From contig NZ_CP124543.1 in NCBI RefSeq assembly GCF_029953635.1, forward strand, positions 2,149,455-2,213,454: a stretch of 64,000 nucleotides of DNA, written 5' to 3'. A program made the position numbers and the translations under genes. Source of the DNA: Halotia branconii CENA392. GTDB taxonomy: Bacteria; Cyanobacteriota; Cyanobacteriia; Cyanobacteriales; Nostocaceae. Below the pieces are notes generated by a model. The model was not told the origin of the DNA. It saw nothing but the letters and a program-made list of their open reading frames with translations, and did no database searches. Positions 1-64,000 of this stretch are shown piece after piece (positions within the stretch are counted from its first letter, which is position 1; each line of letters opens with the position of its first letter).

Positions 1-333
1 ATATTTATAGCAGGGAACAGGGAAGTTTTTACGCCATTTACCAGATGCGTCGGTTGGGTTTCACTTCGTTATACCCAACATCTACAAAGCTTTGAGGCGT
101 TGGATTACCCCTGCGGGAAGCCCCTTCGGGTCTACGTTATGGCGATATGAATTGGTATCACGCCAAGGCGCAAAGGCGCAAAGATTAAGAGTTTTTTATT
201 TTGAATTTTTCAAGTTCATACATAGATTCAGCAACGCCGATAATTCTATATCTTTAAGATGCAGAGGGTTCTTTCTGTGGATGGGGGTATACAACAAGCC
301 AACAGAAATATGATTTATTAAGTAGAAAGAAAT
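1..333. repeat. Intergenic start of window with dispersed repeat
   Basis: No convincing gene is seen here. A short open frame at 92-313 is made of repeat sequence. Positions about 41-110 carry a dispersed repeat (TTCGTTATACCCAACATC, then AAGCTTTGAGGCGTTGG). A related copy lies in opposite orientation at about 60588-60660. Positions 160-183 hold the 'gccaaggcgcaaaggcgcaaag' type short repeat common between cyanobacterial genes. Confidence 0.6.
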
Positions 334-927
334 ATGAATCAGATGGAAAATAATATGCAAACTGAGTCAGAAGCGAAACCACTTGTACCACCATCAGTTC
401 ATGGAATTGCTAATAATATTCGCCTTACAGGTTGGATTGCTTTCTGGGTGCAATTAACACTAGCTGTGGTTTCCGGCTTAGTTTTATTGTTTGTTTCTAC
501 TGGTCGTGAATTTTCTAGTCAACCAAATGCAGGGCTGGGGGTTGGTATATTTTGGGCTGTATGTGGAGTTTTGATATTGTTATTCAGTGTATATTTAAAT
601 TTTCGTTACACTCGTTTAGGTAAACGTTTAGATAATCCTAACCCTTCTCTACATCCTAGTAAAGCAGACACGATCGCAACTATACGACTAGGAATCATTG
701 TAGGTTTAGTAGGAATGTTACTATCTTTATTAGGTGCTGGCTCAACCCTAGGAGTATTAGTAGCAAAATCGATCTCTCAACCCCCAGGTGTAGCCATTAC
801 TGACCCTTACAAAATCATTCGAGCGATGGATGTGTTCGTAGAAGTCGCGAATGTCAATGGAATTGCTGCTCACTTTTTAGGTACTGTTGCTTCTCTATGG
901 TTGTTGGAGCGAGTAAATCAACATTAA
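334..927 (+). CDS. DUF3611 family membrane protein
   Basis: A 197-residue protein that I recognise as the DUF3611 family, shared by cyanobacteria and chloroplasts and of unknown biochemical role. It has four hydrophobic segments at about residues 30-52, 71-93, 115-140 and 172-193, so it should sit in the inner or thylakoid membrane. A conserved-looking cytosolic stretch (YTRLGKRL) lies between segments 2 and 3. Two in-frame Met codons lie near the start (residues 1 and 4), so the true start may be a few residues later. It stands alone, with repeat-rich DNA on both sides. Confidence 0.8.
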   Translation: MNQMENNMQTESEAKPLVPPSVHGIANNIRLTGWIAFWVQLTLAVVSGLVLLFVSTGREFSSQPNAGLGVGIFWAVCGVLILLFSVYLNFRYTRLGKRLDNPNPSLHPSKADTIATIRLGIIVGLVGMLLSLLGAGSTLGVLVAKSISQPPGVAITDPYKIIRAMDVFVEVANVNGIAAHFLGTVASLWLLERVNQH

Positions 928-934
928 GAGGGAA

Positions 935-1050
935 GAGGGAACAGGTGAGTCAGCGCGGTCTTGGGGGTTTCCCCCATAAGCGACTGACGTTAGCGAAGCG
1001 TTAGCGACGCAGGAGCGTCACCCCGAAGGGGGAACAGGAAAATCCTCGGC
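935..1050. repeat. Palindrome-rich intergenic repeat
   Basis: The gap after the DUF3611 gene contains nested inverted repeats: GGGGGTTTCCCCC at about 964-976, a GCGTTAGCGACGC core near 998-1011, and CCCCGAAGGGGG near 1021-1032. Such extragenic palindromes are typical of Nostocales intergenic DNA. It may act as a terminator for the upstream gene, but no T-run follows. Confidence 0.5.
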
Positions 1051-1103
1051 AGAAATCAACTACCCATTCCAAGAAAAGTTTATGCTGTGTTTATTTTTAA
1101 TTT

Positions 1104-1733
1104 TTAATTCCGCCTTGCGGTGCTAGGTTTAGCGAAAATTGTCAGCAAGACAGGCCCCAGCAAATAGTGATGGTTTAAACATAACAGTCCCGTAGAAGAG
1201 GCGAGAAATTCACGTTGTTTTGGGCTATAAAGCTTAATTCCTGACGGAGATATGGGCAACTGCTGTGGTTGGGTCTCTTTTTTAGTAGTAATATCAACCA
1301 AGTAAAAACGTCCACCAGGAGCAAGCACCCGCGCCACTTCACTGAGGACTTGTTGTGGTTCCAAATAGTGTAAAAAACTTATGGTGTTGAAAACAGCATC
1401 AAATTGACTCTCACCGAACAAAAGAGACTCTGCTTTACCTTCAACATAAATTAAACGTGGATGGTGACGATTACTCAATCTTGCAACGTGCAACATTTGA
1501 GAAGAGAAATCTAATCCTGTGCCTCGCAAATCAGGAAATTGAGCTACTAAACGATTTAACAAACGTCCAGTCCCACAGCCGAGGTCAAGCACATTTGCTC
1601 GTTCTGGTAAATCGACGTATTCTAGCAAGCGTTTGTGGATAGCTAGGTAAATCACTGACGGAAAGAGCCAATCATAGCTCATCGCCCAGCGATCAAAAAG
1701 TAATTTTTTATTATTAAGAAAGTTCTGAGTCAT
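1104..1733 (-). CDS. Class I SAM-dependent methyltransferase
   Basis: A 209-residue Rossmann-fold methyltransferase. Motif I is VLDLGCGTG at about residues 48-56, followed by an acidic residue in GLDFS that should bind the SAM ribose. The post-I segment FDAVFNTISFLHYL and a strand ARVLAPGGRFYLVD complete the Methyltransf_11/25 pattern. The substrate cannot be told from sequence. It is divergent from its neighbours on the left and followed (in the same direction, upstream) by a small phosphatase gene 46 bases away, so the two could share a transcript, though their functions do not obviously connect. Confidence 0.85.
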   Translation of the reverse strand: MTQNFLNNKKLLFDRWAMSYDWLFPSVIYLAIHKRLLEYVDLPERANVLDLGCGTGRLLNRLVAQFPDLRGTGLDFSSQMLHVARLSNRHHPRLIYVEGKAESLLFGESQFDAVFNTISFLHYLEPQQVLSEVARVLAPGGRFYLVDITTKKETQPQQLPISPSGIKLYSPKQREFLASSTGLLCLNHHYLLGPVLLTIFAKPSTARRN

Positions 1734-1779
1734 CAGTTTTCGCAGCCGATTGTCTCAAATGAGTTGACTATTGCTAGAG

Positions 1780-2277
1780 TTAGCGATCGCAGTTTGGCAA
1801 TCTGATAGTATCTAGCCTAGCGTGATTCATCTCTATCACCTGTTGGATAAATTTATTCCAGATTTTATTAGGAATCCAAATTTTATGTAAATCTTGTTTA
1901 GCCTCTTGCTCCTGAATGGCTGTATACAGGCGACGATAAAGATAGACAAAAGCTGAAACTCTTTTATTAGCAGCACAGTGGACAAAAATTTTTTTATCGG
2001 CATTCGCTTCCATGACGCTAAAAAATTCTGTCACATCCTCAATAGTAGGATTTTCCCAAAGCACAGGAATATGTACATACTCCATACCTTGAGATTCCAC
2101 AATTTGTTTTTCATCAACTAAAGCGTTGTCTGATGTTGGTAGTGCCAGATTCACAATTAGTCTGTATCTAAACTGTTTAATTGCGAGAAATTGTTCTGCG
2201 GTTGGTTGCCCAGAAGTGGCAATTTTATCGGATATCTGAAGAAAGTTATGTATATCTTCAAGAAGTTGGGTAGACAT
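1780..2277 (-). CDS. DUF442-like protein tyrosine phosphatase family protein
   Basis: A 165-residue protein resembling the bacterial DUF442 / beta-lactamase-hydrolase-like phosphatases. The N-terminal half contains ATSGQPTAEQF, the usual entry motif of this family. The putative phosphate loop is VHCAANKRVSAF, giving Cys-X4-Arg instead of the textbook Cys-X5-Arg; DUF442 proteins commonly have this shorter loop. A possible general acid Asp lies earlier in the protein but I cannot assign it. A cytoplasmic phosphatase of unknown substrate is the best call. It lies 46 bases upstream of the methyltransferase gene on the same strand. Confidence 0.7.
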   Translation of the reverse strand: MSTQLLEDIHNFLQISDKIATSGQPTAEQFLAIKQFRYRLIVNLALPTSDNALVDEKQIVESQGMEYVHIPVLWENPTIEDVTEFFSVMEANADKKIFVHCAANKRVSAFVYLYRRLYTAIQEQEAKQDLHKIWIPNKIWNKFIQQVIEMNHARLDTIRLPNCDR

Positions 2278-2429
2278 ATTTTTACTGTAAAATACAGATT
2301 ATTATCGGGACAAAGCGATGCCTTGCCCCTGAATTAGATATAACAGGGAACAGGGAACAAGCTTGAAAGTTTCTTGGTATCAGGGTTTTATGATCAGCTT
2401 ATGTCCTAAACTATTTGGCAACAGCTATA

Positions 2430-2969
2430 TTATGAACAAGTAGTCAAGGCAGCACCACACTGATCTTCTCTTGCTAACCAACCTTGAACACCTTGATATT
2501 CTACTAGCGCCCAGTTTTTATGACAGCTTAATAATTTGACATTCACATTGGGGGCAACTCGCCTTATTTTTCGGCTTTGCTGATTGGCACTGGCATAAAG
2601 ATTTACTCCATTAGTACCATAGCCCCGTGTTGATATACCTAGCTTGGGTATAAAAACCCATCCAGTTCCTTGAAACCCATCACTGGCATTCGTAATCTGC
2701 GCCCATTTGTGAAGCGCAGCAATTACCTTAACTGTTTCATTAATTGGGATTCGCCCTAAAATTTTGTTACTAGTATTTGCACCACTCCGCACATTTAAGC
2801 CTTGTGCATCTGTATCAGTGACGTAGGCTAAAATATCGCACTTTTTGATATTAGTTGATTTTGCTAAAACAATTTGATTGGCTATACCAGTATTGATTAG
2901 CACACTTGTACCAATTAATCCTAACCCAATCGCTAGTTTTAATACTGGATAATTACTATTTTTCCTCAT
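2430..2969 (-). CDS. Secreted SH3-domain protein
   Basis: A 179-residue protein with a cleavable-looking signal peptide: a basic start (MRKNSNYP), a hydrophobic core at about residues 10-32 and a likely cut near residue 36. Two bacterial SH3 (SH3b) repeats follow. The first has GLNVRSGANTSNKILGRIP at about 58-76, the second GVNLYASANQQSRKIRRV at about 120-137. Such domains bind cell-wall or polypeptide ligands in the periplasm. Cysteines in the second half (CHKNWA, CGAALTTCS) could form disulfides. No enzyme domain is present. It is transcribed on its own, divergently from the oxygenase gene. Confidence 0.75.
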   Translation of the reverse strand: MRKNSNYPVLKLAIGLGLIGTSVLINTGIANQIVLAKSTNIKKCDILAYVTDTDAQGLNVRSGANTSNKILGRIPINETVKVIAALHKWAQITNASDGFQGTGWVFIPKLGISTRGYGTNGVNLYASANQQSRKIRRVAPNVNVKLLSCHKNWALVEYQGVQGWLAREDQCGAALTTCS

Positions 2970-3230
2970 AATCTTTCCTATCTTTTAGTATCAATTGCAA
3001 GATTAAGTGTTTCCTTTATAACTCAGATTCTATATCAGCCAAGTTATTTAACTTTGTCAGCAGATTGCTAAAACTATATTTTATAAATGTATTAACAATT
3101 ACTACCTTGAAGCACCTGGGCAGTGATTGTTAAGTTAAATCCCGTGGTAGAATTGAGTACAAGCTGTCAATATGGTCGCTCCTTCGAGTTAACAGCAAGT
3201 ATAAATTTTAATCAAGATTTATTAATTACT

Positions 3231-4112
3231 ATGAATATTTGTACAAAGCCAATTTCTGAAAGTTTAGGAAAACAAATCATTAATGCTGACAATAAAAGCA
3301 TTTTAGAAATAGATCAAGAAAAAATTATTGGTATCTTTAAGACTTATGGTGTTTTGTTGTTTAGGGGGTTTACAACTGACACGAACATTTTTAGAGAATT
3401 TAGTAATTTATTTAGTAAAGACTTTATTAATTATGCAGGTGGAGCTTTTAATAGAAGAGTAATTAATGGAGATAATACTCTTTTAAGTGTTAATGACTAT
3501 CAATTTGGCATTAAGTTACACGGAGAAATGTACTACCAAAAAAATATGCCTTTGATGTTATGGTTTTACTGTGCTAATCCGGCATTGGAAAAGGGCGAAA
3601 CAACTGTCTGTGATGGTAGACAATTTTTTGCCCAATTAAGTCCTGATACCAGAAATATATTTGCTAAAAATCAGCTAAAATTTGTTGTGCAGATGACTAA
3701 AGAAGAATGGCAAAAGAAGTATAAGATTGAAGATTTTCAGGAGTTTCAAAAAATATGTAAAAGCAATTATACTAACTTGAAAAGATATGACGATGATTCA
3801 GTTTGCATCGAATATATTTGCCCAGCAGTGATTTCTAGTAGATGTGGCAATCATCAAGTATTTATCAATAGTATTTTGCCAACTATGCAACTAAATCCCC
3901 AGGTTCTAAGGTTTGAAGATGATTCAGAGATTCCTGCTGAAGTGATGACAGAACTCAATGAAATTGCTGAAAGATTAACTACGGAAGTTGCTTGGAGAAA
4001 AGGAGATATTTTAATGATAGATAATACGAGAATTATGCATGGTAGAAGAGATTTTACCGATGAAAAACGAGATATATATATCCGTTTATGTTCGCCAGCT
4101 TTTTCCTATTAA
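3231..4112 (+). CDS. TauD/TfdA-like Fe(II)/2-oxoglutarate dioxygenase
   Basis: A 293-residue non-haem iron dioxygenase of the TauD / clavaminate-synthase-like superfamily. The metal facial triad reads HGE in the segment KLHGEMYYQ, then a distal His in IMHGRRDF, with the 2-oxoglutarate-binding Arg in the following RDIYIRLC. The HxE form, instead of HxD, is known in clavaminate synthase and related amino-acid hydroxylases. These enzymes often act in natural product pathways on free or carrier-bound amino acids. No biosynthetic genes lie nearby. The reading frame extends to a GTG at 3123, but the ATG at 3231 begins the recognisable part. The gene looks AT-richer than its neighbours, which hints at transfer. 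Confidence 0.75.
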   Translation: MNICTKPISESLGKQIINADNKSILEIDQEKIIGIFKTYGVLLFRGFTTDTNIFREFSNLFSKDFINYAGGAFNRRVINGDNTLLSVNDYQFGIKLHGEMYYQKNMPLMLWFYCANPALEKGETTVCDGRQFFAQLSPDTRNIFAKNQLKFVVQMTKEEWQKKYKIEDFQEFQKICKSNYTNLKRYDDDSVCIEYICPAVISSRCGNHQVFINSILPTMQLNPQVLRFEDDSEIPAEVMTELNEIAERLTTEVAWRKGDILMIDNTRIMHGRRDFTDEKRDIYIRLCSPAFSY

Positions 4113-4118
4113 AACAAC

Positions 4119-4147
4119 GTAGAGACCTTTGCAGATAAGGTCTCTAC
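4119..4147. terminator. Stem-loop between convergent genes
   Basis: A perfect 11-base inverted repeat (GTAGAGACCTT ... AAGGTCTCTAC) with a 7-base loop sits between the dioxygenase and the oppositely oriented decarboxylase gene. Its place suggests a bidirectional terminator. There is no U-tract directly after it. Confidence 0.55.
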
Positions 4148-4198
4148 CCAAGATTACTGATAGGAAAATAATCTAATTTGAATTGTATTGGTTTATTT

Positions 4199-5707
4199 TT
4201 ACTTCACATCGTAACCAAACAAATTTGGATCAACTTCTCCTAACTGCAAATCAGCCAAACCATACTCTGCCCATCGCCTCTCTACCAACGCTGCAACATC
4301 GGGATCTGATTCTAGAGGCGCGCCCCATTCATGGTCTATTTCTGGCGTAATTTTAGTAGTAGCATCAATTCCCATGCGTCCGCCCAAGCCAATTTTTTCA
4401 CTGGCAAAATCTAAAGTATCAAAGGGTGTATTCGGTAAAATAAATACATCTCGTACAGGGTCAACTTTGGAACTAATTGCCCAAACCACTTGACGCGGAT
4501 CACGAATATTGATGTCTTTATCTACAACAATGACAAATTTAGTGTAAGTAAATTGTGGTAAAGCACTCCAAAATGCTAAAGCTGCCCGTCGTGCTTGTCC
4601 GGGATATGCTTTATCGATGGAAATAATAGCTGCTTTGTAACTTAAAGCTTCCATTGGTAGGAAGAAATCGACGATTTCTGAGACTTGTTGCCGCAGAATA
4701 GGAGTATAAATCCGATTGAGTGCGATCGCCATCATCGCTTCTTCTTTGGGTGGACGACCGCTAAATGTGGTTAAATAAATCGGGTTTTTGCGGTGTGTCA
4801 TACACTCAAAGCGAATCAAAGGCGAATCTTCGACACCACCGTAGTAACCCATGTGGTCGCCAAACGGCCCATCAGGTAAGACTTCGCCTGGGGTAATCGT
4901 TCCTTCTAAAACAAATTCGGAATCAGCGGGAACTTCCAAATCTACAGTTTTACATTTTGCTAGTTGCACACCCGAACCGCCATATAATCCTGCAAACAGC
5001 CATTCTGATAAATCTACAGGTATCGGCGTAGCAGCCGCCATGATAATTAGAGGATCTACACCAAGAGCGATCGCTACTTCTAATTTTTTCCCACGTTCGG
5101 CCGCTTTTCGCAAATGCCTCGCCCCTCCCCTTACAGATAACCAGTGAACAGTCATTGTGTTTTGAGATTGCAGTTGCAAGCGATATACACCTACATTTGG
5201 CGTACCTGTTTCACAATCCTTGGTAATTACCAACCCCAGCGTGATTATTTTGCCAGCATCACCAACATAAGGACGAATCAAAGGTAATTTGTGCAAATCT
5301 ACATCATTACCTTGAATTACTACTTGCTGACAAGCAGGGAAAAAGTCCCGTCCTGGCTTGGCTTTCACCACATCAAACAGTACTTTGCCAAAATCTATCG
5401 CCTGAGAAATCTTTTTTGGAGGTTTTGGTTGTTGCAGCATACTTAGCTTCTTCCCCAAAGTTTCTAATTCCTCTGGGTGTTGCATATTCATCGCCCAGCA
5501 AATCCTTTCCACCGTTCCCATCAAATTTACCGCCACCGGAAAATCAGCACCTTTGACGTTTTCAAATAACAAACCCGGCCCACCTTTTTGCAGCATCCGG
5601 TTGGAAATCTCAGCAATTTCTAATTCCGGGTCAACTAAAGCAGAAATTCGCTGTAATTGTCCTCTTTGTTCCAGAATTTTCATGAAGCCCCGTAAATCTC
5701 TCGCCAT
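4199..5707 (-). CDS. UbiD family decarboxylase
   Basis: A 502-residue member of the UbiD family, the prenylated-FMN-dependent (de)carboxylases. The length is normal. Family hallmarks visible are the start MARDLRGFMKILEQRGQL, PNVGVYRLQ (cofactor region), LPDGPFGDHMGYYGG, TFSGRPPKEE and a C-terminal GLGGRMGIDATTK. In many cyanobacteria this homologue is proposed to act in plastoquinone synthesis from 4-hydroxybenzoate, removing the carboxylate from the prenylated ring, but other UbiD members use different aromatic acids. The flavin prenyltransferase partner (UbiX) is not in the window. It is a single gene with no nearby co-oriented partner. Confidence 0.9.
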   Translation of the reverse strand: MARDLRGFMKILEQRGQLQRISALVDPELEIAEISNRMLQKGGPGLLFENVKGADFPVAVNLMGTVERICWAMNMQHPEELETLGKKLSMLQQPKPPKKISQAIDFGKVLFDVVKAKPGRDFFPACQQVVIQGNDVDLHKLPLIRPYVGDAGKIITLGLVITKDCETGTPNVGVYRLQLQSQNTMTVHWLSVRGGARHLRKAAERGKKLEVAIALGVDPLIIMAAATPIPVDLSEWLFAGLYGGSGVQLAKCKTVDLEVPADSEFVLEGTITPGEVLPDGPFGDHMGYYGGVEDSPLIRFECMTHRKNPIYLTTFSGRPPKEEAMMAIALNRIYTPILRQQVSEIVDFFLPMEALSYKAAIISIDKAYPGQARRAALAFWSALPQFTYTKFVIVVDKDINIRDPRQVVWAISSKVDPVRDVFILPNTPFDTLDFASEKIGLGGRMGIDATTKITPEIDHEWGAPLESDPDVAALVERRWAEYGLADLQLGEVDPNLFGYDVK

Positions 5708-6122
5708 TGTTCTAATAAATCTAATTATTTAAGAAGTATGAAGCGCTTTCTTAATATTATGTAGACTTTATGGCGGCTTAAGTAGGTCGATGTCAATAAT
5801 TATCGTTGGGATAAAACAGGGGGCAGGGGGCAGGGAGCAGGGGGAGAAAGAGTTTGAGCCTTATTTACTTCTATTCACATAGTTTGATTTTATTTCACTG
5901 ACTTACTTAGATAGTTATTATAGACTTCAAAATCAAAAAATATCCCAAAACTTACGCAAAAATCCTCTGTATTTGTCCTCTCTCTGTTTTCTTTGTCTTG
6001 ATTGTTACGGAGGGAAACCCTCTTGACAACTTTTCGCTGCGCCTCTGTGGTAGCCTACGGCAAGCCGCTTTGCGTCTACGTTTATTTGGATAATTTATTT
6101 TTTGGAAATCCTCTAGGCAAAA
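5708..6122. other. Intergenic stretch with G-rich repeat
   Basis: No gene is seen. Positions about 5817-5848 hold a purine-rich CAGGGGGCAGGGAGCAGG repeat of the kind dispersed through Nostocales genomes. The rest is AT-rich. A 65-codon open frame that starts here and runs to 6199 lies antisense to msrA and is not credible. Confidence 0.5.
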
Positions 6123-6614
6123 TTATCTATCTGATTGGTGTTTTGCCTTTTTCTCAAAATACTGCTGATGTTCTGCTGTTGCTAAGTAATATTCTTTAGC
6201 AGGCGTAATTTCCGTTACAATGTCTGGCTCAAATCTTCCAGACATTTGCAGCTTGTTCTTTGATTGCTGTGCTGCTTGTTGTTGCTGAGTATTATGAAAA
6301 AAGATCACAGACCTGTATTGTTCCCCTCTGTCTGGCCCTTGACGGTTTAGGGTTGTCGGGTCATGGATATCCCAAAACACCGCCAGTAAGTCATTATAAC
6401 TCACAGATTGTGGGTCATACTCTATCTGCACTACTTCAGCGTGACCCGTTATCCTCGACAATACATCAAGATAGCATGGATCAGGAAAATGCCCGCCCAT
6501 ATAGCCGACTGAGGTTGATATTACTCCCTTGACTTGACGAAATGCTGCCTCCACAGACCAAAAACATCCAGCACCAAACGTTGCTTTTTCTATTATTGTC
6601 ATGCACGGTTCCAT
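6123..6614 (-). CDS. msrA: Peptide-methionine (S)-S-oxide reductase MsrA
   Basis: A 163-residue MsrA. The catalytic motif GAGCFWSVEAAF is near residues 14-25, with the nucleophilic Cys at about 17. GYMGG and the block HAEVVQIEYDP, DLLAVFWDIHDPTTLNRQGPDRG.QYRS are diagnostic. The enzyme repairs oxidised methionine in proteins using thioredoxin. The C-terminus has no clear recycling cysteine pair, so it may be a one- or two-Cys form. A second Met at codon 5 (6602) is an alternative start. It stands alone, upstream of a repeat-containing gap. Confidence 0.95.
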   Translation of the reverse strand: MEPCMTIIEKATFGAGCFWSVEAAFRQVKGVISTSVGYMGGHFPDPCYLDVLSRITGHAEVVQIEYDPQSVSYNDLLAVFWDIHDPTTLNRQGPDRGEQYRSVIFFHNTQQQQAAQQSKNKLQMSGRFEPDIVTEITPAKEYYLATAEHQQYFEKKAKHQSDR

Positions 6615-6712
6615 AACATACTATAAAAACTTTTGACGTTGTATATTTACGAGAGAAAACATTGACCCGTAATTAACTTTTATTTAATAACTCTCGCTAA
6701 ATAGTAGGCAAT

Positions 6713-7081
6713 CTATTCAAATCTAGCATGACGAATCCGAAACTTATTTTTCATAGCAATCACAATTCTGCCATTAAATAAATCTTCACTATGTAATTTC
6801 AAAACATCTATTAATAACACCTTTCTTACTTCACTAGGTAAATTTTCTAAACGTAAAACTCCACAATGACACTTTCGTTGCTGCCAAATCATCTGTTCAA
6901 AGTCATTATCGGTGGTTACAATAATTCTTTGTTCGGCAACTGCCCATTCCAAAATATGCTCGTCTATCATTTTAGGGTCGGTATCACTTACATAAACCAC
7001 ATCATGACCCATTTCTTGTAATCCACTACCCAATCCACTACCCAAAGTGTGACTAGCATTAACATCTATTAAAAATTTCAT
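6713..7081 (-). CDS. DUF5615 PIN-like toxin-type protein
   Basis: A 122-residue protein of the DUF5615 / PIN-like (Mut7-C-related) group. Acidic residues expected of a metal-dependent nuclease are present: FLIDVNAS at the N-terminus, then DEHILEWA and IIVTTDNDFEQM. The gene starts 7 bases after the stop of an upstream DUF433 gene on the same strand, an arrangement widely seen for DUF433/DUF5615 toxin-antitoxin pairs. RNase activity is inferred, not shown. The region around GSGLGSGLQEMG contains a small duplicated element. Confidence 0.75.
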   Translation of the reverse strand: MKFLIDVNASHTLGSGLGSGLQEMGHDVVYVSDTDPKMIDEHILEWAVAEQRIIVTTDNDFEQMIWQQRKCHCGVLRLENLPSEVRKVLLIDVLKLHSEDLFNGRIVIAMKNKFRIRHARFE

Positions 7082-7088
7082 GTATGGT

Positions 7089-7334
7089 TTAAGGTACAGT
7101 CAATCTGTCTAAAACCTCTTCTTGAGAAACAAGATAATAAGCGTAAAATAAGGCTGCTTGTATATCTTCTGGTTCCAATTCCGGATAATCTTCAAGAATC
7201 TCTTGATTACTAGCACCTTTAGCTAGTAATTCTAAAATCATTGCTACTGATATTCTTAATCCGCGAATTATTGGTTTACCAGCCAAAATATTTTTGTCAA
7301 ACTTGATCCGTTCTAGCAATTTTTTATCGCTCAT
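7089..7334 (-). CDS. DUF433 antitoxin-type protein
   Basis: An 81-residue DUF433 protein. The family signature is clear: IKFDKNILAGKPIIRGLRISVAMILELLAKG, then SNQEILEDYPELEPEDIQAALFYA. DUF433 forms a small winged-helix-like fold and is predicted to be the antitoxin of the DUF5615 partner encoded 7 bases downstream. If so it should bind the toxin and repress its own promoter. The upstream gap toward pstS (over 500 bases) leaves room for that promoter. Confidence 0.8.
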   Translation of the reverse strand: MSDKKLLERIKFDKNILAGKPIIRGLRISVAMILELLAKGASNQEILEDYPELEPEDIQAALFYAYYLVSQEEVLDRLTVP

Positions 7335-7682
7335 CTTTACTACGTATCTTTAGTAATTTAGTCAAATATCTCATACTTTTGGGGATACCCTGTAATAAAT
7401 ACGTCAATGATAACTCTTTTTTGTAAGGCTAGGAGTTTTACAATTTATTATTGTGTTTTGCTTTTATTATAGCTATAACTGCAAGATGGCAGCCAAAAGT
7501 CAAAAAAATTGTTTATAAAAATGAATATTGACTAATAGCATATAGCAGTCATAAATCATTTGTACAAATAAATTAATCGCAGAGCAGCAAAGAGCGCAGA
7601 GAGAGAAATCAGAGATTTTTACAACTCATTTGGGATTTTTGTAAGTTTTTATAAACTATTATTTATATCTCTCTTATTTAGC

Positions 7683-7721
7683 TTTATAAAAAGTTTAATT
7701 AAATTTACCAAAATTTTATAA
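7683..7721 (+). promoter_or_regulatory. Candidate Pho-box array, distal
   Basis: Four T-rich 8-mers occur with a period of 10-11 bases: TTTATAAA (7683), TTTAATTA (7694), TTTACCAA (7704) and TTTTATAA (7715). TTTAATTA fits the cyanobacterial Pho repeat PyTTAAPyPy(T/A) exactly. The others are weak matches, and the DNA is AT-rich, so chance is a real possibility. Confidence 0.25.
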
Positions 7722-7768
7722 CACTTTGGTCATCTAATCATTGAATGATACTTGTTGAGTTTGTAACT

Positions 7769-7798
7769 TTTAAACATAGTTTAATTTATTTTTTACCC
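7769..7798 (+). promoter_or_regulatory. Candidate Pho box upstream of pstS
   Basis: Three imperfect 8-base repeats lie at an exact 11-base period: TTTAAACA (7769), TTTAATTT (7780) and TTTTACCC (7791). The middle one matches PyTTAAPyPy(T/A) fully. It is about 90 bases before the pstS start, a sensible place for a SphR/PhoB-type activator of phosphate-starvation genes. The other two repeats each have one or two mismatches. Confidence 0.4.
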
Positions 7799-7884
7799 AA
7801 CATTAAGCTTAGTAACTAATAAATAACATAGCTTACTTTAAAGCTGCGATCGCAGCAGAAACTATTGCTTAAAAACGGAGTAAT

Positions 7885-8925
7885 ATGAATTTTTCCACTA
7901 CTGTTTTGCACCGAGTATTTACTGCTTCAGTCGTGACATCTGCTGTTGCCCTTAGTCCTATTTTTACAGCGATCGCTCAAGCTGAAACTCTCAATGGTGC
8001 AGGAGCAACTTTTCCTGCTCCCCTTTACGAACGCTACGCTCGTGAAGTTAAAAAGAAGCATCCAGAATTGAAAATTAACTATCAAGGAATTGGTAGTAGT
8101 GGTGGTATTCGTCAAATCACTGCTGGAACTGTTGATTTTGGCGGTAGTGATGCTGCGATGAAAGATGAAGAAATTGCTAAAGTCAAAAATGGTGTCATAT
8201 TAGTACCTACCGCAGGCGGGGCTGTTTCTGTTGTTTATAACCTGCCAAACGTTAACGGGCTCAAATTATCTCGTACTACATTGCCAGCAATTTTTTCTGG
8301 TCAAATTACCAACTGGAACGATGCCAAAATCAAAGCTGATAATCCAGGCGTGAACTTACCAAATCAACCAATTAAATCTGTGGTTCGTGCCGATGGTAGT
8401 GGTACAACTTTCATTTTTACCAATCATTTAAGTTCTGTTAGTCCTTATTTTAAAGGTCGAATCGGAGCAAATACTTCTCCTAAATGGACTCTACCAAATG
8501 TCTTAAAAGGTAAAGGTAATCCAGGCGTAGCGGCTTTAGTAGCTCGGACTCCTGGTTCAATTGGTTATGTAGAATATGCTTATGCTAACCAAAACAAATT
8601 GAAATCAGCACTGCTACAAAATAAAAAAGGAGAATTTATTGCTCCTTCTTTGCAATCTGCCAATGCAGCTTTATCATCTGTAACTTTTCCTAACAACTAC
8701 CGCGTTTTTGTTGGAGATCCAGGACAAGGTTATCCTATCGTTGGTCTTACCTGGATGATGATTAATAAGCAGTATGATAATGCTGCTAAAGCTAATGCTG
8801 TCAAAAAATGGATCAATTGGGTATTGAAAGATGGTCAACAATACAATGATGACCTCAACTACACCAAAATTCCTGCTGATGTTTCAAATCGGGTACTTCA
8901 AACAGTAAATAGCACCGTTAAATAA
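7885..8925 (+). CDS. pstS: Phosphate ABC transporter substrate-binding protein PstS
   Basis: A 346-residue periplasmic phosphate-binding protein. A Sec signal peptide ends at about residue 33 (AIAQA-E). There is no lipobox cysteine, so the mature protein is probably soluble in the periplasm. Mature-protein hallmarks are LNGAGATFPAPLYERYARE, YQGIGSSGGIRQITAGTVDFGGSDAAM and RADGSGTTFIFTNHLS, whose Ser/Thr/Gly residues bind phosphate. It is the first gene of a pst operon with pstC and pstA downstream. A good ribosome site (ACGGAGTA) precedes the ATG. Candidate Pho boxes lie upstream. Confidence 0.95.
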   Translation: MNFSTTVLHRVFTASVVTSAVALSPIFTAIAQAETLNGAGATFPAPLYERYAREVKKKHPELKINYQGIGSSGGIRQITAGTVDFGGSDAAMKDEEIAKVKNGVILVPTAGGAVSVVYNLPNVNGLKLSRTTLPAIFSGQITNWNDAKIKADNPGVNLPNQPIKSVVRADGSGTTFIFTNHLSSVSPYFKGRIGANTSPKWTLPNVLKGKGNPGVAALVARTPGSIGYVEYAYANQNKLKSALLQNKKGEFIAPSLQSANAALSSVTFPNNYRVFVGDPGQGYPIVGLTWMMINKQYDNAAKANAVKKWINWVLKDGQQYNDDLNYTKIPADVSNRVLQTVNSTVK

Positions 8926-8949
8926 AGTCTAATTGTAAGTCTGAACAAC

Positions 8950-8975
8950 AGGGTGGGTATCAATCGGCTCACCCT
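8950..8975 (+). terminator. Stem-loop between pstS and pstC
   Basis: An inverted repeat AGGGTG ... CACCCT (8950-8955 with 8970-8975), extendable by a few pairs inside, lies 25 bases after the pstS stop. An A-run follows instead of a T-run. It may be an attenuator or mRNA-stabilising stem that keeps PstS in excess over the permease, as is common in binding-protein operons. Confidence 0.45.
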
Positions 8976-9011
8976 AAAAAACATAAAAATAGCCTAACTT
9001 ATTAATTATTC

Positions 9012-10013
9012 ATGGCAAATTCATCGGAATCAGATAATTTTAATTCCTCACTTCAGCCAAATTATAGTGATGAGCATATTGAATTAATAGCTAAGGACGG
9101 AATGAATTTTTGGTTTAACCAAGGATTTACATGGCTAGTTTATGTTTTTGCCACAATTACCGTTTTAGTGTTATTTTCCATGAGTTGGGTAATTTTTGAT
9201 GAAGCTAAACCAGCAATTATTCAATTTGGCATAGGATTTTTATGGGGTAATGATTGGGATACAGGTAATCAAGTTTTTGGTGCATTACCCTATATTTATG
9301 GAACTTTGGTAAGTAGTGCGATCGCAATTTTATTTGCTGTACCAATTGGAATTGCAGTTGCATTAGTAACTAGTGAAAATTTCTTACCACAATCCGTGCA
9401 AACCACCTTAGGATTTATTGTGGAATTGATTGCCGCAATTCCCAGTGTAATTATTGGTTTGTGGAGTATTTTTATTTTTATTCCAGTTTTGGAACCTTTG
9501 CAAAAATGGTTAGCCAGCAACTTCAAATGGATACCACTGTTAAATTCCCAAGATCCCGTAGGCACAAATATGTTAACGGCGGGAATCATTCTCGCCATTA
9601 TGATTTTGCCAACAATGGCAGCAATTACCCGTGATGTGTTCATAGCCACACCTAAAGAACTACGTACCGCATCTATGGCTTTGGGTAGTACTCGTTGGGA
9701 AACAATTTTTCGAGTACTTTTACCAGCTGGCTTTTCAGGAATTGTCAGTGCAGCAATGTTAGCTTTAGGACGAGCTTTAGGTGAAACAATGGCTGTAACT
9801 ATGGTGATTGGCAACTCTGCTCAAATTAGTGCATCTTTACTCGATCCGGCTTATACAATTCCTGCTGTATTAGCTAATGAATTTGCTGAAGCTGAACCAG
9901 GATTACATATTGGTGCTTTAAGTTATTTAGGGTTAATTTTATTTGCTTTAACTTTAATGGTAAATATGGGGGCTGGGTTATTAGTACAGTGGGTTAGTAA
10001 GAAGAATAGATAA
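9012..10013 (+). CDS. pstC: Phosphate ABC transporter permease PstC
   Basis: A 333-residue inner-membrane permease. A long N-terminal cytosolic tail (about 45 residues) precedes six or so transmembrane segments. The ABC-contact (EAA) loop is ELRTASMALGSTRWETIFRVLLPAG, and PSVIIGLW is the usual PstC motif. With PstA it forms the membrane channel of the high-affinity phosphate importer, powered by PstB. It follows pstS after 86 bases and precedes pstA by 20 bases. Confidence 0.95.
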   Translation: MANSSESDNFNSSLQPNYSDEHIELIAKDGMNFWFNQGFTWLVYVFATITVLVLFSMSWVIFDEAKPAIIQFGIGFLWGNDWDTGNQVFGALPYIYGTLVSSAIAILFAVPIGIAVALVTSENFLPQSVQTTLGFIVELIAAIPSVIIGLWSIFIFIPVLEPLQKWLASNFKWIPLLNSQDPVGTNMLTAGIILAIMILPTMAAITRDVFIATPKELRTASMALGSTRWETIFRVLLPAGFSGIVSAAMLALGRALGETMAVTMVIGNSAQISASLLDPAYTIPAVLANEFAEAEPGLHIGALSYLGLILFALTLMVNMGAGLLVQWVSKKNR

Positions 10014-10033
10014 TATCAAGATTTAAAATTAAT

Positions 10034-10921
10034 ATGAGTAATTATCAAAAGTCTGAAATTGATGAATCTTTAACAGCAGAATTATATAGCCCCTTACCAA
10101 CAAATAGAAAACTATTTACTTATGGAATGAATGCGATCGCCTTTGGTTTTACAGGCTTAGCATTAATTCCTTTATTATCTATTTTATGGGAAATTTTCAA
10201 ACGGGGAATATCGGGTTTTAAACCAGAAATGTTTGTCAAATCAGTGATTGACTACGGATTTGGTAATGCCATTCTAGGAACAATCACAGTTGTAGCTATT
10301 GCTTCACTATTAAGTATTCCTGTAGGTATATTAACGGGTATCTTCTTAGCAGAATTTGGTCAATCCAACTTTACAGCTCATTCTGTGCGCTTTATTACCA
10401 CTATCCTAGCTGGTGTACCTTCCATTGTGGTCGGTATATTCGCTTATGGTGTTATTGTTTTAGTAACTAAAAGTTTTAGTGCGATCGCAGGTGGTTTTGC
10501 TTTAGCTGCAATTATGTTACCTGTAATCGTTCTCACCACAGAAGAAGCCTTAAAACTAATTCCCACAGACCAACGCCTCGCTTCCGCCGCTTTAGGAGGT
10601 ACTCGTTTTCAAACAACTTTTCGCATCGTGGTTACATCTGCTTTACCTGGAATTACCACAGGCATTTTATTAGCCGTAGCCCGTGCAACTGGCGAAACAG
10701 CACCTCTACTATTTACTGCTTTATTTAGTTTAGATTGGTCAGCCGGATTGTTGAGTCCTACAGCTTCTTTACCAGTATTAATTTTTAATCTCTACAACGA
10801 TCCCAACCCGGAAAAAAATCAATTAGTTTGGACTACTTCTATAATCTTACTTGGTTTAGTACTGTGTGTTAGTGTCTTCTCTCGTTTAATTACAAGTAAC
10901 AGAAAAATCAAAAACAACTAA
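10034..10921 (+). CDS. pstA: Phosphate ABC transporter permease PstA
   Basis: A 295-residue permease partner of PstC. Hydrophobic segments span residues about 33-55, 80-105, 120-145, 150-170, 205-230 and 265-285. The family motif AGVPSIVVGIFAYG and the ABC-contact loop DQRLASAALGGTRFQTTFRIVV are present, followed by ARATGETAPLLFTAL. It begins 20 bases after pstC, so the two should be co-translated in one message. A gap of 86 bases separates it from pstB. Confidence 0.95.
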   Translation: MSNYQKSEIDESLTAELYSPLPTNRKLFTYGMNAIAFGFTGLALIPLLSILWEIFKRGISGFKPEMFVKSVIDYGFGNAILGTITVVAIASLLSIPVGILTGIFLAEFGQSNFTAHSVRFITTILAGVPSIVVGIFAYGVIVLVTKSFSAIAGGFALAAIMLPVIVLTTEEALKLIPTDQRLASAALGGTRFQTTFRIVVTSALPGITTGILLAVARATGETAPLLFTALFSLDWSAGLLSPTASLPVLIFNLYNDPNPEKNQLVWTTSIILLGLVLCVSVFSRLITSNRKIKNN

Positions 10922-11007
10922 CCACTAACCACTGACAATTGACCCGCCTAACATAAATAAAATAATATCAAGTCCGTCGAATTATTTATTTGCATATTTT
11001 TTCATTT

Positions 11008-11787
11008 ATGAATAAATTAATCCCTGCGATCCAAGTTAAAAATCTGAGTTTTTACTATAGAACTTCCAAAGCAATTGAAGGGATATCAATAGATATCTAC
11101 CAAAACCAAGTAACTGCAATTATTGGTCCCAGTGGTTGCGGTAAATCTACCTTTATCAAAACCCTCAATCGTATTAGTGAATTAGAAGGTGCTGTCAAAG
11201 TAGAAGGACGTGTAGAACTTTTTGGTCAAAATATTTATGACCCCCGCATAAACTTGAACCGCTTACGTCGTCAAATTGGCATGGTATTCCAAAAGCCAAA
11301 CCCCTTTCCCATGAGTATTTACGAAAATGTTGCTTATGGGATGAGAATAGCAGGTAGGCGATCGCCTATAGAATTAGATGAAATAGTTGAATCTGCTCTT
11401 AAAGATGCTGCTCTTTGGGATGAGGTTAAAGATAAACTACATCAATCCGCTTTGGGGCTTTCTGGCGGTCAACAACAGCGTCTTTGCATTGCCCGTGCTT
11501 TAGCTATTAAACCAAAAATTTTACTCATGGATGAGCCTTGTTCTGCTCTTGATCCAATTGCCACAATGAAAATTGAAGAACTAATTCATAGTTTACGCTC
11601 AGAATTGACGATCGCGATCGTTACTCACAATATGCAGCAAGCTGCTCGTATCTCTGATTTCACAGCTTTCTTCAGCACCGATGAAAGTCGTATCGGTCAA
11701 ATGGTTGAATTTGGGATCACAGAACAAATCTTTAACAACCCATTAGATCCCCGTACTCATGACTATGTTTCAGGGCGTTTCGGTTAA
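11008..11787 (+). CDS. pstB: Phosphate ABC transporter ATPase PstB (first copy)
   Basis: A 259-residue ATP-binding subunit. Walker A is GPSGCGKST, the Q-loop reads [12 protein letters not shown], the signature is [15 protein letters not shown], Walker B is ILLMDEP and the switch His is in VTHNMQQ. All are canonical, so this copy should drive phosphate import through PstC/PstA. The frame is open back to a TTG at 10990, but the ATG at 11008 fits the family start and matches the second copy downstream. A short repeat (ACCACTAACCACTGACAA) lies in the pstA-pstB gap. Confidence 0.95.
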
Positions 11788-12455
11788 GTTTGACTGTTAA
11801 TTGTCAGTTGTCAGTTGTCAGTTGTCGGTTGTGTTTTATCTGGTTTAATATCCTATTCTCTTGTGGGTAGTCTCAAAAAAACATCTTCAAAGAAAAGTTT
11901 TCTGAGGCAGGGGGTGGTTTAAGAGTATCAACCACGTTTTGCACCCAGCATGGAGATGTATGTATGTATATGGTAGACCAAATAAAGGGAGAAGACCTTA
12001 CTGGCTTGACTTTTCGCTACTCTCTTTTCGCTTCACCACTGACAACTGACCACTAACCACTGACAAAACTCTCTTTTCTCTTGTAATGAAGGTGATAAAG
12101 TAACTATTCTCCTGACATCAGTCCAAAGGAATGAGATAATTGAATTACAACTTAAATTAACGAATATATTATTGCAATCTTAACTCATTAGTTAATTGCA
12201 AAAAGCTAGTGTGTTGTTACTTGCTTGATTTTAAACTGATGAAATTAATGTAAGACATTTTTTTAATTTGAGATAAACACTTGCATTTGACAATAACATA
12301 CCCAAATTAGTATTTATATTGATAAAAATATTTATCTACTCAGTCAATTCTAGACTTCGCTCTTGAGAGCCATCACAAATCCATATTGGCTTCATAAAAA
12401 ATAATGATTTTTACTATTTTGTTTAGTAAATATTTATTGCATACGTTTTTTCAGC
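11788..12455. other. Repeat-bearing gap between the two pstB copies
   Basis: No gene is seen in 668 bases. Heptamer repeats TCAGTTG are stacked at about 11798-11828, and the complementary type (ACTGACAACTGACCACTAACC) lies at 12038-12065. The last 30 bases before the second pstB resemble the leader of the first pstB (TTGCATA ... TTTTTTCA), so the duplication seems to include the leader. Confidence 0.6.
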
Positions 12456-13241
12456 ATGAATAAACTAATTACCGCTATTAAAGTTAAAAATCTCAACTTT
12501 TATTACAATACCCAAAAAATACTTGAAGGGATATCAATAGATATTTATCAAAGTAAAGTCACTGCTATTATTGGCCCTAGTGGTTGTGGAAAAACTACTT
12601 TTCTTAAATGTCTAAATCGCATGATTGATTTAGAAGGAGATGTAAAAGTAGAAGGACGGGTAGAATTTTTTAATCAAAATATTTATGAACGCCGAATTAA
12701 TTTAAATCGATTACGTCGCCAAGTTAGTATGGTACTCCCCAAGCCAAATCTTTTTCCGATGAGCGTTTACGACAATGTTGCCTATGGGGTGAAATTAGTG
12801 GGATGGCGACCCAAAACAGAATTAGATGGCATTGTAGAATCTGCTATCAAAGATGCTGACCTCTGGGATGAAGTAAAAAATAAACTGTATAAATCGGCTT
12901 TAGAACTTTCTGGAGGTCAACAGCAACGACTCTGTATTGCTCGTAGTTTAGCAGTCAAACCAAAAATTCTGCTAATGGACGAGCCTTGTTTTGGTCTTGA
13001 TCCCGTTGCTAGCATGAAAGTTGAAAGTTTAATTCAGAGTTTGCGTTTGCGTTCTGACTTAACAATGGTTTTTATTAGCCACAATTTACAACAAGTAACT
13101 CGTATATCTGATTTTACTGCTTTTTTTCAAAGCAATGAAAATCGGATTGGTCAAATGGTTGAATTTGGTATCACCAAAAAAATTTTTTCCAACCCTTGCG
13201 ATTCTCGTACTCGTGACTATGTTTTAACCCGTCTTAATTGA
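12456..13241 (+). CDS. Second, divergent PstB-like ATPase
   Basis: A 261-residue paralogue of the PstB encoded 670 bases upstream; identity is obvious along the whole length. Walker A (GPSGCGKTT), signature ([15 protein letters not shown]), Walker B (ILLMDEP) and the switch His (ISHNLQQ) are intact. The Q-loop is not: where PstB1 has VFQKPNPF, this copy has VLPKPNLF, so the conserved Gln that links Mg-ATP to the permease is a Pro. The D-loop neighbourhood also changed from SALDP to FGLDP. Cyanobacteria often carry two pstB genes, so it may be a regulated alternative, but ATPase coupling here is doubtful. Confidence 0.85.
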   Translation: MNKLITAIKVKNLNFYYNTQKILEGISIDIYQSKVTAIIGPSGCGKTTFLKCLNRMIDLEGDVKVEGRVEFFNQNIYERRINLNRLRRQVSMVLPKPNLFPMSVYDNVAYGVKLVGWRPKTELDGIVESAIKDADLWDEVKNKLYKSALELSGGQQQRLCIARSLAVKPKILLMDEPCFGLDPVASMKVESLIQSLRLRSDLTMVFISHNLQQVTRISDFTAFFQSNENRIGQMVEFGITKKIFSNPCDSRTRDYVLTRLN

Positions 13242-13384
13242 AGTACTTCCTAGAACTAAATAAAATTAGTGTTAAAAAATAAACTGGAATCAAGATTAAT
13301 GGTTACTAGTTTTAACAGTAAATTATTTATATCTATAATTGAAAACACTTCTTTTAGTTATTATCTAAATTGAACATAGTTAAA

Positions 13385-14911
13385 TCAGGTAATAAAATCA
13401 TTTAATTTGAGGGTAAACGTCGTCCATCCTTCACTACTTTCTACTTGAATACTTCCTTGCAATTGTTCTACTAACTTTTTTACTATGGCTAGTCCCAAGC
13501 CTGTACCACCCTGTTTTCGGAGGTCTGCGTTAGGAATACGATAGAATTTATCAAAAATTCGTGGTAGTGCTGCTGCTGCGATTTCTGCTGAATTACTAAT
13601 AGTAATGATGGTTGATGCGGGTGTTTCAGAAAAGTTATGACATACACTTACGATGATTTCACCACTAATAGGAGTATATTTACTAGCATTATGGAGCAAT
13701 TCTGTCAATATGCGTTCTAAGCTTGGGCGGTCTGAAAACAGCGATGGCAAATTTGCTGGGAGATTAAGTTGTAGAGTTTGCTGATATTCTTGAAAACGGA
13801 CTTGAAATGGCTCAATTACCCAAGGTAACAATTTTTGTAAAAGTAAGATTTCAGGGTTAATAAGCAGATGAGATAAAGTTTCTAAACGTTGTAAATCTAG
13901 TAAATCATTAATCAGTTCCATTTCGCGATCGCACTCAGTTTCCAAAAGTTCTAGATAACGCTGACTTTCCTCTGGGTCAGGAGAAATCTGTAACATTTGA
14001 ATGATCATCTTCATATTACTGAGAGGCGATCGCAGTTCGTGGGAAACTAAATTTAAAAATTCACTTTTAAGCTGATTTACTGCTTCTAATTGTGCTACAA
14101 GTTGTTCTTGTTCAATTTGCTTTTGACGAGCTTCAACAGCATTTTTAATCTCAGTAATGTCTCGAAATATCAATACTGCACCCGTGATATTTTCTTGGTC
14201 ATCTTTAATTGGTGCAGCACTATCATCGATTGGTATTTCTGTACCATTTTTAGAAATCAAAATTGTTTCTCTGGGTAATCTAAAACTATGACCATCTTGT
14301 AGAACTTGTTTTATAGGGCTTTCGATAGAATTACGAGTTTCTGCATTGGTAATATTGATTACCTCTGAAGATTTTTTGCCGTAAGCTTCTTCTTGTTTCC
14401 ATCCTGTCAAACTTTCCGCTACAGGATTCATGAAAGTTATTAACTCTTGTATATCACTCGCGATCACACCATCATTGATACTTTTAAGCAGGGTAGACAA
14501 CCATTTTTGGCTAGATTTTAATTGTCTTTCTAGTTGATGTTTTGTGAGTGCTATTTCGATATTAGTTTGTAGTTCTTTTTCTTTAAAAGGCTTGAGTAAA
14601 TAGCCAAATGGATCTGTATTTTTTGCTCTTTCTACAGTATTTTCATCAGCATAAGCAGTGAGATAAATTATAGGTATATCCAAATGCTTACGAATCTCTT
14701 GAGCAGCTTCCACACCGTCAATTTGACCTTTTAAGCGAATATCCATTAATACTAAATCTGGACGAGATTCTAGTGCTTTATTAATTGCTTCTTGTCCAGA
14801 AGAAACCGTTGCAATAACTCTATAACCAAATTTTTTGAGTTTATTTAGTAGATGTTTAGCTACAATAGCTTCGTCTTCTACGACTAAAATATTAGTATTG
14901 GCAGAACTCAT
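13385..14911 (-). CDS. Hybrid response regulator-PAS-histidine kinase
   Basis: A 508-residue cytoplasmic protein. Residues 7-122 form a receiver domain with phospho-acceptor Asp57 (LVLMDIRL), Thr85 and Lys107. A PAS domain covers about 135-255, ending in the typical GAVLIFRDITE. A HisKA domain has the phosphorylatable His291 in LVSHELRSPLSNM, and a HATPase_c domain follows (N-box LLHNASKYTP, G-box GTGLGLAIVKKLVE). The gene begins 23 bases after the stop of the ethylene-receptor-like kinase, same strand. The pair probably forms a relay in which the upstream kinase phosphorylates this receiver, tuning its own kinase output. Confidence 0.9.
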   Translation of the reverse strand: MSSANTNILVVEDEAIVAKHLLNKLKKFGYRVIATVSSGQEAINKALESRPDLVLMDIRLKGQIDGVEAAQEIRKHLDIPIIYLTAYADENTVERAKNTDPFGYLLKPFKEKELQTNIEIALTKHQLERQLKSSQKWLSTLLKSINDGVIASDIQELITFMNPVAESLTGWKQEEAYGKKSSEVINITNAETRNSIESPIKQVLQDGHSFRLPRETILISKNGTEIPIDDSAAPIKDDQENITGAVLIFRDITEIKNAVEARQKQIEQEQLVAQLEAVNQLKSEFLNLVSHELRSPLSNMKMIIQMLQISPDPEESQRYLELLETECDREMELINDLLDLQRLETLSHLLINPEILLLQKLLPWVIEPFQVRFQEYQQTLQLNLPANLPSLFSDRPSLERILTELLHNASKYTPISGEIIVSVCHNFSETPASTIITISNSAEIAAAALPRIFDKFYRIPNADLRKQGGTGLGLAIVKKLVEQLQGSIQVESSEGWTTFTLKLNDFIT

Positions 14912-14934
14912 ATTTTCCTCTTTAGATGATTATT

Positions 14935-16905
14935 TTATACTGAGAATAGGATTTGAAACTCCGATCCTTTCTCACTTTTAATATTTAGATTTCCATTAAT
15001 TTGGGTTACTAAAGCATCTACTAACTGCCAACCTAATGAAGCTGTATTGTCAAAACTAAAATTTGATGGTAAACCAACTCCATTATCACTCACTTTGAAT
15101 AAAATGTTATTTTTATAAACTTGTTTAATTTCAACTTTTATTTCACCTTTTCTCCCTTTAGGAAAGGCATGTTTTAATGAATTAGAAACAAGCTCATGGA
15201 TAATTAATCCACAAGGAACTGCCGTATCTAAGCCTAGTAAAATATGCTCATCTATATTTATATTCAGAGTAATAGCATCTTCATTTAATTCGTATGAAGC
15301 CCATAAAATGGCTACTAAATCTTGAACATATTCACCGAAATTAATTTTTGCTAAATCTTGTGAGCCATACATTTTTTCGTGAACCAAAGCCATTGATGCA
15401 ATCCGCCGCTGACTTTGTTTAAATATTTCCACATATTGTTGCTCTTGAATATAGTCAGATTGCAAACTAAGGAGACTAGAAATAACCTGTAAATTGTTTT
15501 TTACACGATGGTAAACTTCCTTTAAAAGGACTTCTTTTTCTAAAAGAGAAGCTTGGAGGCGCTCTTGTGATATCTGGCGATCGCGTAGTGCAGCTTGCCG
15601 TTCACTAATGTCTTCAACAACGGCAATAAAATACTTTGGTAAACCAGAAATTTCCCGCACTAAAGAAGCAGTAAGATTAATCCAAACAATAGAACCATCT
15701 TTTCGGAAATAGCGTTTTTCCATAGAATAAGTTTGAATATCACCTGCTAACATCTGTTCCATGTATTTCAAATCAGTGTCAAGATCATCTGGATGAGTAA
15801 TATCTTGGAAAGTTAGTAATCGTAGTTCCTGGAGTGTGTAACCAACAATCTCACAAAGCCTCTGGTTAACTAATGACCAAGCTCCATTTGTTTCTACATG
15901 GGCAATACCAACAGCAGCTTGATGAAATGTAGCGCGAAAACGCTGTTCACTTTCCCGTAATGCTTCTTCTATTTGCTGACGATGAATGATTTCACTCTCT
16001 AGAGATTCGTTGATTTTGGTTAGTTCTGCGGTTCGCTGCTCAACTATGGTTTCTAATTGGTTGAGTAGGCTACTTAATGCTTCTTCTGCTTGCTTACGTT
16101 CTGTAATATCAGTGTGCGAGCCTACCATCCGTATTACTTTCCCATTCTCATCCCACAATGCCTGACCCCGATCCAAAATCCACTTATAAGAGCCGTCTTT
16201 ACATAAAACTCGATGCTCATTAGTGTAAAACGATGTAGCTTTAGCAAAGTGATCTTCAATTGCTTGTGTCGCACACTCAAGATCATCTGGATGCACTCGT
16301 TTTGACCATTCATCTAAATGATTAGAAATCTCCTGTTCTTCATAACCAAGCATTTGCTTCCAACGAGTTGAAAAGAACACTTCATTAGTTTTAAGGTTCC
16401 AGTCCCAAATACCATCATTATTACCGCGTAAAGCTAACTGCCAGCGCTGTTCACTTTCTCTAAGAACCTCCTCAGTTCGTTTGCGTTGAGCAACTTCTTT
16501 GGCTAATTGGCAGTTTGCAGCCTCTAATTGGACAGGGCTAGGTAGAGCAAGTGCCTGGGGAGTTAATGACATCAATTCTAAAGCTGTATATATAGAAACA
16601 AAAGCGGTGATAGTTTTAATCAATCCTGATAGCCAATATGTGGGATGCCACAGTGTCCATACTTCCAGCAAATGTGTTGTACCGCAAGCAACGATGAATA
16701 AGCCAAACAAAAGAAAAATCCAGTCAAAAGGCACATCTCTTCGTTGGCGGACAAAATAGAACAACATCGCTGGAATTGAATAATAAGCCAGTGCAATTAG
16801 CGAATCGGAAATGATATGTAACCAGACTAGTTCCGGTTTCCAGAGGTAGCAATGTCCATGAGGAATAAATTGACTAGAAAAAAAATTCTGGAAAAATTCA
16901 GTCAT
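14935..16905 (-). CDS. Ethylene-receptor-type sensor histidine kinase
   Basis: A 656-residue kinase. Three transmembrane helices (about residues 27-52, 61-82, 88-112) match the ethylene-binding domain of plant ETR1. Asp34, Tyr41, Ile44, Pro45, Cys74 and His78 correspond to ETR1 Asp25, Tyr32, Ile35, Pro36, Cys65 and His69, all with the same offset of nine; Cys and His are the copper(I) ligands. Two PAS/PAC modules follow (about 150-272 and 318-437), joined by a coiled coil. The kinase core is of the HisKA_2 type with His466 in [17 protein letters not shown]. Known cyanobacterial relatives include Synechocystis SynEtr1, which binds ethylene and also senses UV-A through another domain. This protein lacks a phytochrome-type GAF domain. 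Its partner is the hybrid regulator 23 bases downstream. Confidence 0.9.
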
Positions 16906-17555
16906 AAAATCTGTTTACTGTAAGAATCTTCACTAAAACTTCAGATGCAAAGGAAGAAATCTCCAGCCTAGCGCCGCTAGATTTCTAGATAATATTCATA
17001 ATCTCTTATACTTTAATGCTTTTTTAACTTATTAATCAGCTTATTAGCTTGATAACAGAATATTTTTTGTTCTTAATTTATCCCAATGCTGGCTTTTATA
17101 ACCGTAACTAACCTGAGCTTTTCATTAGCGAAAGTAATAATAAGAACTAATCAATAATGCTAGATTACTTAGTCTTTGTAGAAATTGCTGAGTGTTAGGG
17201 TCAATACCAGAGGAATCCGATTTGATTAATGAACATATTTGCGTAGGGAGAGAACAGGGAACTCTTAACGGGGAACACTTCGGCTACGCTCAGTGCATCG
17301 CAGGAAAAAAGGTATGTAATTACTTTTGTAAACACTAAGGTTAACGACTATCATTTTTGCACAGCAAGGGTTTTAAGCATGTTTAGCATAACAAGTAATG
17401 AAGAGTCTTAAATTTTTGCAGTTTTGTGATTCTTGGAAATTTCAGAATACTAAAAAAGTATAATAAGTGGTTTTAAACTAAAACTCAGTCCGTTTTTTAG
17501 TCCACCCATACAGGTATATACTCAAGAGAGTATGTAAAAAAATGTAAATGGAAAG
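16906..17555. other. Intergenic region upstream of the ethylene-receptor-like kinase
   Basis: No intact gene is seen. It should hold the promoter of the minus-strand kinase operon. Repeat material lies at about 17250-17305 (GGGAACAGGGAACTC, then CTTCGGCTACGCTCAGTGC). The remainder is AT-rich and unstructured to my eye. Confidence 0.5.
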
Positions 17556-17740
17556 ATGCAGGATAAAGTCGTTGTCGTTGTTGGTGCGATCGCTAGCATT
17601 AATTCATCCTTAACTTGCCAATTATGTTTTTCTAGTTTGAAGGACGCTTGAGTGCATCTAGACAATTATTGCTTATGAAGGAATTGATAATCTAGCAAAA
17701 GAGGCAGAATTTAAAGATAGATAAGCTTTGGTGCTGGATT
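17556..17740 (+). pseudogene. Remnant of an SDR-type oxidoreductase N-terminus
   Basis: A start at 17556 reads MQDKVVVVVGAIASINSSLT before a stop at 17649-17651. This resembles the start of short-chain dehydrogenases (KVVVVVGATGGIG). After the stop, one frame further on, IDNLAKEAEFKD then a stop, then ALVLD recalls the next part of an SDR Rossmann domain. The glycine-rich loop is damaged, and the fragment ends just before hppD. I read it as a decayed 5' fragment of an SDR gene. Confidence 0.45.
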
Positions 17741-17750
17741 TTCGGGAATT

Positions 17751-18788
17751 ATGAAAATTGATCATGTTCACTTTTATGTAAAAGATGCCAAAGCATGGCG
17801 AGATTGGTTTATACACCATCTTGGGTTTAAACCTGTAGCCAGTGGCATCAGTTCATTTCACACTTGTACTGAAGCGGTCAAAAATGGTGTTGTTTACTTT
17901 TTGTTATCTTCACCACTCTTACCTACAAGTCCAGTGGCTGAGTTTTTGAGTCAACACCCACCCGGTGTAGCCGATGTTGCTTTTGCAGTTGAAGATGTGG
18001 AAGCTGCGATCGCCCTAGCACAAGCATACGGTGCTACAATCATCCAACCTATTCAAGAACGGCAAATGCATGGTGCTTCTGTTAAGTGCGGCAAAATTGC
18101 CGCTTGGGGTGGATTGACTCATACACTGATTGAAAAGCCAGTGGTTAATGATCAATTGCAAGTGGCAACAGATAGCAACTTTATCGCCATAGATCATATA
18201 GTGCTAAATGTGGCAGTTGGTGAATTAGAACATGCTGTTGCTTGGTATGAAAAAATTCTCGATTTTCAACCCCAGCAAACATTTAAAATTCAAACCGATC
18301 GCTCTGCTTTGCACAGCCAAGTAATGGTTTCTCACAATGGCAGCGTCCAATTGCCAATTAATGAACCAGCTTCTCAAAATTCTCAAATTCAAGAGTTCTT
18401 AGATGTTAACCAAGGGGCAGGTATTCAACATATCGCCCTGCGGATGTCTAATCTCATCGATGCGATCGCTCAATTTCGGGCTTCTGGTTTATCTTTGCTC
18501 TCAGTTCCTCAAACTTACTACTCGCGACTGCAACAGCGCCCAGGACTACCATTGACACCCCTAGAACTAAAGGCGATCGCCCAACAAGAAATTTTGGTAG
18601 ATTGGCAAGAAGATGTCCAAAACGCACTGCTACTACAAATTTTTACTCAACCCATCTTTGGAGAGCCGACCTTTTTCTTTGAATTTATTGAACGTCGTTA
18701 TCAAGCTCAAGGCTTTGGAGAAGGTAACTTTCGCGCCTTGTTTGAAGCCATTGAAAGCGAACAAATTAAACGCGGTACTCTGCGTTAA
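17751..18788 (+). CDS. hppD: 4-hydroxyphenylpyruvate dioxygenase
   Basis: A 345-residue HPPD, a non-haem iron enzyme that turns 4-hydroxyphenylpyruvate into homogentisate, the precursor of tocopherol in cyanobacteria and of tyrosine breakdown. Two vicinal-oxygen-chelate halves are visible. The iron ligands are His149 (AIDHIVLNV), His227 (GIQHIALRM) and Glu311 (FFFEFIERR). The C-terminus ends in the usual GFGEGNFRALFEAIE. The ATG start gives the family start KIDHVHFYVKDA. A HAD hydrolase gene follows 153 bases later and may be co-transcribed; no functional link is known to me. Confidence 0.95.
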   Translation: MKIDHVHFYVKDAKAWRDWFIHHLGFKPVASGISSFHTCTEAVKNGVVYFLLSSPLLPTSPVAEFLSQHPPGVADVAFAVEDVEAAIALAQAYGATIIQPIQERQMHGASVKCGKIAAWGGLTHTLIEKPVVNDQLQVATDSNFIAIDHIVLNVAVGELEHAVAWYEKILDFQPQQTFKIQTDRSALHSQVMVSHNGSVQLPINEPASQNSQIQEFLDVNQGAGIQHIALRMSNLIDAIAQFRASGLSLLSVPQTYYSRLQQRPGLPLTPLELKAIAQQEILVDWQEDVQNALLLQIFTQPIFGEPTFFFEFIERRYQAQGFGEGNFRALFEAIESEQIKRGTLR

Positions 18789-18941
18789 AAGACTGACAAG
18801 TAAAAAAGTAGGTTATTGTCGATACTTTCTTAAAAAAAAGCTGACAGAAAAAATGCCAAGCTGAAATTTAGGTACAATTTGCCTCTCGAAAAATAGTCAC
18901 ACAACTGAGATAATTTTAATAAAAATTAACATTTTCCGCCG

Positions 18942-19634
18942 ATGCTAAGATTAATTACTGACTTCGACGGCCCTATTATTGATGTTTCTGAGCGTTACTA
19001 CCATGTTTACCAATTTTGTTTGGAGAAAACACAGCGTCCAGGTCAAGTAGTGCAACAACTTTCTAAAGCTGAATTTTGGCAAATGAAGCGATCGCGGATT
19101 CCTGAAAAACAAATTGCTTTAAATTCTGGTTTAGACGCAGCGCAAGCCCAAGAATTTGCTCAGTTGCGGCGACAAACAGTGCATACAGAACCTTATTTTG
19201 AGTATGACAATTTATTACCGGGTGCTGTCGATGCACTATTAAAAATTCAACAAGCTGGCATCGATTTAGCAGTGATGACAATGCGTCGGGTTAGGGAATT
19301 AGATTATGCCTTTAAAAAACACGACTTAGGCAGATTTTTCCCCGAAAATCGCTGTTATTGCCTCAGCAATGACTATGTTAAAACTCGTGATATTGAAGAT
19401 AAACCTTTGTTAATGGCTAGAGCATTAGCAGAACTACCCCCCGCAGCTGATACTTGGATGGTGGGGGATACAGAAGCTGATATTACTGCTGCGAAAAAAC
19501 ACGGTATTAAAGTCATGGGTGTGGAGTCTGGTATCCGCGATCGCGCTCAATTAGAACTTTACCACCCAGACTTAATTGTTAAAGATTTAAACTCTGCTGT
19601 AGATTTCATCTTAGACCCTAGTACATCAATTTAA
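18942..19634 (+). CDS. HAD family hydrolase
   Basis: A 230-residue haloacid-dehalogenase-superfamily protein. Motif I is TDFDGPII near residue 6-13, with the catalytic Asp pair spaced by one residue. Motif II Thr is in AVMTMRR, motif III Lys in KPLLMARAL and motif IV is MVGDTEADITAAKKHG. An alpha-helical cap of about 70 residues sits after motif I, as in phosphoglycolate phosphatase-like members. The substrate is not assigned. It lies downstream of hppD on the same strand. Confidence 0.85.
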   Translation: MLRLITDFDGPIIDVSERYYHVYQFCLEKTQRPGQVVQQLSKAEFWQMKRSRIPEKQIALNSGLDAAQAQEFAQLRRQTVHTEPYFEYDNLLPGAVDALLKIQQAGIDLAVMTMRRVRELDYAFKKHDLGRFFPENRCYCLSNDYVKTRDIEDKPLLMARALAELPPAADTWMVGDTEADITAAKKHGIKVMGVESGIRDRAQLELYHPDLIVKDLNSAVDFILDPSTSI

Positions 19635-19648
19635 CTACCAATCAAAAA

Positions 19649-19673
19649 CCCCCTTACCAGACAGGAAAGGGGG
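19649..19673 (+). terminator. Stem-loop after the HAD hydrolase gene
   Basis: CCCCCTT and AAGGGGG form a 7-base stem with an 11-base loop, 15 bases after the stop codon. It probably ends the hppD-HAD transcript; a T-run is only weakly present (GATTTTAAAT). Confidence 0.5.
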
Positions 19674-19779
19674 ACAGGAGATTTTAAATATTACTGAGTT
19701 GGTTTTTGAAAAATTTAGACACACTCTTGGGCAGTTTTTGTACAACTTAGCAGTTTCTCAATCTATAAGACTAAGGAAT

Positions 19780-20406
19780 CTAACGCAGAAAGCTACTAAC
19801 TAACCACAACAATATAAATGTCAGTACTGTAGAAAACTGATTTGAAGTCAAACTGACAAATTGCGTTTGTGGTAAGAACCAATTAGCAAATAGCCCCCCG
19901 ATAATCAAACCCATTATGAGTGCAACGAGTGTAAGTAAAACTGCTCTACCGAACTTACCTTCTTTACGATTAAGAAAGTAAATACTAATTCCTACTCCTA
20001 CCACTAACACCAACTGCAAAACTTGATCGCCTGTAGTTGGATAAAAGATACTAATAGAACTTAAACCCAAGTACCAAGCTCCAGGCAATAGTACATCTGT
20101 GGGCGTTGGTTGATCCAGCATTCGTTGCAGCCACGCTGGCGACTGTTCACGGGGGGTTGGAGTTTCTTTAACAGGCGATTGTACTCGTAGTTCTGGAAAC
20201 CGAATGCGTTCAGGTACTTTTATTTTACCTTCCTGACGCATCCGTAAACGCTCCATTAAAATCGCATCGTAAGCAGTCTCGATGAGTTCTAGACTCTTGG
20301 AATCGCCACCGTACTGCTCCATTAGGCGATTGCGAGCATCTTGAATTTCATCGAAGCTAGCATCTTCTGATACCCCAAGTTTTTCGTAGGGATTTTGATC
20401 GCTCAT
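19780..20406 (-). CDS. CPP1-like family protein
   Basis: A 208-residue protein with an N-terminal J-domain-like segment (NPYEKLGVSEDASFDEIQDARNRLME) that lacks the HPD tripeptide of true DnaJ, then a linker and four hydrophobic helices in the C-terminal half (about residues 108-208). This is the layout of the CPP1 family. The plant member is a chloroplast-envelope chaperone-like protein that protects protochlorophyllide oxidoreductase; a role in the cyanobacterial protein is inferred only. Convergent with the HAD gene and divergent from the response regulator. Confidence 0.85.
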   Translation of the reverse strand: MSDQNPYEKLGVSEDASFDEIQDARNRLMEQYGGDSKSLELIETAYDAILMERLRMRQEGKIKVPERIRFPELRVQSPVKETPTPREQSPAWLQRMLDQPTPTDVLLPGAWYLGLSSISIFYPTTGDQVLQLVLVVGVGISIYFLNRKEGKFGRAVLLTLVALIMGLIIGGLFANWFLPQTQFVSLTSNQFSTVLTFILLWLVSSFLR

Positions 20407-21091
20407 GGGAGTTTATACTTTAGCCTTAGTCAGTGGCAATTTTTTACTTAAGGAAAAACAAATTTAGATTTTATCAGGATCGAAACTAAAAACGTACCGA
20501 CCCAATATTCATGCTCTACCACGAATGGTAGCACGGGTTAGTTAGATTGACTTGGGAATTTTAACTACAGCCACTTTAACATATTGCCAGAACTCCGTGT
20601 ATCCCCTCATGTCGTTGACAAGCGAGGGCTTTACTCTAGAATTTGAACTGAGTATACCTAAAACGCATTTTTCATGGAAAAATTAGCTTTTTTGGTACAA
20701 ATTTAGTAACTTAGTATTTCTTGAGGAAATTTTTATAAATTATCCTCATAATTGTTCAGTGGTATCGATCCGCATATAGATTTAGAATTGAAAAGTTTTA
20801 AATCAACAGGTACTTCGGATAGGAACCTGTCCTAGTTTAGTAAACTACTGTGGCTAATGTTCCGAATATATGGTGACTGGACATCAAGTTAACAATTACA
20901 GTACCTTCACTTGAGTGTGGGGATAACTACCGAAATTCTTGGCTTTCGTTGTTCAGAATCCTGATTACACTATTATTTTGAATAATCAGGAAATTCGTTC
21001 TTAGCTCTTGTAGATTTTTAAATAACCCCCAAGTATCAAATGCGTTTTTACGCAATTCTCTTGTTAATCTTACGAATTTTTGTGCAAAGTG
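20407..21091. other. Long divergent promoter region
   Basis: No gene is seen in the 690 bases between the CPP1-like gene and the OmpR-type regulator. A small hairpin CTACCA-CGAA-TGGTAG lies at 20516-20531. The stretch is long for a simple promoter pair and could hold an upstream leader or small RNA, but I see no specific signal. Confidence 0.4.
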
Positions 21092-21097
21092 ATGGTC

Positions 21098-21814
21098 ATG
21101 GCTCCCGCCAAGATTCTTGTAGTTGATGACGACCCTGCGGTTCGGAACTTAATTCAACGCTTTTTGATTAAACAGAGCTATCAAGTAGAATCTGCTGAGG
21201 ATGGTAAGTCAGCCTTAGCGCTATTTGAGCAATTTAACCCGGATTTGGTGATTTTAGATGTAAATTTGCCAGATGTCATTGGGTTTAACCTCTGTCAAGA
21301 AATGCAAAGTCGGAATGGTGTTTTTGTACTCATGCTCACTAGTCGTGCAGATGAGGCTGACAAGATTCGTGGCTTTGCTAAAGGTGCTGACGACTATCTC
21401 ACCAAACCTTTTGGTTTGGGAGAGTTAGAAGTCAGAGTAGGAGCTATTTTGAGGCGGCAGCGGGTTGTGACTACCGCCGAACAAAAACGCCTAGTATTTG
21501 ACAAGTTGACGATTGATCCAGTACGACGGGAAGTATCACTAAATAACCAACCAGTGCTATTGACCGCCCTAGAATTTGATTTGTTGCATTTTTTAGCTGG
21601 CCATCCTGGTCGAGTTTGGCGGCGAGCAGAACTTATTCAAGAGGTGTGGGACTATGAATATGTAGGCGACCAGCGGGTTGTGGATGTGCATATCGGCCAA
21701 ATTCGCAAGAAAATTGAAGTTGATGCTAGTCAACCAGCATTAATCCAGACTGTACGTGGCGTGGGATATAAGTTTGAATGTCCTCCTCACGGCCAAACAG
21801 AAACCAATCCCTAA
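21098..21814 (+). CDS. OmpR/PhoB-type response regulator
   Basis: A DNA-binding response regulator of about 239 residues. The receiver domain has the acidic pocket VVDDDPAVR, the phospho-acceptor Asp in LVILDVNLPD, the Thr/Ser in MLTSRAD and the Lys in DYLTKPFG. The winged-helix output domain ends with DVHIGQIRKKIE and RTVRGVGYKFE analogues. Candidate starts are ATG at 21092 or 21098; the open frame reaches a TTG at 21080. No kinase is adjacent. It resembles the NblR/Rpa type regulators of cyanobacteria, but I cannot name the orthologue with confidence. Confidence 0.9.
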   Translation: MAPAKILVVDDDPAVRNLIQRFLIKQSYQVESAEDGKSALALFEQFNPDLVILDVNLPDVIGFNLCQEMQSRNGVFVLMLTSRADEADKIRGFAKGADDYLTKPFGLGELEVRVGAILRRQRVVTTAEQKRLVFDKLTIDPVRREVSLNNQPVLLTALEFDLLHFLAGHPGRVWRRAELIQEVWDYEYVGDQRVVDVHIGQIRKKIEVDASQPALIQTVRGVGYKFECPPHGQTETNP

Positions 21815-22078
21815 GTCTTATAGTCTCTAGTCTAGAGTTTTTAACTATAAATTAACTCTCGACTCTTGACTTAAGTTACTAGTATTTCTAGGTGTAAGTC
21901 AAAAGTCAAACAGTTTATGCCTTTGATCATGCCTTTAATCTTGAGGGGAGAGGCATAATATTTTTCTTTAAAAACCTATGCTTTAGGCACAGCATGGCGT
22001 ACCCATAGATGATAACCATAATAGCATTGTTTATATGTACCAGACACTCTTAGGTGCTGGTACATTTAGCTATTTTAA

Positions 22079-22276
22079 TTAGCAATGGTGGAACAAAGTT
22101 TCCAAATAAACACGAGCAGCACGGCGATCGCTGTCTCCATTTTGTAGTAAAAACAGTGACAATGCTGCTGTCAGCACTCGGTTTTGATCCCAATCGGGAT
22201 GCTTTTCTAAGTAAATTTTTAAGGATTCGTCAAGGGTTTCGGGAATTTCTGTAAAGATGCTAACCGTTGCTTTCAT
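22079..22276 (-). CDS. DUF2811 family small protein
   Basis: A 65-residue protein starting at the Met of MKATVSIFTEIPETLDESL. The sequence IPETLDESLKIYLEKHPDWDQNRVLTAALSLFLLQNG is the DUF2811 pattern, a cyanobacterial family that resembles ribbon-helix-helix or CopG-like small DNA-binding proteins (an inference). The upstream frame extends eight codons to another Met at 22300; I prefer the inner one because the family starts there. Confidence 0.75.
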   Translation of the reverse strand: MKATVSIFTEIPETLDESLKIYLEKHPDWDQNRVLTAALSLFLLQNGDSDRRAARVYLETLFHHC

Positions 22277-22300
22277 GAGATTTTCCTTCTCTGAGGTCAA

Positions 22301-22880
22301 TCAAGAGGGACAAGTTATTTAATATGAGACCACTTACCTAAAAAATCTGTGCCAACATTTATTAGTATTACTTTATACTATTGTCTTACAGACTACAAAA
22401 GAAGCAAGTCGCATCATTGTGCGGCAAGAGGGGGTGGGTTTGTCAATGCTGCGAAATGTTAAAAACGTATGTATAAAAAATATTTTAATACGCAAACATC
22501 AGGGTTTAAGGCTATTTTTTGTTACCTTTCTTAATAAAAACTCGGTCTTTCCTATTTCTAACCTCTAGTAGTAAAAATCCCCAATAATACGGCAAGAGCT
22601 GATCACCTCGTAGAAAATCTGTGGAAAACCTGTAAAATATTTGTGGAAACCTTGTGGAATCAGTGAGGAAAATTGTAGTGAATGATAAGAATTACAAAAA
22701 TATTATCCTCTGCTGACATTTAAAATCTAATGGACAAATTTTGCTTTATGAGCCATAGCACAGACAAAATGCCTGTGCTACGAGCTAGAAATCGAACTTG
22801 TGTGGAAACATCCTTGGCTTACTCAATAAGCCAAGCCCATGTTTAAAAACCAAGTTGCTTGCTATATCAACCAAAAGTCC
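22301..22880. other. Intergenic gap
   Basis: No gene or clear signal is seen. The stretch 22620-22670 repeats GTGGAAA/CTGTGGAAAACC, which resembles DnaA-box-like cores (TGTGGAAAA) several times, but the spacing is irregular. The rest is AT-rich. Confidence 0.35.
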
Positions 22881-23222
22881 TTAATTTTCGTCCCGCCCGT
22901 GAATTTGAGCAGGTGGGCTAGTAGCTTCAACAGCAGTGAATGATTCTAGAATTTTGTATGTATGGTTCGCTCCTTTTGGTACTACCCAAGAAGTTCCAGG
23001 TTCTAGCAAAACCATTTGCCCTTCAATATGCAATTCTGCACGGCCATTAATTACATAACCAACTGTTTCGTATTCCCGTGTAGTTGGCTGCTTATCTTCA
23101 CTAGGTTGCTCGTTTTCCCAAAGACGCATAGAGAGAGATTTGCCAGATGCTAGATACTTCTGACCCTCTTTACCTTTAGGAGAATTAGTAGAGTCTATTT
23201 TCTTAACGCTTGTATCACTCAT
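22881..23222 (-). CDS. Cupin-domain protein
   Basis: A 113-residue single-domain cupin. The beta-barrel motifs are reduced: YVINGRAELHIEGQMVLLEPG then SWVVPKGANHTYKILES. One metal-type His is present in GANHTY, while the first cupin motif lacks the usual HxH pair. It may bind a small ligand without catalysis. The gene begins 2 bases after the stop of the zinc alcohol dehydrogenase gene, so the two are translationally coupled. Confidence 0.8.
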   Translation of the reverse strand: MSDTSVKKIDSTNSPKGKEGQKYLASGKSLSMRLWENEQPSEDKQPTTREYETVGYVINGRAELHIEGQMVLLEPGTSWVVPKGANHTYKILESFTAVEATSPPAQIHGRDEN

Positions 23223-23224
23223 GA

Positions 23225-24400
23225 TTAATTTGATGGTTTAAGTACAACTTTGATGCAATGGTCTTTCTTGTCTTTAAATATTTGGTAGCCGTGGGGCGCT
23301 TGTTCTAGAGGTAGGCGATGGGTAATAACAAACGATGGATCAATTTCGCCATTTTGAATGTGTTCTAGCAAGGGTTTTAAATATTTATGGACGTGGGTTT
23401 GTCCCATTTTCAAAGTTAGACCTTTGTTCATGGCAGCACCCATAGGTACTTTGTCAATAAAGCCGCCATAAACTCCTGGAATTGATACGTGACCCCCTTT
23501 TCTGCAAGAGACAATCACCTGCCGTAATGCTGTGGGGCGGTCTGTTTCTAAACGAACTGCTTGCTTTGCTTGGTCATAGAGAGCCATTAAATCAGTACCA
23601 TGTGCTTCCATTCCTACAGCATCAATACAAGCATCAGGGCCACGCCCACCAGTCATTTCTTTGAGCGCTTCCCCAACATCTATTTCTTCGTAATTCAGAA
23701 CTTCAGCTTTACCATCTTCTTTAGCCATACGTAGGCGTTCTGGAACTCTATCAATGGCAATAACACGTTCTGCGCCTAACATGTATGCACTTCTAATGGC
23801 AAATTGTCCAACTGGGCCACAACCCCAAATAGCGACAATATCACCGGGTTTGATATTGCAGTTCTCCGCTGCCATATAGCCAGTCGGAAAAATATCAGTT
23901 AAAAATAATACTTGCTCATCCGTCAGCCCATTGGGAATTTTGAACAAACCAACATCGGCAAAGGGAACTCGTGCATACTCTGCTTGACCACCTGCGTAAC
24001 CTCCGAATAAGTGGGAGTAACCAAACAGACCTGATGGTGAATGACCCATTTGCTTTTCTACCATCCAAGCATTGGGGTTAGAGTTATCGCACAGCGACCA
24101 CAAATCTTGATTACAAAAAAAACAGTTACCACAGGATATTGTAAAGGGAACAACGACGCGATCGCCTATTTGGACATTTTTAACTGCACTTCCTAGTTCA
24201 ACAACTTCCCCCATGAACTCATGCCCAAGGATATCACCTTTTTCCATAGTAGGAATGTAGCCGTTATAAAGGTGTAAATCTGAACCACAAATTGCAGTAG
24301 AGGTGATTTTAATAATGGCATCACGCGGATTGATAATTTTAGGATCTGGAACTGTTTCTACCCGCACATCATGTTCACCGTACCAGCAAACTGCTTTCAT
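23225..24400 (-). CDS. Zinc-dependent alcohol dehydrogenase
   Basis: A 391-residue medium-chain dehydrogenase similar to glutathione-independent formaldehyde dehydrogenase-like proteins. Catalytic zinc ligands are Cys38 (AICGSD) and His60-Glu61 (GHEF). A structural zinc lobe has Cys90, Cys93, Cys96 and Cys104. The NAD-binding site is [10 protein letters not shown], followed by an acidic residue (AIDR) that favours NAD. The long insert containing [16 protein letters not shown] is usual in this subgroup. It is the first gene of a two-gene unit with the cupin, in a stress-type cluster. Confidence 0.9.
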
Positions 24401-24683
24401 GATTCTTATTCCTGGTTATTGTTGATTAGTCATAGGCCTTTTGTGTAAAAACAAAAAACCTATAACAAATTTTTTAACGAGATTTCGCTAATATCCTGCT
24501 TTAGTTTCAGTCAACTTAATTCATAATTGATAATGGGCTACGTCCTGTTACGCTTAGAGCGCAAGCGTTAGCTACACAGGAGCGTCATTACAAATTAGTA
24601 ATTATTTAGTTATTGAACTTTCCCCATTTTCAACTTTTGATTCAAGTTGACTAGAAAAATTGTTTCAATTCTGTGTACAGTAG

Positions 24684-25109
24684 TTAGTTCATGTTCATCT
24701 GCTGTTTAATATTTTCTGCTGTTCCTTGTAAGCTGTCTTTAGCTTTTTCAATTATATTAGTGCCGTTACTATTAGGCACTCCTTTGTAATAAGTACCTTC
24801 TGGTGTTTTTACAGTGTCACCAATATTGGTATTACCAGAAAACTGGCGATAATTATTAGGATTTTGTCTAACATTATTGTCAGCACTTTGCTTAAAGCTG
24901 CCTTTGGCTTTTTCAACAATGTTAGTGCCATTACTATCAGGCACTCCTTTGTAATAAATACCCTCTGGCGTTTTCACAGTATCAGCTTGAGCTACCACTC
25001 CATTACCGTAGCCGAAAGCTTGCATTCCCAAAAACGCCAAACTTACTAGAAAAGCGATCGCAACCTGGCGTAGAACAACATTTTTTAGCCAAGAAAATAC
25101 GTGTTTCAT
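24684..25109 (-). CDS. Secreted protein with two 27-residue repeats
   Basis: A 141-residue protein that I do not recognise as a named family. From the Met at 25109 (ribosome site GAGGAT before it) it has a signal peptide with a hydrophobic core of about 20 residues and a likely cut after VVAQA. Two near-identical 27-residue units follow, about residues 43-69 and 98-124 of this start, each running from DTVKTPEG through YYKGVP and SNGTNI to EKAK. They differ at three positions. The linker is rich in Asn and Gln, and the end is amphipathic helix. A periplasmic stress or surface role is a guess based on neighbours. Confidence 0.7.
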   Translation of the reverse strand: MKHVFSWLKNVVLRQVAIAFLVSLAFLGMQAFGYGNGVVAQADTVKTPEGIYYKGVPDSNGTNIVEKAKGSFKQSADNNVRQNPNNYRQFSGNTNIGDTVKTPEGTYYKGVPNSNGTNIIEKAKDSLQGTAENIKQQMNMN

Positions 25110-25415
25110 AATTATCCTCGATTTCATTACTTACGATGTGTCATTTAAAAACAGCTCAGAGCTATTTCATGGTTAGAGAACAACTTTGATCAAGTTGTCT
25201 TGTTTCTGTTGAAACATCTGTTAGGCATAAAATACTTGTTTCAGTGGTAATTGAGGAGTAACCACCAAGAATGGATCAAGTTTGCCGTTTAAATATTTAG
25301 TTGTGTTAGCAAACGCATATATTGTTGTTGATGTATTTGCTCTATCTAAAAAGATACAGAGGAAATTTTAATGAGTTGCTCAAACTCAGGATAAAAATTA
25401 TCTTAGTTTGAGGGT
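25110..25415. other. Intergenic gap in the stress cluster
   Basis: No gene is seen. The DNA near 25188-25222 (CAACTTTGATCAAGTTG) contains a palindrome AACTTTGATCAAGTT, which could be an operator for the secreted-repeat gene, but nothing else supports it. Confidence 0.35.
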
Positions 25416-26114
25416 TTATCCTTTACCCATTGACTGACCTGCGGTAGTGGCGATTTCGCCTGCTTCCATCAGCATTTTAAAACGACGCAAATCATCACCG
25501 ATTTGCTGTTCTGGTTCTTCACCAAAAAGTTTGGCTATTACCGAAGCCAGCACTCCACCAGGAGGATTATATTCTAAGACAACCTTAACTTCTGTACCCC
25601 GGTTTTTTGGTGCTTTTTGAAAACGCACAAAACCAGAATTTTCAATATCTGCACCTTCAACAGAAGCCCAAGAAATAAACTCATTTTCTCGGTCTTCTAA
25701 AATATCTGCATCCCATTCGACACTATTACCTAAAGGTGCATTAGCAATCCAGTGAGAGCGTTTCTCGTTGTATACCTTCACAAATTTGAGATGCTTCATG
25801 AATGTAGGCAAATTTTCAAAGTTGTGCCAAAAGTGATATAGTTCCTCTGCCGATTTATTAATCGTTACTGTCTTTTCAACTTTGATAGGTTGGTTCATAC
25901 CCATTGCTTCTTGTGCTTGCTGAATCGTGCTATGTTTTGTTGCACTTTGATAAATCAAACCGCCGCCAGCTAAAGCAGTTAGCACTCCCCGTAAGGAACC
26001 TTGTCTTAAACCCATTAGTACTAGCGCCCCTCCACCGATGAGAGATGCCCAACGCTCAGTTTCACTAGCTTCACTGTGACTACCAGTCAGTTTATTTTCC
26101 TGTGTCGAAGCCAC
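25416..26114 (-). CDS. SRPBCC-family protein with N-terminal membrane hairpin
   Basis: A 232-residue protein. The N-terminal part (residues about 20-60) has two hydrophobic, glycine-rich helices of the DUF2892 type (WASLIGGGALVLMGLRQGSLRG). A SRPBCC / START-like domain follows (about 80-215): VEKTVTINKSAEELYHFWHNFENLPTFMKHL, then EVKVVLEYNPPGG. Such domains bind hydrophobic ligands in a deep pocket. This fusion is common next to general-stress genes in bacteria. It sits 82 bases after the PfpI-ferritin gene on the same strand. Confidence 0.85.
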   Translation of the reverse strand: MASTQENKLTGSHSEASETERWASLIGGGALVLMGLRQGSLRGVLTALAGGGLIYQSATKHSTIQQAQEAMGMNQPIKVEKTVTINKSAEELYHFWHNFENLPTFMKHLKFVKVYNEKRSHWIANAPLGNSVEWDADILEDRENEFISWASVEGADIENSGFVRFQKAPKNRGTEVKVVLEYNPPGGVLASVIAKLFGEEPEQQIGDDLRRFKMLMEAGEIATTAGQSMGKG

Positions 26115-26196
26115 TTTTTTTATCTCCTAATCACAATCAAATAACCGCAGGGGTGCAAAGCAAGTTGCCTGCGGTATGCTTTTTATGCTTGCCCGT

Positions 26197-27288
26197 CTAT
26201 ACAGCCGCACCTGTTGTTGGTTTGGGAGGTTTTGCCCCAACTGCTACCCGCGCTCGATATAGCTCTACCAATCGCTGTTCAGATTTCAACAAATCTTGGT
26301 AAATTCCTTTGAAAATAGCAGTTGCTACCGGGTCGGTGTACATTGCACACAAATTACCAATATCGCCAATACCAGTTTGTGCATCTCCTAAAGCGCAACG
26401 TAACTGATATATGTCATCACTGCCCGTAAAAGCAGACTTCACTTTGGCATATTGATTAGCAATATTTGCCGCGAAAGAAGGTTTTTCGCCTAGTGTGTGA
26501 AGATAGGTTTCTAAATGTTCAATGTGGCGTTTTTTGTCAGCAATCATCTCTTGAAAGAGTGACTTTATTTCTGTATCTGATTCTTTTTGGGCGTATTGCT
26601 CTAAAGCTTCTAAGGAGTAATGCTCACCGCCCAAAGCAGTATTTAATCCTTTGATAATATCGCCTTTGGTTGAACCACCCCAAGCATCAGCTAATTTCCA
26701 CCATTCAGCACTTATGTCTTTTTCATTTGGCAGCGCTGCATCTTTACCGCCATAACCTAAGCGGCTGAGAATAGCTGTGGTAAAAATCGCTAAGTCTCCA
26801 GGTTCACGAGAGGTGATCAAATTGCCATCAACTACTAATGGTTCGTCAAGATAATTTGCACCCGCATTGATTATGTCTTTGCGGATAGCGCTAAAGCCAG
26901 TAGCTTGCTTATTTGTAAGTAAGTCACCTTCAATTAAAAGTTGTGGGCCATGACAAACCGCTGCTACCAACTTTCCTTGCTGCATTGCCTCTTGCACAAA
27001 ACGCACCATATTGGGATTTCGCCGCATTTTATCGGGAGCCATACCGCCAGGAATAATCACTGCATCAAATTCTGAAACTACAGCTTCTGTTGCAGTGGCA
27101 TCGGCTTCTGTGGTCAATTTGCCACGTTTACCTTTGTATTTTTCGTTCATACGGGAACCGAGGACAACTACCTCCATTCCTGCCTGTTTAATCCCATTAG
27201 AAGGGATAATAAATTCTATATCTTCTACTCCATCTTCAATGAGGATAGCAACTTTTTTATTACTGGAATAGTTGTTATGGTTGGTCAT
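26197..27288 (-). CDS. DJ-1/PfpI-type protein fused to ferritin-like domain
   Basis: A 363-residue fusion. Residues about 10-178 are a PfpI/DJ-1 domain with the nucleophile elbow AAVCHGPQLLI (Cys112-His113) and an acidic partner near residue 22 (VEDIEF). This family includes deglycases that repair glyoxal-modified molecules and old 'protease I' proteins. Residues about 205-350 form a four-helix, ferritin-like (DUF892/DUF2383-like) domain, with Glu222-His223 and the set DKKRHIEHLE that could bind metal. The joined domains suggest coupled carbonyl and metal/oxidative defence, which is inference. It is in the stress cluster, upstream of the SRPBCC gene. Confidence 0.85.
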   Translation of the reverse strand: MTNHNNYSSNKKVAILIEDGVEDIEFIIPSNGIKQAGMEVVVLGSRMNEKYKGKRGKLTTEADATATEAVVSEFDAVIIPGGMAPDKMRRNPNMVRFVQEAMQQGKLVAAVCHGPQLLIEGDLLTNKQATGFSAIRKDIINAGANYLDEPLVVDGNLITSREPGDLAIFTTAILSRLGYGGKDAALPNEKDISAEWWKLADAWGGSTKGDIIKGLNTALGGEHYSLEALEQYAQKESDTEIKSLFQEMIADKKRHIEHLETYLHTLGEKPSFAANIANQYAKVKSAFTGSDDIYQLRCALGDAQTGIGDIGNLCAMYTDPVATAIFKGIYQDLLKSEQRLVELYRARVAVGAKPPKPTTGAAV

Positions 27289-27365
27289 GTATTTTACCTA
27301 TTTTTGGAATTTAATTAGCTAAATTTGAACCTACTTAGATATTTATGTTGTTTACTAAACATTTA

Positions 27366-27767
27366 CTAAGCAGACATTTCATTTGTTGGTGATGTAGCAA
27401 ACAATTCTTCATAATCGTGAGATAAATGAGCGTGAAAGGCAGCAAATATTTCGGGTTTAATGGCATTTTGCAACACAGCAAAAACAGCCCGTACATGCAT
27501 AGCAGCGTTAGTTGGTTCTATATTTTCTTTTTGACTTGCGCGAGTAATAAACTCTTGCAAATTAAAGGATTCAAAACTCTCTTCCTCTTCGCTTTGTAGA
27601 TAGTCGCTTAACTTCTGGGGTAAATTAGCAGCTAATTCTTGTGCTTCATTGCCAGCAATACGTTCTTTAATTGTTTCTAATGTTGCACGAGTAGCGCGTT
27701 CTGCTTCTTCACGAGAATTTGACTGAGCAAGACTTTGTACATGTGTAATAAATTCTTCGTATTCCAT
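27366..27767 (-). CDS. DUF2267 domain protein
   Basis: A 133-residue all-helical protein of the DUF2267 family. The family pattern is clear: YEEFITHVQSLA, then EEAERATRATLETIKERIAGNEAQELAANLPQKL and HVRAVFAVLQNAI. Function is unknown, but the family is frequent beside general-stress and pyridoxamine/PfpI genes. It is 77 bases upstream of the PfpI-ferritin gene and probably heads that unit. A ribosome site (GAGGTGG on the coding strand) precedes the ATG. Confidence 0.85.
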   Translation of the reverse strand: MEYEEFITHVQSLAQSNSREEAERATRATLETIKERIAGNEAQELAANLPQKLSDYLQSEEEESFESFNLQEFITRASQKENIEPTNAAMHVRAVFAVLQNAIKPEIFAAFHAHLSHDYEELFATSPTNEMSA

Positions 27768-28063
27768 TTTCCACCTCTAGGGAGCAAAATCACTAATTGA
27801 CTCGCTACTTGATTTTTTAGACATTTCAAATTACTAAATTTAAATACTAAGAAAATAGCAATGAGTTAAAAAGTTGGAATTGAGGGAGAGTTAAATGTTG
27901 ATAAATTTTAACTCATAGCTTAAATTACATCAGGATTGATCGTGAATTTACACTTATAAGGTTATGCTGGAATAGCTACCCTAGCTTCGTTCTCAGGGGA
28001 TAGATTTTTTTATTTCTAAAGTCGTACATCTTCAGCAATACAACTTTTTGCGTTGAAAACGTT

Positions 28064-28492
28064 ATGGTGAGGATGCAGAAAAAGCTAAATATTATGGTGG
28101 AAAATAATAATCACGACGAAGTTAAATCTGATGATTTACCACAGGAAATTACCGAATCTTACGGCACTGGTGTAAAAGATCTGCCAGGATACAATATTGG
28201 TGGGCGATCGCTACAAGAAAGAAAACACGAATATACAGACACTAGTCCAGAACTCACCGGTGGCGATGTAGATGCTTATTGGCAAGATGCCGACACAGTA
28301 GGAGATGAAGCTGTGGGTGGTACAGCGCATACTCCTGATCAAAATGTCACTGAAGATTTAGAAGCAGCAGTAGGGTTGGAAATGAAAGACAACGCCTCTC
28401 TCCGCACTGAGACAGTTTTAGAACGACGTGATGATAATCGCTGGGAACTAGATCCGATGTCTTCTGACGATTATGAACAACGGGATAGTTAA
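28064..28492 (+). CDS. DUF6335 family protein
   Basis: A 142-residue acidic, hydrophilic protein of the cyanobacterial DUF6335 family. Typical parts are DLPQEITESYGTG, SPELTGGDVDAYWQDADTVGDEAVGGT and a tail with ELDPMSSDDYE. It has no membrane segment and low hydrophobicity, suggesting a disordered, hydrophilin-like protein, perhaps linked with stress. An ATG at 28094 (MVENNN) is an alternative start. It is divergent from the DUF2267 gene. Confidence 0.8.
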   Translation: MVRMQKKLNIMVENNNHDEVKSDDLPQEITESYGTGVKDLPGYNIGGRSLQERKHEYTDTSPELTGGDVDAYWQDADTVGDEAVGGTAHTPDQNVTEDLEAAVGLEMKDNASLRTETVLERRDDNRWELDPMSSDDYEQRDS

Positions 28493-28496
28493 GTAG

Positions 28497-28610
28497 TGTG
28501 GGGCATCCCTACCCTTCGGGAACGACTCCGTCGAACGGCTTCGCTCAGGCCAAGTGGGCATGAGGCACTTGTACTGAGCGAAGTCGAAGTATTGGGCATG
28601 GGGCGTTAGG
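28497..28610. repeat. Dispersed intergenic repeat after DUF6335 gene
   Basis: Blocks such as CTTCGGGAACGACTCCG, GGCTTCGCTCAG and CTGAGCGAAGTCGAAG form nested inverted repeats typical of Nostocales mobile-like intergenic repeats. They sit between the DUF6335 gene and gatB. The same TTCG-GCTACGCTCAGTGCATCGC motif recurs near 17280 and in the 31.6 and 34.0 kb repeats. Confidence 0.55.
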
Positions 28611-28711
28611 GGTTCTATGCTGAAGTTGCCAAACAGGTGCAAACTTTCAGGGCAACTCAGGACACCGTTACAATAGTAGTCTAAAGAAGATTATGTCTAG
28701 ATAGTTCTATT

Positions 28712-30181
28712 ATGACGACTACTACTGTCAAAACTGAGTATGAAGCGATTATTGGTTTAGAAACCCATTGTCAACTGAGTACGAATACCAAAATTTTCTC
28801 TACTAGCTCCACGGCATTTGGTGGTGATCCCAATACTAACATCGATCCAGTGTGTATGGGTTTACCTGGTGTTTTGCCTGTACTTAACCAAAAAGTATTG
28901 GAATATGCCGTTAAAACTGGGTTGGCACTGAATTGTCAAATCGCCCCATACAGCAAATTTGACCGTAAACAGTATTTTTATCCTGACTTACCGAAAAACT
29001 ACCAAATTTCTCAATATGACTTACCCATCGCAGAGCATGGATGGTTAGAAATTGAGTTGGTAAATGCTGATGGTAATCCGATTCGCAAACGCATTGGCAT
29101 CACGCGGCTGCACATGGAGGAAGATGCAGGCAAACTTGTACATGCAGGTAGCGATCGCTTGTCTGGTTCTACTTATTCTTTGGTAGACTACAACCGCGCA
29201 GGTGTACCATTGGTAGAAATTGTCTCAGAACCCGATTTGCGTTCCGGACAAGAAGCTGCTGAATACGCCGAAGAATTACGCCGCATCGTCCGCTATCTTG
29301 GTGTCAGTGATGGCAATATGCAAGAAGGATCTCTGCGTTGTGATGTGAATATTTCTGTGCGTCCAGTGGGACGAAAGGAATTTGGCACGAAAGTAGAAAT
29401 TAAAAACATGAACTCGTTTAGCGCTATTCAACGAGCGATTGACCACGAAATTGAGCGACAAATCGCCGCCATCGAAGCAGGCGATCGCATTGTACAAGAA
29501 ACTCGCCTATGGGAAGAAGGCGCTCAACGTACAATTAGTATGCGGGTTAAGGAAGGTTCTAGTGATTACCGCTATTTCCCAGAGCCAGATTTAGCACCAA
29601 TTGAAGTATCTAGTGAACAACTAGCACAATGGCGTAATCAATTGCCAGAATTGCCAGCCCAAAAACGTCGTCATTATGAAAACGAATTGGGACTTTCGGC
29701 TTATGATGCACGAGTGTTGACAGAAGATTGTACAGTAGCCGAATATTTTGAAGTTGCGATCGCAGCAGGAGCTAATCCTAAAGCTGCTGCTAATTGGATT
29801 ACTCAAGATATCGCTGCCTACCTCAACAAGCAAAAACTTACTATCACTGAAATTGCTCTGACTCCTGTCAATTTAGCTGAAGTGATTACTCGAATTGAAA
29901 AGGGCAAAATTAGCAATGCTCAAGCGAAAGCAAAACTGCCCGATTTACTCACAGGTGTCGCTCCTGAGAAAGCGTTTGCTGGTCAGGAGTTAATCACTGA
30001 TCCTAGTGTGTTAGAACCAATCATTGATGAAGTGATCGCCGCCAATCCCAAAGAACTTGAAAAGTATCGCAACGGTAATACCAACCTTAAAGGCTTCTTC
30101 GTCGGTCAGGTTTTGAAAAAGACTAGCAAACGTGCTGATCCTAAGCTAACTAATGAATTAGTGGAGAAGAAATTGAGTTAG
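28712..30181 (+). CDS. gatB: Asp/Glu-tRNA amidotransferase subunit B
   Basis: A 489-residue GatB of full length. The start YEAIIGLETHCQLST and the diagnostic motifs YFYPDLPKNYQISQYD, HMEEDAGKL, VDYNRAGVPLVEIVSEPD and RYFPEPDL are all present. The C-terminal GatB/YqeY tRNA-binding domain ends in the usual GFFVGQVLKKTSKRADP. With GatA and GatC it makes Gln-tRNA(Gln), and in some organisms Asn-tRNA(Asn), from the mischarged forms. GatA and GatC are not in the window. It is followed by a stem-loop. Confidence 0.98.
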   Translation: MTTTTVKTEYEAIIGLETHCQLSTNTKIFSTSSTAFGGDPNTNIDPVCMGLPGVLPVLNQKVLEYAVKTGLALNCQIAPYSKFDRKQYFYPDLPKNYQISQYDLPIAEHGWLEIELVNADGNPIRKRIGITRLHMEEDAGKLVHAGSDRLSGSTYSLVDYNRAGVPLVEIVSEPDLRSGQEAAEYAEELRRIVRYLGVSDGNMQEGSLRCDVNISVRPVGRKEFGTKVEIKNMNSFSAIQRAIDHEIERQIAAIEAGDRIVQETRLWEEGAQRTISMRVKEGSSDYRYFPEPDLAPIEVSSEQLAQWRNQLPELPAQKRRHYENELGLSAYDARVLTEDCTVAEYFEVAIAAGANPKAAANWITQDIAAYLNKQKLTITEIALTPVNLAEVITRIEKGKISNAQAKAKLPDLLTGVAPEKAFAGQELITDPSVLEPIIDEVIAANPKELEKYRNGNTNLKGFFVGQVLKKTSKRADPKLTNELVEKKLS

Positions 30182-30204
30182 AGACTAGTTTGTGAGGCTG
30201 CGAG

Positions 30205-30233
30205 ATCCCCGACTTCTTGAAAAAGTCGGGGAT
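30205..30233 (+). terminator. Stem-loop after gatB
   Basis: ATCCCCGACTT and AAGTCGGGGAT form an 11-base stem with a 7-base loop, 24 bases after the gatB stop. This CCCCGACTT...AAGTCGGGG hairpin also occurs as a dispersed element in cyanobacteria, so it may be both a repeat and a terminator. Confidence 0.6.
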
Positions 30234-30522
30234 TCTGATCTCTATGAACTATCAGAATTAATGCGATAGATCACTAAGGCTTATTTTCAAAGTTTTAAAT
30301 CTCCCTAACTTTACTTTGTAGAGTCAGGGCATTTTGGCGAAATACTGAATATTAGATATAATTTTTTATTTCAGGGATGAGATAGTTGGGCGTAAATAAC
30401 TTTTAAGAGATAAAATTAGCACCAGCATTGTTTATGCCGAAACTGGCAAAAGCTAAAAATCCCAACAACCCCATAAAGAATTATCCAAGACTATATGGGA
30501 GCAGCAAATCTAGGTTATTTTT
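30234..30522. other. Intergenic gap upstream of a conserved hypothetical
   Basis: AT-rich DNA with no gene. It should contain the promoter of the following gene; no operator is evident. Confidence 0.4.
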
Positions 30523-31326
30523 ATGAAATCAGGTATAAAACGCATTGAAGCAACTCTACACGATTTAGGGCATCGTAGTACAGACTCCACCGATGTCAGT
30601 GATGCTACTAAGCGACCTTTCTCTTTTAGAATTAGTGTAGGAACTACAGAAAGTTCAACGGATGTGGATAACTCATCTGAAGGGGAAATTAAGACACTAG
30701 ATATTGATATAGACTCCCAAAGTGAACATACCACTGAGCAGAGTTTATTTCCTCAACATACCTCCGTACAAACATTTCCGGCACAAGATAGCGGTAGCAA
30801 AACACCCAGCTTACCAAAGTTCAAAAATCCTACCTTTAGTAGCCATCGCCACGGAGCTAATCCAGCATTAGCAATGAACATTTTGCAAGAAATTCAACAA
30901 CATGTGGCTGGGTGGCAAACAGAGCTACAAACAATCTTGCAGCAAATACAAGATATTTATTTAGAAGGCCCTATTGTTAATGGTTGGTTAGAGTCCAATT
31001 CTAAAGAACCAGAACAGGGAGGAACAGCAACACTGCGCCATGCAGAAGTTGACCGCCTCATGGACTATGTAGAAGAAATTTGCACGACTAGCAACAAAGC
31101 ATCTTATCAATCTTCTGGGACTGGTTATCGCCTCTGCGGTTTGGATACTTCTGGTAAAGTTTGGTCGCGTCCCTGTCCACCAGAGCAGTTACCTACAGTG
31201 AGTATGGCAATTGCCCGTCATCAAAAGTTACGTCAACTTTTAGGCCGCAAACAAGACTTAGAGTCTCACCTCAGTCAATTGGCTGAAACTTTAGTAGTTT
31301 TACACAGTCATATCCAACAAACTTGA
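30523..31326 (+). CDS. Conserved hypothetical protein with coiled-coil ends
   Basis: A 267-residue protein with no named family that I recognise, though it looks like a cyanobacterial conserved hypothetical. The first 110 residues are Ser/Thr/Asp-rich and probably disordered. Residues about 120-160 form an amphipathic helix (EIQQHVAGWQTELQTILQQIQDIYLEGPIVNGWLE). A small folded part follows with GYRLCGLDTSGKVWSRPCPPEQLP. The C-terminal 50 residues are again helical. No membrane segment or signal is seen. It precedes the polysaccharide genes but is separated by repeats. Confidence 0.6.
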   Translation: MKSGIKRIEATLHDLGHRSTDSTDVSDATKRPFSFRISVGTTESSTDVDNSSEGEIKTLDIDIDSQSEHTTEQSLFPQHTSVQTFPAQDSGSKTPSLPKFKNPTFSSHRHGANPALAMNILQEIQQHVAGWQTELQTILQQIQDIYLEGPIVNGWLESNSKEPEQGGTATLRHAEVDRLMDYVEEICTTSNKASYQSSGTGYRLCGLDTSGKVWSRPCPPEQLPTVSMAIARHQKLRQLLGRKQDLESHLSQLAETLVVLHSHIQQT

Positions 31327-31698
31327 AGTTTTTATGGGTATTTCCGAAAAAACGCGGTTGGTGGGTTGGAAAATTTTGGTATAGATTAGCAGGCAGTCGG
31401 CGATTATTGGATGTTGTCATTAATCAATGGTTAGTAGTCATTAGAAAATAAAAACTCTACCCCCTTGTAGGTAGAGTTTTGTCAGTAGTTAGTAGTCAGT
31501 AGTTAGTAGTTAAAAATATTTTAAGACCACGTTCCTTGCGCTTTGGGGGTATTAAACCAGATCAAAAACAACACTTCGACAAGCGGTAGTTGAATCTCGA
31601 CTTCGCTCGATTGCCGCGTAGTCGAAACTCAGTGCATCGCTGACAACTAACAACTGACAACTGACCCGCGTAGCGTAATAAAATTTACAGCCCATCCT
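31327..31698. other. Repeat-filled gap before the polysaccharide genes
   Basis: The stretch contains a TAGTAGTCAGTAGTTAG tandem repeat (31485-31512) and the first copy of a 94-base dispersed repeat (listed separately) that ends some 36 bases before the glycosyltransferase start. No independent gene is seen. Confidence 0.6.
31569..31662 (+). repeat. 94-base dispersed repeat, copy 1
   Basis: A 94-base unit, from CAACACTTCGACAAGCGG to GACAACTGAC, matches 33961-34054 with about two differences. It carries an internal inverted repeat (GTTGAATCTCGACTTCG and neighbours). It lies just upstream of the first glycosyltransferase gene. Confidence 0.85.
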
Positions 31699-32694
31699 AT
31701 GCCAGACACCCAAATTTCTGCCATTATCTGTACTCACAATCGAGACACCTATTTAGGCGCTGCAATTGATAGCCTTTTGGCACAAGATATTGCAGCTAAT
31801 TTTGAAGTTGTAGTAGTAGATAATGGGTCTAGCGATCGCACCCGCGAAGTTGTAGAACAAAGAGCAAGCGATTTTCGGTTAAAGTATGTCTATGAGCCTA
31901 CTCTCGGCTTATCTGTGGCTCGTAACACGGGCGCTAAGGTTGCCGAGGCTGAAATTCTTGCTTATTTAGATGATGATGCTGTAGCTAGTACTCACTGGTT
32001 ACAAGTTTTGCATTCTGCCTATAAAAATAACTCTCAACTAGCGATCGCAGGTGGCAAAGTCACCCTTTTATGGCCTCAAGACATTCAACAACCGCGATGG
32101 TTATCTCCTGGACTAGCTGCAAATTTGGGTGCATACGACTTGGGAGACAGCACGACATATATCGAACAACCAGGTTTAACTCCTAGAGGTTTAAATTACT
32201 CTATACGCCGCAGTTTTCTAGAACAAATTGGTGGTTTCGACCCTCATTTAGGGCGAGTCGGGAAAAACTTGCTCTCGAATGAAGAACTGCAAATGACCGA
32301 ATTTGCCTTACAAAAGGGTTGGCAAGTTGCTTATCTTCCAGAAGCTTTAGTCGCTCATAATGTTGCTCCTGAGCGTCTCAAGCGCTCTTGGTTTTTAAAT
32401 CGAGGCTGGTGGCAAGGAATCAGTGAGTGCTATCGCGAACAACTAGCGGGTAAAGCTGGTATGGGTCAATTACAGCGGGGTGGCGAACGATTTATACGTG
32501 GTTTATACAAATCATTACAATATTTTTCTGACCCAGCAGAGCGCTTTGATAAACTTGTGTATGCTTACGGTCAAGTAGGTTATTTAAATGCAGCTATTCA
32601 AGGTCTGTTGTTTACATCAAATAAGAAATATACTGCTTCTCATTTATGTGCAGTAGAGTCTTGTGAAGAGAAGGGACTAGGAACTAGAGATTAG
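31699..32694 (+). CDS. GT2 family glycosyltransferase (surface polysaccharide)
   Basis: A 331-residue GT-A fold glycosyltransferase of family 2. The nucleotide site begins with ISAIICTHNRDTYLGAAIDSLL; the metal-binding Asp triad is in AYLDDDAVAS. The later NEELQM and GLNYSIRRSFLEQIGGFD parts suit a processive-type or exopolysaccharide transferase. Enzymes of this kind, with a second GT2 and a WcaF-like acetyltransferase as here, occur in cyanobacterial exopolysaccharide sets including hormogonium polysaccharide genes; the assignment to hps is inference. It is the first of three co-oriented genes. Confidence 0.85.
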   Translation: MPDTQISAIICTHNRDTYLGAAIDSLLAQDIAANFEVVVVDNGSSDRTREVVEQRASDFRLKYVYEPTLGLSVARNTGAKVAEAEILAYLDDDAVASTHWLQVLHSAYKNNSQLAIAGGKVTLLWPQDIQQPRWLSPGLAANLGAYDLGDSTTYIEQPGLTPRGLNYSIRRSFLEQIGGFDPHLGRVGKNLLSNEELQMTEFALQKGWQVAYLPEALVAHNVAPERLKRSWFLNRGWWQGISECYREQLAGKAGMGQLQRGGERFIRGLYKSLQYFSDPAERFDKLVYAYGQVGYLNAAIQGLLFTSNKKYTASHLCAVESCEEKGLGTRD

Positions 32695-32808
32695 GGGCTA
32701 GTAAAGAAGCAGAGGGGCAGGGGAAGACAAGAGGAAAAGGAGCAGGGAGCAGGGAGCAAGGGAGAAGGATTATGGTACAAATTCAAGGTATTCTCTTCAA
32801 TCTCCTCT

Positions 32809-32900
32809 GCCTCATGCCCCATGCTCCATGCCCCATACTTCGGCTACGCTAAGTACAAGTACCCTATGCCCTATGCCCTATGCCCTATGCCCCATGCCCA
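32809..32900 (+). repeat. CCCTATG/CCCCATG heptamer repeats
   Basis: The gap between the two glycosyltransferases holds short tandem heptamers: CCATGCC units near 32812-32835 and four CCCTATG units at about 32864-32891, ending in CCCCATGCCCA. This simple repeat kind is found throughout filamentous cyanobacterial genomes and can vary in copy number. Confidence 0.8.
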
Positions 32901-32928
32901 TTTAGTTACTTAATCAATAATAATTATT

Positions 32929-33867
32929 ATGTTATCTAAAATCCCAGTTTCTGTACTTATTCCTGCAAAGAATGAACAAGCAAATTTACCGGCTTGTCTC
33001 ACGAGTGTCCAAAGAGCAGATGAAGTATTTATCGTCGATTCTCAAAGTACTGATAAAAGTGCCGAAATAGCTAAAAGTTACGGCGCAAATATTGTGCAAT
33101 TTCACTTCAACGGACGCTGGCCGAAAAAGAAAAATTGGTCTTTAGATAATCTACCTTTTCGTAATGAATGGGTACTGATTGTAGATTGCGATGAACGCAT
33201 TACTCCCGAATTGTGGGAAGAAATCGCCAAGGCAATTCAAAATGATCAATACACAGGTTATTACCTCAATCGCCGGGTATTTTTCTTAGGTAAATGGATT
33301 CGCCACGGTGGCAAATATCCCGATTGGAATCTCCGTTTATTTAAGCATAAACAAGGACGCTACGAAAACTTAAATACCGAAGATATCCCCAATACTGGAG
33401 ATAACGAAGTTCACGAACACGTTATTTTGTCAGGACAAGTCGGATATCTCAAAAATGATATGCTGCACGAAGATTTTCGTGACCTTTTCCATTGGTTAGA
33501 ACGACATAATCGTTATTCTAACTGGGAAGCTCGTGTTTATTTCAATTTGCTCACAGGTAAAGACGACAGCGGAACCATTGGTGCAAATTTGTTTGGTGAT
33601 GCAGTACAACGCAAGCGCTTTTTGAAAAAAGTTTGGGTGCGTTTGCCGTTTAAACCATTTTTGCGATTCGTTTTGTTCTACATTATTCAGCGCGGTTTTT
33701 TAGATGGTAAAGCTGGATATATCTATGCACGTTTGCTGAGTCAATATGAATATCAAATCGGAGTTAAATTGTATGAGTTACGCAGTTGTGGCGGTCAATT
33801 AAATACAACTACATCTAAGTCTGTACCCTCATCTTTAACTCAAGAAATTGGGCAAACAGTAAGTTAA
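32929..33867 (+). CDS. GT2 family glycosyltransferase, WaaE/KdtX-like
   Basis: A 312-residue glycosyltransferase. The N-terminus (ISVLIPAKNEQANLPACL-like: VSVLIPAKNEQANLP) and VDSQSTDKSAEIA fit the nucleotide site, and the metal site is LIVDCDERI. RHGGKYPDWNLRLFKHKQGRYE and the His-rich part HEHVILSGQVGYLKNDMLHEDF are as in WaaE/KdtX-type core transferases. The C-terminal third is hydrophobic-aromatic and probably membrane-associated. The product is likely a sugar of a surface glycan. It follows the first GT2 after 234 bases of repeats. Confidence 0.85.
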   Translation: MLSKIPVSVLIPAKNEQANLPACLTSVQRADEVFIVDSQSTDKSAEIAKSYGANIVQFHFNGRWPKKKNWSLDNLPFRNEWVLIVDCDERITPELWEEIAKAIQNDQYTGYYLNRRVFFLGKWIRHGGKYPDWNLRLFKHKQGRYENLNTEDIPNTGDNEVHEHVILSGQVGYLKNDMLHEDFRDLFHWLERHNRYSNWEARVYFNLLTGKDDSGTIGANLFGDAVQRKRFLKKVWVRLPFKPFLRFVLFYIIQRGFLDGKAGYIYARLLSQYEYQIGVKLYELRSCGGQLNTTTSKSVPSSLTQEIGQTVS

Positions 33868-33960
33868 AGCAGGGAGTAAGAAGCAGAGGGGCAGAGGGGC
33901 AGGGGAGACTAGGGGACTAGGGGACTAGAGGAAGCAAGAAGAATAACTACTGACAACTGA

Positions 33961-34054
33961 CAACACTTCGACAAGCGGTAGTTGAATCTCGACTTCGCTC
34001 GATTGCCGCGCAGTCGAAACTCAGTGCATCGCTGACAACTGACAACTGACAACT
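33961..34054 (+). repeat. 94-base dispersed repeat, copy 2
   Basis: Near-identical to 31569-31662 and in the same orientation. It ends 5 bases before the acetyltransferase ATG. Its 3' part is the CTGACAACTGACAACTGAC heptamer run. Confidence 0.85.
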
Positions 34055-34059
34055 TACCA

Positions 34060-34641
34060 ATGACAACAGACAAACCTTTTGTAGACTTACGTAAGTATGA
34101 CCAATCCTGGTTTGATCGCGGGCGTGCAGGTTGGTATATTTTGTTATGGTGGTTAGTGCAGGCGATCGCTTTTCCCTTAACTCCTCAACCATTAAGTATA
34201 TTGCGCTGCTTTCTACTGCGATTATTCGGCGCTCATATTGGTAAAGGTGTATTAATTCGACCTACCGCCCGCTTTACTTACCCGTGGAAAATCAGTATTG
34301 GCAACTACAGTTGGATTGGAGATGATGTAGTTTTATACAGCCTAGATGAGATTAACATCGGTGAACATTGTGTAATATCTCAAAAAAGTTACTTATGTAC
34401 TGGTAGTCATGATATCCAAGACCCTGCATTTGGGTTGAAAACAGCAAGTATTATTATTGGTAATGGGGCGTGGGTAGCAGCAGATTGTTTCGTAGCGCCA
34501 GGAGTGGAAATTGGAGCTAATGCTGTGATTGGCGCTCGTAGTAGTGTTTTTACTTCTATGCCTCCTGGACAGGTTTGCTTGGGAAGCCCCTGTCGTCCAC
34601 GGTATTCCAGATTATTACCACAAGGCGAAATTAAAAATTAA
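34060..34641 (+). CDS. WcaF-like acetyltransferase (hexapeptide)
   Basis: A 193-residue left-handed beta-helix acetyltransferase. The N-terminus (VDLRKYDQSWFDRGR) with a hydrophobic stretch is typical of the colanic-acid WcaF-like group. Hexapeptide repeats run from about residue 75 on (IGKGVLI, YPWKISIGNYSWIGDDVV, IIIGNGAWVAADCFVAPGVEIGANAVIGA). The catalytic His is probably in CTGSHDIQD. It would O-acetylate a sugar of the surface polysaccharide made by the two upstream transferases. Cyanobacterial hormogonium polysaccharide sets contain a related acetyltransferase; equivalence is not proven. Confidence 0.85.
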   Translation: MTTDKPFVDLRKYDQSWFDRGRAGWYILLWWLVQAIAFPLTPQPLSILRCFLLRLFGAHIGKGVLIRPTARFTYPWKISIGNYSWIGDDVVLYSLDEINIGEHCVISQKSYLCTGSHDIQDPAFGLKTASIIIGNGAWVAADCFVAPGVEIGANAVIGARSSVFTSMPPGQVCLGSPCRPRYSRLLPQGEIKN

Positions 34642-34935
34642 AAATTAAAAACTTTATCTACTTGTGGGTGAAGTTTTCGGGTATGGGGCATGGAAAGAAG
34701 TTATCAGTTACCAGTTATCACTGTTTACTGTTCGCTGATTTAACCACCCATGAAGGAATAGAGTTTCTCGCCGCTTTCAATGGATACAGCGTCAGCAACA
34801 ACTAAAAAATAGGCATAGAGATTCGCAAGTGCAACGTAGTAGGATTATGCAAGTGAAGGGGTAGAACTGGCGAAGTTGCGATCGCTTGCTAGCAGACACC
34901 CTAAAATTAGAGCAAAAGACGATTCCTCAAACAAG

Positions 34936-37371
34936 ATGCGTATTTCTCTCAATTGGCTGCGGGAACTAGTAGAAATAAAACTTAGCCCCGAAGAATTAGC
35001 CGAAACTCTGACAATGGCTGGGTTTGAAGTAGAAGATATTGAAGATCGCCGCACTTGGGCAAATGGCGTTGTTGTGGGGAAAGTGCTTGAGCGTCAACCC
35101 CATCCCAATGCTGATAAATTAAGTGTTTGCCAAGTAGATGTCGGTGCAGCAGAGACTTTAAATATTGTCTGTGGTGCTGCCAATGTCCGGGCAGATATTT
35201 ATGTGCCAGTGGCAACTACAGGTACTTATTTACCAAATATCGATTTAAAAATCAAACCTGCAAAACTGCGTGGTGTCCCATCTCAGGGCATGATCTGTTC
35301 TTTAAAGGAACTTGGTTTACCCACTGATATCGATGGGATTTATATTTTTCCCCAAAAAGATCTGCCATTGGGTAGTGATGTGCGTCCTCTATTAAATTTA
35401 GATGACGTAATTTTAGATGTCACAGCCACAGCCAACCGTGCTGATGCCCTCAGTATGGTAGGTATAGCGCGAGAAGTCGCAGCTTTAACGGGTGAAAAAT
35501 TAAGCATCCCTGAACCAAGTGAAGTATCAATCACTCAAAATGACGGAAATTTAACTTTAAAGATTACTGATCAACAAGCTTGCCCTGCTTATATTGGCAC
35601 AGTAGTTACAGATCTAAAAATCGCTTCATCTCCCGATTGGTTGCAACAGCGCTTGCGCTCAGCTGGAGTCCGACCAATCAATAATGTGGTAGATATAACT
35701 AACTATGTATTGTTGGAATGGGGACAACCTCTCCACGCCTTTGACAAAGAACGTTTACAATTTGTTACAGGCGAGGCAAGTTTAATTGTTGGTGTGCGCT
35801 TTGCCAACGCTGGGGAAACTCTCAAAACTTTAGATGGGCAAACTCGCACCCTCACAACCCAAAATTTGTTAATCACTGCTAACGACAAACCTGTGGCGTT
35901 AGCGGGCGTTATGGGTGGCGAAGAAACCGAAGTTCATGAAAATACTCAAAGCTTAGTTTTAGAAGCAGCATTATTTGATTCTGTAGCGATTCGCCGTTCT
36001 TCCCGGAGTGTGGGACTGCGAAGTGAAGCTTCGGGAAGATACGAACGGGGCGTTAATAGAGCTGAGTTAGAAATAGCCAATCGTCGGGCTTTATCGTTAA
36101 TGAGTGAATTAGCCCAAGGAGTAATTGTCCACCAAGAAATTGCTGACACTCGCCCTGATCCTGCTACTTGGAGTCGTTCTATTGCTTTGCGTTTAGAGCG
36201 AGTCAATCAAGTTCTAGGGCCAGTCGATTTAGGTGAAGAAACAGGAGAACTCAAAGAACAAGACGTAGAGCGCGTTTTAACAGCTTTAGGATGTCAGCTA
36301 ACTGCTTTTGGTGTAGGTACTTGGAATGTTGCTGTGCCGCCTTATCGCTACCGTGACTTAGAACGAGAAATTGATTTGATTGAAGAAATCGCCCGTCTTT
36401 ATGGTTATGATAATTTTTGCGATACTCTCCCAGAAAAGTCGGAAGCAGGCTATTTATCTTTAGATCAAGAATTAATCCGTAAGTTACGCGCTCACTTGCG
36501 GGCGGAAGGCTTAACAGAATTAATTCACTATTCTTTAGTAAAGCCAGGAGAAGACAGACAAATAGTCTTAAGTAACCCATTATTTACAGAATATTCGGCG
36601 TTGAGAACCGATTTAATTTCTGGTTTGATTGATGCTTTTCAGTACAACTTAGAGCAAGGTAACGGTTCGCTGAACGGTTTTGACATAGGGCGAATCTTCT
36701 GGCAAGAAGAAGAAGGTTTGCAAGAAGCAGAAGCCCTGGCTGGAATTATGGGAGGGAATCGCACTGTTGGTAAATGGTCAAAAGGCAGTCGTGAGCAGCA
36801 GATGAGCTGGTTTGAAGCTAAAGGAATTTTAGAAAGCGTCTTTCAACAATTAGGCTTACAAGTAGAATATCAACCCGATCGCCGCGATCCCCGCTTGCAT
36901 CCGGGACGCACTGCTTCTCTATGGGTGAGGGGCAATAGCCTGGGGATTTTTGGGCAACTGCATCCGCAATTGCGTCTAGAAAAAGGTTTACCAGATTCCG
37001 TTTATTTGTTCCAGCTAGATGTAGATGTGCTGTTAGATTCTTTAGATGAAGACGAAATCCTCACTCCTGCCTTCCAACCTTATTCAACTTATCCTGCTAG
37101 CGATCGCGATATCGCCTTTTTCGCACCTGTAAAAATCTCGGTTGCCGACATCGAAAAATCTATTACCAAAGCGGGTAAGGGTTTGCTGGAATCAGTAGAA
37201 TTGTTTGATGAATATCGTGGTGAAAATGTGCCAGAAGGACAGCGGAGTTTGGCTTTTCGCCTGATTTATCGCGCCAGCGATCGCACCCTCACCGATACAG
37301 AAGTTGAACCAGTCCACAACAAAGTTCGTGAAGCTTTGGTGGAAAAATTCGGCGTTAATCTCAGAAGTTAG
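34936..37371 (+). CDS. pheT: Phenylalanyl-tRNA synthetase beta subunit
   Basis: An 811-residue PheT from the Met of [16 protein letters not shown]. The domains are tRNA-binding/B2-like (residues about 40-150), B3/B4, B5 and the C-terminal anticodon-binding FDX domain, ending in [44 protein letters not shown] and GVRPIN are diagnostic motifs. It charges tRNA(Phe) together with the alpha subunit, encoded elsewhere. An open frame extends 20 codons upstream to 34876, but this stretch is not like the family. Confidence 0.97.
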
Positions 37372-37404
37372 TTGTTAGTTGTCACCTTTTTTACATTGAT
37401 TGCC

Positions 37405-37674
37405 ATGCCTAAATACATTATGTGGGGAACTTACTGCGAAGACGTTCTTGAAAAACGTTCCCCTTATCGTCAAGCTCATTTAGACGGTTTAGCAAAACAA
37501 AAAGAATCAGGTGTACTGATTACTATTGGCCCTACCAAAGATGTCACTCAAGTTTTCGGCATTTATGAAGCCGCAGAGGAAGCCACTGTGCGTCAATTGA
37601 TTGAGAATGATCCTTATTGGAAAAATGGCATCTGGACTGAATATTTTGTTAAAGAATGGATTCAGGCTTTTTAA
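37405..37674 (+). CDS. YciI family protein
   Basis: A 90-residue protein of the YciI family, a small ferredoxin-like fold. The start MPKYIMWGTYCEDVLEKRSPYRQAHLDGLAKQ has the family His at HLDGL and the Asp at VFGIYEA/ENDPYWKNGIW. Family members are small enzymes or cofactor-binding proteins with a proposed His-Asp pair. It lies 33 bases after pheT on the same strand and may be translated from the same transcript. The upstream in-frame Met at 37372 directly abuts the pheT stop and is less likely. Confidence 0.85.
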   Translation: MPKYIMWGTYCEDVLEKRSPYRQAHLDGLAKQKESGVLITIGPTKDVTQVFGIYEAAEEATVRQLIENDPYWKNGIWTEYFVKEWIQAF

Positions 37675-37849
37675 CAATAAGCTGTTCGAGAACAAAACCC
37701 CATATCCGCAGAATGATACGAGTTGTAAATGAATTTACAGTTATGCACTGTATAATGTCCCGGATGCAAGCTAATCGCTCCAGGCATTAAATTCACTTTT
37801 GGTACAAGAGCTAAAATCAATAATGTTTACCTACATTTACACTTAGGTT

Positions 37850-38221
37850 GTGGCTACAACATCTTGTCCTCGCTGCCATCAACTCGTTGATAATCAGGCT
37901 ATTACTTGTCCATATTGTCGTACAACGCTCAAAGCTTATGGACATCCCGGTATTCCGTTGCACCGTGCGACAGGGGATGAATATCTGTGTGAAAGCTGTA
38001 CCTATCATGCTGATAACACCTGCAATTTCCCCCAACGTCCATACGCCAAGGACTGTACTTTGTATGACAATATTGACAATAGCCAATTGAATTTGCAATC
38101 ACAGCCTTACACCAGTAACTTGAGTGCAACTGTCAAAGCCTGGATGAAACGCAATCAAGCTTTACTGCTAATACTGGGTTTATTATGTCTATGTTTGCTC
38201 ATAGCCCTGTCGGCATCTTGA
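37850..38221 (+). CDS. Zinc-ribbon membrane-anchored protein
   Basis: A 123-residue protein with a GTG start. The N-terminal half has a zinc ribbon (TSCPRCHQLVDNQAITCPYCRTT), and a second Cys-rich cluster (LCESC, DNTCNF, KDCTLY) follows at about 46-68. Residues 98-121 form one transmembrane helix at the C-terminus, so it is a tail-anchored protein with the metal-binding part in the cytosol. Function is unknown. It is convergent with nblS, which is next to it. Confidence 0.7.
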   Translation: MATTSCPRCHQLVDNQAITCPYCRTTLKAYGHPGIPLHRATGDEYLCESCTYHADNTCNFPQRPYAKDCTLYDNIDNSQLNLQSQPYTSNLSATVKAWMKRNQALLLILGLLCLCLLIALSAS

Positions 38222-38274
38222 CTAGAAGAAGCAGGGGAGCAAAGTCAAAGTATTACGAATTATGTACAGCGGTA

Positions 38275-40224
38275 CTAGGTTGCAGGAATTTTAGGTACTT
38301 CAGCTTTAGGCTCTACGACTTTTTGTAGTGCTTCGTCATCAAAAACGTTTAAGTCAAACCAAAAAGTCGTACCTACCCCAACTTCACTGACTAGATGCAC
38401 TACGCTACGATGCCTTTCCATAATGTTTCTGACAATTGATAGACCCAAACCAGTACCTTCTAAAGTGTGAACTCGATTTTCTACACGGAAAAAGCGGTCG
38501 AAAATTGCTTGTTGATCTTCTGGGGCAATACCAATACCAGTATCGGAGATTTCTACCCGTACTTGAGAAGACAGAGTATGAGAAGTGGGCTTGGGATCTA
38601 ATTTGTAGGTACAGATCGCTACTTTACCACCTGACTTGGTGAATTTTAAAGCATTGCCAACTAAATTAGCTAAGACTTGCAGCAACAAATCATAATTACC
38701 AACAACAAATGGTAAATTAGGAGCGACTTCCTGAATTAATTCAATGCCTTTGTCTTTAGCATTGAGTTGGTAAGTACGCAGTGTTTGTTCGATCGCTTGT
38801 GCCAAATCCACCCCACCGAAGTTGTAATTGCGACCTGATTCCAGTTTGGATAAATCCAAAACATCGTTAACTAAGCGAGTTAGGCGATCAGTTTCATGAT
38901 TGACAGTCTGCAAGAAATCTTGCCGTTGTTCTAAACTCAAGTCTTCGCCGTAGTCATGCAAAGTTTCAATAAAGGATTTGATATTAAACAGAGGCGTTCG
39001 CAATTCGTGAGAAACGTTACTGATAAATTGGCTTTTGGCCTCGTTCAGTTCTACCTCACGGGTGATATCTTGCACAGTTATAGCAATACCTTTAATACTT
39101 TCCCGTTGCAAGTTAAGCACTGTGGTTAACAGAATACGGATCGTGCGCTTGGTAGGTTGACTTAGATGAATACGAAACTCGGCACTTTCGCATTCGCCAG
39201 CGGCCATTTCATATAAAGGATTGGTGATTTCAATTTGGACAGCTGGAGGCAGATTATGTAAAACATTGCTTCCTACGACCTCATCACCTTCCCAGCCAAA
39301 AATTCGTCTTGCCGTGGGGTTGACTAAAATCACTTGCATACTATTGTCGATCAAGACAGCACCATCGGCGATTGTGGAAACCAAGGTTTCTAATTTGGCT
39401 TTTTCTGCTGTCAGTTCTTCAATATTTTGTTCTTCATAGCTTTCTAGGCGTTCTGCCATTTCATTAAAGCTAAAAATTAATTCTCCGAGTTCGCCTCCTA
39501 GGGGTAAGTCAATTCGTTGCTTGAAGTTGCCGGTAGCAATTTGTTTTACCCCTACTAAAAGTTCTTTAATCGGCTTAGTGATAGTTAAAGCGTTAATGAC
39601 TCCTGCTAAAATTACCATTACCCAAATTGTGATAAAAACAGCGATCGTCACATCACGGGTAAAGTTTGTAGAAATGACTGCTGCTTGATTAGGATTGATC
39701 CCAATCGCCAATACACCTAAGTATTTTTTATCGACAATTAGAGGAATAAATACATCGGTGACAGCCCCATCTGGGGACATGTGTTGCCGCACCATTGGTT
39801 TATCCCCTTCACCGGGGTAATCTTCTGGCAGTTGTATCCGCCGTTCAATAGTGAGGGAATTTTCTACCTCTGGTTCCCAAAAAGGAATGCCAAAATAGAT
39901 TTTCCCGGTTTCATCAGCGTAGAGCATGTAACGCACACTAGAGGTGCTGCTGTAGAAACGTTGGGAAAATTGGGCAACCTCAGTGAGATTTTGATCAGCA
40001 ACGAGAGGGGCAACGTTGGCAGCCAGCAGCAGCCCTAAGTCACTACCGAAGCGGGTATCGTTCATCCGCGCATCCTGCTGGATTGTATTTACAGCCCAGA
40101 AGGTCAGACCACTCATCACCAACGAAACTACCAACGTGGCGACAGCCAAAAGCTTGGTTTGGAGGGTGAACTCCGACCACCAATTGGCGATCGCTTCTCG
40201 GATTGTTGTAAAAAGAGCTAGCAT
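38275..40224 (-). CDS. nblS: NblS/Hik33-type sensor histidine kinase
   Basis: A 649-residue membrane kinase. Two transmembrane helices (about residues 25-47 and 190-215) frame a periplasmic domain with the characteristic WEPEVENSLTIERRIQLPEDYPG region. A HAMP domain, a PAS domain (about 270-390), HisKA with His in FISNVSHELRTPLFNIKSF and HATPase_c (N, G1, G2 boxes to GTGLGLSIVRNIMERH) follow. It is the cyanobacterial NblS (Hik33, DspA) that regulates high light, cold and nutrient responses with RpaB. The response regulator gene is not adjacent. Length and order are normal for this protein. Confidence 0.93.
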   Translation of the reverse strand: MLALFTTIREAIANWWSEFTLQTKLLAVATLVVSLVMSGLTFWAVNTIQQDARMNDTRFGSDLGLLLAANVAPLVADQNLTEVAQFSQRFYSSTSSVRYMLYADETGKIYFGIPFWEPEVENSLTIERRIQLPEDYPGEGDKPMVRQHMSPDGAVTDVFIPLIVDKKYLGVLAIGINPNQAAVISTNFTRDVTIAVFITIWVMVILAGVINALTITKPIKELLVGVKQIATGNFKQRIDLPLGGELGELIFSFNEMAERLESYEEQNIEELTAEKAKLETLVSTIADGAVLIDNSMQVILVNPTARRIFGWEGDEVVGSNVLHNLPPAVQIEITNPLYEMAAGECESAEFRIHLSQPTKRTIRILLTTVLNLQRESIKGIAITVQDITREVELNEAKSQFISNVSHELRTPLFNIKSFIETLHDYGEDLSLEQRQDFLQTVNHETDRLTRLVNDVLDLSKLESGRNYNFGGVDLAQAIEQTLRTYQLNAKDKGIELIQEVAPNLPFVVGNYDLLLQVLANLVGNALKFTKSGGKVAICTYKLDPKPTSHTLSSQVRVEISDTGIGIAPEDQQAIFDRFFRVENRVHTLEGTGLGLSIVRNIMERHRSVVHLVSEVGVGTTFWFDLNVFDDEALQKVVEPKAEVPKIPAT

Positions 40225-40344
40225 TTTAAATAAAGTTGTTAGCAGTCTTTGTTATAAAACCTAACAACTAAAAAATTAACAGTTAATTTGACAAATATGT
40301 TAGGAACATGGGGAGATTAAAGGTTTGCGCTCAGATTGCCACAG

Positions 40345-40752
40345 CTATGAAGCTACTGCAAAATCTGTATACTGCCGCATCTTAGGCTCATGGAATGCCA
40401 ACACTATATCTTCCTTAGGAACACCTGCGCGAACGAGGTCAGTTGCGATACCATCTTCAGTCCAATCTTCTTCGATCCAAAATTTGCCATCTCGAATCCG
40501 AACATAAACAGTCATACCAGTAATGCGTTCGCTATTTTGCCAACCTAGATTCATCCAAATATAGTGACCCTTTGGCTGATCGATAATCAAGAATGTTTCG
40601 ATGTCTGGGTTCGGACGACGGTTACATAGTTCTACATACTCCGTCAGAATATGCTTAATTATCTTGGGATACTCAGTTAATTTATCCTCTAATGACACTT
40701 GGACAACGACCTTTTCTAATTCGCTTTTTTGTCTTTGTCTGAGTTGTTTCAT
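40345..40752 (-). CDS. XisI-family protein (no XisH next to it)
   Basis: A 135-residue protein of the XisI family, named from the fdxN excision-controlling factor of heterocyst-forming cyanobacteria. The family sequence YPKIIKHILTEYVEL, HYIWMNLGWQNSERITG, RDGKFWIEEDWTEDGIATDLVRAGVPKEDIVLAFHEP is clear. The N-terminal 22 residues are an extra basic segment. XisH, normally its partner, is not adjacent. The ribosome site GGAGGAG precedes the ATG. Its biochemical role is not known to me; a nuclease-complex or toxin-antitoxin-like activity is often suspected. Confidence 0.85.
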   Translation of the reverse strand: MKQLRQRQKSELEKVVVQVSLEDKLTEYPKIIKHILTEYVELCNRRPNPDIETFLIIDQPKGHYIWMNLGWQNSERITGMTVYVRIRDGKFWIEEDWTEDGIATDLVRAGVPKEDIVLAFHEPKMRQYTDFAVAS

Positions 40753-40874
40753 AGTTTTATCTCCTCCGGCATTACATCACCGCGCTTGTGGTTGCATGAA
40801 CGACAGCCAAGCTAAAATTTATTAGTCTGTTGCTCCCACCCTTGGGCTTGGCTTTTGGAGTCAGGCGATCGCTT

Positions 40875-41483
40875 TTAAATGGGTTCTTTTAAGAACTTGT
40901 AACAAGATACGGACTTATCTTTGTAGACAATGCACACATCTTTGGTTTGTTCGGTGATAGGGTTGAAATCGTCTACTCCGAAACGTTCAAAACCACTTTC
41001 GGCTTCTAGTTCCAAAACAAATTTATCGTTTTCGCCATTTTTAGGTGTTACCCGTGCCACTACATCAGGCGTAAATGAGCCAATTTTGATGTACTGGCAA
41101 GTGGAATACAAAGCAGTGCTGGCTCCGTTAACTGGAAAATAAGCATCCGTTTTGCATACACTTGGATCAAATGCGACAAATTCAGGCGTGGGTATCGGAG
41201 TTGCCTTTACTGGTGTAGGTGTAGGCGATAGTTTCGTCTCCGGTGGAAGTGTGGGTACTGCTTCTGCTATTGTCCCTGGCGGTGGCGCAACTACCACTAA
41301 TGGCTCATGCTTTGGAACAAAAACAAGCATTCCAATAAAAGAAAGTACAAATACAGACAGATATACCTCAGAGCTTTTGCGTCGAGTGCGATTGTCACCG
41401 CGAAGTACCAGTTTTGGATTAATTAGCCCAATCGCAAAAGCAACAAGCGAAGCAAAGTTGACCAGTAAAAGCAAGTTAAACAT
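40875..41483 (-). CDS. Hypothetical membrane-anchored protein
   Basis: A hypothetical protein of about 202 residues from the ATG at 41483. Two hydrophobic helices (MFNLLLLVNFASLVAFAIGL and VYLSVFVLSFIGMLVFV) are joined by a short basic loop. A Pro/Thr-rich linker (PTPTPVKATPIPTPE) follows, then a C-terminal domain with five cysteines (for example VCKTDAYF, CQYIKIGSF, VCIVYKDKSVSCYKF). No family is recognised. An in-frame TTG at 41549 overlaps the DUF433 stop by four bases, but the ATG is a better start. Confidence 0.6.
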   Translation of the reverse strand: MFNLLLLVNFASLVAFAIGLINPKLVLRGDNRTRRKSSEVYLSVFVLSFIGMLVFVPKHEPLVVVAPPPGTIAEAVPTLPPETKLSPTPTPVKATPIPTPEFVAFDPSVCKTDAYFPVNGASTALYSTCQYIKIGSFTPDVVARVTPKNGENDKFVLELEAESGFERFGVDDFNPITEQTKDVCIVYKDKSVSCYKFLKEPI

Positions 41484-41545
41484 AGGATGACACTCATGGT
41501 TAATGAGCTGTCTTAGCAAATGTTTCGGCCTTTGTGTGTGATTTT

Positions 41546-41926
41546 TCAACGAGTTTGCGATCGCTTATGTCTAGCTTTCTGCTCTTTGAGTTTTGCCCAA
41601 AGAACCTCTTTACCTAGTTTTGGTGGCATCGCTGCAACACGGTCAAAGTGTTCACGATTACGTTCTTCCCAGTACTGCCGAATTTCCTCAGCTTGCTTTA
41701 GAACAACTTGATATTCTGCTTCAACTTCAGCACAATTTGCCTCAATGTAGGATAGAGCAGCGTTAATTTGCTCATCTGTAAGATTAAAAAGAGTGCGAAT
41801 AAATTTTGATGGATACTGGGCTATTACATAATCCATTACATCATAGATGGTAATCCGTGTGCCTGAGATCGTTAATCCGCGCTCTGTACGAATAATAGCT
41901 GCTTTTCCATTAAATACTGGAGTCAT
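41546..41926 (-). CDS. DUF433 domain protein
   Basis: A 126-residue protein with a DUF433 domain in the first 75 residues (RTERGLTISGTRITIYDVMDYVIAQYPS, then LTDEQINAALSYIEAN). A charged helical extension follows (YQVVLKQAEEIRQYWEERNREHF). The usual PIN-like toxin partner is absent; the next gene is a membrane protein. It is likely a stand-alone DNA-binding or orphan antitoxin-like protein. Confidence 0.75.
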   Translation of the reverse strand: MTPVFNGKAAIIRTERGLTISGTRITIYDVMDYVIAQYPSKFIRTLFNLTDEQINAALSYIEANCAEVEAEYQVVLKQAEEIRQYWEERNREHFDRVAAMPPKLGKEVLWAKLKEQKARHKRSQTR

Positions 41927-42022
41927 ATCGGCAGCCTCCTAGAATTTGTTTCTTTAGTATCTTACAAAAAGATAAGGTGTGCGATCGCCAGCCACCTAAT
42001 ACTTAAATTGAGTATGCAAAAG

Positions 42023-43306
42023 TTACTCTTTGTTCACTACTCTATGCCCAATATCTCTTCGGTAATATATCCCATCAAACTGAATAGCTTTGATGCTAGC
42101 GTATGCTTGGGCGATCGCTTCTTCAAAGTTTTTGCCGACTCCGGTGACATTTAAGACCCTTCCTCCATCTGTCACTATTTGTTGTTGCTGGTTCAACTTC
42201 GTGCCAGCATGAAATACAGTTGCTCCTGCTGCTTCTGCCTCTCTAATACCAGTAATAACTTTACCTTTCTCATAAGCTCCAGGATAACCACCTGAGGCGG
42301 CGACGACAGTAGCACATGCCCCTTCTTGCCAAGCAATGGGCGGTAATTCACTTAAACGCTGCTGTACACAAGCTAGCAGCAAATCTTCTAAGGGTGTTGC
42401 CAAAAGTGGCAAAATTACTTGGGTTTCGGGATCGCCAAAGCGACAGTTAAATTCTAAAACCTGAAAATCGCCATTAGGTGCAATCATCAACCCAGCATAA
42501 AGTACTCCTCGATAGTCAATACCTTTAGATTTTAAAGAGGCGATCGCCTTTTCTAAAACTTCTGTTTGAACGCGTGCCATCAATTCTGGTGTAGCAATGG
42601 GCGCTGGGGCATAAGCTCCCATACCACCAGTATTGTCTCCTGTATCACCTTCACCAATTCGTTTATGATCTTGAGCAGGTAACAAAGGTCTAATTGTCAA
42701 GCCATCAGTCAGTGCTAACACTGAAACCTCTTGACCAATCAAACATTCTTCGATAACGACAAAATTACCTGCACTACCAAACTGCCCTTGAAAAATGGCA
42801 TCAATGGCAATCTCGGCTTGTTCTAACGTTGCGGCAACTATTACACCCTTACCAGCTGCCAAACCATCAGCTTTGACAACTATAGGTGTTCCTTGTGATT
42901 TAATATAAGATTTTGCTGCTACTGCCTCTGTAAATACCGCAGCTTTAGCTGTAGGGATTCCTGCTGACTGCATAAGAGCTTTTGCCCAAGCCTTACTCGC
43001 CTCAATCTGCGCTCCCGCTTTGACAGGCCCAAATACCATTATTCCTTGACTTTGGAGGTAGTCTGTAATTCCCTGTGCTAAAGGCACTTCTGGCCCTATT
43101 ATCACCAAAGAAATACTATTTTTCAGAGCGTATTCACTGATGCCCTCAAAATTATCTACTGCCAAAGGCAAATTCCGGCAACGTTTCATGCTTGCTGTGC
43201 CTCCATTTCCTGGCACACACACAACTTGCTCAATTTGCTTAGATTGCAATAGTTTCCACGCTAGAGCGTGTTCGCGCCCCCCGTTACCTACAACTAAAAC
43301 TTTCAC
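42023..43306 (-). CDS. purD: Phosphoribosylamine-glycine ligase
   Basis: A 427-residue ATP-grasp enzyme that joins 5-phosphoribosylamine and glycine in purine biosynthesis. The N-terminus MKVLVVGNGGREHALAWKL, then PTAKAAVFTEA, VVKADGLAAGKGVIVA, EECLIGQEVSVLALTDG, DHKRIGEGDTGDNTGGMGAYAP and GVLYAGLMI.NGDFQVLEFNCRFGDPETQVILPL are all diagnostic. It is a single gene, convergent with nothing close, and its neighbours are unrelated. Confidence 0.97.
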   Translation of the reverse strand: MKVLVVGNGGREHALAWKLLQSKQIEQVVCVPGNGGTASMKRCRNLPLAVDNFEGISEYALKNSISLVIIGPEVPLAQGITDYLQSQGIMVFGPVKAGAQIEASKAWAKALMQSAGIPTAKAAVFTEAVAAKSYIKSQGTPIVVKADGLAAGKGVIVAATLEQAEIAIDAIFQGQFGSAGNFVVIEECLIGQEVSVLALTDGLTIRPLLPAQDHKRIGEGDTGDNTGGMGAYAPAPIATPELMARVQTEVLEKAIASLKSKGIDYRGVLYAGLMIAPNGDFQVLEFNCRFGDPETQVILPLLATPLEDLLLACVQQRLSELPPIAWQEGACATVVAASGGYPGAYEKGKVITGIREAEAAGATVFHAGTKLNQQQQIVTDGGRVLNVTGVGKNFEEAIAQAYASIKAIQFDGIYYRRDIGHRVVNKE

Positions 43307-43414
43307 TGATTTCCTCGTGCGTCCCTTGCCAAACGAGAATACCCTAATGTTACTCGCGGATCAATTCTTCACCAATTCTCATACTTATGCAAGTCTGCTC
43401 ATTCACACCTTCTA

Positions 43415-43921
43415 CTACGACTTTTCAAGTTTAAAGAACAGTATAGGATTACCATTCACAATTTTTTCTTCTATCTTTTTCATTCCAAGTTTTTCCGCTA
43501 CTTTCTGGGACTCAAGGTTTGACCGATCACAGCTTGCTACAAGATACTCATAACCAAGTTCATCAAAACAATACTCTAGTATTTTGGTTGCAGCTTCAGT
43601 AGCGTAACCTTTTTTCAGCGCTTTAGGTAGCAAGGCATAGATTAACTGGGGTTGTTCTTCATCAAAAAAATACCACAAACCAACAAATCCAATGACTTCA
43701 CTCTCACTATTTATGTTGATAAACCAAAGACCAAACCTTTCTTCTTCAAAGTAAATTCTGCTCTGTTTGAGCATTTCTTCAACCTGTTGTAAAGAAAATA
43801 TTTTGTCGTCACATAGATACTTTCTCACATAGGAATCAGTAAGAATCATGTGGAGTGTGCTAAGTTCGCTCTCCAAAATCGGTTTCAAAAGTAATCTGTG
43901 TGTTTTAAATATCATATACAA
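43415..43921 (-). CDS. GNAT family N-acetyltransferase
   Basis: A 168-residue GNAT protein of the RimJ/RimL-like group. The start FKTHRLLLKPI, EVIGFVGLWYF, IYALLPKALKKGYATEAATKILEYCF (the acetyl-CoA loop region) and VASCDRSNLESQKVAEKLGM are the family core. The substrate may be a protein N-terminus, an amino acid or an antibiotic; it cannot be told. It lies 108 bases upstream of purD, same strand, with no clear functional link. Confidence 0.85.
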   Translation of the reverse strand: MYMIFKTHRLLLKPILESELSTLHMILTDSYVRKYLCDDKIFSLQQVEEMLKQSRIYFEEERFGLWFININSESEVIGFVGLWYFFDEEQPQLIYALLPKALKKGYATEAATKILEYCFDELGYEYLVASCDRSNLESQKVAEKLGMKKIEEKIVNGNPILFFKLEKS

Positions 43922-44133
43922 GCTGCACTAGCTATTCAGTAATAAACCTTGGATAATCTCAATAAATTTACGGTAGATTTATAAACTCTCAGAAAAACAA
44001 TAAAGTATTTCTAATTAGATTTTAAACGCTAGAATAGTTAATTGAAAAACCAAAAACAAGTAATTAAGTTTACTCATTTTAAGTATTAACCTAGTAATAC
44101 TGAAGTTAAGCAGATATCCATAAAATAAAGGAC

Positions 44134-45081
44134 ATGACTAAAATTATCGTTACTGGAGCAGCAGGGTTTATTGGTTCTCAACTTGTCGAAGTGCTGTTGC
44201 AACAGGGTGAAGAAGTTATCGGAATTGATGAATTTAACGATTACTACGATCCGAAATTGAAGCGCAAGAATATTGCACACTTACAATCGTTGCCCAACTT
44301 TACCTTAGTAGAGGGAGATATTCAGTTTTTAGATTGGCAATCCCTGCTCAAAGATGTTAACGTTATCTACCATCAAGCAGCACAAGCAGGGGTAAGAGCA
44401 AGTTGGGGTAAAAGTTTTCGTTATTATACAGAACGTAATATTAGTGCCACACAAGTTTTATTAGAAGCCGCAAAAGATGCTAAACATTTAAAAAGATTAG
44501 TATATGCTTCTACGTCTAGTGTATACGGTGATGCTGAAACATTGCCTACCCATGAAGGCATTTACCCTCAACCTGTTTCTCCTTATGGCATTACTAAGCT
44601 AGCAACTGAGCGTTTGTGCGGAGTCTATTACAAAAACTTTAGTGTGCCTGTTGTCTCATTGCGTTATTTTACGGTTTATGGCCCAAAACAGCGTCCAGAT
44701 ATGGCATTTCATAAATTTTTCAAGTCTGTTTTACAAAATGAAGCAATTTCCATTTATGGCGATGGACAACAAACAAGAGACTTTACATTTGTCAGTGATG
44801 TCATTGCTGCTAATTTAGCCGCTGCTACTGTACCCCAAGCAGTAGGCGAAATCTTTAACATTGGTGGTGGTAGTAGGGTGATTTTATCAGAAGTTTTGGA
44901 CATGATGGAAAAGATTGTCGGCAAACCTATCAAAAGAAACTACATAGAAAAGGCTATGGGAGACGCACGACACACGGCTGCTGATGTATCCAAAGCGCGA
45001 AAAGTTTTAGGATATCAGCCACAGGTTTCTCTACCAGAAGGATTAACTCAGGAATGGCAGTGGATTAAGTCGTTATATTAA
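44134..45081 (+). CDS. NAD-dependent epimerase/dehydratase
   Basis: A 315-residue extended SDR. The NAD-binding Gly-rich motif is VTGAAGFIGSQL. The catalytic triad is Ser (in ASTSSVYG), Tyr-Lys in SPYGITKLATE. GDGQQTRDFTFVSDV and MGDARHTAADVSKARKVLGY are shared with UDP-sugar 4-epimerases and UDP-glucuronate epimerases. It makes a sugar nucleotide for glycan or wall synthesis. It is an isolated gene; the polysaccharide genes lie 10 kb upstream. Confidence 0.9.
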   Translation: MTKIIVTGAAGFIGSQLVEVLLQQGEEVIGIDEFNDYYDPKLKRKNIAHLQSLPNFTLVEGDIQFLDWQSLLKDVNVIYHQAAQAGVRASWGKSFRYYTERNISATQVLLEAAKDAKHLKRLVYASTSSVYGDAETLPTHEGIYPQPVSPYGITKLATERLCGVYYKNFSVPVVSLRYFTVYGPKQRPDMAFHKFFKSVLQNEAISIYGDGQQTRDFTFVSDVIAANLAAATVPQAVGEIFNIGGGSRVILSEVLDMMEKIVGKPIKRNYIEKAMGDARHTAADVSKARKVLGYQPQVSLPEGLTQEWQWIKSLY

Positions 45082-45084
45082 TTA

Positions 45085-45190
45085 AAAGTTTGTTTAACTC
45101 CGTCATTACGAGCGATAGCCAAGTAATCTACCCTAACGCTGGGATTGCTTCCTTACACTCCGTTCCGGTCGCAATGACAATATCGGCGTT
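45085..45190. repeat. Dispersed intergenic inverted repeat
   Basis: CGTCATTACGAGCG at 45102-45115 pairs with GGTCGCAATGACA at 45168-45180, enclosing about 50 bases. This is a well-known kind of imperfect palindromic repeat (CGTCATTGCGAGCGNAG...) in filamentous cyanobacteria. It may also end convergent transcripts here. Confidence 0.65.
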
Positions 45191-45228
45191 GCGTAAGTCC
45201 TATAAAAAATGGAGCAGCTAAAGATAAC

Positions 45229-45963
45229 TTATTTGGAGGAAGCAATAAATGTCCAACTTGCCATATATGTCCCTACAAATATACTTGAATAATCAGCGTT
45301 ACTATCAGAAACAAACCAATCAGGCAGTACTTTCTGCTCTCTAACCTTTTTATCTAAACCAATTTGTAGAGAAATATTCTCGTGAATAATTTTTGCATTG
45401 GCAATTTCTAGCATTTTTTCTACAAAATTCTGTAGCCATTCTGCTCGCACAAACAAATTGTGAGATGGATGATTACCATAGCAAAAAGGTACAATAATTA
45501 CGAGATATCCTTGATCGCTGAGTATTTTATTCACGCAAACATCAATAATTTCTTGATCATTTTTTTGATCCAAACTTTCCTTGTCAATGCTGTGAAATAG
45601 CAAACCCGCCAGTACAACTGCATCAAACTTATGATTTGACTCTACAAGTTCAGAAAAAAAAGATGATAAATCTTTAGTAACAAAGTTTTTATTTGGGTAG
45701 AGTTTTAAACACTTATCAATAGCTAACTCGCTGTGATCAACTCCCAGGTAATCACATCGCTCAGGCAAATATTTAGTTAAAGCCCCGTTTCCACATCCTA
45801 AATCTAAAACAGAAAATGACTGTTTTTTAAAAGCGTTATCTAGAAAACTTGCTGCTGGCGTATATCGGGTGGTATTTTCAACCGATTCAAAGTAAGAATA
45901 ATAATCGTCTTGAAAACGTTCTTCTTCCGAGGTCTTGCGTTCAGGAGTTTGATTTCTGCTCAT
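45229..45963 (-). CDS. Class I SAM-dependent methyltransferase
   Basis: A 244-residue methyltransferase. Motif I is VLDLGCGNGALTKYLP, the ribose acidic residue is in GVDHSELAID, and VVLAGLLFHSID with GYLVIIVPFC completes the core. The N-terminal 30 residues are charged and probably mobile. Substrate is unknown, perhaps a small-molecule or sugar intermediate. It converges with the epimerase gene, with a palindromic repeat in between. Confidence 0.8.
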   Translation of the reverse strand: MSRNQTPERKTSEEERFQDDYYSYFESVENTTRYTPAASFLDNAFKKQSFSVLDLGCGNGALTKYLPERCDYLGVDHSELAIDKCLKLYPNKNFVTKDLSSFFSELVESNHKFDAVVLAGLLFHSIDKESLDQKNDQEIIDVCVNKILSDQGYLVIIVPFCYGNHPSHNLFVRAEWLQNFVEKMLEIANAKIIHENISLQIGLDKKVREQKVLPDWFVSDSNADYSSIFVGTYMASWTFIASSK

Positions 45964-46483
45964 ATTAATACCTCATTTTAGCAATACATTTTATAAAAAC
46001 TTAGTGTGAAAATAGCTTTAAGTCTTTAACTTGTAAAGATGATTGAGAAATAATTAAATATAGATAGAAGTTTTTTTTATGAAGAAAATACACCTCTCTA
46101 GTCTCTAGTTACTAGCCCCTTTTTCTTAATGGATTGTATTGCACACAACCGAGAAGCGTTATAGATCAATTTATTTTCACGTTCTCAGTTTAATATCTCT
46201 AATCTAGAAATCAATAAATAGCAAACAAATTACTTATAATAGCTTATTTGTTTTTGTTAATTTTTAAAATATCTTTCTAGATAGATTACAAAACTGTCCT
46301 TGGTAGGATTGCAAAAGTAACAGTATGGGCATTTGTAAAAACTACAAAAGCGTATAAATCGAGTTTTTCAATTGCCATCTTTGGATGGACAATAAGTAAT
46401 TGACCTTAATAGATCACCGTTTTCAAGAGAGAATAAGGCATGAGTAAAGTTAAAAATTAAAAAATTATCACTCCTAACTATCT
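45964..46483. repeat. Intergenic gap with a repeat matching 58.85-58.95 kb
   Basis: No gene is seen. Positions about 46086-46164 (AAAATACAC ... TAGCCCCTTTTTCTTA ... GAGAAGCGTTAT) match 58854-58954, where the CCCTAGC heptamer in the middle is expanded. The rest is AT-rich. Confidence 0.6.
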
Positions 46484-49400
46484 CTATTCCCATGCTTGAA
46501 ATTCATCGATGGCATTGCGAATCAAAGAAGTAAATTGAGCGCGACGGGTTTCAAAGTTAGCTGCAATTGAAATTAAGGCGATGCCAACGAGTAAGCCAAT
46601 AATCCATTTGATAAAAGGGTAGCGCCAGCTAAAAATCACTGATTGATAAATACTAGTGATCAAAAATGTGGCTGTGCCGACATAGAGAAAAGCCCGTATT
46701 CTTAAAGCTAATCCGGCAAAAATGGCGATGAGGCTAAAAATTCCCGGTATCCAGGCGGTATCTTGATGAAATAAAATTGCCCATCCACAAATTAAACCAC
46801 TACCTAGCACTCTGAGAAAATGACGAGCAACTTTATACTCTGGTAGCTTGAGTTGGGTGTCTACTTGGGCAATGTATAACAACGATAATCCAATTGGTGT
46901 TACATACCATAAATCATCAGTCAGGTGTAAATCATTAAACCAACGCCATAACGCCCAATCAATCAATGCCACACTGATATAGGTAAAACGGATGTTTTCA
47001 CTCAATTTCGCCAAAAAGAGATAAAACCCAGCAGCTAGTAGCAAAGTGATTGGGTAAATTTGCAGTCTGGTTTCCCATAAAATCACTAACGGTACAATGT
47101 ATGAGGCTAATTGCCACGGTCTTTTAGACCATCCCCAATTTTCCCAAGGTAAGATGTATAAAAAATAGGCAACTACACAGGCGATCGCCCCGTTCCAAGG
47201 AATTAACGGCCCAGCTAACCACTGTCCTACTGCTGTCTCCCGCCAATAAACCCTCATCGCGGCTACCTCTAGTAATCCGAGGTAAACCCACATTTCTCCT
47301 AATGTTATTCTCCCCAAGATGCGGGGTGAATCAGAGGTATGCCGTCCCTGAAAGATGGCATAGCGAATCAAAAATATCCCTGTTGCTAATCCCACCAAAC
47401 GGTTAACTCCGATGGAAAGAGGAATAGCAGCTATTAATAAGCAACTACTCCAAGCCCAATGAAGATGAGCAATACCTTTGAGTTCTTGGGGAGTTAGGCG
47501 TAAGTAGCTTACAAGCCAAGGTGAAAGAAGGCGATAAGTATACATGATGCTAGTACCAAGGGCAGACATGGCAATTAAGCCATCGCCTAATCTTCCGCCT
47601 GAAGCTTGGGACATTTGATAAAACAAAAGTTCATAGGCAGAAATTGATACGCCAATAATTCCCAAATAAAGTAGAGGTTTGAAAGCATGATTGCGCCGCC
47701 CGACACCAATGACAATTAAAGCTACACCTAAAGAATACAAACCTGTCCAGTCAGTAAAGGTGTGCAAACGTAGCAGTACACTGAACGCACCATAAATTAA
47801 TGGCAAAATATGAAAGCTACTAGGCAGCCTTTCTAGTTGGTATCGTCGCCGCCACCACTCCCCTAAAAGCTGAGTGATTAAACCCAAGGCAATGTTAGCA
47901 GCAGCAATTTTAATAACTGAATGTTCCCCAAAGCCCAACACTTGGGCAATCAACAATTCCAAACACCAGCCGATGCCATAAAATGCCCAATTTGTCGGTT
48001 CTCCCCAACTGCGATAAACGATCGCCCCTAATGTAATAACAGTGGCGGTTAGGTAAAATATTCCTGAGGCGACAACATTCCAGTAAATTAATATTGAGTG
48101 TAGTGTCATAGTCACTAACTCAAAACTACACAAAGCGATCGCCCATTGATCATTTGCTTGTGCATATAAAATTGCTAACTGATTGCCGCGTCGGCTGAGA
48201 AATGTCTGCCCTAACCATAAACTGAAAATAGCGATCGCTCCGACGACAAACCAACCTGCTATAGTTAGGCGTGGTAATCCGGGCAATCCTTCCCATAGCA
48301 ATACACTAATAAAACTTAAACCAAAACCTACCGTAATCGCCGCAGTTATCTGGTTGCGTAAGTAGTTCGTATTGACAAACATTACAGCCACAGCTACAGC
48401 TAAACCAATTAATCTGGTTTCTGGTAAGGGTAAAGTTAGTGCTTGGGACATGCCCACAGCCAAGACACTTAATAAACTATTGGTAGTACGCTGTGGGACA
48501 GTTGCACGACTGGCTAAACCTGTAAGTGTTAAAGGTGTAATTAGCCAAGTTATACCCCAATAATCTGGGTTATTAGTCAAGCCATACCAAGATGATTCGG
48601 CATTGATCCACAGTAGAGCGAAACTAATAACGGCAAGTCCTAAACCGATATACCATGAACTACGTTGCCATAACCCATTTTTTAGGCTGAATATCCATTC
48701 AGTTACCATCAAAGTTAACAAAATGCTTGCCCAGACTTCTTTGCTGAGAGTTGGTAATAACCAATCAATAACAGAACAAAGCGTCAACACCCCCATGATG
48801 TGAGTAAAGTAAATCAAAGGAGCAGGGTTAGAAGCACGGCGTTTAGTGACAATGGCGATAGTGATTGTCGAAAATAGCAGATTTAGCGATCGCAATGTGG
48901 GATTTACCAAAGAGATCGTCGTCAAACAACTGCCAAATAATAGTGCTAATATTTCGCCAAACTGAGCTAATTCTCGCTTTTGGTTGCGATATAAATAATC
49001 TGCGATCGCCACCATCAAAATTAAGTAAGGAAACAAAACTACACTTAGCAATGCCCAAGGTTCATTTTGAGCATTAGTGAGCATAGTACCAGTAGCGATC
49101 GCCCATGCTTGTACTCCAGCAGGAATTAACCGCCAACCCAGCCAAATTGTCTGTAAGCCAATAGCAAAAATGACCGCTAAATCAATCTTTAAACTATGCC
49201 TTTGCAAGCGATGAGTTACAAACCATAAACTCAATCCACTGACAGCTATCGCTTGCCCAGGATAATCAAATACAGTCACCAGCCAACCTAGAAACAGTAA
49301 AACCCCGCCAAGTCTCTCCCAGACTAAAAGACTCAGGGGTAAAGAAGATTCTGCCTCCCCTGCTTTTTGCTGTGCTAACCAAGTTGCCAGCCAGCCACAA

Positions 49401-50362
49401 ATGCCAATAGCTAAGCCTAACTGAGTGACATTTACCCCAGCCACAAAAATTGCCCGTACCAGTAGCACCAATAGAGCATAAATAATGACAGCTGCGTACA
49501 AACTCATGTTAGTTGCAGTACGTCGCCTATCCTCATTTGCGAATGTATAGCGATTTTGATGAATGGTAATGATAGTTGTACCTACCATTGCCACATAAAC
49601 AGCAATTAAAGGAAAGCTTGGTAATTGCCAACCCCAATGCAGGTAACTCAGTCCGAGAATATTAACAAGAGGTAATTTTCCAGTTGGTAAATTATGAAAA
49701 ACTGCTCGATTGCTGCAAAGTAAAACAGTAACCAACGTCAAAATAGGACAAGCGATCGCTACTGTCAACCAATCCAATGGATTTTGCCATAATCGGAAAC
49801 TATCCATTGCCCAAAAATTAACTGGTATTAATAACAGGGTGACAATCAGCAATGTTTGAGCTGTTAATCTGAGGTTGTTTTGTTTACCTGTCCAAAAACT
49901 GAATCCCCAGAAACTCAAGGTATAAGCGAATAAAACTCCATATTGTCCAGAAGCGGGAAACCTCTCCCACTGACTAGCAGCTAATACCCCAGAAGAAACT
50001 ATAACTAAAAATACACCCAAGAACAGCAGCCAGCGCACACTTAATTCTGCCCCCAATGACTGCAACATTGTGGTTAAAAAGTTCGGTTTAGCTGGCGACG
50101 CTGGCGGTTGTCTGCGGCCTTGTAAAACTCCTACGGGTAACTGGTTAACAGGATCAGAAATGGCAACTGTCACCTGTGGTTCAGGTTCAATCTGAGGTTG
50201 TAATACTACTCTACAAACTAGAAACTCGCAGCATAGCTGCCTGACTTGAGCATCAGATATCAAACCTAAACGTAGCCATACATCCAATCCTGCCAGCAAG
50301 TCAGGATGGGAAGATGGCAATCTGATTTCAATTTTTAAAGGGCGTTCAAGCGGTGATGACAT
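46484..50362 (-). CDS. Giant polytopic membrane protein, DUF2157-like
   Basis: A 1,292-residue hypothetical protein. The first 100 residues are a soluble segment with an HTH/DUF2157-like part (LDVWLRLGLISDAQVRQLCCE) and a Pro-rich linker. The rest is close to continuous hydrophobic helices, perhaps 30 or more by eye, separated by short polar loops. No transporter motif, catalytic motif or repeat unit is evident. Large cyanobacterial membrane proteins of this type are unassigned. It is transcribed alone, upstream of the insertion sequence, and no neighbour suggests its function. Confidence 0.75.
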   Translation of the reverse strand: MSSPLERPLKIEIRLPSSHPDLLAGLDVWLRLGLISDAQVRQLCCEFLVCRVVLQPQIEPEPQVTVAISDPVNQLPVGVLQGRRQPPASPAKPNFLTTMLQSLGAELSVRWLLFLGVFLVIVSSGVLAASQWERFPASGQYGVLFAYTLSFWGFSFWTGKQNNLRLTAQTLLIVTLLLIPVNFWAMDSFRLWQNPLDWLTVAIACPILTLVTVLLCSNRAVFHNLPTGKLPLVNILGLSYLHWGWQLPSFPLIAVYVAMVGTTIITIHQNRYTFANEDRRRTATNMSLYAAVIIYALLVLLVRAIFVAGVNVTQLGLAIGICGWLATWLAQQKAGEAESSLPLSLLVWERLGGVLLFLGWLVTVFDYPGQAIAVSGLSLWFVTHRLQRHSLKIDLAVIFAIGLQTIWLGWRLIPAGVQAWAIATGTMLTNAQNEPWALLSVVLFPYLILMVAIADYLYRNQKRELAQFGEILALLFGSCLTTISLVNPTLRSLNLLFSTITIAIVTKRRASNPAPLIYFTHIMGVLTLCSVIDWLLPTLSKEVWASILLTLMVTEWIFSLKNGLWQRSSWYIGLGLAVISFALLWINAESSWYGLTNNPDYWGITWLITPLTLTGLASRATVPQRTTNSLLSVLAVGMSQALTLPLPETRLIGLAVAVAVMFVNTNYLRNQITAAITVGFGLSFISVLLWEGLPGLPRLTIAGWFVVGAIAIFSLWLGQTFLSRRGNQLAILYAQANDQWAIALCSFELVTMTLHSILIYWNVVASGIFYLTATVITLGAIVYRSWGEPTNWAFYGIGWCLELLIAQVLGFGEHSVIKIAAANIALGLITQLLGEWWRRRYQLERLPSSFHILPLIYGAFSVLLRLHTFTDWTGLYSLGVALIVIGVGRRNHAFKPLLYLGIIGVSISAYELLFYQMSQASGGRLGDGLIAMSALGTSIMYTYRLLSPWLVSYLRLTPQELKGIAHLHWAWSSCLLIAAIPLSIGVNRLVGLATGIFLIRYAIFQGRHTSDSPRILGRITLGEMWVYLGLLEVAAMRVYWRETAVGQWLAGPLIPWNGAIACVVAYFLYILPWENWGWSKRPWQLASYIVPLVILWETRLQIYPITLLLAAGFYLFLAKLSENIRFTYISVALIDWALWRWFNDLHLTDDLWYVTPIGLSLLYIAQVDTQLKLPEYKVARHFLRVLGSGLICGWAILFHQDTAWIPGIFSLIAIFAGLALRIRAFLYVGTATFLITSIYQSVIFSWRYPFIKWIIGLLVGIALISIAANFETRRAQFTSLIRNAIDEFQAWE

Positions 50363-50532
50363 AAGTGGCAGCCCTACAAATATGTACTTAAATCATGGGT
50401 TTGATTAAGTATATTTTGGTTCTACTTGTGCCACTTGTTCACCTGACTCAACATTAATTTTTACTTTAATCTTCTCTAGGGACTTCCAAGAAATAAATTA
50501 ATCAGCAAAAATCATAAGTTAATCTTTAAGAG

Positions 50533-50549
50533 ATAATGATAATCATTCT
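50533..50549. repeat. Left subterminal inverted repeat, Fur-box-like
   Basis: ATAATGATAATCATTCT at 50533-50549 is an exact inverted copy of AGAATGATTATCATTAT at 52020-52036. With the preceding G it reads GATAATGATAATCATTCT, close to the 19-base Fur box consensus. It lies about 54 bases inside the IS end. Confidence 0.75.
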
Positions 50550-50553
50550 GAAA

Positions 50554-50592
50554 GGGTAAGAGGTGGTTGCCGTCGGCAACCACCTCTTACCC
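50554..50592. repeat. Perfect 19-base-arm hairpin in left end of the IS
   Basis: Two 19-base arms, beginning GGGTAAGAGGTGGTTGCCG, flank a single central T (50573). The hairpin lies just downstream of the transposase stop and would serve as its terminator; it may also help end recognition. Confidence 0.8.
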
Positions 50593-50698
50593 CCTCAAAC
50601 ACAGAAGGAAAAGTCTGCATCTGCACTCTGTAAATAATTTCAGTGCAATATCATAATTAATATTCATGTTTTTAGATTTAAAAACTGAAGAGTGAAAA

Positions 50699-51927
50699 TT
50701 AAGTGCTGCCACAACAAATATCAACAAACCATTTGCCTAAATCGGGAAATTTTTCATGTTCCGAGTTAGTGAGTCTTTCTATTTGTTTTTCAACAGCAGA
50801 CATAGCCTCCTTAGTAAGAGTAACCCCAGTTTCATAAGTTTGAGTCACTAACTTAACCACAGGATTCTTACCTTTCCACGTCATGTTTTGAGCAAATTTT
50901 AAAGCGGTTGCAACTTCATCTAAAATACTGCCATTCCAAGAATTTTCTAATATCCCCCATACTCGCTCGATGGGATTATATTTGCTGTGATAGGGTGGAT
51001 AGTAGGCTAAACGTATATTCAGTTGATATTCATGAACAAACTCAACGATACGTTTCATAAACTGGGTACGTCTAGAATTATTATCTGTCCCATTATCCTG
51101 GTTAATAATCAGGGTTTTTATTGAGGAAAATCGCCAACTCTCACTCTTCCAAAAATCTTCTAGAACGTCTACAATAAAATCACTCGTTACATTAGACTCT
51201 GTAAAGTATAAAAATAGTTCGTCTAATTCTGGAAGGAAGATGCCGTAAGGAGTTACGGTAGTTTTTGGATGAAAATTATGGTCTTCTGTTTCTGTGACAA
51301 CTCGGTTTTTACCTCCTCTGTCAAAGTAGCCAATATCTACACGGGCTTTGGCATCCAGACTGAGACGTAAGATACTTGGATCATCCAGGGCGGATTGATT
51401 AACTATTGCTAATTGTTCAAAGATTGCGTCTGTTTCTGGAATTTTTTTTGAGGTAAAACTTTTGCTACTCGCTTGAGTCTATAACCTAAATCATTCAATT
51501 TAACTCTCATTGTTTCTTCAGTAGGTAACTGTTCATCCGTATAACCAAATTTATCAATTAATAGCTTTCTGACCTGACTAGCAGTTAGGCGTGTATACAG
51601 CCTTTGGCTTTTAAAACTTGGATCTGTTTGGCTTTGGAAATCAACTAATTTTTTGATATCTTCTAACAGGTTTGGTAAATGCTCTTCTACTTTCCATCTA
51701 CCCCTAGCTGAATAATTATCTATACAACTAATCCCACTGGTTAGTTCTTTAATTCCTTTACGAATAGTATTTCTATCCCAGCCCAATTCTTTTTGAGCCA
51801 GTAATTGTCCTCCGTAACCTAATTCCATGACAATTTGTGCTTGAAAACGCCGCCTTGCTGCACCTTTGAGTTGGTTTGCTGTTTCCTTGAATACTTTTTT
51901 GACTGAATCAGTTAATTCGAGCAACAC
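50699..51927 (-). CDS. ISAzo13-type DDE transposase, made by -1 frameshift
   Basis: Translation starts at 51927 in frame 0 and reads to the A8 run at about 51442-51449, then must shift -1 to continue; from there the frame is open to the stop at 50699. Without a shift the protein ends at 51409. The joined product has the DDE set: LSLDAKARVDIG, NQDNGTDNNSRRTQF and YHSKYNPIERVWG, as in ISAzo13-like transposases. The first segment holds a helix-turn-helix (QKELGWDRNTIRKGIKELT). The run reads CAAAAAAAATT, a slippery A-AAA-AAA heptamer, so programmed shift or transcriptional slippage is more likely than decay. Confidence 0.85.
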
Positions 51928-51974
51928 TCCTGTCCACCCACAAAATTCCCTCCAAATTGAATTTACTACGAATA

Positions 51975-52017
51975 GGGGGGAAGGAGAAGCAGCCTGCGGC
52001 TGCTTCTCCTTCCCCCC
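51975..52017. repeat. Perfect 20-base-arm hairpin in right end of the IS
   Basis: Arms beginning GGGGGGAAGGAGAAGCAGCC (51975-51994) and its complement (51998-52017) enclose TGC. It lies between the right terminal repeat and the transposase start, where it could block outside transcription or shape the leader of the message. Confidence 0.8.
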
Positions 52018-52019
52018 TT

Positions 52020-52036
52020 AGAATGATTATCATTAT
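52020..52036. repeat. Right subterminal inverted repeat, Fur-box-like
   Basis: AGAATGATTATCATTAT is the inverted match of the left copy. It lies about 95 bases upstream of the transposase start, in promoter position. Confidence 0.7.
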
Positions 52037-52071
52037 TATAATTGGTCATTTTATTCCTTGGAAGTCCCCTA

Positions 52072-52205
52072 TGCCCCATGCTTCTCAACGAGAGGCTTCG
52101 CCCTTCTGTGCGAGACGCTATGCGCTAAGCGTAGCTACGCCGTAGGCTTTACTCAATTTTTAATTTTTAATTTTTAATTTTTAATTCCCAAAGGGATGCC
52201 CTTTA
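52072..52205. repeat. Repeat-rich gap after the IS
   Basis: It holds palindromic repeat pieces (GAGGCTTCGCCC, GCGCTAAGCGTAGCTACGCC) and a tandem TAATTTTTAATTTTTAAT run. No gene is seen. Confidence 0.5.
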
Positions 52206-53282
52206 TTAGTGCAACTTCAAAGGATAATTTCCATTTGAAGATTGATTACCATTATTCATAGATTGCAACATTTTTTCTCGCTTTTTACGGGCAATTTGTT
52301 GTAAATCGACGGTTCTATCAGTCTCATCTACAATTTCACCAGTTATTACCTCAAGCACATCTTCCAAAGTAATTACACCAGCAACATTGCCGTATTCATC
52401 TACAACTACTGCAAGATGTTCACGCGCTTCTATAAAATGTTTAAGTAGTTTATCTGCTCTTATACTCTCAGGAACAAAGAAAGCTTTTCGAGCCATAGTA
52501 GCAATTTTTTGATTGCTATTGCCCTCAACCATTGCTGTTAATAAACTCTGTTTTAAGGCGTAGCCAATAACTTGATCAAGAGAGTCATCAGTCACAATAA
52601 TCCTGGTATGTTGAGATGTGATAATGTCATTTTTTCCTTCTGCCAACGTCAAATCACCTTTTATAGATGTCAGCATAATTCGTGGTGTCATTAAGTCAGA
52701 CGATGTCACATCATTTAATCTAAATACCCGCTGGATCATCTCTGCTTCATCACTTTCAATAATTCCTTCTTGTTTACCAATATCTGCCAACAATTTTATT
52801 TCTGCTTCATTGGTTGTTGGTCGTTTTTTACCTTTAGAAAAAGGTGCAGTAACATTTTCTAAAATCCAAACTAAGGGTGTGAAAGCAATAGATAAACCTG
52901 TGACAGGTATAGCTACTAGCAGAGCAATTTTTTCTGAATAACGCTCTCCAATTGTTTTTGGAATAATCTCACCAAAGATAATAATTAAGAAAGTCAATAA
53001 ACCTGAAAATATGCCAAGCCACTGATATCCTAGTACTTGAGTAGCAATACTACCCATGAGAATACTGCCAATAATATTGAAGGTATTATTGAGGATTACA
53101 ATAGTTGCAATAGGCCGATTCATATTCTCACGAATTGCCAAAAGTGCAACTGCTGAGGGATTATGTGATTGCGCTAATTGTCGAACTCTCAATGTAGAAA
53201 CAGAAAATAGTGCTGTTTCTGCACCAGAACAGACAGCAGAACCCAAAAGAACAAAAATTATGACGGTTATAAGCTGTAACAT
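52206..53282 (-). CDS. CNNM/CorC-type membrane protein (DUF21 plus CBS)
   Basis: A 358-residue protein with an N-terminal DUF21 membrane domain (four helices, with SGAETALFSVSTLRVRQLA at the start) and a pair of CBS domains (about residues 195-320, LMTPRIMLTSI and VVVDEYGNVAGVITLEDVLEVITGEIVDE). The C-terminal CorC_HlyC domain of longer homologues is missing, and the tail is short and basic. Such proteins are linked to magnesium or divalent-cation export and were once called hemolysins. It lies next to the IS but appears intact. Confidence 0.88.
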   Translation of the reverse strand: MLQLITVIIFVLLGSAVCSGAETALFSVSTLRVRQLAQSHNPSAVALLAIRENMNRPIATIVILNNTFNIIGSILMGSIATQVLGYQWLGIFSGLLTFLIIIFGEIIPKTIGERYSEKIALLVAIPVTGLSIAFTPLVWILENVTAPFSKGKKRPTTNEAEIKLLADIGKQEGIIESDEAEMIQRVFRLNDVTSSDLMTPRIMLTSIKGDLTLAEGKNDIITSQHTRIIVTDDSLDQVIGYALKQSLLTAMVEGNSNQKIATMARKAFFVPESIRADKLLKHFIEAREHLAVVVDEYGNVAGVITLEDVLEVITGEIVDETDRTVDLQQIARKKREKMLQSMNNGNQSSNGNYPLKLH

Positions 53283-53759
53283 ATTATTTTATTATAGAGA
53301 ATAGCAAGTTAAAACTAGCTGATAATCATCTAAATTAATGCTTGACTCATTAATAATGGGAATATTGCTGAAATGAAGCGGGTTACAATTTGGAAAATCT
53401 TTAAGTGCCGCAAGCAGTCGCATGTTTACTTTGTTACTTAGTTTGGTGTTAATACAATTAAGCATGAAGTTAAGCAAGTTTATACCATAAGCTTTTTTAA
53501 GCTTTTTCTACCGAGTAAGTATTTATGCCAATTCGTATTATGTGGATGTCAAACCTTATTAAAATTTGAGCTAAAAAAGCTGATAACCTTGTTATGCAAG
53601 GAAAACTGTGCCTATTCTCTAATATTTTTTTTTCAGATTCCCTCTTTTCACTGTTCCCTGTTCCTTGTTTCCTGTTCCCTTTTCAGCAAGTGTTTATTTA
53701 GCATAACAAGTACGATAGAGCCTGTAATTTCATTTTCTAGATTTTGTTGTTCCTAGAGT
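53283..53759. other. Intergenic gap
   Basis: A 61-codon frame at 53292-53477 on the minus strand is not convincing. A CTGTTCCCTGTTCCTTGTTTCC repeat lies near 53650-53680. Nothing else is seen. Confidence 0.4.
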
Positions 53760-53969
53760 TTAATCGTCTAATAAACTCATTAATGCTTGCAGTTGATGGT
53801 CTTGTGGCTCTGACAAGTGACACCGCAATTCTAGCAGTTGAATCTCTAAAGCTTCTACTACATAGACCATATTAGATTCTTGTGCGATTTTTAGCTGATT
53901 TTCTTTAATTTCGATTTGTCGAAGTAAACGGTCTTCAACATGAATTGAATCGTAATCTTGAGAAATCAT
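53760..53969 (-). CDS. Small coiled-coil hypothetical
   Basis: A 69-residue protein of unknown function. It is rich in charged and Leu/Ile residues with a heptad-like pattern (LLRQIEIKENQLKIAQES, then VYVVEALEIQLLELRCHL), so a coiled coil is likely. The frame looks coding because of its composition, but no family is known to me and there is no strong ribosome site. Confidence 0.45.
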   Translation of the reverse strand: MISQDYDSIHVEDRLLRQIEIKENQLKIAQESNMVYVVEALEIQLLELRCHLSEPQDHQLQALMSLLDD

Positions 53970-55037
53970 AGCTTTGTATCTAATCAGTATTCATGGAATT
54001 AAACTAAATTTCTTGTTTATATATTATCTCGCAATTGTATCAAAATTTTAAATAAGTAGTATTAGGTTTGAGATGAATCAGTCATGAAATTACCTTGTAA
54101 TCGGCGGCTCAGCCCTGTAGGGAATGTATTGAAAGACTCAGAGTACTTGTTACAAATTTTTAATTATTTACATTACACCAATTTGCTTATGAGCGATCGC
54201 CTATAAATAAGTTCTGTTTGTATAGAAATATAAATGTTTTAATAAAGTATATTAATCATTTATTAAGATACTATCAAAAATATGTCTAAAGTCCGATACC
54301 GAGTTTTGAATTAAAATCAGTCTTTTATAAGCTTTACTTTTTACTAGAAAATAGTATTTTTAAGTAATATAATGCCCGGCTTATTAGTTATGAATCCCGC
54401 ATCTGTGCAAAAACCTGAAAACTCTTTCTCCCCCTGCTCCCTGCCCCCTGCTCCCTGCGTTCTTAATGATAAGTCTTTACCCGGACACGATATAACTAAT
54501 TCGTTATAAATATTTAAAGAATTAAATATTGGATATAGTCTTGTGCCTTTTAGGCAATGGATTAGCTTATTAGCTTTGATTATATTACTTGGCAAATCAG
54601 ACAAATACTTTTAGTAGCATTTGCATCTATATTTTTGGCTACATTAAGTCGGGTTTTGCAAAGCAAAACCCAACACTAGTCTGGATGTTGAATCTGATTT
54701 TTCAACCTAACCTACAAACGTTTTTACATGAATTTAGTCTTGCCACGTCAGTAGCCTTGCTTTTTACAGAGATTTAGAATCAAGCGCATCATTGCGATCG
54801 CTCTCACAATTAGTTTTTTATTAGTACTTTGTCAAGAGCGATCGCAGGCTGTATTGCAGTCAATAACTGCTTCTATGAATCAGTGCTTTTAATGTGTCAT
54901 TTTTTAACTACAAACAACTTTACGCTTACACTCTTTCAAAGATGTAACTACTACTGTTGGCTTACTTTCCTAGTTGTATACTAAGTTAGTAAATGCCTGA
55001 TGATAAGGCATTACCAACTTTTTTTAAGATTGACAGC
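53970..55037. other. Long gap without a clear gene
   Basis: About 1,070 bases. A perfect hairpin GGGTTTTGC-AAA-GCAAAACCC lies at 54651-54671, followed by CCAACACTAGTCTGG; this is a dispersed repeat. CCCCCTGCTCCCTGCCCCC lies at about 54430-54455. HIP1-like sites occur at 54190 and 54838. Short open frames here are not credible. A non-coding RNA cannot be excluded. Confidence 0.45.
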
Positions 55038-55688
55038 TTAACGAACGTGATCGCGTTTGTCAATAATTTCCACAATATTTTCATGGGTAGTTGTTCTATC
55101 GATATCTCGATTCATATTAGCAGCACGACTAACATCAGAACTGGAACTACGATTATCAGAGATGTCGTATACTTTCCACTCACGAATACCCCGATCGCTC
55201 AAAATAGAAGCAGCACGCTCAACTTCTTCTTCGTAACCTTCTATGGTCACTAAGTAATGTCCTTGAGATACGCTATTGCTATAAGTTCTTGCTTCCTCTT
55301 CAGGAATACCTAAACCAGTTAGAGCGCCTACTATACCACCTGCTGCCGCCCCAATACCAGCACCAGCTAAAGTAGTTGCGATAGTACCCGCTGCTAGAAA
55401 AGGCCCTGCACCGGGAACCAGCAAAGCTTCTAAACCTACAAGTAAGCCACCCAAACCTCCTAAGACAGTACCCGTCGTAGCCCCAATACCAGCTCCTTCT
55501 TGAGCTTCATTGTCACCACGATCTTTGACATCAGCCCCAGCAATTTGATCATTACGGTCTGTATCTTTAGCTAACACAGATACTCTATCCATCGAGAAAC
55601 CTGAGTTTCTAAGTTCATGCAATGCTTCTTCAGCTTGCTGTCGGCTAGAAAATGTCCCAATTGCGCGTTTATATTGTCGAGTTGCCAT
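55038..55688 (-). CDS. General stress protein (GsiB/YflT-like with glycine-zipper)
   Basis: A 216-residue protein. The N-terminal part (residues 5-45) is the YflT-type domain (RAIGTFSSRQQAEEALHELRNSGFSMDRVSVLAKD). A glycine-rich, hydrophobic middle (about 68-125, GAGIGATTGTVLGGLGGLLVG ..., AGAGIGAAAGGIVGALTGLG) resembles a glycine-zipper membrane insert. The end (YLVTIEGYEEEVERAASILSDRGIREWKVYD) is another ferredoxin-like piece. The ATG has a strong AGGAGG site. Homologues are induced by stress in bacteria; the role here is inferred. Confidence 0.85.
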   Translation of the reverse strand: MATRQYKRAIGTFSSRQQAEEALHELRNSGFSMDRVSVLAKDTDRNDQIAGADVKDRGDNEAQEGAGIGATTGTVLGGLGGLLVGLEALLVPGAGPFLAAGTIATTLAGAGIGAAAGGIVGALTGLGIPEEEARTYSNSVSQGHYLVTIEGYEEEVERAASILSDRGIREWKVYDISDNRSSSSDVSRAANMNRDIDRTTTHENIVEIIDKRDHVR

Positions 55689-55892
55689 TTTTCCTCCTTG
55701 CATAATTACAAATGTGCATATACATCAAGTAATTTTTGCAGTGATACTTATATTAGTTTCTCTATTAGCATCAAGGTATTCATCAATCCATAGGTTTAGC
55801 TTAAATCCATCAGAAGAGAGGGATTTATTAAAAATAATTGGCAATTGTTCTATTTTTAATGTGCTAAAAACTCAAGTTGAGTTGCCTGACTA

Positions 55893-56858
55893 CTAATTTA
55901 GTTCGCGGTGCGAAACTCCAGACATAAATAACAATGTACATTCCCAAACAAGGCGCGGTTGGGCGTAAACAAGTAAAGATTTACGTGCCTTTTCTAGCTG
56001 ATTGATAATTTCTGGTTGATGCCACTCCTGCCAATAAGATTGCTGGAGATAATCAACTAACCAAAGTTGCGCTTCTGTGTCTAAACTTTGATCAATTTGC
56101 TTGGCTAACTCTAAAGCGTTACGGTAAGATGCAGGCGCTTTTTTGAGGTCTTGGAGTAACTGAAAGGGAATTGCTTGTAATTGCTCATAAGATGCGATCG
56201 CACTTCCAGGACTACCAGCTGCTATATTCAAAATCGCCTGATGCTGCAAAATTTCCTCATGACCTGTTTGTGTCAGTACTTGAGTTAAAGACGATATATT
56301 TAAGCGATAAAAAGGAATACGTTGACAGCGTGACACCAATGTTGGCAATACAGCTTCACAAGAAGGTGCAATTAAAATCAAAGTTGCCTGTCCTGGTTCT
56401 TCCAGTGTTTTAAGTAAAGCATTCGCAGCGGCTTCAGCCATTGTTTGAATTTCTTCTAACACCACCATATTTCTTGGTGCTTCCAAGGGAGGACAGCTGA
56501 GAAACTCGGTAATTTCACGAATTTGCTCTAGCCTAATTACAGGTGGTGCTTTCCGCTTGAGTTTTTTCTCAGCCGCTTCCGCTGCCGTCAATCGTTGTCC
56601 TTGGTATTGATACGTCGGTTGCACCCATAACAAATCTGGATGGTTGCCTTGACGCAAACGATTTTGTAAAGAAGCTAAGTTACGCGTCTGTGCAGAAAAG
56701 AGCAATTCTACAAAACACCGTGCCGCTAAACTCCGGCCTACACCATCTGGCCCCACAAACAGATAAGCTGGAGCAACACGATTTTGCTTCACAGCTTGAG
56801 TCAATAATTCTATGGCTTGCTGTTGCCCTACCAGTGGTGTAAACGGGTCATTAGTCAT
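55893..56858 (-). CDS. holB: DNA polymerase III subunit delta prime
   Basis: A 321-residue clamp-loader subunit from the Met of MTNDPFTPLVGQQQAIELL. The AAA+ core has the degenerate Walker A (FVGPDGVGRSLAARCFVE), the Asn-Ala-Leu-Leu-Lys sensor region (EAAANALLKTLEEPG) and the SRC motif (VSRCQRIPF). It loads the sliding clamp during replication. The open frame extends 43 codons further upstream, overlapping ychF by 8 bases; that part looks like non-coding sequence and repeats, so I start at 56858. Confidence 0.92.
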   Translation of the reverse strand: MTNDPFTPLVGQQQAIELLTQAVKQNRVAPAYLFVGPDGVGRSLAARCFVELLFSAQTRNLASLQNRLRQGNHPDLLWVQPTYQYQGQRLTAAEAAEKKLKRKAPPVIRLEQIREITEFLSCPPLEAPRNMVVLEEIQTMAEAAANALLKTLEEPGQATLILIAPSCEAVLPTLVSRCQRIPFYRLNISSLTQVLTQTGHEEILQHQAILNIAAGSPGSAIASYEQLQAIPFQLLQDLKKAPASYRNALELAKQIDQSLDTEAQLWLVDYLQQSYWQEWHQPEIINQLEKARKSLLVYAQPRLVWECTLLFMSGVSHRELN

Positions 56859-56979
56859 TAACAGTAAACAGTGATAACTGATAACTGACTTAATTATGAC
56901 ACTATGCCCCATGACGACAGTTGCTACAAGTTGGCAGAGCCGCCCAACGCACTGCTTTCCCCATGCCCCATGCCCATAA

Positions 56980-58071
56980 TCAAACATTAAACCTAAATAA
57001 CATCACATCCCCTTCTTGCACAATATATTCTTTACCTTCACTACGAACTAAGCCTTTTTCTTTTGCCCCATTCATAGAACCATGAACTACTAAATCTTTG
57101 TAGGCAACGGTTTCTGCACGAATAAATCCCCGCTCAAAATCAGAGTGAATCACTCCTGCTGCTTGAGGTGCAGACATTCCAGCGTGAATTGTCCAAGCAC
57201 GAGTTTCTTTGGGGCCAGAAGTGAAATATGTCCGCAAACCCAAAAGAGTATAAGTAGCACGAATTAAAGATTTCAAACCACCTTCTTTGACACCCAAAGA
57301 TTCTAGAAAATCAGCTTTATCCGCCTCTGGCAATTCCACCAATTCAGCTTCTACTTGAGCAGAAACTATCACCACTTGAGCATTTTCTTGAGATGCAATT
57401 TGCCTAACTTGTTCGACAAAATCATTACCCGTCGCTAAGTCATCTTCAGACACGTTAGCGGCATAGATAATTGGTTTATTCGTAAGTAGTTCTAATCCCT
57501 TAATAATCTCTGCTTCTTCTTCATCCAAGCTTACCTGGCGCACCGATTTACCTTCATTTAAAGCCGCAGCTAATTTTTCTAAGACTGTGATTTCAAACTG
57601 TGCATCTTTGCTAGTGCGGGCTTGTTTACGAGTGCGGTCAATGCGGCGCTCAACTTGTGCTAAATCTGATAAACCCAGTTCCAAATTAATGATTTCAATA
57701 TCTCGCGCTGGGTCAACAGAACCAGCAACATGAATAATATCGTCGTTTTCAAAACAACGCACCACATGAACAATCGCATCAACTTCCCGGATGTGGGATA
57801 GGAATTGATTTCCTAATCCCTCACCTTGGCTTGCACCTTTGACCAAACCGGCGATATCTACAAACTCAACACGCGCCGGGATAATTTGTGCCGAACCGGC
57901 AATTTCAGAGAGAACATTTAAGCGCTCATCCGGTACTGCGACAACGCCGACATTCGGTTCAATCGTGCAAAAAGGGAAGTTAGCAGCTTCAGCTTTGGCG
58001 TTAGCCACTACAGCATTAAATAAAGTAGATTTTCCGACGTTGGGAAGTCCGACAATTCCGGCTCTTAGCAT
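56980..58071 (-). CDS. ychF: Redox-regulated ATPase YchF
   Basis: A 363-residue OBG-family P-loop protein. The G1 motif is GLPNVGKSTLFNAV, switch and G3 are FVDIAGLVKGASQGEGLGN, and the non-canonical G4 (NVSED) explains ATP over GTP preference in YchF. A coiled-coil insert and the TGS domain at the end (AWTIHAGMSAPQAAGVIHSDFERGFIRAETV) complete it. It binds the ribosome and is linked to stress and translation. Immediately upstream on the same strand is a proline-rich open frame. Confidence 0.96.
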   Translation of the reverse strand: MLRAGIVGLPNVGKSTLFNAVVANAKAEAANFPFCTIEPNVGVVAVPDERLNVLSEIAGSAQIIPARVEFVDIAGLVKGASQGEGLGNQFLSHIREVDAIVHVVRCFENDDIIHVAGSVDPARDIEIINLELGLSDLAQVERRIDRTRKQARTSKDAQFEITVLEKLAAALNEGKSVRQVSLDEEEAEIIKGLELLTNKPIIYAANVSEDDLATGNDFVEQVRQIASQENAQVVIVSAQVEAELVELPEADKADFLESLGVKEGGLKSLIRATYTLLGLRTYFTSGPKETRAWTIHAGMSAPQAAGVIHSDFERGFIRAETVAYKDLVVHGSMNGAKEKGLVRSEGKEYIVQEGDVMLFRFNV

Positions 58072-58114
58072 TTTGGATTTTAGATTTGGGATTAGACTAG
58101 ACTACAAAGATAAT

Positions 58115-58312
58115 TCAAACAGGTTCAGGTATCGGTTGAGGAATAGGCCCTGGAACCGGTTGAGGAATAGGGCTAGGTATTGGTTCTGGTGCAGGTCCTG
58201 GTATGGGTTGGGGAATTGTTGGCCCCGGTGTAGGTTCAGGAGTGGGTAAGGGATTTGGTTCAGGATTGGGAATTTGTGGATCTGGGATAGAAATAGCATT
58301 GAGATCAATCAT
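58115..58312 (-). CDS. Proline-rich small protein or leader, 43 bases upstream of ychF
   Basis: A 65-residue open frame after MIDLNAISIPDPQIPNPEPN, built almost only of Pro-X pairs (IPQPIPGPAPEPIPSPIPQP and alike). About 27 prolines are present. The stop lies 43 bases before the ychF start. A second frame of the same repeat DNA is also open (58102-58308), so openness alone is weak evidence. No ribosome site is evident. It may be a poly-Pro leader that stalls ribosomes (EF-P dependent) or just repeat DNA. Confidence 0.4.
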   Translation of the reverse strand: MIDLNAISIPDPQIPNPEPNPLPTPEPTPGPTIPQPIPGPAPEPIPSPIPQPVPGPIPQPIPEPV

Positions 58313-58570
58313 GGTAAGTCTAATCTAAATTGTTTGACTTTCCCAAGCTAGATGAAAATTAGAACTTTTGACATCTCCCCAAATAACTATACCTGTTTAA
58401 TTCTTTGATTCTGGGCATTAGTTTTTTATTTTACTTTGTCTGTTATGCTTTCAGATGTTCGGGTGGCGTAACCTGTGAGTTTCGCCAGCAGAGTTGATCA
58501 GTTATTATCAACTAGGTGGATAATTAACGCGATCGCATCTTCATTTAGAAAGAGACTCTACAATAAAAAC

Positions 58571-58828
58571 TTAGGCAATTGCTAAATCATAATGTAAAAC
58601 TAAGATTTCATCTGCTTTGAAAGTAGCCATTGCATATTCACAACCTTGGGTATCAGCAAACTCGACTAAATAATAATCTTCTTGTTGCTCATACACATCT
58701 ACAATTGTTCCAACTTGTCCAGTTGGTAAGTTTTCGATAGCATTATAATCTTCTTCCACGAGTTGTAATCTCTCAATTGGAATAGCTTTGAGGGTAGCAA
58801 CAATATCCAAAAGTTTAGCTTTTTTCAT
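58571..58828 (-). CDS. DUF4926 family protein
   Basis: An 85-residue protein. The tail part ENLPTGQVGTIVDVYEQQEDYYLVEFADTQGCEYAMATFKADEILVL matches DUF4926, a small SH3-like beta fold often beside DUF6883-type or toxin-antitoxin genes. The first 30 residues are a helical segment. No partner gene is adjacent. Function is unknown. Confidence 0.8.
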   Translation of the reverse strand: MKKAKLLDIVATLKAIPIERLQLVEEDYNAIENLPTGQVGTIVDVYEQQEDYYLVEFADTQGCEYAMATFKADEILVLHYDLAIA

Positions 58829-58852
58829 TGAAAATAGCGGTTTTCTTATAGA

Positions 58853-58954
58853 TAAAATACACTACTCTAGCTCCCAGTCCCTAGTCCCTAGCCCCTAGCC
58901 CCTAGCCCCTTTTTCTTACTGGAGTATATTGCATACAAACGAGAAGCACTATGT
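58853..58954. repeat. Dispersed repeat with CCCTAGC heptamers
   Basis: AAAATACAC/T ... CTAGTCCCTAGCCCCTAG ... TTTTTCTTACTGGAG ... GAGAAGCACTAT matches 46086-46164; here the central CCCTAGC unit is repeated four or more times. It lies just upstream of the decarboxylase gene. Confidence 0.7.
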
Positions 58955-59002
58955 ACCCTAACAAACTTCAAATTTTCTTGTTTGTGATTCATTCTTTCAA
59001 AA

Positions 59003-60463
59003 ATGCTCAATCAAAACCAAACACCCTTGTTAGATGCCATACAAGCCTGTATAAACCATCCTCACGCACCTTTTTATACCCCAGGGCATAAAAGAGGTAA
59101 AGGAATTTCTCAATCTTTGGCTGATTTGCTTGGTAAGGCTGTATTTCGTGCTGATTTAACAGAGTTAGCAAATTTAGATAATTTGTTTGCACCCCAAGGC
59201 GTAATTCAAGAAGCGCAACAACTAGCGGCGGAAGCTTTTGGGGCTTCACAAACATGGTTTCTTGTCAATGGTTCTACTTGTGGAGTTGAAGCAGCGATTC
59301 TGGCTAGCTGTCGCCCAGGCGATAAGATTATTCTGCCTCGAAATGTACATTCTTCTGCGATCGCTGGCTTAATTCTTTCTGGTGCTATTCCCGTTTTTCT
59401 TAACCCTGAATACGACGCAGTTTTAGATATTGCCCACAGTATTACGCCAAGCGCTTTACAATCTGCGTTAACACAGCATCCAGAAGCAAAAGCAGTGTTA
59501 GTAGTTTATCCAACATATTACGGCGTTTGTGGAGATTTAAGAGCGATCGCTCAAATCACCCATCAATATAATATTCCTTTACTTGTAGACGAAGCACACG
59601 GCGCGCACTTTGCTTTTCACCCCGAACTACCTACCTCCGCTTTAGCCGCAGGTGCAGATTTGACCGTACAATCCATTCATAAAGTACTCGGTGCAATGAC
59701 ACAAGCATCGATGTTGCATGTCCAAGGCGACAAAATAGATATTGACCGAGTACATAAAGCCTTGCAACTCTTGCAGTCTACTAGTCCTAGTTACATACTT
59801 TTGGCTTCTTTAGATGCAGCACGTCAGCAAATGGCATTATCTGGAAAACCGTTGATGTCTCGGACTTTGCAGCTTGCAGATATAGCAAGCCAGAAAATTA
59901 GTCAGATTTCCAGGTTATCAGTTTTAGAAATGCCTTCATCTGAGTTTGTGGCTTTAGACAAAACACGATTAACTGTTAGCGTTTCTGGTTTAGGTTTATC
60001 CGGATTTGAGGCTGAAGAAATTTTAGATGAAAAATTAGGCGTTACTGCTGAATTTGCGTCATTGCAAAATCTTACTTTCATTATTAGTTTGGGCAACACT
60101 CAAGCTGATATTGATCAATTGATACAAAGTTTCACCACCCTTGCCCAAGTATATCGCCAAACTAACTTGACTGTAAAAAACCCAATTTTGCCCAACCTAT
60201 TCAGTAACTTCGAGTATTCTGGGCAAATTTCTCCCCGTGAAGCTTTTTTTGCTAACAGTGAGACTTTACCATTAGAACAGACAAGCGATCGCATCTGTGC
60301 TGAAATTGTTTGTCCTTATCCTCCAGGGATTCCTATCTTAATGCCAGGAGAAATAATTACTAAAGAATGTTTAGCATATTTGCAACACATTCAAGTGATG
60401 GGTGGATTTATTAGTGGTTGTACAGATAGTAGTTGCAAAACTTTTAAAGTTGTTAAACATTAA
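59003..60463 (+). CDS. Orn/Lys/Arg decarboxylase family protein
   Basis: A 486-residue PLP enzyme of fold type I. The N-terminus HAPFYTPGHKRGKG and the core FLVNGSTCGVEAAI, PRNVHSSAIAG, VYPTYYGVCGDL, LVDEAHGAHF (Asp196) and SIHKVLGAMTQASML (PLP Lys227) are diagnostic. The end has GEIITKECLAYLQ. It may be an arginine or lysine decarboxylase for polyamine synthesis; the shorter cyanobacterial type lacks the wing domains of E. coli enzymes. The substrate is not decided by sequence here. Confidence 0.9.
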   Translation: MLNQNQTPLLDAIQACINHPHAPFYTPGHKRGKGISQSLADLLGKAVFRADLTELANLDNLFAPQGVIQEAQQLAAEAFGASQTWFLVNGSTCGVEAAILASCRPGDKIILPRNVHSSAIAGLILSGAIPVFLNPEYDAVLDIAHSITPSALQSALTQHPEAKAVLVVYPTYYGVCGDLRAIAQITHQYNIPLLVDEAHGAHFAFHPELPTSALAAGADLTVQSIHKVLGAMTQASMLHVQGDKIDIDRVHKALQLLQSTSPSYILLASLDAARQQMALSGKPLMSRTLQLADIASQKISQISRLSVLEMPSSEFVALDKTRLTVSVSGLGLSGFEAEEILDEKLGVTAEFASLQNLTFIISLGNTQADIDQLIQSFTTLAQVYRQTNLTVKNPILPNLFSNFEYSGQISPREAFFANSETLPLEQTSDRICAEIVCPYPPGIPILMPGEIITKECLAYLQHIQVMGGFISGCTDSSCKTFKVVKH

Positions 60464-60587
60464 TTTTATTCTTGAGATTTAAAATATTATTTTGCTGTCT
60501 TCATTAACAGCATTAACTAATAATTACTAGTATAACAAATGCTGAAATATGCTAATACCAAGTTGAAGAATGATCGCTACGATATAG

Positions 60588-60660
60588 GTTGGATTGAAGA
60601 ACCAAACCAACGCCTCAAAGCCTTGCATCTGCTGGGTTTAACTTCGTTCTACCAACCTAT
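60588..60660. repeat. Dispersed repeat related to window start
   Basis: ACCAACGCCTCAAAGCC followed by CATCTGCTGGGTTTAACTTCG is the inverse of a related unit at about 41-110. The copy at the window start differs at several positions. Confidence 0.65.
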
Positions 60661-60705
60661 GCATATACTAATAAGTACAAGATGTGTGATGAATTTATTC
60701 TAAAG

Positions 60706-61500
60706 CTATACAGGCAAGTTTAAATTCGCCGCGATCGCATCTAAGTAAGGTTGAAAAATTGCCAGATTTTCCAGCTTTTCAAATTTACCAGTTACAGAGC
60801 CAGGATCAAAAGCTGTATTAATTACGTAAAGTGCTGTACCATCAAAAGCTACATGACCTATATGTTGTTCTTGAACTCCACCTTCTTGTTTGAGTCCTAC
60901 AAATCCATAGCGCAGTCCTTGAAGCTTACCAATTTGTAGTTCTTGTGGTGGGTAGGCTGAGAAAATAATCTTTTTACCATAGCTACTTTGACGATCTTTT
61001 GCCAAAGTCGTATCTAAGTCTGCAACCCAATTTTTGAGTGCTGTTAACACTTGATTTTGGTATTTGGGGCTTTGGTAGTCTATCTTTGAACCAAGTGGAA
61101 TCCCACTTGCAATTAGATTCTTTTGGAAATCGGGATTATTGTTTACTGGATAAATTCCGACTTCAATAGTACCGAGAATTTCCCCTTGAGAAGATACGCA
61201 TAATAGAGGGGCATTTCCCTGACAAGGAAAAACTTCCCAGCCATTTGGGGCTGAAGTTGTCCCCAATATTTTTTTCCAAATATTTTCTTCTACAGGAGTA
61301 GGAGTAATTGCGGGAGTTGTTTGAGAGGAATTGCCTACAGTCGGCTTGACTACAGAATTGGGTTTTTCTACTTTTGTAGAAAACTGGGGAAGAACAAATT
61401 TTGCTCCCAGTGGCATCACAACCAGTAAAATAGCACCAAGCAAAAGATGATAAACGCGCAACATTTTTCTTGAAAATCCCAAGCCAGAGTTTGCAGACAT
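60706..61500 (-). CDS. Membrane-anchored hypothetical protein
   Basis: A 264-residue hypothetical. An uncleaved signal-anchor (MLRVYHLLLGAILLVVMPLGAKFVL, about residues 13-37) is followed by a Pro/Thr-rich linker (about 45-68) and an extracytoplasmic domain of about 190 residues with two cysteines (PCQGNAPLLCVSS). No catalytic motif is seen. It resembles cyanobacterial conserved hypotheticals but I name no family. It lies downstream of a minus-strand signalling gene. Confidence 0.65.
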   Translation of the reverse strand: MSANSGLGFSRKMLRVYHLLLGAILLVVMPLGAKFVLPQFSTKVEKPNSVVKPTVGNSSQTTPAITPTPVEENIWKKILGTTSAPNGWEVFPCQGNAPLLCVSSQGEILGTIEVGIYPVNNNPDFQKNLIASGIPLGSKIDYQSPKYQNQVLTALKNWVADLDTTLAKDRQSSYGKKIIFSAYPPQELQIGKLQGLRYGFVGLKQEGGVQEQHIGHVAFDGTALYVINTAFDPGSVTGKFEKLENLAIFQPYLDAIAANLNLPV

Positions 61501-61686
61501 ACCATTACTAAGATACGGGAAAAAGGGAAAGGTAAAGGGGGAAAGGTTTGGTTTTATTATTTTAATGATTGGTTTATGGATTGAATTTGATTAGACAGCA
61601 TACGGCTCAACTCCATAGCTTGGTTATAAAGTTTTGTATAAGTTGGTTGCTCTAAATAGCCCACTTCTAGCGCTACTCTCAAAAGG

Positions 61687-63390
61687 CTACGAACTTCTCC
61701 CTTCCCCCTTCCCTGTGCCCCTCTTCGGTAAGCTAACTATAAATTTAGTTCCTTGCCCTACCTGACTGTATAAGGTAATGTTACCGCCATGCAAGTCTAC
61801 GCAAGCTTTAGAAATTGCTAGCCCTAAACCTGTTCCAGGAATTGTATCAACGTTGCTTGCACGACTGAAAGATTGAAATAAGTTTTTTTGATCTGCGATT
61901 GGTATCCCTATCCCTTGATCTTGGATGGAAAACACCACCTGTGATTCTTTACCGATGAGGTGAAACTTGATCGCGCCACCATCTGGAGAGTACTTAATTG
62001 CGTTAGACATTAAGTTAACAAAGATTTGCTGTAAAAGTCCGCGATCGCCCCAGAAGCCTTTGGTATTACCAGTGACTTGAAAAATTAACTCGTGATGTTC
62101 ATCCACTGTCTCTCGTTCTTGTTCAATCAACTCAGAGAAAAATTGCAGCAAATCCAGGGGAACTGGCTTAAATTTAGTGTTGTCCAATTCAAATTGGTTA
62201 ACCAAAAGCATATCATCCACGAGTTTGGACATATACCTAGCTTTATGCTCAATAATTCCTAAAAATCTCTGTTGTCTAGACTCATCTAATTGCTGGCTGT
62301 GGTTTACCAAAGTTGATGCAGCTGCCAGAATTGAAGTTAAAGGCGTTCGACATTCATGGGAAACTGTACCAATGATTTGGGATCTAAATATATTGAGTTG
62401 CTGTTCTTTGACTAAAGCTGCTTGAGTTTGGGCTAATAATTCCGCTTGTTGGATAGCGATCGCTAATTGTATTGATACTTCATAAAGCATGTCCACATCA
62501 TCATGTTGCCATTGTCGCTCTCCTAAACTGTGTTGAGCCACCAATAAGCCCCAAAGCTTCGGCGTTGGGTTGCCGTTATTACTAATATTAATCGGAACTA
62601 CTAAATTTGCTTCAGTATTAAATTGCTCTTTAAGAGTGACACAATTACTTAAACCAACTTCATAAATATAAGAAATAGGAATCTGAATATTAGACAAAGA
62701 CAAAGTAGACAAGTTAGGAGAAATTTCTGTTTGTCCTTTTGTTTTTAAACCCCAGTTCCCAGTACCTACGCAATTCTCCAAAGCTAAAGTGCAACTTGAC
62801 TCCATTGAAGAGGCGACTATCTTACCAGTCATATCTGAAGCGAATTTATACACTATCACGCGCTCACATTGCAGAAGTTGTTGTACTTCTGCTACAGCAG
62901 TGTTCAAAATTTGCTCTAAATTCAAAGACTGGCGAATCCTTAGCGCAGTTGTGGCTATAAGGCGTTGTCGCTCTTGAGTTTTGTTGAGTTGGGCTTGCAG
63001 GTACGATTGCTTGATGGCGTTGCGGACTGCTATTTGCAATACATCTGGTTTCAGGTTTTGCTTGACCAAATAATCTAAAGCACCTCGTTTCATGGCTTGC
63101 ACTGCGAGTTCTTGATCACCACGCCCAGTTAACATAATCACGGGTACGGCAGTCTCAAATATCTCCTGCTTCAGTTTATCGAAGAGTTCTAACCCACTTA
63201 AATCAGGTAGACAAAAATCAAGCAGAATAGCATCGCAGTGATTTTCTTGACATAGGGTCAGGGCATCTTCTGCACAGTCAGCCTCCAAAATATTGTAAGA
63301 CTGATGCGGATCTCGTAAAAGATGTCGCCGATAGATTTTTCGATCTGCTGCACAATCATCAATGATGAGTAGCGTCCGTATGTCCAACAT
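61687..63390 (-). CDS. Hybrid receiver-GAF-histidine kinase with CBCR-like GAF
   Basis: A 567-residue cytosolic protein. A receiver domain (1-122) has Asp58, Thr88 and Lys110. Residues about 145-325 form a GAF domain of the cyanobacteriochrome/phytochrome-like type (LLQCERVIVYKF, and LVVPINIS, LWGLLVAQH). In the bilin-attachment area it has AGLSxCH-like EVGLSNCVTL: the Cys is kept (Cys250) but the following His is Val. A HisKA domain has His345 (TVSHECRTPLTSIL) and HATPase_c follows (GTGLGLAISKACVDLHG). The upstream gene is a CheY/Rcp1-like receiver, so the two likely form one pathway. Confidence 0.88.
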   Translation of the reverse strand: MLDIRTLLIIDDCAADRKIYRRHLLRDPHQSYNILEADCAEDALTLCQENHCDAILLDFCLPDLSGLELFDKLKQEIFETAVPVIMLTGRGDQELAVQAMKRGALDYLVKQNLKPDVLQIAVRNAIKQSYLQAQLNKTQERQRLIATTALRIRQSLNLEQILNTAVAEVQQLLQCERVIVYKFASDMTGKIVASSMESSCTLALENCVGTGNWGLKTKGQTEISPNLSTLSLSNIQIPISYIYEVGLSNCVTLKEQFNTEANLVVPINISNNGNPTPKLWGLLVAQHSLGERQWQHDDVDMLYEVSIQLAIAIQQAELLAQTQAALVKEQQLNIFRSQIIGTVSHECRTPLTSILAAASTLVNHSQQLDESRQQRFLGIIEHKARYMSKLVDDMLLVNQFELDNTKFKPVPLDLLQFFSELIEQERETVDEHHELIFQVTGNTKGFWGDRGLLQQIFVNLMSNAIKYSPDGGAIKFHLIGKESQVVFSIQDQGIGIPIADQKNLFQSFSRASNVDTIPGTGLGLAISKACVDLHGGNITLYSQVGQGTKFIVSLPKRGTGKGEGRSS

Positions 63391-63638
63391 AGAAGTATGA
63401 GGATCGGGGAGCTATATAGATCCCTTTTATCCAGATTGTGTTTTTATTGCATAATTCTAAAAATAATATAAAATAAGTATAAATAAAATATAATTTCTTT
63501 ACTAATCCTAAAGCGATACTCAGTAATAGCAAAAATCAAGGACAAATCAATAGACACAGCAATGCACACAGAAAAATTTCTCTGCGTCTTTAAGTCTTCC
63601 TTGTTTGTCTACTGCTTCATCGACAAAAAATCAACAAA
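63391..63638. other. Intergenic gap between regulator and hybrid kinase
   Basis: AT-rich gap of 248 bases with no gene; a CTGCGTC-containing repeat-like stretch occurs near 63580. It could separate two transcripts of the same operon. Confidence 0.4.
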
Positions 63639-64000
63639 TCAATCCAAGACAGGCGGAGTGTTCACTTCCAGCCAGTAGTCTACGAATGCCTGAATCGTCT
63701 TTTTTAGTTCCTGAGCATCCATTGGTTTTACCAGATAACCATTTGCACCCTTTCGGTAACACAATTCAATATCCTTGGGGTTAGATGATGTGGTAAAAAC
63801 CACAATGGGAATTTCCCTAAAACTTTTGTCTTGCTTGAGACGCTCTAGAATATCACGACCATCAATACCGGGTAAATTAAGGTCGAGCAGGATAACAGAG
63901 GGTTTAAGCGCTACTTTAGAATTGCCTAAGGTATCGCTTTTTTGTTGATAGAGGAACTCTAAAACCTCATCTCCATTAGTACAACGGTGTATGGGGTTCC
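63639..64000 (-). CDS. Rcp1-like response regulator (partial, cut by window end)
   Basis: The C-terminal 120 residues of a single-domain receiver. The phospho-acceptor Asp is in SVILLDLNLPGIDG, the Thr is in IPIVVFTTSS and the Lys in GANGYLVKPMD. The part before Asp (RCTNGDEVLEFLYQ) and after (the loop FREIPIVVFT) fit Rcp1-type partners of cyanobacterial phytochromes. The N-terminus lies beyond the window. It is upstream of the hybrid kinase by 248 bases, same strand. Confidence 0.85.
   Translation of the reverse strand, partial: NPIHRCTNGDEVLEFLYQQKSDTLGNSKVALKPSVILLDLNLPGIDGRDILERLKQDKSFREIPIVVFTTSSNPKDIELCYRKGANGYLVKPMDAQELKKTIQAFVDYWLEVNTPPVLD

Follow-up and report, generated by a model that had tools for sequence, protein, structure and literature searches.

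Within the window, here the whole stretch of 64,000 nt that was analysed (Halotia branconii CENA392, GCF_029953635.1, NZ_CP124543.1 positions 2,149,455 to 2,213,454, forward strand), we identify a well-supported candidate ethylene sensor, the product of a sensor kinase gene hereafter termed K, paired with a receiver protein, hereafter P. We consider the candidate well supported because the binding residues are all present and, in the orthologs covering them, invariant, and because the pair is conserved whereas its flanks are almost not. For the broader proposal, that K and P constitute a two-gene ethylene-type signalling cassette in which P would act as relay intermediate, the sensor head would be interchangeable and a run of nine T (T9) would direct slippage in many sister species, we put the chances at about even.

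A candidate ethylene sensor kinase and its partner

Both open reading frames lie at the coordinates originally given, on the minus strand; they encode 656 and 508 aa and leave 23 untranslated bases between them. The features of the two genes are as follows:

14935..16905, minus strand: K, ETR1_N-PAS-PAS-HisKA_2-HATPase sensor kinase, 656 aa, phospho-acceptor His466 (ORF, Pfam)
16878..16885, minus strand: T8 run of K, codons 7-10, in frame in the window copy (sequence)
16543..16833, minus strand: ETR1_N ethylene-binding domain of K, residues 25-121 (Pfam PF25487, 149 bits)
16117..16380, minus strand: first PAS domain of K (PAS_3), residues 176-263 (Pfam)
15607..15942, minus strand: second PAS domain of K, residues 322-433 (Pfam)
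15292..15519, minus strand: HisKA_2 dimerisation/phospho-acceptor domain of K, residues 463-538 (Pfam)
14944..15207, minus strand: HATPase domain of K, residues 567-654, with intact G1 box DNGVG (Pfam and sequence)
13385..14911, minus strand: P, REC-PAS-HisKA-HATPase partner, 508 aa, with a ribosome-binding-like AGAGG before its ATG (ORF, Pfam)
14558..14890, minus strand: receiver domain of P, residues 8-118, Asp57 (Pfam and sequence)
13877..14068, minus strand: HisKA domain of P, residues 282-345, His291 in SHELRSPL (Pfam and sequence)
13580..13597, minus strand: degenerate G1 box of P, SNSAEI (residues 439-444), where DxGxG is expected (sequence)

The kinase core of K is of the HisKA_2/HWE type (93.7 bits), with a conserved His466 and N and G1 boxes; the letters at H466 and in the ATPase boxes are [17 protein letters not shown]. 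As had been noted from the sequence, K contains no GAF domain and only PAS domains, of which Pfam finds two. Its PAS-PAS and HisKA_2 arrangement differs from the ETR1/SynEtr1 architecture, in which a GAF domain lies between the binding domain and a HisKA kinase. Comparison with NCBIfam returned no named equivalog above the cut-off for K, P or the relatives tried. Elsewhere in the window, a second PstB-like ABC ATPase (12456-13241) lies beside the pst operon, and its Q-loop reads VLPKPN versus VFQKPN in the first copy (10990-11787), the usual Gln being replaced by Pro.

The match of K to ETR1_N (PF25487) scores 149.3 bits against a curated cut-off of 27, and is therefore not due to chance. The proposed correspondence of Asp34, Tyr41, Ile44, Pro45, Cys74 and His78 with ETR1 Asp25, Tyr32, Ile35, Pro36, Cys65 and His69, at an offset of nine, was borne out, and Ile71 matches ETR1 Ile62 as a seventh conserved binding position, so that all seven ethylene-binding residues (D34, Y41, I44, P45, I71, C74 and H78) are present in K. 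The claim that the match to ETR1 runs without a gap over 112 residues had to be revised, since the multiple alignment requires a 3-residue gap after residue ~88, in the TM2-TM3 loop, past which Lys97 of K aligns with ETR1 Lys91 at an offset of six. Wang et al. in 2006 reportedly established D25, Y32, I35, P36, I62, C65 and H69 as the required ETR1 residues, and the ETR1 sequence in our alignment, which we take to be correct, agrees in its numbering with the published D25, Y32, I35, P36, C65, H69 and K91. Seven residues required for ethylene binding have also been described elsewhere (PMC11819568). Relatives of the window genome supplied 75 ETR1_N genes, across which these binding residues are near-invariant; in the cassette loci whose sequence reaches these positions, the seven residues and the Lys91 equivalent do not vary at all.

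An AlphaFold model of K residues 1-150, built from 60 sequences, presents three long helices with pLDDT values of 90-98, and the transmembrane helices predicted at residues 24-54, 61-83 and 90-119 would provide the three helices of an ETR1-type membrane domain. A structure search of the PDB with this modelled domain gave no significant match (best E 0.66), and there is therefore no solved homolog with which to compare it. Cyanobacterial ethylene-receptor kinases of varied architecture are already known (PMC6682694, PMC7700396), and ethylene binding has been reported for the cyanobacterial relative SynEtr1 (PMC6682694) and for AzoEtr1 (PMC11819568), both of which have the same binding residues as K.

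The Halotia genome encodes three ETR1_N kinases in all, K and two others with HisKA cores and C-terminal receivers. Because of these two, K is not the sole candidate ethylene sensor of its genome; the other two could be the main ethylene receptors of the genome. One of the two, of the HisKA-receiver type (L005 6517-9765; G000:C1 about 4034516-4037764), has a REC-kinase gene 27 bases behind it, and in the Halotia genome this pair sits within a bilin-lyase/CpeT phycobilisome cluster. A link of this kinase to phycobilisome genes was considered and discarded as a functional clue, since two relatives 76-79% identical to it (L161 and L168) have retained the pair and not the neighbourhood, neither of them lying in such a cluster.

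Conservation of the pair and probable exchange of sensor heads

Orthologs of K are present in 61 of the 218 Nostocaceae genomes sampled, spread over 9 of 56 genera, and among 391 genomes sampled across the order the Nostocaceae are the only family with full-length orthologs. The partner was inspected in 44 of these 61 genomes, and an intact copy lies directly downstream on the same strand in 41 of them, mostly at a distance of 4-24 bases. The three exceptions are G163, in which the partner is gone, G074, in which both genes have decayed, and G179, in which K is broken and the partner intact. The predicted pairing is hence kept, rather than lost, across close relatives. Each of the 13 K orthologs of the named set lies beside a partner gene (in pieces in two of them), and the flanking genes mostly differ. 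Because the two genes are retained or lost together amid mostly unlike flanks, the pair travels and decays as a unit, and the comparison of loci indicates that it is a mobile cassette. In G126 (L255 about 5050-6540), a truncated orphan partner lies beside a 42-residue remnant of K, the sensor having been lost in a genus where others retain it.

A search of the phylum with P recovered partner homologs at 39-63% identity, and in the loci fetched the gene immediately upstream of the non-ETR homologs encodes a HisKA_2 kinase with a PAS-array, GAF, receiver or DUF4118 head. Because homologous partners follow HisKA_2 kinases with other heads, ethylene sensing would be one interchangeable input; the recurrence of the kinase/partner cassette with these heads speaks against a pair specific to ethylene. 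The kinase-core tree and the partner tree contain the same main clades, and of three label changes in them one is an artefact, caused by a frame break that divides the ETR gene L312. At L258 (2341-6179), in another cyanobacterial family, an ETR1_N head sits on a distant HisKA_2 cassette (30% identical to K and 46% to P) whose partner groups with non-ETR cassettes with support of 100/99. The ETR1_N head therefore occurs on at least two cassette lineages, and an independent grafting of the head at L258 is possible on this evidence. Rearranged forms were also observed: at L270 (2830-6357), the receiver-PAS half of the partner is fused to a different C-terminus beside a REC-HisKA_2 kinase, and at L340 and L342 an ETR1_N-PAS part 60-62% identical to K belongs to frames of 994 and 1531 residues, hence with other C-termini.

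A degenerate ATP site in the partner

Asp57 of P occupies the phospho-acceptor position of the receiver, as predicted, and P also retains the phospho-acceptor His291, the N box ELLHNASKYTP, the F box and the G2 box GGTGLGL. Of the boxes expected in an active kinase, it is the DxGxG of G1 that is missing. The partner G1 is an NSxEI variant in 53 of 53 ETR-paired loci (a few of which are the same genome reached twice), and the sensor G1, D-N/D-G-x-G, is intact in all 53; partners of the window's clade have lost one further G1 residue. Nearly all of P's 30 closest own-genome kinases that align at G1 have it intact, the two closest relatives sharing the altered form. An outer clade of nine partner homologs keeps an intact G1, and the degenerate state is for this reason probably derived. 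With G1 degenerate in the partner while intact in the sensor, P appears to be a relay phosphotransferase or a phosphatase, and a relay intermediate is its most likely role because the degeneracy extends to every ETR-paired copy. The view of P as a phosphorelay kinase partner consequently stands as regards a receiver partner, and is unsupported or overstated as regards a protein that is simply a kinase. A structure model of P (mean pLDDT 65) was too poor for use.

Conversely, P could be a normal, active kinase under the control of its receiver, with NSxEI as a working G1 variant and the two kinases acting in series. The strong conservation of the N, F and G2 boxes in all copies implies a folded domain in which nucleotide binding is probably retained, so that P may still bind ATP and be active, and an Asn at G1 could still hydrogen-bond adenine. 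However, P lacks the Asp and both glycines of a DxGxG motif that the outer clade and most aligned own-genome kinases keep, with one residue deleted as well, and we consider two active kinases in series rather unlikely, favoring a relay intermediate. A comparable question concerns the input to K, whose two PAS domains could carry the true signal, with ETR1_N sensing copper or another small hydrophobic gas or merely serving to anchor or dimerise the protein. The Cys/His copper ligands would fit a copper sensor, and elsewhere the cassette works with heads that lack ETR1_N. Against this, binding residues beyond the copper ligands (D34, Y41, I44, P45 and I71) show no variation wherever the loci extend over them, and the bacterial ETR1_N domains reported as assayed in PMC6682694 and PMC11819568 bound ethylene, which makes an input other than ethylene improbable in our judgement.

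A T9 run at the start of sister-species genes

In 21 ortholog genomes from several genera (L150, L139, L275, L277, L292, L294, L295 and L297-L310), an exact T9 occupies codons 7-9 of the K ortholog and leaves the receptor one base out of frame with its start. The window's closest relative, G015, carries this out-of-frame T9; the window copy has T8 followed by CT and is in frame. The T9 copies open with an ATG (as in MELLNNFF or MTEFLDNFF) and are homologous there to the in-frame MTEFFQNFF of the window, and past the run the receptor frame resumes, one base off, as [15 protein letters not shown].... Read straight, a T9 gene yields a peptide of 12-35 residues; the product would reach 643-658 residues if one U were added or the frame slipped by -1 on U UUU UUU.

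The first 12 codons past T9 show a pN of 0.048 and a pS of 0.646, and over 16 codons the variable sites by codon position number 5, 1 and 13; the receptor frame just past the run is under strong purifying selection. The segment upstream of T9 is homologous to the in-frame copies and too short for a selection test. Mapped onto the ortholog tree, T9 requires 4 changes, versus 17.6 for shuffled labels. An RNA stem 3' of T9, considered as a possible stimulator of ribosomal frameshifting, has a consensus energy of -6.2 versus -2.5 (sd 2.0) for column-shuffled alignments, a weak signal confounded by codon conservation. The sequences of these 21 genomes suggest two frames joined solely by a conserved slippery run with a selected frame beyond it, the pattern of programmed slippage. 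Transcriptional slippage or -1 frameshifting is probable for the T9 genes, and their receptor can apparently be made only when the run is misread. That a programmed switch at T9 (an extra U or a -1 shift) sets receptor output at a low or condition-dependent dose, in combination with a pseudokinase-like phosphotransferase as partner, is a tentative proposal to which we give somewhat less than even weight. In many bacteria, selection against runs prone to slippage becomes apparent at a length of nine bases, and use of A9 runs, and even of A8, has been suggested for IS elements of Nostoc PCC 7120 (PMC1088944); our literature search found no report of T9-run slippage of this kind. Phase variation at the run was discarded as a candidate, since 21 of the 22 long pure runs measure exactly 9, the single T10 belonging to G179, where the gene is broken elsewhere.

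It might be argued that the T9 genes are pseudogenes, sequencing errors or genes with internal starts, no recoding being involved. A single-base change in a homopolymer is indeed a common error, but 21 genomes, several assembled in 1-8 contigs, share exactly T9 in one register, no out-of-frame copy has another run length, and further downstream these genes contain no T run of at least 8 in 211 kb of coding sequence. Decay of the gene is similarly difficult to reconcile with an open long frame, an intact partner and the low pN relative to pS in the codons just past the run. Some T9 copies do have an in-frame GTG or TTG 12-15 codons into the conserved segment; however, in G180, G181, G183 and G186 the first in-frame ATG, GTG or TTG lies 33-35 codons on, past D34-P45, and an internal start was rejected for this reason. 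Explanations without recoding therefore strike us as very improbable, and misreading of the run is the reading that we retain for the T9 genes.

Proposed mechanism and implications

In the mechanism that we propose, ethylene would bind to dimeric K at the copper site that Cys74 and His78 form within the membrane domain, and its binding would change autophosphorylation at His466 through the intact HisKA_2/HATPase core. As suggested by the conserved adjacency and domain make-up of the two genes, phosphate would then pass from K to Asp57 of P, whose phosphorylated receiver would most likely gate a His291 phosphotransferase or phosphatase acting on an unlinked response regulator; the K-P pair itself has no output regulator beside it. 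The ethylene head would be one of several sensor heads on a cyanobacterial kinase/partner cassette, and in many sister species production of the full-length sensor would also need slippage at the early T9, the window copy being in frame.

For bacterial ethylene receptors, role and onward signalling are known for just a few species, and a conserved GAF-free sensor with one near-invariable partner opens the downstream step to direct tests in those Nostocaceae that can be cultured. The consistently degraded ATP site of the partner predicts a phosphotransfer or phosphatase step that should be measurable in vitro. Furthermore, the T9 of the sister species, if it works as predicted, would be an unusual case of slippage control over a hormone-type receptor, which RNA sequencing would suffice to check.

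Comparison with known systems

SynEtr1 (slr1212) of Synechocystis PCC 6803 resembles K in its N-terminal ETR1_N domain, conserved copper ligands and C-terminal kinase, and has a receiver protein, slr1213, encoded downstream, as K has P (PMC6682694). In contrast to K, SynEtr1 contains a cyanobacteriochrome GAF domain and signals to a response regulator, whereas K lacks a GAF domain, is built on a HisKA_2 core and is paired with a REC-PAS-kinase whose ATP box is degenerate; the core of ETR1 is HisKA, and that of SynEtr1 likewise differs from the core of K. AzoEtr1 of Azospirillum brasilense is also a GAF-free ETR1_N-PAS-kinase with an adjacent receiver gene, and its D35/C75/H79/K98 have the same residue spacing as in K (PMC11819568), but its partner is a 135-aa single-domain receiver and that of K a four-domain protein. 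GeiEtr1 and GeiEtr2 of Geitlerinema PCC 7105 are, like K, cyanobacterial ETR1_N kinases, two in one genome; unlike K, both have a GAF domain, and the parts of the report available to us describe no such partner (PMC6682694).

For P, the closest parallel is PhyT of the alphaproteobacterium Sphingomonas melonis, likewise kinase-derived with a degenerate ATPase domain, which acts as phosphotransferase between a receiver and an output regulator (PMC5898713). The phosphate donor of PhyT is the separate single-domain receiver SdrG, whereas P carries its own receiver, and a PhyT-like function of P would hold by analogy. The T9 genes resemble Shigella mxiE and Thermus dnaX, in which slippage at homopolymer runs restores or changes the frame (PMC1088944); in mxiE and dnaX slippage is experimentally shown, whereas the T9 at codons 7-9 of the sensor kinase gene is known from comparison only. 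What sets this system apart from known receptors is the combination of a GAF-free HisKA_2-type receptor, a conserved cassette and a partner with a degraded ATP site, together with a probable slippage control in sister species.

Follow-up and report, generated by a model that had tools for sequence, protein, structure and literature searches.

A PPHK-type histidine kinase of Halotia branconii CENA392 with a cyanobacteriochrome-derived GAF domain that has lost its bilin pocket, encoded beside a tandem-cysteine phytochrome

Genes and domains at the locus

The window, a stretch of 64,000 nucleotides from Halotia branconii CENA392 (contig NZ_CP124543.1, positions 2,149,455 to 2,213,454), ends within a minus-strand operon in which a 567-residue kinase is the last complete gene (Table 1). 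The operon begins with a phytochrome (a 755-residue PAS-GAF-PHY histidine kinase), continues with a 151-residue Rcp1-like regulator and closes with the REC-GAF kinase; gene order and common strand suggest that the genes are co-transcribed. The Rcp1-like receiver reported upstream of the kinase in a preliminary description of this DNA is real, and the gene that the window end cuts is complete in locus L009.

The same description recognized a hybrid kinase with a cyanobacteriochrome (CBCR)-like GAF, and this identification is borne out by the open reading frame, by matches to CBCRs and by four Pfam domains (Response_reg, GAF, HisKA and HATPase_c), each of which scores over its cut-off. The architecture is that of PPHK, the dual-sensor, phosphorylation-responsive photosensitive histidine kinase (structures 6oap, 6oaq and 6ob8). 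An AlphaFold model of the kinase, built from an alignment of five sequences, is poor as a whole (mean pLDDT 54.4, and below 30 over most of the segment that we call the lid) and too uncertain for measurements of the pocket; a fold search with this poor model gave 6oap, histidine kinase cores and DivL (4q20) among its matches, on which no conclusion here relies.

Table 1. Features of the kinase and its operon, in window coordinates unless a locus is named
Feature	Position	Strand	Basis or remark
Tandem-cysteine phytochrome, 755 aa, just beyond the window	L009:4600-6867		upstream of the Rcp1-like gene
Rcp1-like response regulator, gene cut by the window end	63639..64000	(-)	complete 151 aa in L009:4094-4549
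REC-GAF-HisKA-HATPase protein, 567 aa, PPHK-type architecture	61687..63390	(-)	ORF, Pfam domains and PDB match
Receiver (REC), residues 8-118	63037..63369	(-)	Pfam Response_reg, 76 bits
REC phospho-acceptor Asp58 codon	63217-63219	(-)	D58 in 89/91 family rows, the other 2 being gaps
GAF domain of CBCR descent, residues 157-313	62452..62922	(-)	Pfam GAF, 48 bits, and tree
Decayed pocket lid, residues 196-241	62668..62805	(-)	acid, Tyr and Arg of the CBCR bilin pocket absent
Cys250 codon, on the bilin-attaching Cys column	62641-62643	(-)	sequence and alignment
Val251 codon	62638-62640	(-)	
HisKA (DHp), residues 336-398	62197..62385	(-)	Pfam and family alignment
Phospho-acceptor His345 codon	62356-62358	(-)	family alignment
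HATPase_c, residues 448-557	61720..62049	(-)	N463, D491, G493, G521 and G523 invariant in 91/91 family rows

Ancestry of the GAF domain and state of its bilin pocket

Among all PDB chains, the best match to the window GAF is 6oap (1.8e-27), the PPHK of Leptolyngbya sp. JSC-1, which one source describes as a phycocyanobilin protein with a 562 nm green state (PMC11480761); the next matches are all CBCRs. Receiver and GAF together align with 6oap from end to end (242 bits, 7.4e-71). In a tree of 39 GAF sequences (14 orthologs, five stretches from the PDB and 20 GAFs of the window genome), the orthologs form a single clade (100/99) among CBCR GAFs whose placement within the CBCRs is not resolved, and two general GAFs of the window genome branch separately from them (99/99). 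Because the ortholog clade sits among CBCR GAFs and away from the general ones, the window GAF is a CBCR descendant and not a random GAF. The tree thus speaks against the position among general non-pigment GAFs that the preliminary description had named as the counter-case. Five further CBCR-like GAFs of the window genome (L122, L123, L128, L129 and L132) are without Cys at the bilin position, and blind CBCR descendants appear to be common in this genome.

The motif EVGLSNCVTLKEQFNTEANLVVPI, on which the earlier assignment was built, is present in the window GAF, and Cys250 was correctly placed at the position of bilin attachment, as it falls on the Cys column of PPHK. The accompanying statement that the following His is replaced by Val holds in part: Val251 does follow Cys250, but the helix is one residue short, so that this is not a clean swap. 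The spacing from Cys to Phe is seven residues in CBCRs (CHVNLLAQF) and six in the window GAF (CVTLKEQF), because of which the His column is best read as a deletion or a shifted Val. A His after the Cys is usual and not obligatory, RcaE having C-L and miRFP670nano C-Y. Since these pigmented relatives are without the His too, the argument from it is weak, and we rejected the missing His alone as proof of pigment loss. The more important change comes before the motif: over residues ~196-241 the sequence has ceased to match any CBCR.

We compared pocket residues in a panel of five PDB references, 20 GAFs of the window genome and four family rows. All five references have the acid (one column off in RcaE), the Tyr and a Cys with H, Y or L after it. 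Thirteen of the 20 window-genome GAFs have Cys on the bilin column, and of these all 13 have Tyr or Phe and 12 have the acid at or next to its column. The window GAF has the Cys and neither acid nor Tyr. By our reading, the stretch from residue 200 to Cys250 contains no Arg, and near the D ring it has Gln in place of the His, Tyr or Asn of the references. For miRFP670nano3, PMC10357936 gives D56, Y67, R71 and H117 as side-chain contacts of the chromophore, and names miRFP670nano as an engineered descendant of NpR3784; as we read the alignment, none of these four contacts has a counterpart in the window GAF. Of what characterizes a CBCR photoreceptor, the domain therefore retains the descent and the canonical Cys, and is without the normal Cys-helix spacing with His, Tyr or Leu, the pocket acid and the propionate-binding Tyr and Arg; the residues that form the bilin pocket of the PPHK-type photosensitive GAF are absent from it. 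The loss of acid, Tyr, Arg and D-ring residue is better evidence of pigment loss than that of the His.

Loss of the Cys and the GAF, and variation of the lid, among orthologs

A match to the kinase at E 1e-100 or better was found in 114 of the 217 genomes of the window's GTDB family. The family set used below comprises 91 genes, drawn from 85 of the 114 genomes, with two genes from each of six; among the first 108 loci, 18 were duplicates or paralogs and did not enter the count. On the PPHK Cys column, 52 of the 91 genes have Cys (44 secure and 8 doubtful, the latter being rows whose lids are not reliably alignable), 35 have another residue and four have no GAF. The residue after the 44 secure Cys is V in 26, Y in 7, R in 5, L in 4 and C in 2.

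Cys250 is present in the window gene and in its nearest relative. Close relatives whose proteins are otherwise similar have the Cys replaced by Arg, His or Tyr (L036, L049, L085; L052, L086, L087; L012). On a tree of REC and kinase columns, the Cys label changes eight times by a quick method and with several long branches in the tree, and well-supported branches make at least six of these changes unavoidable. The four genes without a GAF group together (90) on the REC and kinase tree. Among the four family rows of the pocket panel, only L064 keeps acid, Tyr and Cys, and there is no phytochrome gene within the stretch examined around that kinase.

Selection was estimated as dN/dS by the Nei-Gojobori method in 25 Nostoc-group genes, giving 0.116 for REC, 0.088 for the first part of the GAF, 0.063 for residues 242-318 with the Cys, 0.078 for DHp and 0.138 for the ATP domain. 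Against this range of 0.063-0.138, the lid (residues 196-241) reaches 0.575, although its alignment is uncertain, and its evolution in the Nostoc group seems almost neutral. The contrast therefore indicates that the GAF frame is kept in this group while the lid drifts. Because Cys250 is kept in the window gene and its nearest relative, and the segment around it (242-318) is under strong constraint in the Nostoc group, this segment must have some function. The window's own lid, compared with that of its nearest relative, gives a dN/dS of 0.17 for this one pair and is less relaxed than the Nostoc lids.

Among the 87 family genes with a GAF, lid length ranges from 24 to 483 nt. Near-perfect heptamer runs of at least 14 bases occur in 21 of the 87 lids and in none of the 87 remainders of the same genes, while lags of 5, 6, 8 and 9 give 0, 1, 7 and 1. 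The units, typically CCCAATC and similar, resemble the short tandemly repeated sequences already described in these cyanobacteria. In-frame heptanucleotide repeats within the coding lid are seen in L011, L026, L031, L036, L039, L049, L085, L086 and others. That heptamers built the window's own lid is unsupported, as its run of 9 bases hardly exceeds the 8 in the rest of the gene.

The operon phytochrome and relatives outside the family

The operon phytochrome (PAS-GAF-PHY-HK) has Cys259-Cys260, with Cys in place of His260 and His in place of Leu264, and the remainder of its bilin pocket is intact; these residue numbers are those of Cph1, assigned by motif. The pocket is thus preserved in the phytochrome where it is lost in the kinase GAF. 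Each of the 52 full-length phytochromes that adjoin a family kinase has Cys-Cys, a 53rd row (L014) being a Cys-His paralog, and so do 63 of the 69 rows of a wider set. Arg222, Arg254 and the tongue Arg and Ser are kept in 63/63 of these Cys-Cys rows, and Asp207 and Tyr176 in 62 each; position 264 is His in 60 of them and Tyr in three, and Leu in the six other rows. A tree made without the Cys segment unites the Cys-Cys phytochromes in one clade (35 of 48 rows, 100/100). In a larger count, Cys-Cys occurs in 97 of 110 rows, many of which are the same genomes repeated. A strict DNA pattern for Cys-Cys with His264 occurs in at least 12 of 386 genomes of the phylum and misses forms without His264, as in L166 and L169.

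We considered and rejected the Cys at position 260 as a new finding, since 'tandem cysteine cyanobacterial phytochromes' are an already published class, cited as published work in PMC12420706. An AlphaFold model of the L010 phytochrome, made from two sequences, has a mean pLDDT of 34.3 and is too poor for measurement of the pocket. The window genome also has a second phytochrome (L175), an ordinary Cys-His form, after which come a response regulator and a candidate REC-kinase of 387 residues without a GAF. The Rcp1-like neighbor had earlier been taken as support for a light role; this is plausible for the operon, which a tandem-cysteine phytochrome starts, but not evident for the GAF itself.

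In a class-wide search, a match to the REC-GAF of PPHK was found in 134 of 388 genomes. Seven REC-GAF-kinase genes from outside the family were picked for their short reading frames and are not a random sample; L173, REC-GAF-GGDEF-like by sequence, was excluded. Acid, Tyr and Cys are present in all seven, whose lids measure 96-99 nt, and the residue after the Cys is His in six and Tyr in one. Two of them, L166 and L169, adjoin a Cys-Cys phytochrome in triads (L166:847-5520 and L169:1889-6382) in which the kinase has an intact CBCR GAF. From these two operons and the trees, we infer that the Cys-Cys phytochrome probably first had a kinase with an intact GAF as its partner, and that the decay of the GAF in the family came later. 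Three further triads (L167, L168 and L172) show the same gene order and a different pairing: a Leu-His or Ile-His phytochrome with an N-terminal Cys (biliverdin type), and a kinase GAF with a DTCF motif and Cys-His.

Signalling residues of the receiver and kinase

The receiver residues D11, D12, D58 and K110 show no substitutions in the 91 family rows (two or three rows are gapped), and T88 is Ser in two rows; D58, T88 and K110 are all present in the window kinase. The phospho-acceptor His345, intact in the window gene, is conserved in 82 of the 91 family genes and replaced by Tyr in eight and Cys in one.

Tyr stands at this position in L074, L080, L099, L100, L101, L102, L103 and L104, and Cys in L079, within motifs such as SYEYRTPL and SCEYRTFL. 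All nine keep the ATP site, and they include the four genes without a GAF. These nine members have the appearance of DivL-like pseudokinases.

Proposed function and alternatives

We favor, with a probability of about 0.7, the reading that this is a PPHK-type kinase with a GAF that has no bilin pocket, in which the phytochrome would sense light, phosphate would reach the receiver and the GAF would serve as a blind but constrained scaffold. Light would be perceived by the tandem-cysteine phytochrome, encoded two genes upstream of the kinase, and its signal would arrive at Asp58 of the kinase receiver either directly or via the small Rcp1-like regulator. Phosphate input at Asp58 would then alter autophosphorylation at His345, the output of the kinase. 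The GAF, presumably without pigment in vivo, would keep its frame and the helices linking receiver and kinase, as a passive part of the dimer and its helix spine. In this manner a device with two inputs (light OR phosphate) would have turned into one that takes phosphate as its input and whose GAF is passive. Against this reading weigh the retained Cys250 with its constrained segment, and the window's own lid, which has no significant heptamer run and is less relaxed than in Nostoc.

A more far-reaching version, to which we would give slightly less than an even chance, holds that the kinase is the blind relay of a violet-sensing phytochrome, that the pocket became a landing site for heptamers that change its length in frame, and that some lineages went on to shed both the sensor and the His, leaving a receiver-controlled DivL-like pseudokinase. 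If this were true, a decay series from photoreceptor to pseudokinase would still be visible in an operon conserved among heterocyst-forming cyanobacteria.

The preliminary description had allowed for either a divergent photoreceptor or a GAF without its former pigment, and the loss of the pocket, the hypervariable lid, the repeated loss of the Cys and the loss of the GAF in a subclade argue for the latter. Under the former, the GAF would still bind bilin covalently at Cys250 in a rebuilt, non-canonical pocket. Such a C-V photoreceptor would fit the constraint on Cys250 and the following helix in the Nostoc group (dN/dS 0.063), the C-V pair in 26 of the 44 secure-Cys rows and the dispensability of the His in RcaE and miRFP670nano. 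It is improbable, however, when acid, Tyr, Arg and D-ring residue are absent together, close relatives have Arg, His or Tyr for the Cys and the lid is so variable. We regard it as rather less unlikely that the GAF was reused in the Nostoc group, either for another small ligand or with Cys250 as a redox or metal site, an idea that would fit a lid that drifts while purifying selection strongly holds the GAF frame and the Cys segment; yet neither the Cys nor the lid that would close over a ligand is conserved across the family, and one clade is entirely without the GAF.

That the whole gene is degenerating and functionless is very hard to credit, even though nine of the 91 family genes have Tyr or Cys in place of the kinase's phospho-acceptor His. 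REC and kinase have dN/dS values of 0.08-0.14 in the 25 Nostoc genes, D58 and the ATP-site residues are nearly invariant, the window gene has an intact His345 and the kinase is retained in 114 of 217 genomes.

GAFs that score as CBCR-like and have the Cys in place are easily annotated as photoreceptors. The family provides a natural series at one operon position, from an intact to an absent pocket, which could be used to ask what a GAF does in a PPHK-type kinase beyond light sensing, and how the wiring between a phytochrome and a receiver-controlled kinase works. Other lineages offer natural GAF-less and His-less versions at the same operon position for comparison.

Comparison with known systems

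The literature searched, whose coverage lacks the two nearest papers, gave no description of a PPHK-type kinase without a bilin pocket next to a tandem-cysteine phytochrome. DivL is a tyrosine pseudokinase, and the nine family members described above, of which the window gene is not one, resemble it in having Tyr or Cys at the phospho-acceptor position with the ATP site kept. The window protein differs in its His345, and homology to DivL is claimed for the kinase core at most. With the CBCR GAFs of the RcaE/CcaS and NpR3784 types, the window GAF shares its lineage, and their C-L and C-Y pairs show that the His is dispensable; unlike the window GAF, they retain the pocket acid and Tyr.

The operon phytochrome agrees in sequence with tandem-cysteine phytochromes in having Cys259 and a Cys260 for His in a pocket that is otherwise kept. 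These cyanobacterial phytochromes were reportedly described by Song et al. (JBC, in 2020) as having a violet/blue dark state and a doubly linked bilin. PPHK is said to have been presented in PNAS in 2019 as a device of two-input logic, with an upstream photoreceptor within the proposed circuit. The window kinase shares with it the order REC-GAF(CBCR)-kinase and the homology over REC and GAF of 242 bits. PPHK has the acid, Tyr, Arg and Cys-His and binds phycocyanobilin, whereas the window GAF has none of acid, Tyr and Arg, a longer lid and a Cys helix that is one residue shorter.
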